Positions 1-32,965 of a stretch of DNA of 32,965 bases are shown piece after piece; position 1 is the first letter of the stretch; each line of letters begins with the position of its first letter. The position numbers and the translations under genes were made by a program. Origin of the DNA: a virus. The notes beneath the pieces were generated by a model. It did no database searches and was not told the DNA's origin. It worked only from the letters and a program-made list of their open reading frames with translations. The stretch covers positions 1 through 32,965 of IMG/VR virus record IMGVR_UViG_3300025083_000126; one strand, given 5' to 3'.

Positions 1-626
1 CCTACTTTGTTAAATGTACTACCTGTTTCTGCTAAAGTAATAGCAAAGTCTCCATCTAAAATAACGTCAACTACTTGACCTTGTTGAGCGTTACTCATTG
101 TTAGGGTAGCTGCTCCATTTGCTGTTGCTGTAAAAGTTGCTGCTGAATCAAAGTTGATTGCAAAAGCCGAACCTGTACCTAGAGCTGATAATGCTGTGTA
201 AGAGTTAGCCAATTGCTGATGATCTACACCATCATCTTTAATCCTTACTTGACCAGTTCCATCAGTTGCAGATAGTTCAATAGTAGAATCATCAACAGTA
301 ACTTCAACTTCATCAGAAGCCACAGTAATACCATCTCCACCAATTACATTTAAAGTAGCATCTCCTGTATCTAGTGAAGACCCTGTTAATCCATCACCTG
401 CAATGATACTAGTGATATCCCCATCAAGATAAGGAGCTAAATCCACTGTATCAGTACTACCATCTGGTTTTGTTAAGGTAAGAGTGTTTGTTGCTAAAGT
501 CAAATCTGGTTTAACGTATAACTCATCGAAGTTATCATTAACCATTTTAAATGCATCAGCTAATGGTGTTCCCGAACCTGAATCTTTAGCTACTGCAGGA
601 TATGTTACTATCGTTTGTTTTCCCAT
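1..626 (-). CDS. Virion or tail-fibre-like structural protein (3' end beyond window)
   Basis: The frame is open from the ATG at 626 to the left edge of the window, so at least 208 residues are present and the C-terminus is missing. The start reads MGKQTIVTYPAVAKDSGSG and is followed by 'LADAFKMVNDNFDELY', a pattern common at the N-termini of phage tail and fibre proteins. The rest is rich in T, D, G and S (for example DGDITSIIAGDGLTGS and ATANGAATLTMSNAQQGQ), which suggests beta-rich fibre repeats. It lies 10 nt downstream of the gene ending at 637, at the far end of the structural operon. I infer a fibre, decoration or other exposed virion protein; the exact role is not known. Confidence 0.7.
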   Translation of the reverse strand, partial: MGKQTIVTYPAVAKDSGSGTPLADAFKMVNDNFDELYVKPDLTLATNTLTLTKPDGSTDTVDLAPYLDGDITSIIAGDGLTGSSLDTGDATLNVIGGDGITVASDEVEVTVDDSTIELSATDGTGQVRIKDDGVDHQQLANSYTALSALGTGSAFAINFDSAATFTATANGAATLTMSNAQQGQVVDVILDGDFAITLAETGSTFNKV

Positions 627-636
627 TTTGTTTTAT

Positions 637-840
637 TTATAATTCCGTTTTATCTGCTGTATATTGTGTTGTATCTGCTGTAAATTGTGTTGTATCTGCT
701 GTAAATGGGTCAGTTATGGACCAACAAGTAGGTGCAGAAAAATCAGGTACGTATTTAGTGCTCCAAGTTGTATCTGCTCCCCAAGCAGAATTAGTCAACA
801 TATCGCAGTACACTTTCCCCCAATTTATGTTATTTGCCAT
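637..840 (-). CDS. Small virion-associated protein with TADTTQ heptad repeats
   Basis: This 67-residue protein starts MANNINWGKVYCDMLTNSAWG and ends in three tandem seven-residue units (TADTTQF, TADTTQY, TADKTEL) encoded by a 21-bp tandem repeat. A related GADTTWS unit lies near residues 21-27. It sits between the connector gene and the fibre-like gene at the left edge, 10 nt before the latter, so it probably belongs to the particle. Similar heptads occur in the tail protein at 11434-12525. I do not recognise a characterised family. The repeat could be a flexible or beta-stranded attachment segment, but that is inference. Confidence 0.65.
   Translation of the reverse strand: MANNINWGKVYCDMLTNSAWGADTTWSTKYVPDFSAPTCWSITDPFTADTTQFTADTTQYTADKTEL
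651..706 (-). repeat. 21-bp tandem repeat coding for TADxTxx heptads
   Basis: On the plus strand the unit TATCTGCTGTAAATTGTGTT plus G recurs with period 21: two complete copies and a partial third. It is in frame with the 67-residue gene on the minus strand and gives its TADTTQF and TADTTQY heptads. Confidence 0.85.
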
Positions 841-915
841 TTCTCTTTATTAAATAACTATTTAATTTAATTTCGTTTTCCTTTTTAGGTCTGTAAACCT
901 TTTTAGTCTTTTTCT

Positions 916-1413
916 TTAAAGTACCCATCCAGTAAAATTTACATCTCTCTCAGGGTACATACCATCATTTTGATTACTAGTATATTCAGGATATAAGGCA
1001 CTGTTGTAATTCATATAATCCATAAATCTTTGTGTATAAAACTCAGCAGTCTCATTTGCGTGTGCAGCTAAGGTTCTAATCTCAGACTCATCTACAGACG
1101 TAGCATTCTCTGAATTATGCTTGTAAATTCCACCATTAGATATTTGATACGCTGCATAAGGAATATAAGTCGCTTGAGTATGCCAAATAAGCATTGGTTT
1201 AATATAATCATTTACTAGTGATTGATAGTTTCCTGATAAAGTTCCTGCAATGACATCAGCCTGTAATTTATCATACAACTTAGTGCCTAAATAGGTTTGA
1301 ATCTCTGTATCTTGAGCCACCTCAACAAATTGAATTAATTTGTCAGCATCAAGGTTTCCATCGAATATTGATTTTCTTTTTAACTCTTTTAATGTTATAA
1401 ATAATGCTTTCAT
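916..1413 (-). CDS. Probable head-tail connector/adaptor protein
   Basis: This 165-residue protein starts MKALFITLKELKRKSIFDG and is mostly helical (LDADKLIQFVEVAQDTEIQ, LYDKLQADV), ending with an aromatic-rich tail. It resembles the DUF6712-like proteins found next to portal genes in Bacteroidota phages, which by size and helical content are good candidates for head-tail adaptors. It starts one base after the portal stop, so the two are almost certainly cotranscribed. The family name comes from recall of the pattern; the connector role is inferred from position. Confidence 0.6.
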   Translation of the reverse strand: MKALFITLKELKRKSIFDGNLDADKLIQFVEVAQDTEIQTYLGTKLYDKLQADVIAGTLSGNYQSLVNDYIKPMLIWHTQATYIPYAAYQISNGGIYKHNSENATSVDESEIRTLAAHANETAEFYTQRFMDYMNYNSALYPEYTSNQNDGMYPERDVNFTGWVL

Positions 1414-1414
1414 A

Positions 1415-2689
1415 TTATTCCTCTTCGTTAGGTTCTAATTCTTCAGATTCAACCTCTATGTTTAATAATTCAACCTCTTCTTTTTGACTAGATAATTTTT
1501 CCCCAGTCTCTTCCTCTCTTTTGATTTTAGTAGCAATATTATCAAGCTCTGTAAACTCAATTGGTTGTAGAGTCGTAAAGTACAAGTCAAGCATAATACC
1601 ATTAAAAGAAAGTAATTCTTTAAAGGCATCTATGAGTAAAGTCTGGAATGGTCTAATAACAATATTATCCATAAGGATAGATGCAGTTCTAAGCTCTTCA
1701 GCGTTATTACCAAATCCTGTATTGTCTTTAATACCTAGCAATATGGGTGATACAACACCGTGACCAATCATAATCTTCTCTCTACTCTCTTTAGCAAGGA
1801 AGTCATATTGAGCGTGTGCATCAGGTAAATGAATGGGTTCAACTGTAGACTGATCTTCTGAGCTTTCATTAAATGCTAGTATAAATCTACCTGCATTAGA
1901 AGACCCACTGAATTTATCATATATCTTTCTCTCAATTCTCTCTTGAATTTCATCCGAAGGAATACCATTATTAAAATTAAGTAATAGAGAAGGTTGTAGT
2001 CCATTCTTAATATTGTTGAGGTGATAATTAGACACCTCTTCTTCTAGAGAACAGTACTGTAAACACCCTTGATAATCTACAGGTGAATAATAATAAAACC
2101 CTGCTCTATATGGTTTAACGCAATATATCTCGATAGTCTCTGATCTACCACCATTTTTATATGAAGGTATTCTTTTAGGTTTGTCAGATGGCTTTATATT
2201 AGCCCAATCTGGGTGATAATAGTACCCCTTAACCTTACCGTCTTTAGCTTTCTCAGCTCTTAGCGTTTCCATAGGGAAGTGATACAATCCAGATATTTCT
2301 TTCTTACCTTTTTTGTAAACAACTTGAATAGCAGATTGACCTAACATTTTAAGGTCATTAACCATTCTCTTAACATCACTAGGTCTGAGAACACTCTGCA
2401 TCTTGCCAAACATCTCAGGCTTCTCTGTTGAGTCCGTTGCGTTTAGTCCTCTACCATAAACCATATCAACAATACCATTGATACATCTTGAGTTTGTAGG
2501 ACTACCCAAATACCTCTCTATAAGATCAGAGAAATAATCATTGTTATCCCCATATTCAACCCAATCTTTTCGAGCATTCTCTTTTACTGTTGGTACTTCA
2601 TAGCCAGATAAATTAACCACCCTTAAACTAGGATTCACCTCTTTGGAGGCTTGTATTTTTCTTGCTGATTTTATTGTTCTTCGACTCAT
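1415..2689 (-). CDS. Phage portal protein
   Basis: This 424-residue portal protein would form the dodecameric ring at the capsid vertex, through which DNA is packaged and ejected. Visible portal features are the N-terminal 'YGDNNDYFSDLIERYLGSPTN' region (residues about 47-67), the IVDMVYGRGL segment, and the late 'GHGVVSPILLGIKDNTGFG' followed by NNAEELRTA, typical of PBSX/SPP1-type portals. The C-terminal 45 residues are strongly acidic (EELEPNEEE). Its ATG overlaps the previous stop by 4 nt (ATGA). It lies about 17 kb from the large terminase, whereas in most tailed phages the two are adjacent. Confidence 0.9.
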   Translation of the reverse strand: MSRRTIKSARKIQASKEVNPSLRVVNLSGYEVPTVKENARKDWVEYGDNNDYFSDLIERYLGSPTNSRCINGIVDMVYGRGLNATDSTEKPEMFGKMQSVLRPSDVKRMVNDLKMLGQSAIQVVYKKGKKEISGLYHFPMETLRAEKAKDGKVKGYYYHPDWANIKPSDKPKRIPSYKNGGRSETIEIYCVKPYRAGFYYYSPVDYQGCLQYCSLEEEVSNYHLNNIKNGLQPSLLLNFNNGIPSDEIQERIERKIYDKFSGSSNAGRFILAFNESSEDQSTVEPIHLPDAHAQYDFLAKESREKIMIGHGVVSPILLGIKDNTGFGNNAEELRTASILMDNIVIRPFQTLLIDAFKELLSFNGIMLDLYFTTLQPIEFTELDNIATKIKREEETGEKLSSQKEEVELLNIEVESEELEPNEEE

Positions 2690-3042
2690 ATCATTATATA
2701 TTGTTGCCCTGCTTCATCAGAATCATAGTTATTATATTCATCTGTGTTTAAAGTGTGAGATATTGTAGTATCTGTTTTAGACGTGCAATAAATCTTATCT
2801 CTATAAAGTAAAACTTCACCTTGCTTTATCTCTATGGAATAACTGCTATCTTCAGACAGAATACTAAAGGTGCAATCTATGTCTAAGAAATTACCATTAA
2901 TTACAGAGGTTAGTGAACTTAAAGTCTCTGTTTTTTCTGTTCCGTCTTCTTTTATTACTAACTCTAAATCATTAGCCTCAGTATATTCTCTCGGAATAAT
3001 ACTTATGGTTTGACTATCTGTATTTGGTAATAACCTTATCAT
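2686..3042 (-). CDS. Beta-rich virion protein of unknown function, upstream of portal
   Basis: This 118-residue protein has alternating hydrophobic and polar stretches (TISIIPREYT, SYSIEIKQGEVLLYRDKIY) that suggest a beta-sandwich. There are no membrane segments and no catalytic motif I recognise. The stop overlaps the portal start by 4 nt, so the two are probably translationally coupled. A strong terminator-like hairpin precedes it at 3075-3107. It may be a head-completion or decoration protein. That is inferred from position only. Confidence 0.6.
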   Translation of the reverse strand: MIRLLPNTDSQTISIIPREYTEANDLELVIKEDGTEKTETLSSLTSVINGNFLDIDCTFSILSEDSSYSIEIKQGEVLLYRDKIYCTSKTDTTISHTLNTDEYNNYDSDEAGQQYIMI

Positions 3043-3074
3043 ATAAGTATAACTATAAAAGGTTGTTTATGTTC

Positions 3075-3107
3075 AAAAAAAAGAGGGTTACATTTATGCA
3101 ACCCCCC
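3075..3107 (-). terminator. Intrinsic terminator between tail tube and portal genes
   Basis: Read on the minus strand, the stem GGGTTGCA / TGTAACCC (one G-T wobble) encloses a TAAA loop, extends outward with further G-C and G-U pairs, and is followed by eight T. It would stop or attenuate transcription between the tail tube gene and the portal block. Confidence 0.8.
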
Positions 3108-3130
3108 TTTCAATTATCAAATGAATACTA

Positions 3131-3679
3131 TTAAGAATTAGTTCCCTCAGTAATAGTAACAGTTGCACTACTCATTCCTGCAAATGGATCAGCAGCAGTA
3201 GGTGAAGCAATAAAGTTAGCAGGTTCAACTTCCATAGTAGATAAGGTAAGTGTATATCCACTTAAATCTCCCATAGCAGCTCCTGTAACAATTGTTCCTC
3301 CAGACACATCAGCTCCGTGCTCAAGACCCATTAGGAATACATTTCCATTATAGTCTTCAACAGCAACGTGAGGTCTTCCATAAGCTAATAACTTAATCTC
3401 TTTGTGGTCTTCTTTAGACAACTTCTTCAAGGTTAAGTTTAGCGTTTGCTCAAAGAATGTTGTACCATTCTCTCTTGAAGAGGTTACGTTTTGCTCAAAG
3501 CTACTCGCACCTTTCAATTCATATTTGAAAGCAGTGAAAGTTCCTGATAAATCTGTAATTTCATCGTCAGTCTTAGTTACAGTACCTAAATCGCCAAAAT
3601 CAACGAAATATACTGCTCTAAGACCTCCAACCACATCTTTACAAGGTTCTTTTCTACCTTTTGTTAAATCACAAGCCAT
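3131..3679 (-). CDS. Probable major tail tube protein
   Basis: This 182-residue protein starts MACDLTKGRKEPCKDVVGGL and is rich in beta-strand patterns (AVYFVDFG, TLNLTLKKLS, YTLTLSTMEVEP). Size and composition fit a major tail tube protein, and it lies directly downstream of the capsid gene, separated by a terminator hairpin as is common for very highly expressed virion genes. The start 'CDLTKGR.EPCKD' recurs in Bacteroidota phages. A head decoration protein is the main alternative. Confidence 0.6.
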   Translation of the reverse strand: MACDLTKGRKEPCKDVVGGLRAVYFVDFGDLGTVTKTDDEITDLSGTFTAFKYELKGASSFEQNVTSSRENGTTFFEQTLNLTLKKLSKEDHKEIKLLAYGRPHVAVEDYNGNVFLMGLEHGADVSGGTIVTGAAMGDLSGYTLTLSTMEVEPANFIASPTAADPFAGMSSATVTITEGTNS

Positions 3680-3691
3680 ATTTTTAGTATT

Positions 3692-3733
3692 AAAAAAGGG
3701 TGAGTAGGCACAAACTTGGCTTACCCACCCTTT
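3692..3733 (-). terminator. Intrinsic terminator after the major capsid gene
   Basis: On the minus strand AAAGGGTG (3733-3726) pairs with CACCCTTT (3702-3695), and an inner GTA/TAC plus G-C pairs extend the stem across one mismatch. A T-run follows. It lies between the capsid stop and the tail tube start, so it would bring capsid mRNA to high levels with partial read-through. Confidence 0.8.
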
Positions 3734-3754
3734 AAGTTAATTAATTGTCTATTA

Positions 3755-4711
3755 TTAGTCGTTAGCAGAGTTAGTGATACCGTAAGTTACGATGTCATCA
3801 ACAATACCATACTGTACACCTGCTGTAAATCTCATTACAACTCTCACGTTTTGAGAGCCATCGATGTCAGCCATATCAATAACTTTAACTTCGTTATGGT
3901 CAGATAAAAGACCTGTACCGAAGAAAATGTTAGACTTCTCAGCAGCAATAGCAGTGTTAGCACTTAATCCGTTTGCAACAAAGATTTTAACTCCGTCAAA
4001 AGTTAAACTTCCGTTGTTCCACCATTGAGTACCCATAGCGTTTGTACCATTAGCACCTAATCCTGATGTTCCAAATCCACCTAAAGCTCTTACATAAGCT
4101 CTAGCAATGTTTTGAGATACATATAGGTTTAAGTCTTCGCTTCCGTAAAGAGTTGAAGGAATAGCATCTACGATAGAACCAAGCTGTGCAATTACATTGG
4201 CAGCATCTACAGTTGTACCTGCGATTTCATTTGCCTGTGGCAAAGCAGCATCAGCAGCTAATAAAGTAGATAGTCCATTGAATTGTCCAGATGTAGAAGT
4301 GTCCCCAGTCCAGATAGAAGTTTCTGTTCTTTGAGCAACTTTAGCTGCAACGTGTGCAAGTAAGAAGTCAGAGAATTTAGAGGGCATATCGCTGTGAGCT
4401 GAATACCCCATAGAAAGAGCTTCCCAATCAGAGATAAAGTCTTTCTTACATAATTGTAAGTTGACTTGTTGCTCTTCTGGCTGAAGGATTCTCTCTTCTA
4501 ATGTAATTGTAGAAGTAGGATCAAAATCACAAGATGCATCTTTTACGATATCATCTGTAGAAACTTTCTTGATCACCTCTTTTAATTTTACATTTGGCTT
4601 AACGGTAATACCACCATTCGAGATAGTAGAACCTTCAAGTAGAGCAGCAGCGATATATTCACCTGCAAACTCACCTGCATAAGTAGTAGAAATTGATGTA
4701 GTTGTTGGCAT
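3755..4711 (-). CDS. Major capsid protein
   Basis: This 318-residue protein would form the icosahedral shell. It starts MPTTTSISTTYAGEFAGEYI. It follows a protease and an acidic scaffold-like gene, as HK97-fold capsid genes usually do, and it has the central alanine-rich helix, the 'LAHVAAKVAQRTE' spine and the late 'DGVKIFVANGL' region typical of capsid proteins of this type. Terminator hairpins follow both this gene and the next. I see no cross-linking signature that can be assigned from sequence alone. Confidence 0.85.
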   Translation of the reverse strand: MPTTTSISTTYAGEFAGEYIAAALLEGSTISNGGITVKPNVKLKEVIKKVSTDDIVKDASCDFDPTSTITLEERILQPEEQQVNLQLCKKDFISDWEALSMGYSAHSDMPSKFSDFLLAHVAAKVAQRTETSIWTGDTSTSGQFNGLSTLLAADAALPQANEIAGTTVDAANVIAQLGSIVDAIPSTLYGSEDLNLYVSQNIARAYVRALGGFGTSGLGANGTNAMGTQWWNNGSLTFDGVKIFVANGLSANTAIAAEKSNIFFGTGLLSDHNEVKVIDMADIDGSQNVRVVMRFTAGVQYGIVDDIVTYGITNSAND

Positions 4712-4735
4712 TTTAATTAAATTTAGTTGTTTTTA

Positions 4736-5191
4736 TTATTTGTTTAGTCTAGCTAAAACTCTATCAAGAGTCGTTCTAGGTGCGCTCTGAGAATATAAAT
4801 GTAAATTCTTATTCTCTGTTGCATTTTCTGGGCTGTGAGTTAAAGGAGCTTCATCAGAAGAAAGTTCTTGGGGAACTTCCTGCTTAGACTCTTCTTTAGC
4901 TTCTAACTGACCCATCATTTTTTCAACCATAGCTCTAACTTCCGCTAGTTCTTCTTTGGTCGCATAAGACATTTCAGCTTCTTCAGCCTCAACCTCTTCA
5001 GTAGCCTCCACTTCTGGGGCTTCCTCTAGTTGTACCTCGTCTTCTTTTACTTCTTCAGTGTTCGCTTCAAGCTGTACCTCTTCCTGTACTTCCTCTTGCA
5101 CTTCTTCTTGTGCAATATCTTGAGTTTCCACCTCTTCAGTTGAAGACAAAAGCACGTCCTTTAGTTTAGAAACGATTTCTGTTGCTTTCAT
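4736..5191 (-). CDS. Acidic scaffold-like protein
   Basis: This 151-residue protein is very acidic and has tandem EEVQ units around residues 30-42, then a predicted coiled coil (EELAEVRAMVEKMMGQLEAKEE) and a basic end (RTTLDRVLARLNK). An acidic helical body with a basic C-terminal capsid-binding end is the usual build of phage scaffolding proteins, and the gene lies immediately upstream of the capsid gene. It probably directs procapsid assembly and is then degraded by the protease encoded at 6023-7366. The role is inferred from composition and position. Confidence 0.7.
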   Translation of the reverse strand: MKATEIVSKLKDVLLSSTEEVETQDIAQEEVQEEVQEEVQLEANTEEVKEDEVQLEEAPEVEATEEVEAEEAEMSYATKEELAEVRAMVEKMMGQLEAKEESKQEVPQELSSDEAPLTHSPENATENKNLHLYSQSAPRTTLDRVLARLNK

Positions 5192-5241
5192 AAAAATTGA
5201 TGTTTATAATTATTACTGATTAAAATTAAACTGTTGTATTT

Positions 5242-5397
5242 TCAAGTACCGTCACCAGTTATATTACCGATACCTTGAGCCTGTAAAGAGCCATCACAAC
5301 ATTTTTTTGAATATGTTTTACCATCTTTACATAGACAGCCTCTACTACCACCTTTAGGTGAAGAGTAGCTTGGTGTAGCTTTCATTCTCTTTTTCAT
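5242..5397 (-). CDS. Small cysteine-rich conserved phage protein
   Basis: This 51-residue protein starts MKKRMKATPSYSSPKGGSRG and contains CLCKDGKTYSKKCCDGSLQAQG. The ATG at 5397 overlaps the preceding stop as TAATG, which favours it over a longer in-frame start at 5442. Similar short 'KKCCDGSLQAQGIG' proteins occur next to capsid genes in flavobacterial phages. The four cysteines might bind metal or link subunits. The function is unknown. Confidence 0.7.
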   Translation of the reverse strand: MKKRMKATPSYSSPKGGSRGCLCKDGKTYSKKCCDGSLQAQGIGNITGDGT

Positions 5398-6023
5398 TAA
5401 CCTGCGTTTTGTGTACGTTGTATAAAGTAAATAACATCCCATATTAAGGAATCACCACCAACAGAGTTAACTTTTAATTGAACTCCATCAGTTACAAATG
5501 TTGCATCTGTGTAATATTGCATCATTATGTTCTCAACGTGTTCTGCACCATTTCCCTTTGGATAAGCAATAGTCCCTGCCACTCTTGATATTTGACCGCT
5601 ACCCTCTAAATTGTATTCTAAAAATGTTTGATTTGCATTAGCAGCAGATGCTTTAAAAGCTACTGTAAAAATGTAAACATCATTCTCATTAACACCTAAA
5701 ATCTTTTGAGTAGATGAATTATAAAAATCTATACTTGAATGGCTTCTTACTACGTTTCCGCCATTGTTAGATAATACCACTTCTGTATCTTCTACAAGTG
5801 TTAGTTTGTAATTAGAATTATATTCTGTATCGTCATATCTTGCCCAACCTAAATTAGTTGCACCTGTTTGTGGGTATACAATTACATTTTCGTTATTATG
5901 ACCCATATACAGAGCATTGTCTGTTCGGGTCATTGCTCCATTCTCTATATTTACTGAAGCTACCTCAGCCTCTGTAGTATCTTGAACGTGAACTCTATAT
6001 GAAGTGTTTTTATTTGTAGGCAT
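5397..6023 (-). CDS. Virion structural protein of unknown role, beta-rich
   Basis: This 208-residue protein is dominated by beta-strand patterns (YKLTLVEDTEVVLSN, VYIFTVAFKAS, LIWDVIYFIQRTQ) and looks like a jelly-roll head fibre or decoration protein. No enzymatic motif is visible. Its start overlaps the protease stop (TAATG), and the small Cys-rich gene follows with the same kind of overlap, so the three are likely translationally coupled. The position between protease and scaffold is unusual for a fibre. Confidence 0.55.
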   Translation of the reverse strand: MPTNKNTSYRVHVQDTTEAEVASVNIENGAMTRTDNALYMGHNNENVIVYPQTGATNLGWARYDDTEYNSNYKLTLVEDTEVVLSNNGGNVVRSHSSIDFYNSSTQKILGVNENDVYIFTVAFKASAANANQTFLEYNLEGSGQISRVAGTIAYPKGNGAEHVENIMMQYYTDATFVTDGVQLKVNSVGGDSLIWDVIYFIQRTQNAG

Positions 6024-7366
6024 TATTTTTTACTAGATTTAGGGTGTTTCTTTGGTAGTAAATCGTAATCAGTTGTGTACTTAGCATTCTGAGGTCTACC
6101 ATTCTTTAGTAAATAAAGGAAAGCATTGACTCTAGCAAATGCCCACTGTGAAGCAGACTTTACTTGAGGTGATCTACTAGTGTTAAATGCACCCAAACCT
6201 CTTTGAAATACACTTGCCAAAGCACCAACGGTTGCACCATAACCTAGCTTTTCTTTATATCTTTCATTAAATTCATCCGCTTTACTCTGAAGTGTAGCCC
6301 TGTCCTTAGCAGAAACCTTTGCACCAGTCTTTCCACTAGCATCACCCTTTGCACTACCCTTACCTTTTGGATTGGGATTCTTTGTGTCTGACTTGGGTGC
6401 TTTAGGTGAAGACTTAATACCTCCTTTTGGGCCTACTTCAGCAGCTTCTAAACCTTTTAGCTTAGATTCAGTCCAATTAAGCATACTTTTACCGCCCCAC
6501 AAAAGATAACTGATAGTTCCGCAAGCCTCAGGCTTACTAGGATCATAATATTCAGCAGCTCTACTTAGATAAGAGTAAATCCTCTTCAAAGTTGGTAGGG
6601 TGAACTTCTCACCTCGAGCTAATTGCTGTCCACGAACCTTACCTACTTGAGTTGCGCACTTATTACCTAATTCTTTATTCCTTTTGATACCTAACTTAGC
6701 ATTATTTGATGCAGATTCAGGATATCCTCCATAAGACTCTAACTCCACCTCTTCAGATAGGCTCTCTAAGGCTTCTAGAAGCTCGTATTCAGCGTTTAAT
6801 TCTTCTAGACACTCAGAACACATTTGCTCAGGTAAAGACTCCTTAGGACGCTCCATTTTGTCTGCAAAATAACCTTCTATAGAAAAGCCTTTTACTTCAC
6901 CTGCCTTAACTTGATTCCAAATATCATCATTATTAACTTTAACAGAAACCATCCAAGTGCCTACAGGTAAATCAAAGTTGTATTTTCTAGATTTATCTTT
7001 AGTTTCATCTTCTATAATCCAAGATTCAACTACAGACATCCCTTCAAGCTCTACATTATGTTCTAAAGTGCTATTATTTTGATTACCCTTCATTAAAAAC
7101 AGCTCAGAAGCTTTTCTAACGGTATCTTCAGAGAAGAATATGTAATATTCCTCCTCACCACTGTTTCTATATATCTTTTTATTAGGAATTAAGGCTGCAC
7201 CCATCAAGATTCTCTTCTCTTTATCTACTTCGGCAAGTTTTACTTCCTTATGCTCCTTTAAAGCTATAAAATCCTCCTCTATAGCAGGGTTTTCTACAAC
7301 TGAGATAGCTTCAATACCGCTAAACTCGTTTTCTTCGTCAATAATAAGTTCTATAATGCGTTCCAT
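6023..7366 (-). CDS. XkdF-like prohead serine protease with two extra C-terminal domains
   Basis: The N-terminal ~170 of 447 residues resemble the phage serine protease XkdF family, with LMGAALIPNKKIYR (residues 54-67), a likely catalytic His in STLEHN (H103) and a likely catalytic Ser in GFSIEG (S162). Residues about 216-307 form a second module found in other phage proteins, with GKVRGQQLARGEKF, LKRIYSYLSR and SYLLWGGKS. A low-complexity K/G/P/S linker (about 311-355) leads to a third domain ending LLKNGRPQNAKYTTDYDLLPKKH. The enzyme would mature the procapsid by cutting the scaffold and capsid proteins. The first two assignments rest on motifs; the functions of the added domains are unknown. 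Confidence 0.8.
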   Translation of the reverse strand: MERIIELIIDEENEFSGIEAISVVENPAIEEDFIALKEHKEVKLAEVDKEKRILMGAALIPNKKIYRNSGEEEYYIFFSEDTVRKASELFLMKGNQNNSTLEHNVELEGMSVVESWIIEDETKDKSRKYNFDLPVGTWMVSVKVNNDDIWNQVKAGEVKGFSIEGYFADKMERPKESLPEQMCSECLEELNAEYELLEALESLSEEVELESYGGYPESASNNAKLGIKRNKELGNKCATQVGKVRGQQLARGEKFTLPTLKRIYSYLSRAAEYYDPSKPEACGTISYLLWGGKSMLNWTESKLKGLEAAEVGPKGGIKSSPKAPKSDTKNPNPKGKGSAKGDASGKTGAKVSAKDRATLQSKADEFNERYKEKLGYGATVGALASVFQRGLGAFNTSRSPQVKSASQWAFARVNAFLYLLKNGRPQNAKYTTDYDLLPKKHPKSSKK

Positions 7367-7402
7367 ATATAATTAACTATTTTGATTGTATTCGTTTTAG
7401 AT

Positions 7403-8944
7403 TTAACCTAATGCACTCGTCTCTGTGATAGTTCTATCTAAGCTGTTTGCGTTTTTGATATCTTTATGAACCACAAATGCTCTTAATGGCTTTTCTTGCT
7501 GCTCAGAGACGGTTTGAGCTAACTGTGATTCAGGTGATGCACCCACTACATTAAATTCTGGGGCTGAAACATCTACAGAACCACCTGCACGACCTCCACC
7601 TTTTAATCTTCCTCCACCAGTTTCATCAACTTTTAATATTTCTCTTACATTACCTAATCCTGCTGCAATAACACCTGCCATTACAATTGGTTTTAAAGGA
7701 AAAGGAATATTTTCATCTTTCAAAACGTGTGAAGCTGCCAAAAATGTGTTTATGGTCGCATTTGCAACAGCGAAAGCCTTACCCATAGCGGACTGTTCTC
7801 CAAGCATATAAGCCATACCGTCAGTAAAAATAGCCAACGCTTCTAATTCAGTCATATAATTTTTTTGTCTAGCCATACTGTTAGACGTTAAAACCTCAGT
7901 AACTAAATCGTCAGTTTCCATCACTTGTAAACCAGAGGCTTCTATTTCACTAGCCACTTTAAATAACCCTTGCTTACCAGTTTGCTCATCTATAAGACCC
8001 TGATCTACTATATCTTGCTTTAAAGCATCCTTCCTTCTTTGTAATATTTCCCTTTCTTTCCTGTAATGCTCCCTTATATCTTCTAGTCTATTATCTCTAA
8101 CTTCCTTTTCATCTACAAAATTTTCTACAAGTGCAGTAAAACCTGCTGTAGCAAAATTACTCCTTAGAGCTGTTATTACAGCTAAATCCTGTCCTTCTCT
8201 TTTCCTTAAATCTTCTTGCTCATCAAGTTGTAACTGAAGCTCTTTAACATATATTTCCTCAAGCATAGACTGTTGGGCTGTTGCCTTAGCTAGTCTCTCT
8301 AAGGAAAGTATCTTTTTGTCAATCTGCTTTCTAGATTTTTCTGTTAGCTTACCATTTTCACCAACTTGTAAATTAAGGTCTTTATATTTTTTATTTAAAG
8401 CAATTACAGACCTATCTAATTCTATGGAGGAAACCCTATTTTCATCTAATAACTCCCTAAATATTTTCAAATCTGTTGCAGCAGCACCTATAGCTTTAGA
8501 CATTTCATTTACACCTCTAGCTGCCTTTCTAGAGTCCATATCAAATTTCTCTATTAAGGTTATAGCGATTTGAAAAAGAACAATTATTCCCAATGGACCC
8601 ATAAAAGCATTCTTCAATGCTGTTAACCCTTTCATAAATCCACCTGTTGTACTTATTAATGTTATAAATAAAGTAGATAATTGGGATAAGTTATTGGCAA
8701 TACCTCTAATTCCATAATTTGCATCAGATATAGTTCTACCAAGTTCAACAATTGTAGCACCTGCTAAACCAGTCTTATCAATCATTGGGTTGAGACCTTC
8801 CTTAGTTGTCTTTTTGACTTCAGTACCTAATTTTTTGAAAGCAGTTTCAGCCTTTACAAAACCTTTAGTTAATCCATCAATCTGTACCTTTCCTTTGTCA
8901 CTTATAACAATCTCATAGGTTAATGTTTTCCTAGTGTTAGCCAT
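7403..8944 (-). CDS. Tail tape measure protein (short)
   Basis: This 513-residue protein has long helical and coiled-coil stretches (EEIYVKELQLQLDEQEDLRKRE, YRKEREILQRRKDALKQDI), hydrophobic helices near residues 85-130 (STLFITLISTTGGFMKGL, GPLGIIVLFQIAITLIEKF) and an alanine/glycine-rich hydrophobic segment around 385-435. This is the usual make-up of a tape measure, which sets tail length and helps DNA enter the cell. At roughly 0.15 nm per residue the tail would be about 75 nm, which is short for a siphovirus. It is preceded by a 47-residue gene that overlaps it by 8 nt. Confidence 0.8.
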   Translation of the reverse strand: MANTRKTLTYEIVISDKGKVQIDGLTKGFVKAETAFKKLGTEVKKTTKEGLNPMIDKTGLAGATIVELGRTISDANYGIRGIANNLSQLSTLFITLISTTGGFMKGLTALKNAFMGPLGIIVLFQIAITLIEKFDMDSRKAARGVNEMSKAIGAAATDLKIFRELLDENRVSSIELDRSVIALNKKYKDLNLQVGENGKLTEKSRKQIDKKILSLERLAKATAQQSMLEEIYVKELQLQLDEQEDLRKREGQDLAVITALRSNFATAGFTALVENFVDEKEVRDNRLEDIREHYRKEREILQRRKDALKQDIVDQGLIDEQTGKQGLFKVASEIEASGLQVMETDDLVTEVLTSNSMARQKNYMTELEALAIFTDGMAYMLGEQSAMGKAFAVANATINTFLAASHVLKDENIPFPLKPIVMAGVIAAGLGNVREILKVDETGGGRLKGGGRAGGSVDVSAPEFNVVGASPESQLAQTVSEQQEKPLRAFVVHKDIKNANSLDRTITETSALG

Positions 8945-9080
8945 TTGCTCTTCGTTTTACAGATTCCTTTAATTCTTTAAATTTGGTAGGTGCTTTATAC
9001 TTCCCTTTAGCTATGTCTATAAGAGGGTCAACTCCATATAAATCATCTGATTTCAATAAATCTATTACCTGTCTAATCAT
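8937..9080 (-). CDS. Small protein coupled to tape measure
   Basis: This 47-residue frame reads MIRQVIDLLKSDDLYGVDPL and ends KFKELKESVKRRANG. It fills an otherwise unexplained gap. Its ATG overlaps the upstream stop by 4 nt (ATGA), and its own stop lies 8 nt inside the tape-measure gene, so translational coupling on both sides supports it being real. It is basic and helical. I do not recognise the family; a tape-measure partner or tail-tip cap is possible but speculative. Confidence 0.75.
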   Translation of the reverse strand: MIRQVIDLLKSDDLYGVDPLIDIAKGKYKAPTKFKELKESVKRRANG

Positions 9081-11434
9081 TCTACTATCTCATTTGAAAA
9101 TATGTTCAATAATTCTATTTCTGACTTGCCAGTATTAAGATTTATAGTTATAGAATTGATTCTAAAAATCTTATCTTGTATCTGAACTTGGTCATTTAAT
9201 CTTAGGTTTACAACTATTCTAGTGGGTAGATGCACAGTAACCTTGAACATCCTCTTAGCAGCATTAAATACGCTTTCTATGTAGTTTTTATAGTACACAT
9301 TAAAGATGGAGTTAGTCTCTTCCCCATAATTCTCATTCTGCCATTCATCAAATTCTTGATCAAAGTTTAGTGAGTACTTAGGTGGAGTCCCTACGGATAT
9401 TTCCCCTAGCCCTTCATTAAAGAATGTTGGTGTTCCATCATCATAACTGTTTGAAGGTCTCCAATATGTATCTATACCTGTTGGTGTCTGAGTTGATATC
9501 CAATTTATTTTTTTAGTAGAACTTGTCCCTTCTGATATTGCATAAAATATTAAAGGAGCTATTGTTGTTCTGTCATAATCACCAGTTGGAACTTCTGGCT
9601 CTATAGCATCCTCATTTTCAGCATTAAACTCCCCAGTAGCACAATACCCCCATTGAATACTTGTATCAGCAGTTTGACCTTGAGGTATATTCTCCCCTAA
9701 ATCATAAAGTCTTTCATATTTCATATGAGAGAATGGAAGTTTTATTTCATACTTACCTCCCCTATCTATATAGATACCCTCTTTACTTTTTATTAAATCC
9801 CTTACATTATATTCTGAATCGCCAAAAACCTCATTAAATCTAGCGAAGTGATTCTCCATCAAAACAACATCTGTTTGTTGGTATTCAAATTTAATGTCAG
9901 TATATGGCAAAACAGAGTCTACCGTATGTTCTTTTATGTCTAAATAATCATCAATATCAATAAGACCTCCAAGTGGGTTATGAATAGCATCTGAATAAAA
10001 GTTATCTAATGTATCTACGTATATCTTCCCATAATTAACATCGCCATAATCATCTATATAATACGCAGTAAGATTGAACATTTTAAACAAGCCAGTCAGA
10101 AAGTCTATAACCTTCATTTTAGGGAAGACCTGACTCATCAAAACCTCATTAACTATAGAGTTATTGTTAGACTCCCATTGATCAACCTCGACTGGATTTC
10201 TATCATTATCAAATGTAGAAAATTCAACTCTAGGTTTATTCGAGGCGTCAAAAACGATAGTCTCTGTAGAGGTGATAAGGAATTTAAAGTATCTTTTAGC
10301 TCTTATCTCCTCATCTATGTTTATTTGAACAGATAGATTGCCATCCCCCTGTCTAGATGATAAAACCTCGTTAGTTAGACTATTTACTATACTTATTGTG
10401 TATTGTTTGTCAATAGAAGAACTGTCTGGATAAACAAAGAACCTTACATTGTAACCCTCAACATATGATGTTTCTGGTAGGTCAGATATATCTACAGTCA
10501 TAACATCGTCAGAAAAACTTGTATTACCATAGTTACCTGCTAAAGCCACAAAGTCATCTAATGTGGAGGTTAACTGTTCCCCTTCTATATCATATTCAAA
10601 TAAATCTCCCTTGTTTCTATGTAACCACATATATAGCCCATAGTAATTAGTTGTATCGTCCCCAATAAATGCTTCAGAGTCAAAGAATGTTTTTCTATCA
10701 GTTCCGTCAGATTTTCTTATTGATCTGGTGAATTGAATATCATATTGACTCTCTATAGCCTCAATTAAATTTATCAGTCTTATTGCAGGTTTTAAATCCG
10801 TATATTCAAGACCTCTAAAATCCTGCTTTGAAACTGATGGATTGTGATAAATATTACCTGATGAATCGAAAAAATCACTTGAAACTGGATCATCTGAATT
10901 ATAGAATAACCTTTTTTCGGTTGTTATTAGTGGGTATATTATGGAGTCTGGCTTAGATACTGTATCTACAGTAAAATCCAAACCATTTATGAATCCATCC
11001 CTAACTGTGACCTCATCATATTCGTGATCAAAATTGCTTAGGTAAGATAAATCAGTTAACTCATCATCCCCTAACATATCTTTTAATGAAACAGTATTAC
11101 CATAGAATATAAGCTCGTAAGAATAAGCCTTATTCATTTTCATCTTAACACTATTAAGATAGATTTTTCCTAACTTGAAAGGTGTGTAATTTATTTGTAT
11201 TTCAGCAGACTTTTTGACTCTATTATCAAAAGCACCACCAGTTATATGGTAGTTGTAGTAGTGTCTAAATATTTTATTATTCGTCTTAGATGCAGGTACA
11301 GTAAAGGTTTGTGAGTAATCAGTGAATACTTTACCGATATCTCTAACATCCTGAATCGTTGAGGTTAATTCTATGATTTCATCATCAAATAAATCAACTT
11401 GAACATCTTCAATATATAACTGAACTTTCTGCAT
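9077..11434 (-). CDS. Large baseplate/tail tip protein
   Basis: At 785 residues this is the largest complete protein in the window. It starts MQKVQLYIEDVQVDLFDDEI and contains 'DIGKVFTDYSQTFTVPASKT', 'DNRVKKSAEIQINYTPFKLG' and KIYLNSVKMKMNKAYSYEL, patterns that recur in tail-tip or baseplate hub proteins of flavobacterial phages. It is mostly beta, with many aromatic and acidic residues. Its ATG overlaps the upstream stop (TAATG). It probably forms the distal tail hub that the fibres attach to. The role is inferred from position and recalled pattern. Confidence 0.65.
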   Translation of the reverse strand: MQKVQLYIEDVQVDLFDDEIIELTSTIQDVRDIGKVFTDYSQTFTVPASKTNNKIFRHYYNYHITGGAFDNRVKKSAEIQINYTPFKLGKIYLNSVKMKMNKAYSYELIFYGNTVSLKDMLGDDELTDLSYLSNFDHEYDEVTVRDGFINGLDFTVDTVSKPDSIIYPLITTEKRLFYNSDDPVSSDFFDSSGNIYHNPSVSKQDFRGLEYTDLKPAIRLINLIEAIESQYDIQFTRSIRKSDGTDRKTFFDSEAFIGDDTTNYYGLYMWLHRNKGDLFEYDIEGEQLTSTLDDFVALAGNYGNTSFSDDVMTVDISDLPETSYVEGYNVRFFVYPDSSSIDKQYTISIVNSLTNEVLSSRQGDGNLSVQINIDEEIRAKRYFKFLITSTETIVFDASNKPRVEFSTFDNDRNPVEVDQWESNNNSIVNEVLMSQVFPKMKVIDFLTGLFKMFNLTAYYIDDYGDVNYGKIYVDTLDNFYSDAIHNPLGGLIDIDDYLDIKEHTVDSVLPYTDIKFEYQQTDVVLMENHFARFNEVFGDSEYNVRDLIKSKEGIYIDRGGKYEIKLPFSHMKYERLYDLGENIPQGQTADTSIQWGYCATGEFNAENEDAIEPEVPTGDYDRTTIAPLIFYAISEGTSSTKKINWISTQTPTGIDTYWRPSNSYDDGTPTFFNEGLGEISVGTPPKYSLNFDQEFDEWQNENYGEETNSIFNVYYKNYIESVFNAAKRMFKVTVHLPTRIVVNLRLNDQVQIQDKIFRINSITINLNTGKSEIELLNIFSNEIVE

Positions 11435-12525
11435 TATCTAATAAGGTTTATCTCTGTGTAAGCGTATTCAAATTCTACCGTAAAGTTTATTAGCTTTTCA
11501 TTTAATGATGTTTTGTATTGAAGTGACTTTGTTGTTGGTATTATTGGATAAGAGACCCCATCCTCTTCTATCCAAGCTTGATCCGTCATAATAAGTTCTT
11601 GAATAACTTGATTAAACCCTTCATCAACAAATCCAGTGTTCATCTTTATTCTTTTACCTGCCTCAACATTAAATATATTCTTAGAGGGTTTGTTTAGTGA
11701 ATAATATAAAGAAGACTCCCTTCTTTCAACTGTATTCACGTAGTAAGAATCTTTTGTTACGTCAACATATTCATCCCTTCTTTTGAAGAAGTATATTGGT
11801 TGCACTACACCAAATTTGTTTAAGAATGAAACCTTGTAAGGAGTCTGTTTGCATTCCTCTATATATTTTACATATACAACTTCTTCATTACCATTAACAT
11901 CAGTAATCACAACTCTATCTGGTGAACCCTGTGCGACTATGCCTCCTACTGTAGAACTACTAGATTGATTTAAAATCTGAGTCATATCCGCTGTATATAA
12001 AGTAGAATCAGCTCTTATAGATGTTGTGTCTACTGTCAAAGGTGTTACTGTGTTCCCTAGTGTAATTGTACTTAATAATGTCGATCCACTATAATACTTA
12101 ACCTGAAAAGTTCCATTTCCCCCATTACCTACAAAGACTGGAATATAAGGGTTATCACCACTCTTAACATACATTGTCTTATTCGATTGCAGTAAACCAT
12201 AACTTAATTGTGGATTAATACCATCCTCAAAATATCCATAACCATCAAAAGCTATACCACTACCATTTACAACCTCTTGACTTTCATCTGATAAGGTTTT
12301 GGTGATCTCCCATTCCACCCAAGCAGTCTGTTCTATTGTAGAATAATCACCATCAAAGTATATCTTTATGTAGTCTTGTATAAGTTCACCTATTTCAAAT
12401 ATAATTTTAGTCTCAGTAGATAATCTTGTTTTGGTTATAATATAATCAGGATTAGAAGAATCCTTATCTCCAAAATTACCTCTGTAAACCCATAATTTTA
12501 GTTGCGCACTATCTGTTGTTGCCAT
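11434..12525 (-). CDS. Tail/baseplate protein with TADxT heptads
   Basis: This 363-residue protein is rich in beta strands and starts MATTDSAQLKLWVYRGNFGD. Around residues 165-190 it has TVDTTSIRADSTLYTADMTQ, which are heptads like those in the small gene at 637-840. Later segments such as TPYKVSFLNKFGVVQPIYFF are typical of Bacteroidota phage tail proteins. It overlaps the large baseplate gene as TAATG and lies 13 nt after the MIDAS-type protein. It is probably part of the tail tip; the detailed role is not known. Confidence 0.6.
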   Translation of the reverse strand: MATTDSAQLKLWVYRGNFGDKDSSNPDYIITKTRLSTETKIIFEIGELIQDYIKIYFDGDYSTIEQTAWVEWEITKTLSDESQEVVNGSGIAFDGYGYFEDGINPQLSYGLLQSNKTMYVKSGDNPYIPVFVGNGGNGTFQVKYYSGSTLLSTITLGNTVTPLTVDTTSIRADSTLYTADMTQILNQSSSSTVGGIVAQGSPDRVVITDVNGNEEVVYVKYIEECKQTPYKVSFLNKFGVVQPIYFFKRRDEYVDVTKDSYYVNTVERRESSLYYSLNKPSKNIFNVEAGKRIKMNTGFVDEGFNQVIQELIMTDQAWIEEDGVSYPIIPTTKSLQYKTSLNEKLINFTVEFEYAYTEINLIR

Positions 12526-12538
12526 AATTTATATATAT

Positions 12539-13609
12539 TTAAGGGCAAACTATACTAAACCCTAAGTCGTTTATTGCTTGAATGATGTAATCTCTATAAT
12601 AGTTTGGGTGAGTTGAATATGACTTACCATCTTCAAGGTCATAATAGAACTTAACCTGTTGGTTAAAGTCTTTAAGCCCAAAACTTCCGCTATATTGACC
12701 ATAATCATTCTCAACCGCTTGCATCATATCTTTAAAAGCAGACTCATAGAATTCTACTTGGAATATTATTGGTGTTATATATTCTATTGGATTACTTGAT
12801 AGAACGTTTCTTAAATTTGTTATGTCACTATCATAAGTTGGTTTTCTAAACCCAGCATCAAAGGTTGAATAATGATAAACAACCTTAGCTTCATCTTGGA
12901 ATATTAAATTAATAACATTAGTTGCTCCTGCAATAGTAGGTAATGTTGCTGCAATTTTAAATGTTCTTTCATCACTAAAATTCCTAGTTCTAACATAAGT
13001 GTCATATCTATCAGGATCGTTATCATAATATTGAACCAAACAATCTTTTAAGTTGTTTTCGACCATCGACTGAAGGGGTGATAATGTTGACACCATTGAC
13101 CCAGAAGAATCAAACCAAATGTTTATCTCTGTATTTCTCTCTATAACTACAGCTTGAGGCTGAGGACAATTAAACACTAAGGAATAGTCATCATTAGCTA
13201 AAGGAGCTATAGCTTTAACCGTAACCAATTCAGGAGTAACTGAGGTTTTATTAAATGTAAGGGTTGTAGTTTTATTGGAAGGGTCTCCTGTGTTTATTTC
13301 AGACTGCTGAACACCTGCTAATAACAATTCTTGATCATACTGATCAAATCCAATAAATCCAGTGTTAACTTGCTCCACACCATCCCATTCAACTATAAAT
13401 TTAACTGGTACATCATTACCAGTAACATCTATAGTCATTGTACCTGTTTCAGACGTAGAAACTTCGTAGATGGTATTCCCAACATCTATACCTGTGTTAT
13501 ATGTGTCACCACATTGAACTTGAATTGTTTTTGTAGGGCTTGTTGGAGGTGGTATATCACCTATATCAGCTTCTAGGTAAAATGGACTCCTTGCATTTAT
13601 TTTTATCAT
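12539..13609 (-). CDS. Virion protein with a possible VWA-like (MIDAS) domain
   Basis: This 356-residue protein carries the motif NIWFDSSGSM (D167, S169, S171), which fits the DxSxS metal-ion-dependent adhesion site of von Willebrand factor A domains, after a hydrophobic strand as expected in that fold. The N-terminal ~150 residues look like immunoglobulin-type beta domains (TLTFNKTSVTPELVTV). The C-terminal half is mixed alpha/beta with many aromatics. It lies in the tail module before the baseplate genes. It could be a metal-dependent tail adhesion or assembly protein. Only the first MIDAS motif is visible; the remaining VWA ligands I cannot place with certainty. Confidence 0.6.
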   Translation of the reverse strand: MIKINARSPFYLEADIGDIPPPTSPTKTIQVQCGDTYNTGIDVGNTIYEVSTSETGTMTIDVTGNDVPVKFIVEWDGVEQVNTGFIGFDQYDQELLLAGVQQSEINTGDPSNKTTTLTFNKTSVTPELVTVKAIAPLANDDYSLVFNCPQPQAVVIERNTEINIWFDSSGSMVSTLSPLQSMVENNLKDCLVQYYDNDPDRYDTYVRTRNFSDERTFKIAATLPTIAGATNVINLIFQDEAKVVYHYSTFDAGFRKPTYDSDITNLRNVLSSNPIEYITPIIFQVEFYESAFKDMMQAVENDYGQYSGSFGLKDFNQQVKFYYDLEDGKSYSTHPNYYRDYIIQAINDLGFSIVCP

Positions 13610-13655
13610 TACTTACATCCTTTATAATATAACTCTGTTTTGGTAAAGTGTAACC

Positions 13656-14132
13656 TTAACTCTTCTTAGCGTTAGGGGTAGACTCGTCAACTCTCTCGTT
13701 TATGTCCCTCACATAAGCATTAGCTAGGTCTATAGTTAACTTGGGTTCAATCTTTTCTATTGCAATATCTATAAATCTTACTGGTAAAATACCTTTCTGA
13801 GCTATAGATCGACCTATCAGGTATGCTAATTGACTCAGTGCTGATGGTTTAGTAGACTCAAATGTTTTAGGTTGAATATTATTCCTTATTATCCAATCTT
13901 TTATTTTATCTACTGGGGGAAACTTACCTGCTGTACGACCTTGATTAACATTTACCCCATATTCATTCATATAGATACCAAAACCATCCTTACCCCTTAG
14001 TTTTCTACCTTCAATACTTTTACTTAAACGACTATTAGGTTTGTTTAGCTGACGTTTCATTTCCTCAGCTACAATCTTCTTATAGTTTTCTAGTACCTTC
14101 CCTGAATATTTGTAATTATATTTAGCAGCCAT
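13656..14132 (-). CDS. Probable HK97 gp10-like neck/tail completion protein
   Basis: This 158-residue basic protein has 'RLSKSIEGRKLRGKDGFGIY', 'VNQGRTAGKFPPVDKIKDWI' and LAYLIGRSIAQKGILP, a pattern typical of HK97-gp10-type proteins that join head and tail ('GR..G..PPVDKIKDWI' is characteristic). I place the start at the ATG at 14132, which overlaps the previous stop as TAATG, rather than the TTG at 14138. It follows the tail terminator candidate and precedes the MIDAS protein. Confidence 0.65.
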   Translation of the reverse strand: MAAKYNYKYSGKVLENYKKIVAEEMKRQLNKPNSRLSKSIEGRKLRGKDGFGIYMNEYGVNVNQGRTAGKFPPVDKIKDWIIRNNIQPKTFESTKPSALSQLAYLIGRSIAQKGILPVRFIDIAIEKIEPKLTIDLANAYVRDINERVDESTPNAKKS

Positions 14133-14593
14133 TAGCAAATGGTGTGTTCGTTATTAGGCATCTCTATATTAATGGTCGCTGCCCAACCTGCTAATTGATT
14201 TTCAAAGTTATCTATGAATGGTGAGGCTGTAATATCAGTTGTTATTTGCAAGTTATCCTCAAATAACCCACCCCTACGTAGCTCTTGTTGTATATCGTTT
14301 ATGACTTGCAGTTGAGTGTTTAGTATGTCCTGTAAGTTATCATTACCATAAACAAGGTCTTCATCGGTCAATTCCTTGTTTTTATCTACGACATCTAAGC
14401 AGAATAGCTGTACGGTTGCATTAATTATATGAGGTGAGAATGTAACTTCCCCCATTGATATATGGGATAGGGGATAGATTGTTGTTTTATCCAAATCAAC
14501 CTCTAATATATCACCAAAAGTTACAGTATTGGTAATCCCATTTTCCTTGAGCTTTGTTTTTAATTTGTCTATTACGGTATATACTTGCCTCAT
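14132..14593 (-). CDS. Probable tail terminator/completion protein
   Basis: This 153-residue protein starts MRQVYTVIDKLKTKLKENGI, continues into a beta-rich body and ends AGWAATINIEMPNNEHTIC. Size and position between the tail assembly chaperone and the gp10-like protein fit a tail terminator. The ATG overlaps (ATGA) the stop of the -1 frame that follows the chaperone, not the zero-frame stop at 14658. That is good evidence that the -1 frame is translated. Confidence 0.6.
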   Translation of the reverse strand: MRQVYTVIDKLKTKLKENGITNTVTFGDILEVDLDKTTIYPLSHISMGEVTFSPHIINATVQLFCLDVVDKNKELTDEDLVYGNDNLQDILNTQLQVINDIQQELRRGGLFEDNLQITTDITASPFIDNFENQLAGWAATINIEMPNNEHTIC

Positions 14594-14844
14594 TTCATTT
14601 TTTGTTTTATCATTTTAGCTTCTAGATCATTCTTTTCCTTCTCAAATTCTAACCAAGTCAAACATTCGGAAGCGGATAATTTCGCAATTTCTTTAAACTT
14701 TGTGATATCTCCTTTAGCGATTGCATATATTGATTGATACCAACCCCATTTTTTTCCAAAAGCTCCATTACTTCCTGATTCTTCATCGAATCCTCCTGCA
14801 AAGAGTTCAGTAAATAATCCGATAAAACGTTCCCTAAACGATAA
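14590..14844 (-). CDS. -1 frame extension of tail assembly chaperone (programmed frameshift)
   Basis: An open -1 frame runs through the chaperone's 3' third and ends at 14590. Its conserved part reads KKWGWYQSIYAIAKGD and continues ITKFKEIAKLSASECLTWLE, the type of sequence found in the second reading frame of tail chaperones in Bacteroidota phages. There is no good start codon, so it is most likely made as a fusion to the zero frame. Slippage at T9 (14851-14843) or at A AAA AAT (14754-14748) gives a 257-residue fusion in either case, counted from the ATG at 15362. The stop overlaps the next gene's ATG by 4 nt. The fusion is inferred; the frame, the slippery sites and the overlap are seen directly. 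Confidence 0.75.
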   Translation of the reverse strand, partial: LSFRERFIGLFTELFAGGFDEESGSNGAFGKKWGWYQSIYAIAKGDITKFKEIAKLSASECLTWLEFEKEKNDLEAKMIKQKMK

Positions 14845-15362
14845 AAAAAAACAACCGCACCTAGAGCTACGTTCACTGGGGCATCCTCCATAACCTCAGC
14901 ATACTTATCCGAACCTTCATAATCCTCTATCAAGTATAAATCCCCTTTCTGGAATGTTATTGGTCTATATAGAACAGCCATAGCTTTATGAATCTGTTGC
15001 CAATCACCTATGTAATTATCTAAATCTACAAACTCACCTAAAGTAATATCGTCTAACTTAGGTATGAATCCAAACTTAACAGAGTTGCCTTGAGGGTCTG
15101 TCATTGTAAAGTCTCTCTGTAGAGGTGTGTCCTCCTTAAATATACTTATAATGTGGCTTATGATGAATGAAAATTCTGCTAGAGGTAACTTATATGCCTC
15201 CTTCATTGTAACTCCACAAAATATCTCTAATACTTTTAAGTTCATAAACTCCTTATCTTCAGCATCTTCATTCCCCTCCATAACTTTCAGGTACTTCTGA
15301 TATTGTTTTAGTGGTATAGCGGACAGTTCTTGCGGTACTTCTAAAGTAAACTTTTGACTCAT
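14658..15362 (-). CDS. Tail assembly chaperone, zero-frame product
   Basis: This 234-residue protein starts MSQKFTLEVPQELSAIPLKQ (start at 15362; a longer in-frame start at 15404 has no support). It continues with LKVLEIFCGVTMKEAYKLPL and 'FGFIPKLDDITLGEFVDLDN', a pattern seen in tail assembly chaperones of flavobacterial phages. Such proteins bind the tape measure while the tail tube forms. The last part (codons after AAAAAAT) overlaps the -1 frame entirely. The first gene of the structural operon, it is preceded by a 700-nt non-coding region. Confidence 0.75.
   Translation of the reverse strand: MSQKFTLEVPQELSAIPLKQYQKYLKVMEGNEDAEDKEFMNLKVLEIFCGVTMKEAYKLPLAEFSFIISHIISIFKEDTPLQRDFTMTDPQGNSVKFGFIPKLDDITLGEFVDLDNYIGDWQQIHKAMAVLYRPITFQKGDLYLIEDYEGSDKYAEVMEDAPVNVALGAVVFFYRLGNVLSDYLLNSLQEDSMKNQEVMELLEKNGVGINQYMQSLKEISQSLKKLRNYPLPNV
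14748..14755 (-). promoter_or_regulatory. Slippery heptamer A AAA AAT
   Basis: On the minus strand GGAAAAAAATGGGG is read GAA AAA AAT GGG in the zero frame, so the heptamer A AAA AAT has the right phase for a -1 slip. After the slip the ribosome reads TGG GGT TGG, giving the conserved KKWGW. Confidence 0.7.
14843..14851 (-). promoter_or_regulatory. Second candidate slippery site, T9
   Basis: Nine consecutive T on the minus strand, read GTT TTT TTT TAT in the zero frame, contain T TTT TTT in the correct phase for a -1 slip. The -1 frame is open from here to 14590. It could be an alternative or additional frameshift site, or a source of polymerase slippage. Confidence 0.5.
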
Positions 15363-15552
15363 ACATATATAACCCCTAATAACCATTTCTGTACTAAATA
15401 TCAAAATAAAACAATTTGTAAAAAGTCAGTTATTCTTATAGATAATCACATAGACCACCACAAGTGGGCTTATAGTTTCATACAAAACATTAGATTATCA
15501 CAACGTTTTTAGTCAGGCTAAGGGTAATTATATTCTTTTCTCAAATAACCCC

Positions 15553-15582
15553 TTGTTATTTAAAATACTTTTATTATATTTG
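15553..15582 (+). promoter_or_regulatory. Flavobacterial-type promoter, rightward
   Basis: TTG (15553-15555), a 19-nt spacer and TATATTTG (15575-15582) match the flavobacterial consensus TTG-N17-23-TAnnTTTG. It points away from all genes in the window. The expected transcript start is near 15589. Confidence 0.55.
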
Positions 15583-15588
15583 ATACAG

Positions 15589-15692
15589 AATATGTAACCA
15601 TCCAAAGTTTATATTCTTAATATTTGTTTCATAGTTTTTAAGTTTAAGTTAGGACACCCTCTGTTTTTCGCTCTTCAGGGGGTTTTCCTTTT
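15589..15692 (+). ncRNA. Predicted ~100-nt small RNA
   Basis: A rightward promoter-like site is followed about 70 nt later by a strong terminator, with no usable reading frame between them (the only ATG is followed at once by TAA). All neighbouring genes run the other way. This is the layout of a free-standing small RNA gene. The ends are estimates from the promoter and terminator. I recognise no known RNA family. Confidence 0.45.
15656..15692 (+). terminator. Intrinsic terminator, rightward
   Basis: ACCCTCTG (15656-15663) pairs with CAGGGGGT (15676-15683), with one T-G wobble and a 12-nt loop, followed by TTTTCCTTTT. In the leftward direction no T-tract follows, so it works only for rightward transcripts. 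Confidence 0.75.
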
Positions 15693-15712
15693 AATACCCT
15701 TTGAATTTATTA

Positions 15713-15806
15713 AACCTGATACCTCAACCTCCTGCGCATTCGTTTTACGTTGATTTTCTGAAACCGCATACCTCAACCCCACCGATCTTCATTTTACGTT
15801 TGTTTA
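15713..15806 (+). repeat. ~50-bp imperfect direct repeat (two copies)
   Basis: Two copies share AAACC..ATACCTCAACC, then a variable stretch and TTC.TTTTACGTT (copy 1 from about 15713, copy 2 from about 15762). They lie directly after the rightward terminator. Function unknown; possibly a protein-binding array. Confidence 0.65.
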
Positions 15807-15812
15807 TACAAT

Positions 15813-15880
15813 AGTTGTAGATACAACAGTTAAAATAATGGCTTTAAATAAGAGCTTCTAAGGGCTTATCTATGTTTAAG
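15813..15880 (+). repeat. Motif pair shared with the region near 18300: TTGTAGATACAAC and CTATGTTTAAG
   Basis: AGTTGTAGATACAACAGT (15813-15830) is an imperfect palindrome preceded by TATACAATA, and CTATGTTTAAG follows at 15870-15880. Both motifs recur in multiple copies at 18253-18397 in the same order and orientation, which is unlikely to be chance. They could be binding sites for a phage regulator or initiator. Confidence 0.65.
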
Positions 15881-15926
15881 TGGTATAAAGGTATCCTGGA
15901 AGGGCTTAAAGTGGCTGTAAGGGCTT
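15859..15926 (+). repeat. Three AAGGGCTT repeats
   Basis: TAAGGGCTTA (about 15859), GAAGGGCTTA (about 15899) and TAAGGGCTTG (about 15918) are spaced roughly 40 and 19 nt apart. They may be binding sites; nothing in the sequence shows which protein would use them. Confidence 0.5.
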
Positions 15927-15999
15927 GAAACGAAGGCAGGGCGGTATACTCAACAAATAATTTACTTTCATTTCCAATACATTACTAAAATATAGGTGC

Positions 16000-16037
16000 A
16001 AAAAATTACCCCCTAGAAAATTAATCCTAGAGGGTAA
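16000..16037 (-). terminator. Intrinsic terminator after the Gp88-like island
   Basis: On the minus strand TTACCCTCTAG pairs with CTAGGGGGTAA (one mismatch, 10-nt loop) and is followed by six T. It ends the leftward transcript of the 16069-17917 genes. Confidence 0.85.
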
Positions 16038-16068
16038 ACAAACAAAAACCAAATTGAAAAAAGTGCTG

Positions 16069-16203
16069 TTATTCTTTAGTGTTTAGTTTGTCGAACTGTT
16101 CAAATGATATCCTTTTGCTAAACCCGTTTTGGTTTGATATAAAGTACTTATTGTCAAGTTCAACGGTATAGAAATGCTGTGTAAGTTTTTTAATATACTT
16201 CAT
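16069..16203 (-). CDS. Small protein of unknown function
   Basis: This 44-residue protein reads MKYIKKLTQHFYTVELDNKY and ends SFEQFDKLNTKE, with a predicted beta-hairpin. I chose the ATG at 16203; the longer in-frame start at 16269 would run through most of the previous gene. It overlaps the previous gene by 14 nt and is followed by the terminator at 16000-16037, so it is the last gene of the island. Not recognised. Confidence 0.6.
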   Translation of the reverse strand: MKYIKKLTQHFYTVELDNKYFISNQNGFSKRISFEQFDKLNTKE

Positions 16204-16477
16204 TCTCTTTTTCTTTATAATTATTGTAAGCATTCCCAAAAGCTGTAATACAAAATAAGGGGAATTCACAAAGGGGATCTTTTACTTTATCAATAGTCTC
16301 TTCAATATGTTTGTCAAAATTACTATAAAGCTCATCTTTGTAAACTTCAAAGAATTTGTAGAATTCATAACAAACGGCCCAAACATTTTCGGGGGTTTGG
16401 TTAAACTCTTTTTTATTCCCTTCATTTAATAAAGCCTTTATTAAATTAATATTGTCTAATTTTATTTGATCTTTCAT
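16190..16477 (-). CDS. Hypothetical protein, helical
   Basis: This 95-residue protein starts MKDQIKLDNINLIKALLNEG and is predicted to be helical, with many aromatic residues (VCYEFYKFFEVYKDELY) and two cysteines (DPLCEFPLFC). It overlaps the following gene by 14 nt and lies 1 nt after the previous stop, so it belongs to the same operon. There is no recognised family. Confidence 0.65.
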   Translation of the reverse strand: MKDQIKLDNINLIKALLNEGNKKEFNQTPENVWAVCYEFYKFFEVYKDELYSNFDKHIEETIDKVKDPLCEFPLFCITAFGNAYNNYKEKENEVY

Positions 16478-16478
16478 T

Positions 16479-16604
16479 TTAGTATTTATTTGTGGTTCCT
16501 ATTTTGTTATATCTGTTATCTTGAGAAAGGAATAGTTTTTCGTTTTTACTTTCCCTTTTATCTTTAATATAGTTTACATATTCTTTGTCAATTATTATTT
16601 CCAT
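16479..16604 (-). CDS. Small basic protein of unknown function
   Basis: This 41-residue frame (MEIIIDKEYVNYIKDKRESK...) fills the space between the Gp88-like gene and the 95-residue gene. It starts 15 nt after one and stops 1 nt before the other, so the spacing supports it. It is basic and mostly charged; no known family. Confidence 0.6.
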   Translation of the reverse strand: MEIIIDKEYVNYIKDKRESKNEKLFLSQDNRYNKIGTTNKY

Positions 16605-16619
16605 CTTATTAGTTTTTAA

Positions 16620-17231
16620 TTAGTGAAAGATTAAACCTACTTTATTTGTAGGGTTGTACCATTTAGTAGCAAATAAGTCTATCTTAGATGCGTTTTTGTA
16701 ACCTAGTTTATTAAGGCTATCAATAGAATTAAAAATTTTAGTGTGCCTATCCTTTGCCTTATTAATTAGGTTTACTTGCTTACCCGAATCACTAAAGATG
16801 AAATCGAAATTGCTGGGGATCTCCTGGAGCTCCTTGATAAACTTAATGGAATTAGTATAGGAATAAAATTTAACTTTTGGGTTTTCCTTTGCAATAGTCA
16901 ACCACTTATTTAAATAAGTCTTACTATAATAATCTCCGCTATCGTGCACTCTAATGAAATCGGGTTTTTTCTTTTGTATCTCTTTATTCATTAACTGAAC
17001 AAAATCATTTTGCTTTGTTAATTGGTACTTTTTCTCCATTCCATTACGCACACTAGGGAAACGTTTATAGTTACCCTTTTGAGCATAACAGAATTTTATA
17101 CATTTATCCGCAAAGGGACAAGTAACTTTACCCGTTTGACTTTTATAAGCGGGGATAGAGAAATTGAATACTTTCTTTTTTAGAAAGTTTCCCGTCTCTT
17201 TTATTTTGGTATTTTGTGTTAATAGATTCAT
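16620..17231 (-). CDS. Gp88-like protein (phage/plasmid family)
   Basis: This 203-residue protein has TCPFADKCIKFCYAQKG (C38, C44, C48), 'IRVHDSGDYYSKTYLNKWL' and later FIFSDSGKQVNL. This pattern matches the 'gene product 88' family found in phages and plasmids of several phyla, whose function is unknown. The three closely spaced cysteines resemble a metal or Fe-S cluster site, and the fold may be TIM-barrel-like; both points are inference. It is the longest protein in an island that is separate from both the packaging and structural operons. Confidence 0.75.
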   Translation of the reverse strand: MNLLTQNTKIKETGNFLKKKVFNFSIPAYKSQTGKVTCPFADKCIKFCYAQKGNYKRFPSVRNGMEKKYQLTKQNDFVQLMNKEIQKKKPDFIRVHDSGDYYSKTYLNKWLTIAKENPKVKFYSYTNSIKFIKELQEIPSNFDFIFSDSGKQVNLINKAKDRHTKIFNSIDSLNKLGYKNASKIDLFATKWYNPTNKVGLIFH

Positions 17232-17243
17232 TTGTTTTCGTTT

Positions 17244-17576
17244 TTAGTTTTCTTTATAGTAATCCTCCTCAAGGTTGAATTTATGTAGCTTTTCTTCAAG
17301 TTCCTCAAGGCTTTCACTTTCGTAATAGGTTCGGTCTAATATTAGGGCAAATTTACCATTTTTCCATTGTTCAATGTATCCTCCGAATTCGTCTCCGTGG
17401 AATTTCTCCCAATCAAACCCCCATTTTTTTTGGGGGTTAATACAATCATCAATTGAATGTTTACCGTAATAAATTATAAAAGAAGTCACGTCCTCCTCTC
17501 CCGTGTCATAAACCCATTTAACAAATTTTTGATAAGTTGCTATTTGTCTATTTTTTCTTAATTGCTGTAAATTCAT
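17244..17576 (-). CDS. Hypothetical protein
   Basis: This 110-residue acidic protein starts MNLQQLRKNRQIATYQKFVK and is rich in W, Y and E (KKWGFDWEKFHGDEFGGYIE). It overlaps the preceding DUF2693-like gene by 4 nt (ATGA) and precedes the Gp88-like gene by 12 nt, so all three are cotranscribed. The family is not recognised. Confidence 0.7.
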   Translation of the reverse strand: MNLQQLRKNRQIATYQKFVKWVYDTGEEDVTSFIIYYGKHSIDDCINPQKKWGFDWEKFHGDEFGGYIEQWKNGKFALILDRTYYESESLEELEEKLHKFNLEEDYYKEN

Positions 17577-17917
17577 CTTGAAAGGGTTTTATTAATTCTG
17601 TCTATTTCTTCAATGCTTTCATCAATTATTAAGTCATTGATAAAATATTTTTGATTCTTAATCTTTACCCATATTAAGGAATTCAAGTTAAGAAATCTTT
17701 TAGCCTTGTTTATATCGTCAACTTTGCGAGAAAGTGCAACATCTAGAACGGGTAGTAAGCCTTTGCTAATAGGGTTAAAATTTAGCCCTATTCCTTTATT
17801 TCCTTTTGTTACATTGGTTCGAGCATTGATAATTCTTCTAGAACCGTCTTTTTTGATAAATTCAGCGGTGAAGATTTTACCGCTAGTCATTTCATTAAGT
17901 AAATTTTGATAAGTCAT
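17573..17917 (-). CDS. SH3-barrel-like DUF2693 family protein
   Basis: This 114-residue protein reads GKIFTAEFIKKDGSRRIINA, then RTNVTKGNKGIGLNFNP, and later VKIKNQKYF. The pattern 'GKIFTVEFIKKDG..R..N.R..V.KG.KG.G' is characteristic of a short SH3-like barrel family common in phages and mobile elements of Bacteroidota. It may bind nucleic acid; the function is not established. It is the first gene of the island, with the repeat-rich region upstream. Confidence 0.75.
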   Translation of the reverse strand: MTYQNLLNEMTSGKIFTAEFIKKDGSRRIINARTNVTKGNKGIGLNFNPISKGLLPVLDVALSRKVDDINKAKRFLNLNSLIWVKIKNQKYFINDLIIDESIEEIDRINKTLSR

Positions 17918-18057
17918 TTTGATAGTTTTTATATGTTAATTAAAATAGCTCTTAGTATTTGCCCAATAATATAAAGTAAAAATAAGGAGCAAAAAATTGT
18001 AGTAAAATAGTTAAGTAGTTTTAATAGTTTCATTTTGTTAGTTTTTAATGTTCTGTA

Positions 18058-18065
18058 CAAACATA
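18058..18065 (-). promoter_or_regulatory. Possible leftward -7 box of the Gp88-like island
   Basis: On the minus strand TATGTTTG matches TAnnTTTG. It lies about 140 nt upstream of the first gene of the island. A TTTG motif occurs only 12 nt upstream instead of 17-23, so the -33 element is poor. Confidence 0.3.
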
Positions 18066-18252
18066 CAAAATAATTAACAAAAACCGTTAATAATTATAAA
18101 AATATTTTTTCCTATATAATTAAGGAACGCACACGAATACATAAAACTTTTTTATTGTGCAACTGTAAACACAGTTTTTTTTAGTTCAATAGTTTTGAAA
18201 GTTTGTTAAATGAAAACAGTGAAAAATATCAACCTTAATTGTATAAACAATA

Positions 18253-18300
18253 ATTGTAGTAACAACAATTGTAGGTACAACAGTTGTAGGTACAACAGTG
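18253..18300 (+). repeat. Three near-tandem TTGTAGGTACAAC units
   Basis: ATTGTAGTAACAACA, ATTGTAGGTACAACAG and GTTGTAGGTACAACAG follow one another with 15-bp spacing. Each is an imperfect palindrome (TTGTA-GG-TACAA in the full copies). A single copy, preceded by the same TATA.ACAATA, lies at 15813. Confidence 0.75.
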
Positions 18301-18308
18301 AGAACCGA

Positions 18309-18397
18309 ACCTACTATGTTTAACGATACCTACTATGTTTAAGAACCTACTATGTTTAAGAGGATTATTTTACAAATAATAACCTACTATGTTTAAG
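18309..18397 (+). repeat. Four ACCTACTATGTTTAAG units
   Basis: Copies start at 18309, 18328, 18345 and 18382, so spacing is 19, 17 and 37 nt. The first lacks the final G. A partial copy (CTATGTTTAAG) lies at 15870. Spacing near two helical turns fits a protein-binding array. Confidence 0.85.
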
Positions 18398-18400
18398 AAT

Positions 18401-18898
18401 CTACAAAATTTTATTTCCCTTCGATAAATTTTCTTCTTTCCAAAGTGGTTGAAGATTTGTGTAGTGACAAAGTTTTTCCATCTCTTCCTTTGTCTTGGCT
18501 GAAGATAGAGGTATTATATGATCTATATGCCATTCACCGTGATTCTCCCAAGTCATACCTTCAGTGAATTGAGACTCAATATGTTTAAATGCTGTTTCAT
18601 AATCAGTGCCAAGCATATCTATATTACCAGAGCTTTTAGTCCAATAGTTAACAGTAAAAGCTATAGAAGTTCTTGTTCTTAAATTCTTTTTGAATTTGTA
18701 TAGGGGATCATTTTTCCTCCTATTCTTACTATAGACTCTACGATATGCATTAGTTTTGTCTTTATTCTTTTTTCTGTATTCAGAAACATATTTATTTTTA
18801 CAAATCTTGCACTGATTACTAAACCCACATTTTCTTCTTCTGTTTTTATGGAAATCTTCCAGAGGCTTAGTTTCGTTACAATCCCAACATTTTTGCAT
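18401..18898 (-). CDS. HNH endonuclease with zinc finger
   Basis: This 165-residue protein carries an N-terminal zinc finger (C4, C7, C30, C33) and a C-terminal HNH domain with WHIDHIIPLSSAKT (H124, D126, H127) and TNLQPLWKEENLSKGNK (N148, N157). This is the usual build of free-standing phage HNH or homing-type endonucleases. I chose the ATG at 18898, 4 nt after the terminase stop, over a longer start inside the terminase. Next to a large terminase, HNH enzymes often take part in packaging (cos cutting) in some phages; here a selfish homing element is an equal possibility. Confidence 0.85.
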   Translation of the reverse strand: MQKCWDCNETKPLEDFHKNRRRKCGFSNQCKICKNKYVSEYRKKNKDKTNAYRRVYSKNRRKNDPLYKFKKNLRTRTSIAFTVNYWTKSSGNIDMLGTDYETAFKHIESQFTEGMTWENHGEWHIDHIIPLSSAKTKEEMEKLCHYTNLQPLWKEENLSKGNKIL

Positions 18899-18902
18899 AA
18901 TA

Positions 18903-20108
18903 CTATCGAATAACATAACTCCCTTTGTTTGCATTAGCAAGGAAGTATTGAGCTGCATAACGTAAGCTATCCATATGGTGATTCCATTTATCTATTGGCC
19001 TTTCATTTCTACTATGCCATACATAGTTATTGAGTTCCTTAATAAGTTCTAAGGAATCAGGGTCAATAATCAAGTCGTAGTCTTGTATCAATGCAATACC
19101 ACTCAAGATACTACCCTGCCTCTTTATTGCAGGTTTTACGTTGCAATATACTTTGAGTTCCTGTAACAATCTAGGTTCAGCACTATCACAGATAACAAGT
19201 TCATCTTGGGCATATCTTCTGTTCATCTCCCCAATCTCTTTTGTAGAAAGTCCAACCTTACAGTACATTGTCTTTAACCACATCTTCTTCCTATCCTTGT
19301 CAATAGCTACCTTCAGTAGAACGGTAGGATCGACTGAAAACCCAAAGTCTTGCCCATACACATAAGGAGCATATTCGTTGAATGATCCAATAGTCCAACG
19401 AGTGAATACAACACCATCAGCTTTATCTAACCAACCACCGAGTATCTGGTGATTATATTTATCTGGCCTACGTCTACGAATCTCCTCTGTCTGGTTGATA
19501 AAAGAATCAGACAGATTCTTCTTATTGTCTTTGAATGTAGTGTGAATGTAAGTTACATTGTCTTTAGCACCATTCCATCCACCGTTAACAGCCTTAGCTG
19601 CAAAGAACCTTTGGTATATCCAATGCTCCTTAGTTGTAGGGTTTAATATAAGTATAACTCTGTTGGGCTTATTCTTAACCCTTACAGACTGATCTATCTT
19701 GTCAAAAGTATCTTCATCAATAAGTTCCTCAGCTTCATCCAATACAAATGTTGTAATACCTTGTAAGGACTTCAAGGCAGCAGTTTGATTACCTGCTGAA
19801 GTCTTGATACCTTTGAAGATAATAGAACTACCTGTGGATATATTTAGTATCTCATCTTTAGTTATCCTAAAGTGTTCAGAGATACCATACAATTCTATCT
19901 TCTCTATAAACTCTGGAATAATAGATGTAGAAGCCGAACTCATAGTGTACCTAGTGAAGAGTATCTTATGACCCTGTTCCATCGTTAGCAGGGCTAAGAA
20001 TGCCCCTACAGCAAATGACTTACCACTACCTCTACCACCAGTTACAACAAAGTAACGAGTATCATTCCCTAAACGTCTATATTTAGAGTTTAGTTTTGGT
20101 GCTGACAT
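18903..20108 (-). CDS. terL: Terminase large subunit
   Basis: This 401-residue packaging motor has an ATPase domain with Walker A GGRGSGKS (residues 24-31) and Walker B FVLDEAEE (121-128; D124, E125), the coupling stretch LILNPTTKEHW, and a C-terminal RNase H-like nuclease with likely catalytic acids at D254 (GQDFGFSVDPT), D308 (CDSAEP) and D380 (HHMDSLRYA). It matches the PBSX/Terminase_3 type. The start overlaps the methyltransferase gene by 19 nt. It is shorter than many terminases of this type (about 420-450), mainly at the N-terminus. Confidence 0.95.
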   Translation of the reverse strand: MSAPKLNSKYRRLGNDTRYFVVTGGRGSGKSFAVGAFLALLTMEQGHKILFTRYTMSSASTSIIPEFIEKIELYGISEHFRITKDEILNISTGSSIIFKGIKTSAGNQTAALKSLQGITTFVLDEAEELIDEDTFDKIDQSVRVKNKPNRVILILNPTTKEHWIYQRFFAAKAVNGGWNGAKDNVTYIHTTFKDNKKNLSDSFINQTEEIRRRRPDKYNHQILGGWLDKADGVVFTRWTIGSFNEYAPYVYGQDFGFSVDPTVLLKVAIDKDRKKMWLKTMYCKVGLSTKEIGEMNRRYAQDELVICDSAEPRLLQELKVYCNVKPAIKRQGSILSGIALIQDYDLIIDPDSLELIKELNNYVWHSRNERPIDKWNHHMDSLRYAAQYFLANANKGSYVIR

Positions 20109-20749
20109 ATGTATTCACTATATTGAGTTGCTATTGCTTTGGCCATACCTTGAAAGGTTTTACTCCTTAAGGTCCTTCTTTCTTCTGGGGTCTTAGCTTT
20201 TGCTAATGCATCCATATACCATTGAGCTTGTCTTTTCTTCTTTCCGTTTTTATCTGTCCATTCAAAAAACTCCCCTTTTTCAACAATATTAGTTGGGGAT
20301 AGTTTAGGTAAGTTCTTGGTCCACAAACAAGTTGTCTTCGTAGCCTTATCACCAAACTGCCAAGGCTGTACAATATCATCAGGTTTCCTTATCTGACTAC
20401 TTATTACACTTACGGGGTTCTCAACGGCAATATGTTTAATGGGTGCATCTAACAATTGTTTGACAAAGAATAATGCTTCTTTTTGCTTCTCAAATCTATC
20501 TTGATTAACAGAACCATCCTTGTTATACATCCACCTAGCACCACTAACAGCTAGGTAAGTGCAGGGAGGGTGCGCTATCATTAAATCATATTTACCACTG
20601 TAGGCCTCTGCTATTGCATCACCTTGTATATGCCATTCAGGATGACCTCCGGAACAAGGCAAAATATCACAACTATAAGCCTCATAACCTAAAGTTCTGA
20701 ACTCCTTGGTTATGGCTTGACTTTCCTCACAGGCTATTAGTACCTTCAT
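20090..20749 (-). CDS. DNA methyltransferase-like protein
   Basis: This 219-residue protein reads MKVLIACEESQAITKEFRTL at the start, then SCDILPCSGGHPEWHIQGD, HPPCTYLAVSGARW (residues 60-73) and VENPVSVI (109-116). The PPC and ENP motifs resemble motifs IV and VI of cytosine-C5 methyltransferases, and the family is widespread in phages, where it is annotated as a DNA cytosine methyltransferase-like protein. It could protect phage DNA from restriction. The family is clear; activity on DNA is inferred. It overlaps both the terminase (19 nt) and the small upstream gene (23 nt). Confidence 0.8.
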   Translation of the reverse strand: MKVLIACEESQAITKEFRTLGYEAYSCDILPCSGGHPEWHIQGDAIAEAYSGKYDLMIAHPPCTYLAVSGARWMYNKDGSVNQDRFEKQKEALFFVKQLLDAPIKHIAVENPVSVISSQIRKPDDIVQPWQFGDKATKTTCLWTKNLPKLSPTNIVEKGEFFEWTDKNGKKKRQAQWYMDALAKAKTPEERRTLRSKTFQGMAKAIATQYSEYICQHQN

Positions 20750-20879
20750 TATTTTTGATTATGTTGTTCTTTTCCTCTATAAATCTAATCGGTTTACTTT
20801 TGCCGTCTGGCATATATCTATAACCTAACAAAGGATTAATACCGTAATCCCAAAAGTTATGTGGCATATCATCCTTCAT
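20727..20879 (-). CDS. Small conserved-looking phage protein
   Basis: This 50-residue frame reads MKDDMPHNFWDYGINPLLGY and continues RYMPDGKSKPIRFIEEK. It overlaps its upstream neighbour by 11 nt and the methyltransferase by 23 nt, covering what would otherwise be a gap. The aromatic and glycine-rich 'NFWDYGINP.LGYR.MPDGK' block looks like a conserved domain rather than a chance frame. Function unknown. Confidence 0.65.
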   Translation of the reverse strand: MKDDMPHNFWDYGINPLLGYRYMPDGKSKPIRFIEEKNNIIKNNEGTNSL

Positions 20880-21045
20880 AAAGCATTTCTTTTTTTATGT
20901 GTTTAATAGCAAGGTAGGGTGAATGATAAGCACCTAATTTATTTCCAGTCTGGCTCTCGTATAAATACCAATTATCTTTACTAAGTTTAATTATATCAAA
21001 AGCACCAAAGCTATAATAGTTACTATTTATTTTAAGAATTTTCAT
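20869..21045 (-). CDS. Hypothetical protein
   Basis: This 58-residue protein starts MKILKINSNYYSFGAFDIIK at the ATG at 21045; the alternative TTG at 21057 is less likely. It is rich in aromatic residues and predicted to form a small beta domain followed by a helix (LAIKHIKKEMLYEG). It overlaps the small terminase candidate by 14 nt and the next small gene by 11 nt. Not recognised. Confidence 0.6.
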   Translation of the reverse strand: MKILKINSNYYSFGAFDIIKLSKDNWYLYESQTGNKLGAYHSPYLAIKHIKKEMLYEG

Positions 21046-21445
21046 CTGTAATATCAATTATATCTGGGTCATCATTCTCAGTGTCATCATCTTGATTACC
21101 TGCGAATAAATTCTTAATGTTTATATTCACTTTAGGTTTTCCTTCATTCATATCTTGATCTTCTGGCTTACCATATTTATATTCAAATAATAATTTAAGG
21201 TGAGGGAATGAATCCTTAGCTTTCTCTGCTAGAGATTCCCAAGCTGCCTCTTCAGAACCAAACACCTGCTTCATTGCGTTTAAAGCGTAGATATTAACTC
21301 TATCCTTCTTAGCCTTATTCATCGCACTAGGAGTAGCCATAACCTTCTTAACTGGCTTATTTACTTTCTCACCTCTCTTCCTACCATTATTCTTTCTACC
21401 GTCAGTAGACTTAACGTACTTCCTTTCTTTAGGCTTTCTCCCCAT
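21032..21445 (-). CDS. Probable terminase small subunit
   Basis: This 137-residue protein has a very basic N-terminus (MGRKPKERKYVKSTDGRKNN...), a helical middle (VNIYALNAMKQVFGSEEAAW, SFPHLKLLFEYKYGKPED) and an acidic tail (DDDTENDDPDIIDITDENS). A basic DNA-binding end, a helical body and an acidic tail fit a small terminase. It lies four genes upstream of the large terminase. I chose the ATG at 21445 over the longer ORF, whose extra N-terminus would overlap the next gene by over 100 nt. Confidence 0.6.
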   Translation of the reverse strand: MGRKPKERKYVKSTDGRKNNGRKRGEKVNKPVKKVMATPSAMNKAKKDRVNIYALNAMKQVFGSEEAAWESLAEKAKDSFPHLKLLFEYKYGKPEDQDMNEGKPKVNINIKNLFAGNQDDDTENDDPDIIDITDENS

Positions 21446-21707
21446 CACTATGTTTGTTATATAAGAAGTTATATACAGACCATATTGCAAATGACCATTC
21501 AGATTGGCTATACTCCTTTTCACCAACCCTTTTCTCTCCACCAAACTCCACTACAAGTTTAAACTTAACACCTAGCTTCTGGTTATATTTAAGCTCCTTA
21601 AAATCTACAGGTACAGGGTATATCTTGTACCCTCTGCTTAAACACCACTTAGCAGCTTCTGGATTTATAACCGTCTCTGGTATTCTAGGCTTTTTCTTTA
21701 TGGGCAT
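21429..21707 (-). CDS. Hypothetical protein
   Basis: This 92-residue protein starts MPIKKKPRIPETVINPEAAK and has many charged and aromatic residues (QSEWSFAIWSVYNFLYNKHS). It overlaps the DnaA-like gene by 23 nt and the small terminase candidate by 17 nt. No known family is recognised. Confidence 0.65.
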   Translation of the reverse strand: MPIKKKPRIPETVINPEAAKWCLSRGYKIYPVPVDFKELKYNQKLGVKFKLVVEFGGEKRVGEKEYSQSEWSFAIWSVYNFLYNKHSDGEKA

Positions 21708-22188
21708 AACTAAGAGTTTTATTTTCTACATTGAAATCTTCAGCATCCAAAATCTGTGGACGGAATGGAGCTAACTCCCTTTTCATAAAGTTAAACCTAA
21801 TCAACAATTCATTATATTCTTGAATTAGCTCAAGGTATTTAAATTGATAGAGGTCCTCAAGTGACTTGTTAGATTTAAACCTTTCACTTATATTAACAGT
21901 TTTAGTTTTCTTTATTAAATAAACAACCTTATCGCAAAAATATTGATAAAGATTAATTACTCTTTGATCATAAGTCAACCAACCATCAAGTCTATTTATA
22001 CCATTTATAGCAACAGCGTGATCTTTACCTACGCTTTTACCTATCATATCTAAAGACATATTCGTATAGCTTCTCAATAGCTTGTAGTACATAGCCCTAG
22101 CTTCCACGTAATCTGCCTTTCTAATGTTTTTACTAATATCTAATTGATATTCTTTTTCAACTAAATCTTTCACTAATTCTTGTATCAT
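21685..22188 (-). CDS. DnaA domain IV-like DNA-binding protein
   Basis: Residues about 25-70 of this 167-residue protein match the C-terminal DNA-binding domain of the replication initiator DnaA: RAMYYKLLRSYTNMSLDMIG, then KSVGKDHAVAINGI, with the GKDHAVA signature helix-turn-helix that in DnaA contacts the DnaA box. There is no AAA+ part. The remaining ~95 residues are helical, with a coiled-coil look (LYQFKYLELIQEYNELLIRF). It may compete with or imitate host DnaA, or recruit the replication machinery to the phage origin. The domain match is clear; the role is inferred. Confidence 0.75.
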   Translation of the reverse strand: MIQELVKDLVEKEYQLDISKNIRKADYVEARAMYYKLLRSYTNMSLDMIGKSVGKDHAVAINGINRLDGWLTYDQRVINLYQYFCDKVVYLIKKTKTVNISERFKSNKSLEDLYQFKYLELIQEYNELLIRFNFMKRELAPFRPQILDAEDFNVENKTLSYAHKEKA

Positions 22189-22203
22189 AATTTTTATATT
22201 TAT

Positions 22204-22452
22204 TTAAAGGTTATATTTATCATCTAGCTCTAAAGCTATTAGTTTTAATTCAGAATAGGTTTTATAATCTGCCTCATCCATTGCTCTCTTTATTCCTGAA
22301 CAGGCCTCGTAGTTCTCTAGCTTCTCTTGAAACTTTATCTCTAAACCTAATTCATAAACAGAGACTCCATCAAGCAAACTCATTATTGTTAAGTAATAAT
22401 ACAAACCTTCTTCTTCTTTGAATTTAGAGGACTCCTCTGATTGTGTAGTCAT
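22204..22452 (-). CDS. Hypothetical acidic protein
   Basis: This 82-residue protein is helical and acidic (EEGLYYYLTIMSLLDGVSVY). It overlaps the exonuclease by 29 nt at its start and lies 15 nt from the DnaA-like gene. The family is not recognised. Confidence 0.65.
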   Translation of the reverse strand: MTTQSEESSKFKEEEGLYYYLTIMSLLDGVSVYELGLEIKFQEKLENYEACSGIKRAMDEADYKTYSELKLIALELDDKYNL

Positions 22453-23212
22453 TTATCTTACTTGTTTTATCTACAAAATATTCCTTGTAGGTATTAACAC
22501 ACTGCTTAACTTTGTTGCCACCAAGCTCTCTGGTCTCATCACTAAGTTCAAATATTCCTATATCACCAGTACCTTTTTCTATTACAACAAAAGTGAATTT
22601 AGTCACACCGAATAGCTCACAGTAAATCCACCCTTGCATATCATAATGCCAAAGGTATTTAGCAGTCCTCTCCCAACCATCTAACTTAGCTGTTGTCTTG
22701 AGATCAATAAGATGACCATCTTTAAGATAGTCAGCCTTACCCCTGAAAGGTATACCATACAACTCACCTATCGCAGGAGTCTCAGCAGTGCCACCAGTAA
22801 ACAATTCATTAGCGTAGGTGTTAAACCTAATAGCATTGCAAAGTTCATTAGCCTTGTTGAGTTCACTAGTAAGCATTATTTCCTTACCCTTACTTTTAGC
22901 TTCAGCATAAGCTGCCTCAAAAGTCTTAGTCCTCCTACTACCTATATTAACAAAGTCATATTTATCATTCAACTTCTCTTCCTCTAGTACAACAGTATGT
23001 ATTAGTCTACCCTCCCTTAGAGGAGGTATATCAGAGTTAACTTGTTTAGACTTATTGAAGTAAGACTTTGGTGATTTGTATAAATCTTTAGCTGCTGATG
23101 AAGATAATGCATTCTCACCTAAATAGCCATAATAGAAGGAGTCATCATCCATCTTAGTTAAGATTTCATCTACACCCCATTCTTTACCGTCAAATAGTTT
23201 TATTGTTTCCAT
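22424..23212 (-). CDS. PD-(D/E)XK exonuclease (RecE/exodeoxyribonuclease VIII-like)
   Basis: This 262-residue enzyme has LREGRLIHTVVLEEEKL (residues 65-81; H72), GIPFRGKADYLKDGHLIDLKTTA (about 153-175; D161, D170, K172) and WHYDMQGWIYCEL (188-200; Q193), the core of a RecE/Cas4-type nuclease. Together with the ERF annealing protein at 27872-28426 it probably forms a two-part phage recombination system: the exonuclease makes ssDNA ends and ERF anneals them. In many phages the pair is adjacent; here about 4.7 kb and many small genes lie between. Confidence 0.85.
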   Translation of the reverse strand: METIKLFDGKEWGVDEILTKMDDDSFYYGYLGENALSSSAAKDLYKSPKSYFNKSKQVNSDIPPLREGRLIHTVVLEEEKLNDKYDFVNIGSRRTKTFEAAYAEAKSKGKEIMLTSELNKANELCNAIRFNTYANELFTGGTAETPAIGELYGIPFRGKADYLKDGHLIDLKTTAKLDGWERTAKYLWHYDMQGWIYCELFGVTKFTFVVIEKGTGDIGIFELSDETRELGGNKVKQCVNTYKEYFVDKTSKINDYTIRGVL

Positions 23213-23247
23213 ACAGCTAATCTAAACTTTTTTTTAGATATACACAA

Positions 23248-23496
23248 TTATTTCTGTGTTAAATCCTTTTCATTCATATGAGCCTCTAAGATATATCCAT
23301 CCAAAGGACTAATCACTGATATAGCTTTGTATATCTTCCTACTCATTAATTTAACCTTATTCTTATCTGTAGCTGTTGAGTCTGTACCTAAGTTAGTGTA
23401 CATATAAGCATCCTCCATAAGTAGCTCATCAACCTTCCTTTTCACTGTCCAAGTCTTGTACCCCTGAATCTTCCGTATTCTTTCTTCTGTTATCAT
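23248..23496 (-). CDS. Hypothetical basic protein
   Basis: This 82-residue protein has MITEERIRKIQGYKTWTVKR at its start and LGTDSTATDKNKVKLMSRKIY in the middle. It is basic and helical and may bind nucleic acid, but I do not recognise the family. The region from its stop to the exonuclease start (23213-23247) contains a perfect 7-bp inverted repeat (ATCTAAA/TTTAGAT). Confidence 0.6.
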   Translation of the reverse strand: MITEERIRKIQGYKTWTVKRKVDELLMEDAYMYTNLGTDSTATDKNKVKLMSRKIYKAISVISPLDGYILEAHMNEKDLTQK

Positions 23497-23596
23497 TTTC
23501 TTTTTCTAATTGTTCTATTTTATAAAGAGCTACAGCTAATGCTTTCTGCGTTAACTGAATATCTTTCTGCATTTTTATTAACGTACTTTCTTTCAT
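23429..23596 (-). CDS. Small coiled-coil protein overlapping its neighbour
   Basis: This 55-residue frame (MKESTLIKMQKDIQLTQKAL...) is predicted coiled coil. Its ATG overlaps the stop of the 31-residue membrane gene (ATGA), but its 3' part overlaps the following gene by 68 nt, which is unusually long in this genome. It is probably real because of the coupled start, yet the overlap lowers confidence. Confidence 0.5.
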   Translation of the reverse strand: MKESTLIKMQKDIQLTQKALAVALYKIEQLEKENDNRRKNTEDSGVQDLDSEKEG

Positions 23597-23688
23597 TTAT
23601 CTTTGCTTTTATCAAAACCGTAAGCCATACCTAGAATAAATCCAGATACCCCAACTCCTATCGAAACTAAAAAACCTGTAATAGTCAT
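23593..23688 (-). CDS. Small single-pass membrane protein
   Basis: This 31-residue frame reads MTITGFLVSIGVGVSGFILG, then MAYGFDKSKDK: one hydrophobic helix and a charged tail. It overlaps the next start by 4 nt. The layout is that of a phage membrane microprotein; function unknown. Confidence 0.55.
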   Translation of the reverse strand: MTITGFLVSIGVGVSGFILGMAYGFDKSKDK

Positions 23689-23739
23689 AATATTTTATAT
23701 TATTTTTATTTTTAATGTTTTCTGAAAATATAAATATTT

Positions 23740-24003
23740 TTATTTTTGCTGCTTTAGCTTCTCTATGTATAGGGTAGCATCCATTAGCTCCTCTTGCAAA
23801 TGATTTAAGAACTTATAGAATCCATCAGGAGAATCGTGAAGGGTAGTTCCGTATTTCAAGATACCATCCCTACTTCTTGCCCTCATAGTATTTATAACAT
23901 CTTCTACTATTGGGTCTTTCTTTATATCATTGTGAGAATAAGTTGAATCAGCTGTCCATCTATCCTCGTTCATTTCAAACCATTTTTTTACACTATCACT
24001 CAT
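23740..24003 (-). CDS. MazG-like/nucleotide pyrophosphohydrolase-like protein
   Basis: In this 87-residue protein, SRDGILKYGTTL and LNHLQEELMDATLYIEKLK resemble the helical metal-binding EExxD-type core of MazG-like and dATP/dGTP pyrophosphohydrolases (E70, E71, D74). Such phage enzymes may trim nucleotide pools or lower alarmone levels. The family match is tentative because the protein is short. It also has a TADSTYS segment like the heptads in the tail proteins. It overlaps the upstream gene by 4 nt (ATGA). Confidence 0.5.
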   Translation of the reverse strand: MSDSVKKWFEMNEDRWTADSTYSHNDIKKDPIVEDVINTMRARSRDGILKYGTTLHDSPDGFYKFLNHLQEELMDATLYIEKLKQQK

Positions 24004-24380
24004 AACACTTCAGCATCGACCACCTCAAGAAAGGCAATCTCTTTATCGATTAAATTATTATTTTTAAATTCAGTTGTAGCCTTAATCTTCTTAATAAACC
24101 ACTGAGGCTCAACTTTATATAGATTCCATCGGTATATACCCTCAGGTGTAGAATTAATATAAATAGGTATCTCTAAATTATAGTTACATTTAAGAACCAT
24201 AGAATCATATTTCTTCCTCTCTACAAGTAATTGACTGTAATGCGTTTTTCTGCACTTCAGTTCTATCCTGTGAAATGTAGACGGACTGTAACAATCCCAC
24301 CTACTCATTTTACTCTTAGCATTGACCAGGTCAGGATAGTAATTTTCCTTTAGGAGTTCAAAAAGCTGTTGTTCAACCAA
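24000..24380 (-). CDS. PD-(D/E)XK nuclease-like protein
   Basis: This 126-residue protein has SRWDCYSPSTFHRIELKCRK (residues 26-45), where D29, E40 and K42 fit the D-x(n)-ExK core of restriction-endonuclease-like folds, followed by SQLLVERKKYDSMVLKCNY. Small proteins of this kind are common in phages and may be resolvases or nucleases. The start is a TTG at 24380 overlapping the previous gene by 8 nt; the first ATG, at codon 25, would still keep the core. Confidence 0.65.
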   Translation of the reverse strand: MVEQQLFELLKENYYPDLVNAKSKMSRWDCYSPSTFHRIELKCRKTHYSQLLVERKKYDSMVLKCNYNLEIPIYINSTPEGIYRWNLYKVEPQWFIKKIKATTEFKNNNLIDKEIAFLEVVDAEVL

Positions 24381-24813
24381 GATATTCCTTGTAAAGTCTC
24401 TCTAGCTTCTTAGCTCTACTTTTAACACAGCTCCCACATCCACTAGGTTTATCTGCTGTATTAAACACTCTATTGTACACACTGTACAATTCCTTCACTT
24501 CGGAAGAATTAACACTTTTTCGTTCCCAGTTCTTGTCAGAAAACATTTCTGTCAATAAATCAAATTCATACTCAGTGAAACAGTTGGGCTTGTTGTAAGG
24601 AAAAAGATAATTCAATTGGCTCTTCCTTTCATCACAGCCACAGTCCTCACCTGCAAGGAATTTAACAGCTTTCTTAATTCCAGTAGCTTCAGTTATCTTC
24701 TCTACTGTATCGCCTACACCGTCTGAAGATTGCTCATATCTGGCAACCCATTCTTTATAACGCTTAGTTCTCTTATCTTTTGGTTTTGGTGGTATTTGTT
24801 CTTCGTTACTCAT
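24373..24813 (-). CDS. Conserved flavophage protein with CGCDERK motif
   Basis: This 146-residue protein has GVGDTVEKITEATGIKKAVK, GEDCGCDERKSQLNYLFPYN (C58, C60), C78, and a late SGCGSCV (C126, C129). The pattern 'GDT.EKIT.ATGIKKAVKF.AGEDCGCDERK' recurs in flavobacterial phages and has, to my knowledge, no assigned function. Five well-placed cysteines suggest a zinc site, perhaps for nucleic-acid or protein binding. It is coupled to both neighbours by short overlaps. Confidence 0.7.
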   Translation of the reverse strand: MSNEEQIPPKPKDKRTKRYKEWVARYEQSSDGVGDTVEKITEATGIKKAVKFLAGEDCGCDERKSQLNYLFPYNKPNCFTEYEFDLLTEMFSDKNWERKSVNSSEVKELYSVYNRVFNTADKPSGCGSCVKSRAKKLERLYKEYLG

Positions 24814-24929
24814 ATCTTATTATTTAAAAAATACATATACATATTAACTATCTCTTTAGAGGACTTGCCACTAACATCTTCATACATTACATTGTACCAA
24901 TCTATGAAATCTAATAATTCATCTTCCAT
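24810..24929 (-). CDS. Small acidic protein upstream of the CGCDERK gene
   Basis: This 39-residue frame (MEDELLDFIDWYNVMYEDVS...) starts 2 nt after the sigma-like gene's stop and ends in an ATGA overlap with the next gene. Perfect coupling on both sides supports translation. It is amphipathic and acidic; function unknown. Confidence 0.65.
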   Translation of the reverse strand: MEDELLDFIDWYNVMYEDVSGKSSKEIVNMYMYFLNNKI

Positions 24930-24931
24930 TA

Positions 24932-25501
24932 TCACTTATCTATTAAATCAAAGTCACCATTCAAATAGTCCTCAAAATCTTCCCCAAATTTACTCTGAAG
25001 GATTTCTTTATAATTCTTACAACTATTAAAAATAGACGTAACCGATATCTTAGTTTCTTTAGCTAATTTACGCATACTCATATCGGTCTTGTAGTATAGC
25101 TTAAATAGCTTTTTATCGTACCAGTGATCCCAAGACTCAACCTCTTGATTAATCTTCCTTAGAATGTACTCTTCAGCCCTATCTCTCTCATAATTAACCT
25201 CCTCATATACAATACTATCTGAGCTGTCAAATATGTAATCAGTAGTATAATTATCTATACTATAGACCACGTATTTAGATTTAGCTTTAGAGTAATCACT
25301 CCATAGATTCTTTATAGTGACATAAACGTAAAATTTGTTTATCTCGGTTTTATTATACATTATCTTCTCAGGATTGTCAATATATTTGTTTAGCCTAAGA
25401 TAAGTTTCGTGGACAAAATCTTCCACTATATCTTCAGGTATGCCAATAGACAAACCCATAGCTACCCAAACATTATGATTTTTACTGAGTATTTCTAGCA
25501 T
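24932..25501 (-). CDS. RNA polymerase sigma-factor-like protein
   Basis: In this 189-residue protein the N-terminal half (IPEDIVEDFVHETYLRLNKY, then NKFYVYVTIKNLWSDYSKAK) resembles sigma region 2, and residues about 130-165 (WYDKKLFKLYYKTDMSMRKL, then AKETKISVTSIFNSCKNYKE) look like a region 4 helix-turn-helix. This is the pattern of small ECF-type sigma factors, also seen in flavobacterial phages. It could direct host RNA polymerase to late phage promoters. Activity as a sigma factor is not shown; it might be a DNA-binding regulator that only shares the fold. It overlaps the next upstream gene by 20 nt. Confidence 0.65.
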   Translation of the reverse strand: MLEILSKNHNVWVAMGLSIGIPEDIVEDFVHETYLRLNKYIDNPEKIMYNKTEINKFYVYVTIKNLWSDYSKAKSKYVVYSIDNYTTDYIFDSSDSIVYEEVNYERDRAEEYILRKINQEVESWDHWYDKKLFKLYYKTDMSMRKLAKETKISVTSIFNSCKNYKEILQSKFGEDFEDYLNGDFDLIDK

Positions 25502-25649
25502 TGAGTGGTATGTGTATAAAAAATATTCCTAAACTGATCCTAAGCAAATCGAAGATAATATCACCATTATCAAAGTCTGAATGGTGAATGTCTTCTAAGT
25601 AATCTATTCCTAAAAGGAATCCTTTAATAAATTCTATTTGTATATTCAT
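25482..25649 (-). CDS. Small membrane-associated or hydrophobic phage protein
   Basis: This 55-residue protein reads MNIQIEFIKGFLLGIDYLED, then LLRISLGIFFIHIPLNARNT. Start at the ATG at 25649, coupled (ATGA) with the small membrane gene upstream; the longer frame to 25697 is not needed. The 'IEFIKGFL.GIDY' start recurs in flavobacterial phages. It has one hydrophobic stretch near the C-terminus. Function unknown. Confidence 0.65.
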   Translation of the reverse strand: MNIQIEFIKGFLLGIDYLEDIHHSDFDNGDIIFDLLRISLGIFFIHIPLNARNTQ

Positions 25650-25768
25650 ATTACGTATTTTAATTTTTTTATGACTACCATAAATATGTACACCCAAAGC
25701 GTACTAGTTAACATAAATCCTGTAAGCAAAAGACCGTAAGTAAATGTCTTTCTTATTAATTCTCTCAT
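25646..25768 (-). CDS. Small membrane protein
   Basis: This 40-residue frame (MRELIRKTFTYGLLLTGFML...) has one transmembrane segment (about residues 11-32) and a basic end. It is joined to the genes on both sides by ATGA overlaps, which strongly supports it. Role unknown. Confidence 0.7.
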   Translation of the reverse strand: MRELIRKTFTYGLLLTGFMLTSTLWVYIFMVVIKKLKYVI

Positions 25769-26220
25769 TTCTTAGATTCTTGGTTTTCTAATATTAGTTC
25801 CACAACTCTATCACATTCCTTTTGATTTTGTGGTTTGTAAAGAGTGTGTTCAGGAAACTGATCTGCAATTAATCTCTTGAACAGCTTCCATCTCATAGGG
25901 AATGATTCATTAGCCCTACCTTTTGTCTCAATTATAAAATCCTTACCAATAAAGTCTGGTGTGTACTTAATGGGTAATATTCTCTTAGAACCTCTATTCT
26001 TAAACTCACCTTTACTGTTGGCTTGTCTTTCATAGCATTCATTAGGAAAATCAAACCTATCTATTAGGACGAATGTCTCACCCTCATATTCAGCTTTGAT
26101 TTTATTCTTCTTTAATACCATATACATATATCGTTCTAATCCAGAAGCGAAGTTAATACCATCATAGGTTATCTTCTTTGCTTGTACTGGTCCTCTTTTC
26201 TTAGACCTTTTTCTTCTCAT
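25765..26220 (-). CDS. PD-(D/E)XK endonuclease, DUF1064-like
   Basis: This 151-residue protein has INFASGLERYMYMVLKK (E29), IKYTPDF (residues 84-90, D89) and KDFIIETKGRA (about 93-103; E98, K100), followed by a basic helix. This is the core of a PD-(D/E)XK nuclease as in DUF1064-type phage endonucleases, which may act as Holliday-junction or structure-specific enzymes in phage recombination. The family assignment is strong; the substrate is inferred from the recombination context. Confidence 0.8.
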   Translation of the reverse strand: MRRKRSKKRGPVQAKKITYDGINFASGLERYMYMVLKKNKIKAEYEGETFVLIDRFDFPNECYERQANSKGEFKNRGSKRILPIKYTPDFIGKDFIIETKGRANESFPMRWKLFKRLIADQFPEHTLYKPQNQKECDRVVELILENQESKK

Positions 26221-26302
26221 TAATCATTATGTTCTTCGTTTCTCCATAATAGGGTAACAATTATCACTATCAAGGTAATCAAAAAACTTATATAAGCAAT
26301 CA
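26219..26302 (-). pseudogene. Possibly frameshifted 27-residue membrane microprotein
   Basis: The ATG at 26302 overlaps the ATPase stop (ATGA), and the minus strand then reads MIAYISF followed by a stop. One more T in the run of five T (26285-26281) would give an open frame that continues LITLIVIIVTLLWRNEEHND and stops at the next gene's start. The hydrophobic segment and the coupling at both ends suggest a real small membrane gene that is broken, or misread, at the T run. A short form starting at a TTG downstream is also possible. Confidence 0.4.
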
Positions 26303-27127
26303 TATTTTAAGATATTTATTCTTATCAATTTCCTCTGGAATAGACTCCAGTATATTAGGTAAACCATTTGAATCTACTTCAAAGGCAAACTTCTCAAACG
26401 AGAAACCCCTACTTCGCATACATTTTACAACCGCTATGTTTTTATCTTCAGACAGTTCTAATGATATTTGAGTTTCTGCTTTCTTCTCTAAGAATGATCC
26501 TAAGTGTCCTGTAGGCTTCTCTGAGTTCCAATTCGAGTGAATTGCTGTTATTATATGGATATTCAGTTCTTGAGTCCATTTCATTAAATACTGAACAACA
26601 TTGCTAGATTCTTTCAGGTCATTACTATCCAACATTAAATCTACAATACCGTCTATTATAACTAACCCAACATCCTCTGTATTGTTCAAGTGCCAATCAA
26701 TAAAGTCTAATCTTTCTAGTGGTGAATATTGTCTTAAAGCATAAGTGAAGTAATCATTTGAATCACCACATATATCAGTAACCCTACGGAATACCTTATG
26801 AGCGTGGAATCTACCTTGCTCTGTATCGTAGTGTACTAATTTCTTACCCTTTCTATATCCCTTCATACCTTTAGTGTAATCTGTCTCACCGCACATATAA
26901 GCTGTAGCTATCAGCGAGAGGAAAAATGTTTTCTTACTCTTTGGAGGAGCTTGTACAAAGCTGAAATTACCGTAACTACCAATGCCAATGGGGTGAGGAT
27001 TATAACCACTACTGTAGCCATAAGAAACCGCAATCGGTGGGAGAGGTACATCTGTTTTAGGGTCAACATAACTATCTTCCAAGATTCTTTTGTACTTCGT
27101 TTCATAATCTATTTTAAGTTGTTTCAT
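26300..27127 (-). CDS. RecA-fold ATPase, possible replicative helicase/RepA-like
   Basis: This 275-residue protein has FSFVQAPPKSKKTFFLSLIA (residues 55-74) in the place of Walker A, YDTEQ (100-104), and Walker B LVIIDGIVDLM (155-165; D159). These and ITAIHSNWN belong to the RecA/KaiC/RepA type of ATPase seen in phage replication modules. The P-loop is unusual (PPKSKKT, no GK). It probably acts as a replicative helicase or its loader, next to SSB and ERF genes. It overlaps the upstream gene by 14 nt. It is short for a complete replicative helicase. Confidence 0.7.
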   Translation of the reverse strand: MKQLKIDYETKYKRILEDSYVDPKTDVPLPPIAVSYGYSSGYNPHPIGIGSYGNFSFVQAPPKSKKTFFLSLIATAYMCGETDYTKGMKGYRKGKKLVHYDTEQGRFHAHKVFRRVTDICGDSNDYFTYALRQYSPLERLDFIDWHLNNTEDVGLVIIDGIVDLMLDSNDLKESSNVVQYLMKWTQELNIHIITAIHSNWNSEKPTGHLGSFLEKKAETQISLELSEDKNIAVVKCMRSRGFSFEKFAFEVDSNGLPNILESIPEEIDKNKYLKI

Positions 27128-27542
27128 ATTTGTCTTTAGTATTGTAAACTATAGCATCCTTAACAAAAAGCTTTATAGCCTCTGATATAGCTCCATAAGG
27201 TTTAAGTTTATTGTTGTTTTTAATATCCAAAGCCATCATATTGTTTTCAATACTTATGTAATTAGATTCAGCAGGTATCTCTAGAATCCAGATAAGTTTT
27301 CTTAATAGAACCCCCACTATAAATTCATAAGTAACCTCATCAACACTATCTTGATTAAGTTCAAACATATGATCAACATACCAAGATGCTAATCTCTCAA
27401 GGTGTAATGACTTATCTTTATAATGATTGTCTAGCTGAATGCAATGCTCAACTACTTCATCAAATGCCTTAGATTCTCTCCAAGTGACATTCTTTTGCTT
27501 AGATAAGTATTCGGATAATATTTTAATTTTTTCTTGTATCAT
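27114..27542 (-). CDS. Hypothetical helical protein in the replication module
   Basis: This 142-residue protein starts MIQEKIKILSEYLSKQKNVT and is helical throughout, with many aromatic and acidic residues. The start follows a strong terminator hairpin (27546-27576), which separates it from the SSB-like gene. It overlaps the ATPase by 14 nt. It may be a helicase loader or primase accessory protein, but only the position suggests this. Confidence 0.55.
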   Translation of the reverse strand: MIQEKIKILSEYLSKQKNVTWRESKAFDEVVEHCIQLDNHYKDKSLHLERLASWYVDHMFELNQDSVDEVTYEFIVGVLLRKLIWILEIPAESNYISIENNMMALDIKNNNKLKPYGAISEAIKLFVKDAIVYNTKDKYETT

Positions 27543-27545
27543 AAT

Positions 27546-27576
27546 AAAAAAAAGAGGTGGATTTTACACCACCCCT
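27546..27576 (-). terminator. Intrinsic terminator after the SSB-like gene
   Basis: On the minus strand AGGGGTGG pairs with CCACCTCT (one G-U wobble), with the loop TGTAAAAT, and T follows seven or eight times. It should reduce transcription of the downstream ATPase block relative to ERF and SSB, which are needed in larger amounts. Confidence 0.8.
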
Positions 27577-27585
27577 TTAATTAAC

Positions 27586-27852
27586 CTAGAAGCTCAATCC
27601 GTCTATTACAGATTCCTCCTGCTTTGGCTGATTGTTACCAACCGTTCTTCCATTCCCTAAATAAACTCTAGGTGTTTTTGCTTCTCTCTCTTCCTTAGTC
27701 TGGGACATAATAACAGAAGCGTTATTCCCATACTGATCAACTTCATCATTGATAAACATAGTAACATTGATATACTTACCTTTTTTACCATCGATAATCT
27801 TCGCTTTTTCGACTTTTGTCAAGTCTAAACTTGCATTTACAATTGTACTCAT
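27586..27852 (-). CDS. Probable single-strand DNA-binding protein (short)
   Basis: This 88-residue protein has IVNASLDLTKVEKAKIIDGK, then YINVTMFINDEVDQYGNNAS and ends VIDGLSF. The small beta-rich body and short acidic-hydrophobic tip are reminiscent of phage SSBs, and the gene lies between ERF and the ATPase. Related small proteins are common in Bacteroidota phages. The SSB role is inferred, because the body lacks a full OB-fold signature that can be seen by eye. Confidence 0.55.
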   Translation of the reverse strand: MSTIVNASLDLTKVEKAKIIDGKKGKYINVTMFINDEVDQYGNNASVIMSQTKEEREAKTPRVYLGNGRTVGNNQPKQEESVIDGLSF

Positions 27853-27871
27853 AATAAAAATAATTAATTAA

Positions 27872-28426
27872 TTAAACTAAATTTTCTAGCTCTTTTTTGA
27901 GTGCGGAGCTTACACTATACTTTTTAAGAACCTCATTTATATCACCTCCATTAGATATATAAGAGGCAACCCTTTCATAAGAAGCATCCCTCTTAGTCAA
28001 TTGAGGTTTAGAAGAAGCTGTTGTGCCTTTGTGGTCATTAGTTGCATCAGAATCCTTAGTGTCATCTAATAAGAATAGATTACCTAAAGCATACTTCTTA
28101 GCATATGAAGATGCTGAACCAGACTTCTGTGGCATTTGCATACCCTTTGCATTGAGTTCAATAAAAGCATCGTCTGTAGCCTCTACAACTGAATTAGGGT
28201 CTTCTGCATCAATTATCTTAGCTGTAGCAGTTACACAGGGCATACCGCATATTTCTGTAGTCACATTATTGACTTTTACACTCACCTTATATTTAGATAG
28301 GTAAGGTTTAAGTGCCTCAAGGATATCCTCTGCACTTCTGTACTTGTAGTTACCAAACTTGTTTGTTTGGTTCTTAGGAGCTTTTAGCTCCGTTTGAATT
28401 GCTAGTAGTTTTTCTACAATGTTCAT
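27872..28426 (-). CDS. ERF-family ssDNA annealing protein
   Basis: This 184-residue protein has FGNYKYRSAEDILEALKPYL (residues 24-43) and KSGSASSYAKKYALGNLFLL followed by acidic residues, the two hallmarks of ERF recombinases. It anneals ssDNA in phage recombination and repair. The C-terminal region is a Ser/Thr-rich linker and a small helical domain (ISNGGDINEVLKKYSVSSAL). It is preceded by the 64-residue gene and followed by the SSB-like gene. Confidence 0.9.
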   Translation of the reverse strand: MNIVEKLLAIQTELKAPKNQTNKFGNYKYRSAEDILEALKPYLSKYKVSVKVNNVTTEICGMPCVTATAKIIDAEDPNSVVEATDDAFIELNAKGMQMPQKSGSASSYAKKYALGNLFLLDDTKDSDATNDHKGTTASSKPQLTKRDASYERVASYISNGGDINEVLKKYSVSSALKKELENLV

Positions 28427-28437
28427 AATAATAAAAT

Positions 28438-28632
28438 TTAATCGGTTAATGAATCTTGTTTGACAATCTCCTTTCTGACCACATCCTTATAATCACTAGG
28501 ACATTCTGGATCACATATTTCAAACAGGAATGTTCTCAATCTGTCTATCTCTTCAGTCTGTTCTCTGTTCTTGTTTTCTAATGCAGTAATCCTCATTGTG
28601 AAGTAAGAGGAAAGGTCATAAAAGTGTTTCAT
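28438..28632 (-). CDS. Small coiled-coil protein
   Basis: This 64-residue protein contains ITALENKNREQTEEIDRLRT, a short coiled coil, and two cysteines (ICDPECPSD). It is the first gene of the replication block, downstream of a terminator (28706-28739) and a leftward promoter candidate (28776-28807). Function unknown. Confidence 0.6.
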   Translation of the reverse strand: MKHFYDLSSYFTMRITALENKNREQTEEIDRLRTFLFEICDPECPSDYKDVVRKEIVKQDSLTD

Positions 28633-28705
28633 CGTTGTTATTTTTAGCTAAGATATAAAAAAAATCTTATATACATAGATTTTAACAAAACTTTAACATA
28701 TAGGT

Positions 28706-28739
28706 AAAAAAAAGGAGGCTACTACTATTCACCCCCTTT
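28706..28739 (-). terminator. Intrinsic terminator after the lysis module
   Basis: On the minus strand AAAGGGGG (28739-28732) pairs with CCTCCTTT (28718-28711; one G-U wobble), with a 13-nt loop, and a run of T follows. It ends lysis transcripts, or any transcript starting at the promoter candidate at 28776. Confidence 0.8.
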
Positions 28740-28775
28740 CTCTCCAAGAATTAATATGTCCGATTAATTACAAGA

Positions 28776-28807
28776 CAAATTTAATACAAGTTACGATATA
28801 AACCAAA
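28776..28807 (-). promoter_or_regulatory. Flavobacterial-type promoter, leftward, directly upstream of a terminator
   Basis: On the minus strand TTTG (28807-28804), a 20-nt spacer and TAAATTTG (28783-28776) form a close match to the flavobacterial consensus. A transcript would begin near 28769 and meet the terminator hairpin only about 30 nt later. Confidence 0.55.
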
Positions 28808-29156
28808 TCATTGGTGGCTTTAAATCATCGTTATCTACGTGAATGTATTTAGAGTGTAAACCAAACCTCCTAAACCCAACCATAGATAGTGCCTCGATTA
28901 TTCTAAGACGTTTCTTTGCATTAACACATTCAATGTGAGCTGCCCTACCTATCAAGTGACTAGAGGTGGTAGTAGCCATAAAATGATTAGTGTTATAAGC
29001 AGGTGTCCTATACCCACTAAGTATCTTAAACCTAATTCCTGCAATATCCCTAGCTTCATCTAGCATTCCGATAAATTCCCTATCCATATATTTATAGCCA
29101 CTACCTATCAATGTAGGGCAATCAAACTCATCAAATGAAAAATATTTGTATTCCAT
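28791..29156 (-). CDS. M15A peptidase-like protein, altered zinc ligand
   Basis: This 121-residue protein is a paralogue of the gene at 29808-30164. It keeps KILSGYRTPAYNTNHF, SSHLIGRAAHIEC (H67) and KYIHVDND (H106) of M15A peptidases (D-Ala-D-Ala carboxypeptidase or endolysin type), which cleave cell-wall peptides. The Asp of the HxxGxAxD ligand motif is His here (H74). His can bind zinc, so activity may be changed rather than lost. It lies at the end of the lysis module, downstream of the holin and separated from it by a 213-nt non-coding gap. Confidence 0.75.
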   Translation of the reverse strand: MEYKYFSFDEFDCPTLIGSGYKYMDREFIGMLDEARDIAGIRFKILSGYRTPAYNTNHFMATTTSSHLIGRAAHIECVNAKKRLRIIEALSMVGFRRFGLHSKYIHVDNDDLKPPMIWFIS

Positions 29157-29369
29157 ACCGTGAAATTAATAAAAATATATATATTTGCAAAACGGTAGCA
29201 GTAAATCTACCTTAAAAATTACAATACTTCAGTTGAGATAGCCTGTTGGATCAGATAGTTTTAGATCGTTTGTTTTTCTAGGGGGGCTTTTTCTTTTCTT
29301 TCTTTTTTCTTCTTTGTAGTTGTTCTGCTTTCTTTCTTTTCTTTTAAAGCTATATACTGTGTTTAAATA
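29157..29369. other. Non-coding gap with polypurine/polypyrimidine tract
   Basis: Between the holin and the second M15A gene. The plus strand has TATATTTG (29180-29187), a GGTAG/CTACC hairpin just after it, and a long pyrimidine tract (about 29285-29347) that begins after GGGGGGC. A rightward RNA starting near 29193 is possible, but no -33 element at the right distance is seen. Long open frames in the tract result from its skewed composition. Confidence 0.5.
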
Positions 29370-29789
29370 TTACTTATGAAGTTTATCACCAAATACTTTT
29401 TCTACACCCCTAGAACCGAAATAACCACCAATTACAATGGATAATAAGCCAGTTATTGAGTTTAATTCTAAACCATAGAACCAACCTATAACATAAGCTA
29501 AAGAGAAGAATATTAAAGTTAAGGGTCTAACGTTAGTAGCCAACCAAGAACCACTACGAGAGTCAGCAACCCATCTACGAGTCACTCCGTCTATCTCAGA
29601 GCGTTCTAAATCAAGTTTCTTTAATGCTACGGTCTTATCCTCCTCCGACATCTCAGAACCTCCTATAATCGCTTGTATGACGTTTCCTGCTAAACTATCA
29701 CCTGCTACAGCTCCTACAACGTCTGGTATTTTCTCTAATAAGAATTTACCTACTTGAGTATCTTTAAATTTCTTTTTTGGATTAGACAT
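29370..29789 (-). CDS. Holin of the 3TM/phage-release type
   Basis: This 139-residue protein has RRWVADSRSGSWLATNVRPL (residues about 71-90), then two hydrophobic segments (TLIFFSLAYVIGWFYGLEL and ITGLLSIVIGGYFG), and ends GYFGSRGVEKVFGDKLHK. This is the pattern of holins for phage or gene-transfer-agent release ('RW..D..SGSWL..NVRPLTL'). It would make the membrane hole that gives the M15A enzymes access to the cell wall. A hydrophobic N-terminal stretch (VVGAVAGDSLAGNVIQAIIG) is weaker. Confidence 0.8.
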   Translation of the reverse strand: MSNPKKKFKDTQVGKFLLEKIPDVVGAVAGDSLAGNVIQAIIGGSEMSEEDKTVALKKLDLERSEIDGVTRRWVADSRSGSWLATNVRPLTLIFFSLAYVIGWFYGLELNSITGLLSIVIGGYFGSRGVEKVFGDKLHK

Positions 29790-29807
29790 AATGTACTACC
29801 CGTAGTA

Positions 29808-30164
29808 TTAGTATGTCCAAACAGAGTTTGGCTTGGAGTCATCGGTATCACAATGGATAAAGGTTTTTGCAACTCCAATACGAGTGAATCCTGCTCTGAT
29901 AAGGGCATTAAGTATAATGTATCTTTCACTTCCAGTTGTGACTGAGATATCTGCTGCTTTACCAATGAGGTGGGAGCTGTTTTCAACTCCTCCAACAAAA
30001 TTATTCCTTGACTTGGTTCTATACCCTGAACTGATTCTAAATGAGATTCCTGCAAGGTCTCTAGCGTGGTCAAGTTTATAAAGAAAGTTACTATCCATAT
30101 TCTTACCTGAATTAGGTAAATCAGGACTGTCAAATTCCGATAAAGAAAAATAATTAAGGTTCAT
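29808..30164 (-). CDS. M15A peptidase, canonical endolysin-like enzyme
   Basis: This 118-residue enzyme carries RISSGYRTKSRNNF, SSHLIGKAADISV (H65, D72) and TFIHCDTDDSKP (H104), the full zinc-binding set of the peptidase M15A family. It probably cuts peptidoglycan stem peptides at lysis. It is the more canonical of two paralogues in this module, and it lies two genes from the EF-hand-like membrane protein. Confidence 0.85.
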   Translation of the reverse strand: MNLNYFSLSEFDSPDLPNSGKNMDSNFLYKLDHARDLAGISFRISSGYRTKSRNNFVGGVENSSHLIGKAADISVTTGSERYIILNALIRAGFTRIGVAKTFIHCDTDDSKPNSVWTY

Positions 30165-30310
30165 ACAAACAAAGCTAATAAAAACATAAGTATAAAGAAA
30201 GATACAAATATGACTTTCATTCTATCAAAACTCTCTCCGTTCCAATTAGTGACGTACCAATCCTTTACCCAATCGATTGCTTTACCACCAAGTTCTTTAA
30301 TCTTATCCAT
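30161..30310 (-). CDS. Small membrane protein in the lysis module
   Basis: This 49-residue frame reads MDKIKELGGKAIDWVKDWYV and ends in one transmembrane helix (VIFVSFFILMFLLALFV). It starts in a TAATG overlap with the 95-residue gene and ends in an ATGA overlap with the M15A gene. The N-in, C-out helix could be a spanin or holin part; function is inferred from the location. Confidence 0.7.
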   Translation of the reverse strand: MDKIKELGGKAIDWVKDWYVTNWNGESFDRMKVIFVSFFILMFLLALFV

Positions 30311-30597
30311 TACTTTCTTTTTTTATCTACTTTTAAATACTCTAAGTCTTTCATAAAATCACGCATTTCTAAGGTTATTTCTCTAACCTCTGCTTCTAAT
30401 GCTCTTTGATTCTTCCAAGTATATTCCTTTTCGTTGTATTTAAGTTTTGAGACCTCTGACGTATTAGCATCTATCTTAGCACTTAGCGTATAGTAAGAAC
30501 CAATAATAGAAGCAAACATTGCACCTATTGTAATAATCTGTGTGATACTGATTGAAACATCAGCTTTACCGTCTCCGTCTAAGTCAATCTTTGCCAT
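30310..30597 (-). CDS. Membrane protein with EF-hand-like calcium loop
   Basis: This 95-residue protein starts MAKIDLDGDGKADVSISITQ. DLDGDGKAD (D5, D7, D9, D13) resembles the first part of an EF-hand or dockerin loop and is followed by a transmembrane segment (IITIGAMFASIIGSYYTLSA) and a long coiled coil (EAEVREITLEMRDFMKDLEY). Similar 'DLD.DGK.D' membrane proteins occur in the lysis modules of Bacteroidota phages and may be spanin-like. Calcium binding is inferred from the motif. Confidence 0.65.
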   Translation of the reverse strand: MAKIDLDGDGKADVSISITQIITIGAMFASIIGSYYTLSAKIDANTSEVSKLKYNEKEYTWKNQRALEAEVREITLEMRDFMKDLEYLKVDKKRK

Positions 30598-30739
30598 TAT
30601 CTCTTAGTTTCTTTGTTATACTTATAATTGTGTACCCTATCGCCAATACTAAAGATATAGTTTGAAGATAAGGATTTGCTTCGCTCACACTAATCCCAAG
30701 TGCAAATAGATTCGTTACTGCTATCTTCAAATCTTCCAT
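30584..30739 (-). CDS. Small holin-like membrane protein
   Basis: This 51-residue frame (MEDLKIAVTNLFALGISVSE, then ANPYLQTISLVLAIGYTIIS) has one clear and one weak hydrophobic segment and a basic tail. It fills the gap between the fibre and the EF-hand-like gene, overlapping the latter by 14 nt. It is likely part of the lysis cassette, possibly a second holin or an antiholin. Confidence 0.65.
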   Translation of the reverse strand: MEDLKIAVTNLFALGISVSEANPYLQTISLVLAIGYTIISITKKLRDNGKD

Positions 30740-30742
30740 TGT

Positions 30743-32965
30743 TTATGCTATTGCTAAATAGATGTAGGTGTTTCCGTTTGTATTCAAATTAGAGTTTGCA
30801 TCATTAAGTGAAAATCCCGTACTACTTGTTGTTAAGCTACTTGAAGTTGATTCCGCATCACTTGACTCTGCAAATAATCTTTTATCATCTCCTCTAATTG
30901 CATCGTGAATCCACCATTGATTTGATGAGGATGTATTTTTAAACATAATAAATCTTGGATCAAATCCTACATTAATTGAATTACCACTTCCTCCTGTCCC
31001 TGTATAACTCCCTACCTTCTGATAACCATCTACTGAATGGAAGCAGTAGGCAATAATAGAACCCCAACTTGTTCCAAATGATGTTCTAAAATGTGTTGAA
31101 TCAATAAATTCACTTGTCACTGCATCTATTTTAGCATCACTTGTATTTAAAAACAAGAAGTCAACACTACCATCTATCTTCTTTGTCATTACATACCAAC
31201 CAAGAGAAGAAGTATCATAAGGTTTAAAAATAACCAATTCAGGTTCTTGTGTTAATCCGTGAGCAGGTCTGTTGTCTCCGTTTACATTTGTTTCGTAGTT
31301 TATTATACTAAAACCTGCCTGAGTATTTACAGATGCTGCATTTAAGGTAGTTGCATTTGCTGAACTTAAACCTGCTGCACTTACAGTAGAATATCCTGTG
31401 CCATCAACATTATAAGTATTAGAATTTCCTCCACCCTTGAAACACCAAGCGACCATAGAATCGTTTAGGTCATTTATATTAATGTAGTATGGACTTCCTG
31501 CGACTGTAAAGCCATTTGAATCAAAAGAAGTAAAGTCATAACCACTTGGAGGGGTAAAACCTTGATTTGGTGTACTTGTAGTTAACATTTCTCTTCCTCT
31601 TGTTGAATCAAATATAGCGAGGTTGTTTATGTCAAATCTATTTTTCACCCAAACCAAATCAGGTTGGAATGCCATACCTAAAAAGTTTATGTTTGTAGGT
31701 GTTCCGTTGTAAGAAGTTGCCTCGTATAATTCAGATGCTTCTGAATCACTTATAATATCGTTAAAGATTCTTACTTGGTCAATATATCCTGTAAAACCTA
31801 CAGCCCCGTGACCAAAGCATTGTGTTGAACCTGAACCTGAATTTGCAGTGCGACTACCTATAGGTTGTCCATTAACATATGCTTTAATAAGACCATTAGA
31901 AGCGTTAGAACTAATTGCAAGATGATACCAAGTATTAGCAGAATATGTCTGCGATGTTATAGTTGCTCCACCAAAATATAATCTATTATCACTACCAAAC
32001 TCAACTTGATTACTGTATCCTCCAATACTTTCAAGATACCAAAGCATATTCCTTTTACCTCCTGTTGTTGCTTTAAAGTAAAATGATACTGAATAACTTG
32101 ATGATATATTCATAGACCCATAAGAGGTGGATGTTTGACTTGCAGTTTGTGCTCCACTTAAATATAATGCCTGACCTAAAATACCATCTCCAAAAGTAGA
32201 AGAACCTGATTGTAATGAAGTGCCACCACTTTTTTCATTAGTTAATCCACCATCTAATTTATAATAATCAGTAAGTGAATTATCCCCAAAAATATCTACT
32301 GTATCTATTGTACTTGCAGTCGTTCCTGTATCATTAGCATCCTCATCTAACTCATATAAAGCAACACCTGAACTATCTCCAAATATATCAGTAGTTGATT
32401 TAGTACTACTTGCGTAGGTTTCTCCATATAGAGTAGTTACTTCAGAAGAAGATAATGCTTTGTTAAAGATTCTTACTTGGTCTATTTTTCCGTTCCAAGC
32501 GGTAGAAGCGGCATCTACTCTTCCGATTCGTATAATGTTTTGAGAAGTCGGAGAATGGTTTGTTGTGCTTGGGGGTGTATAAAGAACTCCATTTATAATA
32601 GCTTGTATTGTATTAGCTGAACTGTCATATACCATTCCAATATGATACCAAGTATTTATTGAAAAAGAAAAGGGTACAGAACCATATTTCGTAGGACCGT
32701 GTATAACTATTTGAGAACTTGTTAACCAAATGTTTCCGTTGTTTGTATTTGCAGACCCATTCATACCTCCAATCGGAGTAGGATATTGATTATAAGAAGA
32801 TGCATTAACCCACATTGACCAACTAAAACTTGTGTTCCCGTGAGAATATGGAATATCTATATAACTACTACTCCCATTAAAAGCAGCACCCTTTCTAATA
32901 TACCCTGTTATCTTTTGTGTCGAGCCATTACCAGTGTAAGTAACGGTCTCGAAGTTCTGTAAAGG
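30743..32965 (-). CDS. LamG-domain tail fibre/adhesin (5' end beyond window)
   Basis: The frame is open from the right edge of the window to the stop at 30743 (740 residues; N-terminus missing). Two LamG/concanavalin-like domains are visible: the first with WYHIGMVYDSSANTI and WNGKIDQVRIFNKALSS, the second with WYHLAISSNASNGLI and FTGYIDQVRIFND. They are joined by repeats of DIFGD...LYELD type. The C-terminal ~310 residues have FQPDLVWVKNRFDIN and IFDSTRGREM, with a second related unit (FDPRFIMFKN, IHDAIRGDDKR), typical of marine phage fibre ends (DUF7483-like). It probably recognises host glycans. It lies at the lysis module, not with the other tail genes. Confidence 0.8.
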   Translation of the reverse strand, partial: PLQNFETVTYTGNGSTQKITGYIRKGAAFNGSSSYIDIPYSHGNTSFSWSMWVNASSYNQYPTPIGGMNGSANTNNGNIWLTSSQIVIHGPTKYGSVPFSFSINTWYHIGMVYDSSANTIQAIINGVLYTPPSTTNHSPTSQNIIRIGRVDAASTAWNGKIDQVRIFNKALSSSEVTTLYGETYASSTKSTTDIFGDSSGVALYELDEDANDTGTTASTIDTVDIFGDNSLTDYYKLDGGLTNEKSGGTSLQSGSSTFGDGILGQALYLSGAQTASQTSTSYGSMNISSSYSVSFYFKATTGGKRNMLWYLESIGGYSNQVEFGSDNRLYFGGATITSQTYSANTWYHLAISSNASNGLIKAYVNGQPIGSRTANSGSGSTQCFGHGAVGFTGYIDQVRIFNDIISDSEASELYEATSYNGTPTNINFLGMAFQPDLVWVKNRFDINNLAIFDSTRGREMLTTSTPNQGFTPPSGYDFTSFDSNGFTVAGSPYYININDLNDSMVAWCFKGGGNSNTYNVDGTGYSTVSAAGLSSANATTLNAASVNTQAGFSIINYETNVNGDNRPAHGLTQEPELVIFKPYDTSSLGWYVMTKKIDGSVDFLFLNTSDAKIDAVTSEFIDSTHFRTSFGTSWGSIIAYCFHSVDGYQKVGSYTGTGGSGNSINVGFDPRFIMFKNTSSSNQWWIHDAIRGDDKRLFAESSDAESTSSSLTTSSTGFSLNDANSNLNTNGNTYIYLAIA

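Follow-up and report, generated by a model that had tools for sequence, protein, structure and literature searches.

A run of nine or more T's and a probable slippage-made second product of a tail-type gene in aquatic Bacteroidota phages

The window, meaning the whole 32,965-nt stretch of phage DNA analysed here, carries on its minus strand a tail-cluster gene overlapped by a conserved -1 frame, raising the questions of whether one gene yields two proteins, where the frame changes and whether the ribosome or the RNA polymerase changes it. The first-pass annotation had proposed a lambda gpG/gpGT-type tail assembly chaperone, extended by programmed -1 ribosomal frameshifting at a slippery heptamer. 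The features concerned, all on the minus strand, are:

15362 (ATG) to 14658, minus strand: 0-frame open reading frame, gpG-like short product of 234 aa (phrog_32199)
14841 to 15362, minus strand: conserved N-terminal domain, 174 aa, 173 of them common to both products
14851 to 14843, minus strand: run of nine T's (T9), the putative slip site, read in the 0 frame as GTT TTT TTT TAT (A9 on the plus strand)
14590 to 14844, minus strand: -1-frame extension, gpT-like domain of 84 aa plus stop, LSFRERF...FGKKWGWYQSIYAIAKGD...
14754 to 14748, minus strand: A AAA AAT heptamer, in phase and not conserved
14590 to 14593, minus strand: 4-nt ATGA overlap of the -1-frame stop with the start of the next gene
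14593 to 14132, minus strand: next gene, phrog_30964, syntenic and of unknown function
18903 to 20108, minus strand: terminase large subunit, upstream in the same cluster
7403 to 8944, minus strand: tape measure protein (phrog_1506), downstream in the same cluster

The open -1 frame described in the first-pass annotation was borne out, as it runs uninterrupted from 5' of the T run down to a stop at 14592-14590, and its claimed conservation was confirmed by more than 560 -1-frame relatives in one viral collection (of which the best 80 were retrieved), far above chance. The relatives compared below comprise 293 unique loci with a readable site, gathered by searches with the 0-frame domain, with the -1 domain and with whole genomes; the remaining loci were cut by a contig end. 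The -1 stop and the start codon of the following gene were also found to overlap, as exact ATGA in 192 of the 293 loci, and the 0-frame stop was placed 65-68 nt upstream, a distance near the 64 nt claimed. The fusion of about 257 residues comes to 257 aa whether the slip occurs at the heptamer or at the T9 run, the two versions being unlike at residues 174 to ~204.

The position of the frame change, by contrast, differs from the one proposed. A ribosomal -1 frameshift at 14754-14748 is favoured by the A AAA AAT found there in the correct phase, but this heptamer is not a conserved slip site: in-phase A AAA AAN occurs near that position in only 25 of 142 unique relatives, and locus L043, whose -1 domain is 93% identical across the part covered, reads GCAAAATGGGG in its place. 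In the -1-frame relatives, alignment begins at residue 1 or 2 of the translation that opens at the T run, so that -1 conservation starts at ~14850 and the proposed slip position lies ~95 nt too far downstream. In a substitution-phase control with 319 pairs of related loci, 74% of substitutions upstream of T9 fell on position 3 of the 0 frame, those from T9 to +60 were spread near evenly over the codon positions (34/29/37%) and, beyond +96, position 3 of the -1 frame led with 52-70%, the 0-frame bias having gone directly after T9 and ahead of the heptamer. Together, the alignments and the shift of substitution phase at T9 indicate that the -1 frame is read from the T run onward, leaving slippage at A AAA AAT with next to no credence. 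As judged from the aligned sequences, both frames are under purifying selection, and the first 20-30 codons of the 0-frame continuation past T9 appear somewhat constrained or carried along.

The T9 run at 14843-14851 is the sole A/T run of nine or more within the window, and a run of 9 (254 loci), 10 (38 loci) or 12 T's (one locus) is present at all 293 unique loci, with none shorter than 9. It includes an invariant TTT TTT, preceded by GTT, CTT, ATT, TTT or GGT and followed by TAT, TAC, TGG, TTG, TTA, TTC, TTT, TCG or CTG, giving three codon registers and 20 codon combinations such as GTT TTT TTT TAT, TTT TTT TTT CTG, ATT TTT TTT TTG and GGT TTT TTT TTG. On a scale of codon positions from 0 to 2, the first T stands at position 1 in runs of length 9 (n=245), 10 (n=25) and 12 (n=1), at position 0 in runs of length 10 (n=13) and 9 (n=7), and at position 2 in runs of length 9 (n=2). 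The frame relation is -1 throughout, the other direction of shift not being seen, and none of the 293 loci has the two domains fused in frame. In-frame fused relatives were also sought in 397 family-level and 395 phylum-level genomes, and none was found; the same search added two loci, each of which has T9 followed by a -1 extension.

Two loci stand apart by where they were found. L108 (JAHZJZ010000222.1), filed under an Epsilonproteobacteria metagenome-assembled genome, has the gene in the register TTT TTT TTT CTG, and its taxonomic placement is probably a binning error. L404 (9180-9934; G218 contig 1, near 2,638,179) is a prophage that sits 2.64 Mb into a bacterial contig of 3.9 Mb and has the same T9 gene and the same gene order, so members of the family occur beyond free phage contigs. 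The +1 frame stops 0-7 codons past the run (273 loci); this was considered as a guard against slippage in the wrong direction and was not used, the stop being largely forced by the TTTAG common to the other two frames.

The evolution of this site involved repeated changes of codon register while run length was retained. On a tree of 264 rows, changes numbered at least 13 for the register class, at least 52 for the fourth codon and at least 39 for the opening base of the first codon, with the run never falling below 9. Where CTG follows the run the first codon is always TTT, and GGT as the first codon invariably goes with TTG as the fourth; the sliding can be seen directly in L357 and L359, which read GGT TTT TTT TTG (1+3+3+2 T's), set against their relative L360, which reads GTT TTT TTT TGG (2+3+3+1). 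If the flanking codons were independent, runs shorter than 9 would be expected at 8.3 of the 293 loci, none is observed and 0 of 20,000 shuffles reached zero, in a test whose loci share ancestry and are not independent. Independent sliding events are few, since the CTG register has only two origins on the tree and the GGT register belongs to a single small clade, and a tree-based sign test for the CTG register, with 2 independent pairs, was not significant. On the same tree, neither of the two slip Phe codons had any synonymous T/C change, against 17-60 such changes at the remaining conserved two-fold codons in the 0-frame domain and 8-36 in the -1 domain, with the exception of one column, the dual-coded Phe just past the run (TTT before AGG), which had 0 changes. 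Away from this site, the coding sequence of these loci (432 kb) contains two A runs of nine or more, where synonymous-codon shuffles lead one to expect ~27. By these comparative measures, run length, and not a codon-phased 7-nt heptamer, is what selection keeps.

Sequencing errors and replication slippage come easily at long T runs, and this counts in favour of reading the locus as a homopolymer error, a decayed gene or a case of phase variation in the DNA itself, with T's gained and lost. This reading is nevertheless very improbable, as all 293 unique loci, including those of the isolates P12024S and P12024L and of the chromosomal prophage, stand in the same -1 relation with no in-frame fusion, both frames are under purifying selection, and longer runs are offset by codon register. 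Very little weight likewise falls on the -1 frame as a gene in its own right with a separate start codon, which is how gene callers treat it when they split the gene into P12024S_38 and P12024S_39. The first-pass annotation had described this frame as having no start of its own, and in 272 of the 293 loci the first in-frame ATG comes at codon 50 or later or is absent, though homology begins at the run; moreover, in some distant viral proteins a single chain contains both domains.

A -1 ribosomal frameshift at T TTT TTT within the T9 run, giving the same fusion protein, is the alternative of most substance. This heptamer lies in phase inside the run at all 293 loci, and ribosomal slippage may add to polymerase slippage; U_UU.U_UU.U and U_UU.U_UU.C are among the efficient heptamers in E. 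coli (PMC4066793), and in other phages the tail chaperone genes rely on -1 shifts by the ribosome (PMC5009743). All orthologues shift to -1 only, and a single direction of shift among orthologues is given by the authors of GeneTack, as a heuristic and not a definition, as a sign of ribosomal frameshifting (PMC3711429). Against this, seven T's suffice for the ribosome, yet nine or more are always kept, even through register changes. A change to C at T8, the third base of the second slip Phe codon, alters no residue in the 0 frame (TTT to TTC) nor, in the usual register, in the -1 frame (TTA to CTA, TTG to CTG), and leaves the good heptamer U UUU UUC, but it is never seen. The stimulatory elements that commonly, though not universally, accompany ribosomal frameshifting are also missing: among 60 diverse loci folded, there was no downstream RNA structure at the run (mean z -0.03 for +4 to +64) and no excess structure upstream of it, and Shine-Dalgarno (SD)-like 5-mers lie by the run in only 9 of 293 loci, so that no such element accompanies the site. 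SD sequences are in general lacking from the mRNAs of Bacteroidota (PMC6847099). The ribosome as the main agent is therefore possible but rather unlikely, and the ribosomal mechanism of the first-pass annotation is less probable than RNA polymerase slippage at the T9 run.

Polymerase slippage is favoured because a ribosomal -1 shift needs only seven T's while at least nine are kept, and because the kept length matches the published threshold of more than eight. Nine A or T are enough for efficient transcriptional slippage in vivo (PMC5009743), and 'Tn, n > 8' is given for transcriptional realignment or slippage (PMC3711429), a threshold measured mainly in E. coli and not in Bacteroidota. A homopolymer of this kind, 9-12 T's, lies at the frame switch in 293 of 293 loci, and its length is conserved independently of codon phase. 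Tail chaperone frameshifting serves as a textbook example of recoding by the ribosome; here the homopolymer keeps its length and the codon phase slides, which is the signature expected of polymerase slippage. Of RNA polymerase insertions, 80% are of one nucleotide, mostly in A/T runs and with a steep rise with run length (PMC5574713), and a single-base insertion supplies the direction needed, one extra U leading into the -1 frame. We infer that the polymerase is favoured over the ribosome at the T run by about two to one, and both may act.

The locus would accordingly be a lambda G/GT-like two-product tail assembly chaperone gene whose 257-aa fusion is made mainly by transcriptional slippage, a reading with a probability of roughly 0.6. 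RNA polymerase would stutter at T9 and add one U to part of the transcripts (U10), on which ordinary ribosomes would enter the -1 frame, reading V-F-F-L-S-F-R; the fusion would consist of the first 173 residues and the 84-aa -1-frame domain, with the 234-aa protein as the 0-frame product. The 0-frame protein would then bind the tape measure, and the minority fusion would recruit tail tube subunits. That the whole Bacteroidota phage lineage sets its tail-chaperone product ratio by RNA polymerase slippage at T9-12 has odds only a little better than even. No report of slippage in a tail chaperone gene was found among the open-access papers searched.

The neighbourhood places the gene within a tail cluster in the order terminase, two-product gene, phrog_30964, phrog_29822, phrog_35281, phrog_38559, tape measure, protease and capsid, in which the window has one extra gene (13609-12539). 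Four or five genes thus separate the two-product gene from the tape measure, and it stands outside the usual, though not definitional, place of a tail chaperone between tail tube and tape measure while still lying inside the tail cluster. Elsewhere on the minus strand, an HNH-type open reading frame (by eye) at 18401-18958 begins within the end of the terminase gene, and those at 28791-29156 and 29808-30164 look like neighbouring paralogous M15-type peptidases (SGYRT...H.IG.AA), the first with AAHIE and the second with AADIS at the usual position of the catalytic Asp (by eye).

Of the proposed likeness to lambda G/GT, the architecture stands, with one tail-cluster gene apparently encoding two products at 293 loci, with a common N-terminal domain and a -1 extension under strong selection, and the identity as a chaperone is plausible and unproven. 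AlphaFold models had a mean pLDDT of 92 for the 0-frame domain (174 aa) and 78 for the -1 domain (84 aa). Foldseek matched the 0-frame domain to many uncharacterised phage proteins, that of P12024S among them; against the PDB, the only relevant name was the HK97 tail assembly chaperone gp13, a weak match at rank 4 with E 1.1. VIA comparison of this domain with HK97 gp13 gave Z 3.5 over 67 residues, where an unrelated chain ranked first with 4.1, and VIA-align of the -1 domain gave no match at Z of 2 or more (one chain compared). Pfam held nothing credible for either domain and PDB profile searches found nothing, while PHROGs returned only the unknown families 32199 and 38404, together with a weak match to a tail protein family by 3 of 35 members. 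Architecture, synteny and the weak similarity to HK97 gp13 together make a lambda G/GT-type tail assembly chaperone the most likely role of the pair. Both AlphaFold models are matched by several viral proteins 226-267 aa long; such single chains in BFVD include A0A516L611, A0A516L5A8, A0A6J5N0W0 and A0A6J7WJY4, among others, which suggests in-frame fusions in distant relatives that would make the long form only, known here as proteins.

On present evidence, a large group of aquatic Bacteroidota phages appears to make two versions of one tail-type product through a frame change at a T run. With more than 560 loci in one collection, the mechanism is testable by RNA sequencing alone. Cultured relatives are at hand in the Nonlabens phages P12024S and P12024L, which have the same T9 run and both domains, with a 0-frame tail past the run of only 25 residues. 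Their genes P12024S_38/39 and P12024L_40/41 (L103/L104, locus 3995-4689) are annotated as two hypothetical proteins each, and each pair should be one recoded gene. A T run of nine or more at the end of a phrog_32199 domain can serve as an annotation rule for such genes, now split into two hypothetical proteins.

Lambda gpG/gpGT and HK97 gp13/gp14 likewise have a short product and a -1 C-terminal extension within a tail gene cluster, and there too the extension reaches the next gene. They differ in using a 7-nt heptamer where the present family has T9 or longer, and ribosomal slippage where RNA polymerase slippage is likely here; unlike in lambda and HK97, the tape measure lies several genes downstream and the terminase upstream. 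A check of homology with lambda gpG/gpT by hhalign found no sequence similarity to the two-product gene. A close parallel in mechanism may be dnaX of Thermus thermophilus, in which nine A/T also lead to two products from one gene via mRNAs with extra bases, nine T's in the template giving extra A's in the mRNA (PMC5009743). There, a cellular replication gene has a run of A's in its mRNA; here, a phage tail-type gene has U's and gives access to the -1 frame. If polymerase slippage is confirmed, the choice of product would be settled in the transcript rather than at the ribosome, and these phages would reach the same output as other tail chaperone genes, two products at a set ratio, by a different machine, as is known for dnaX.
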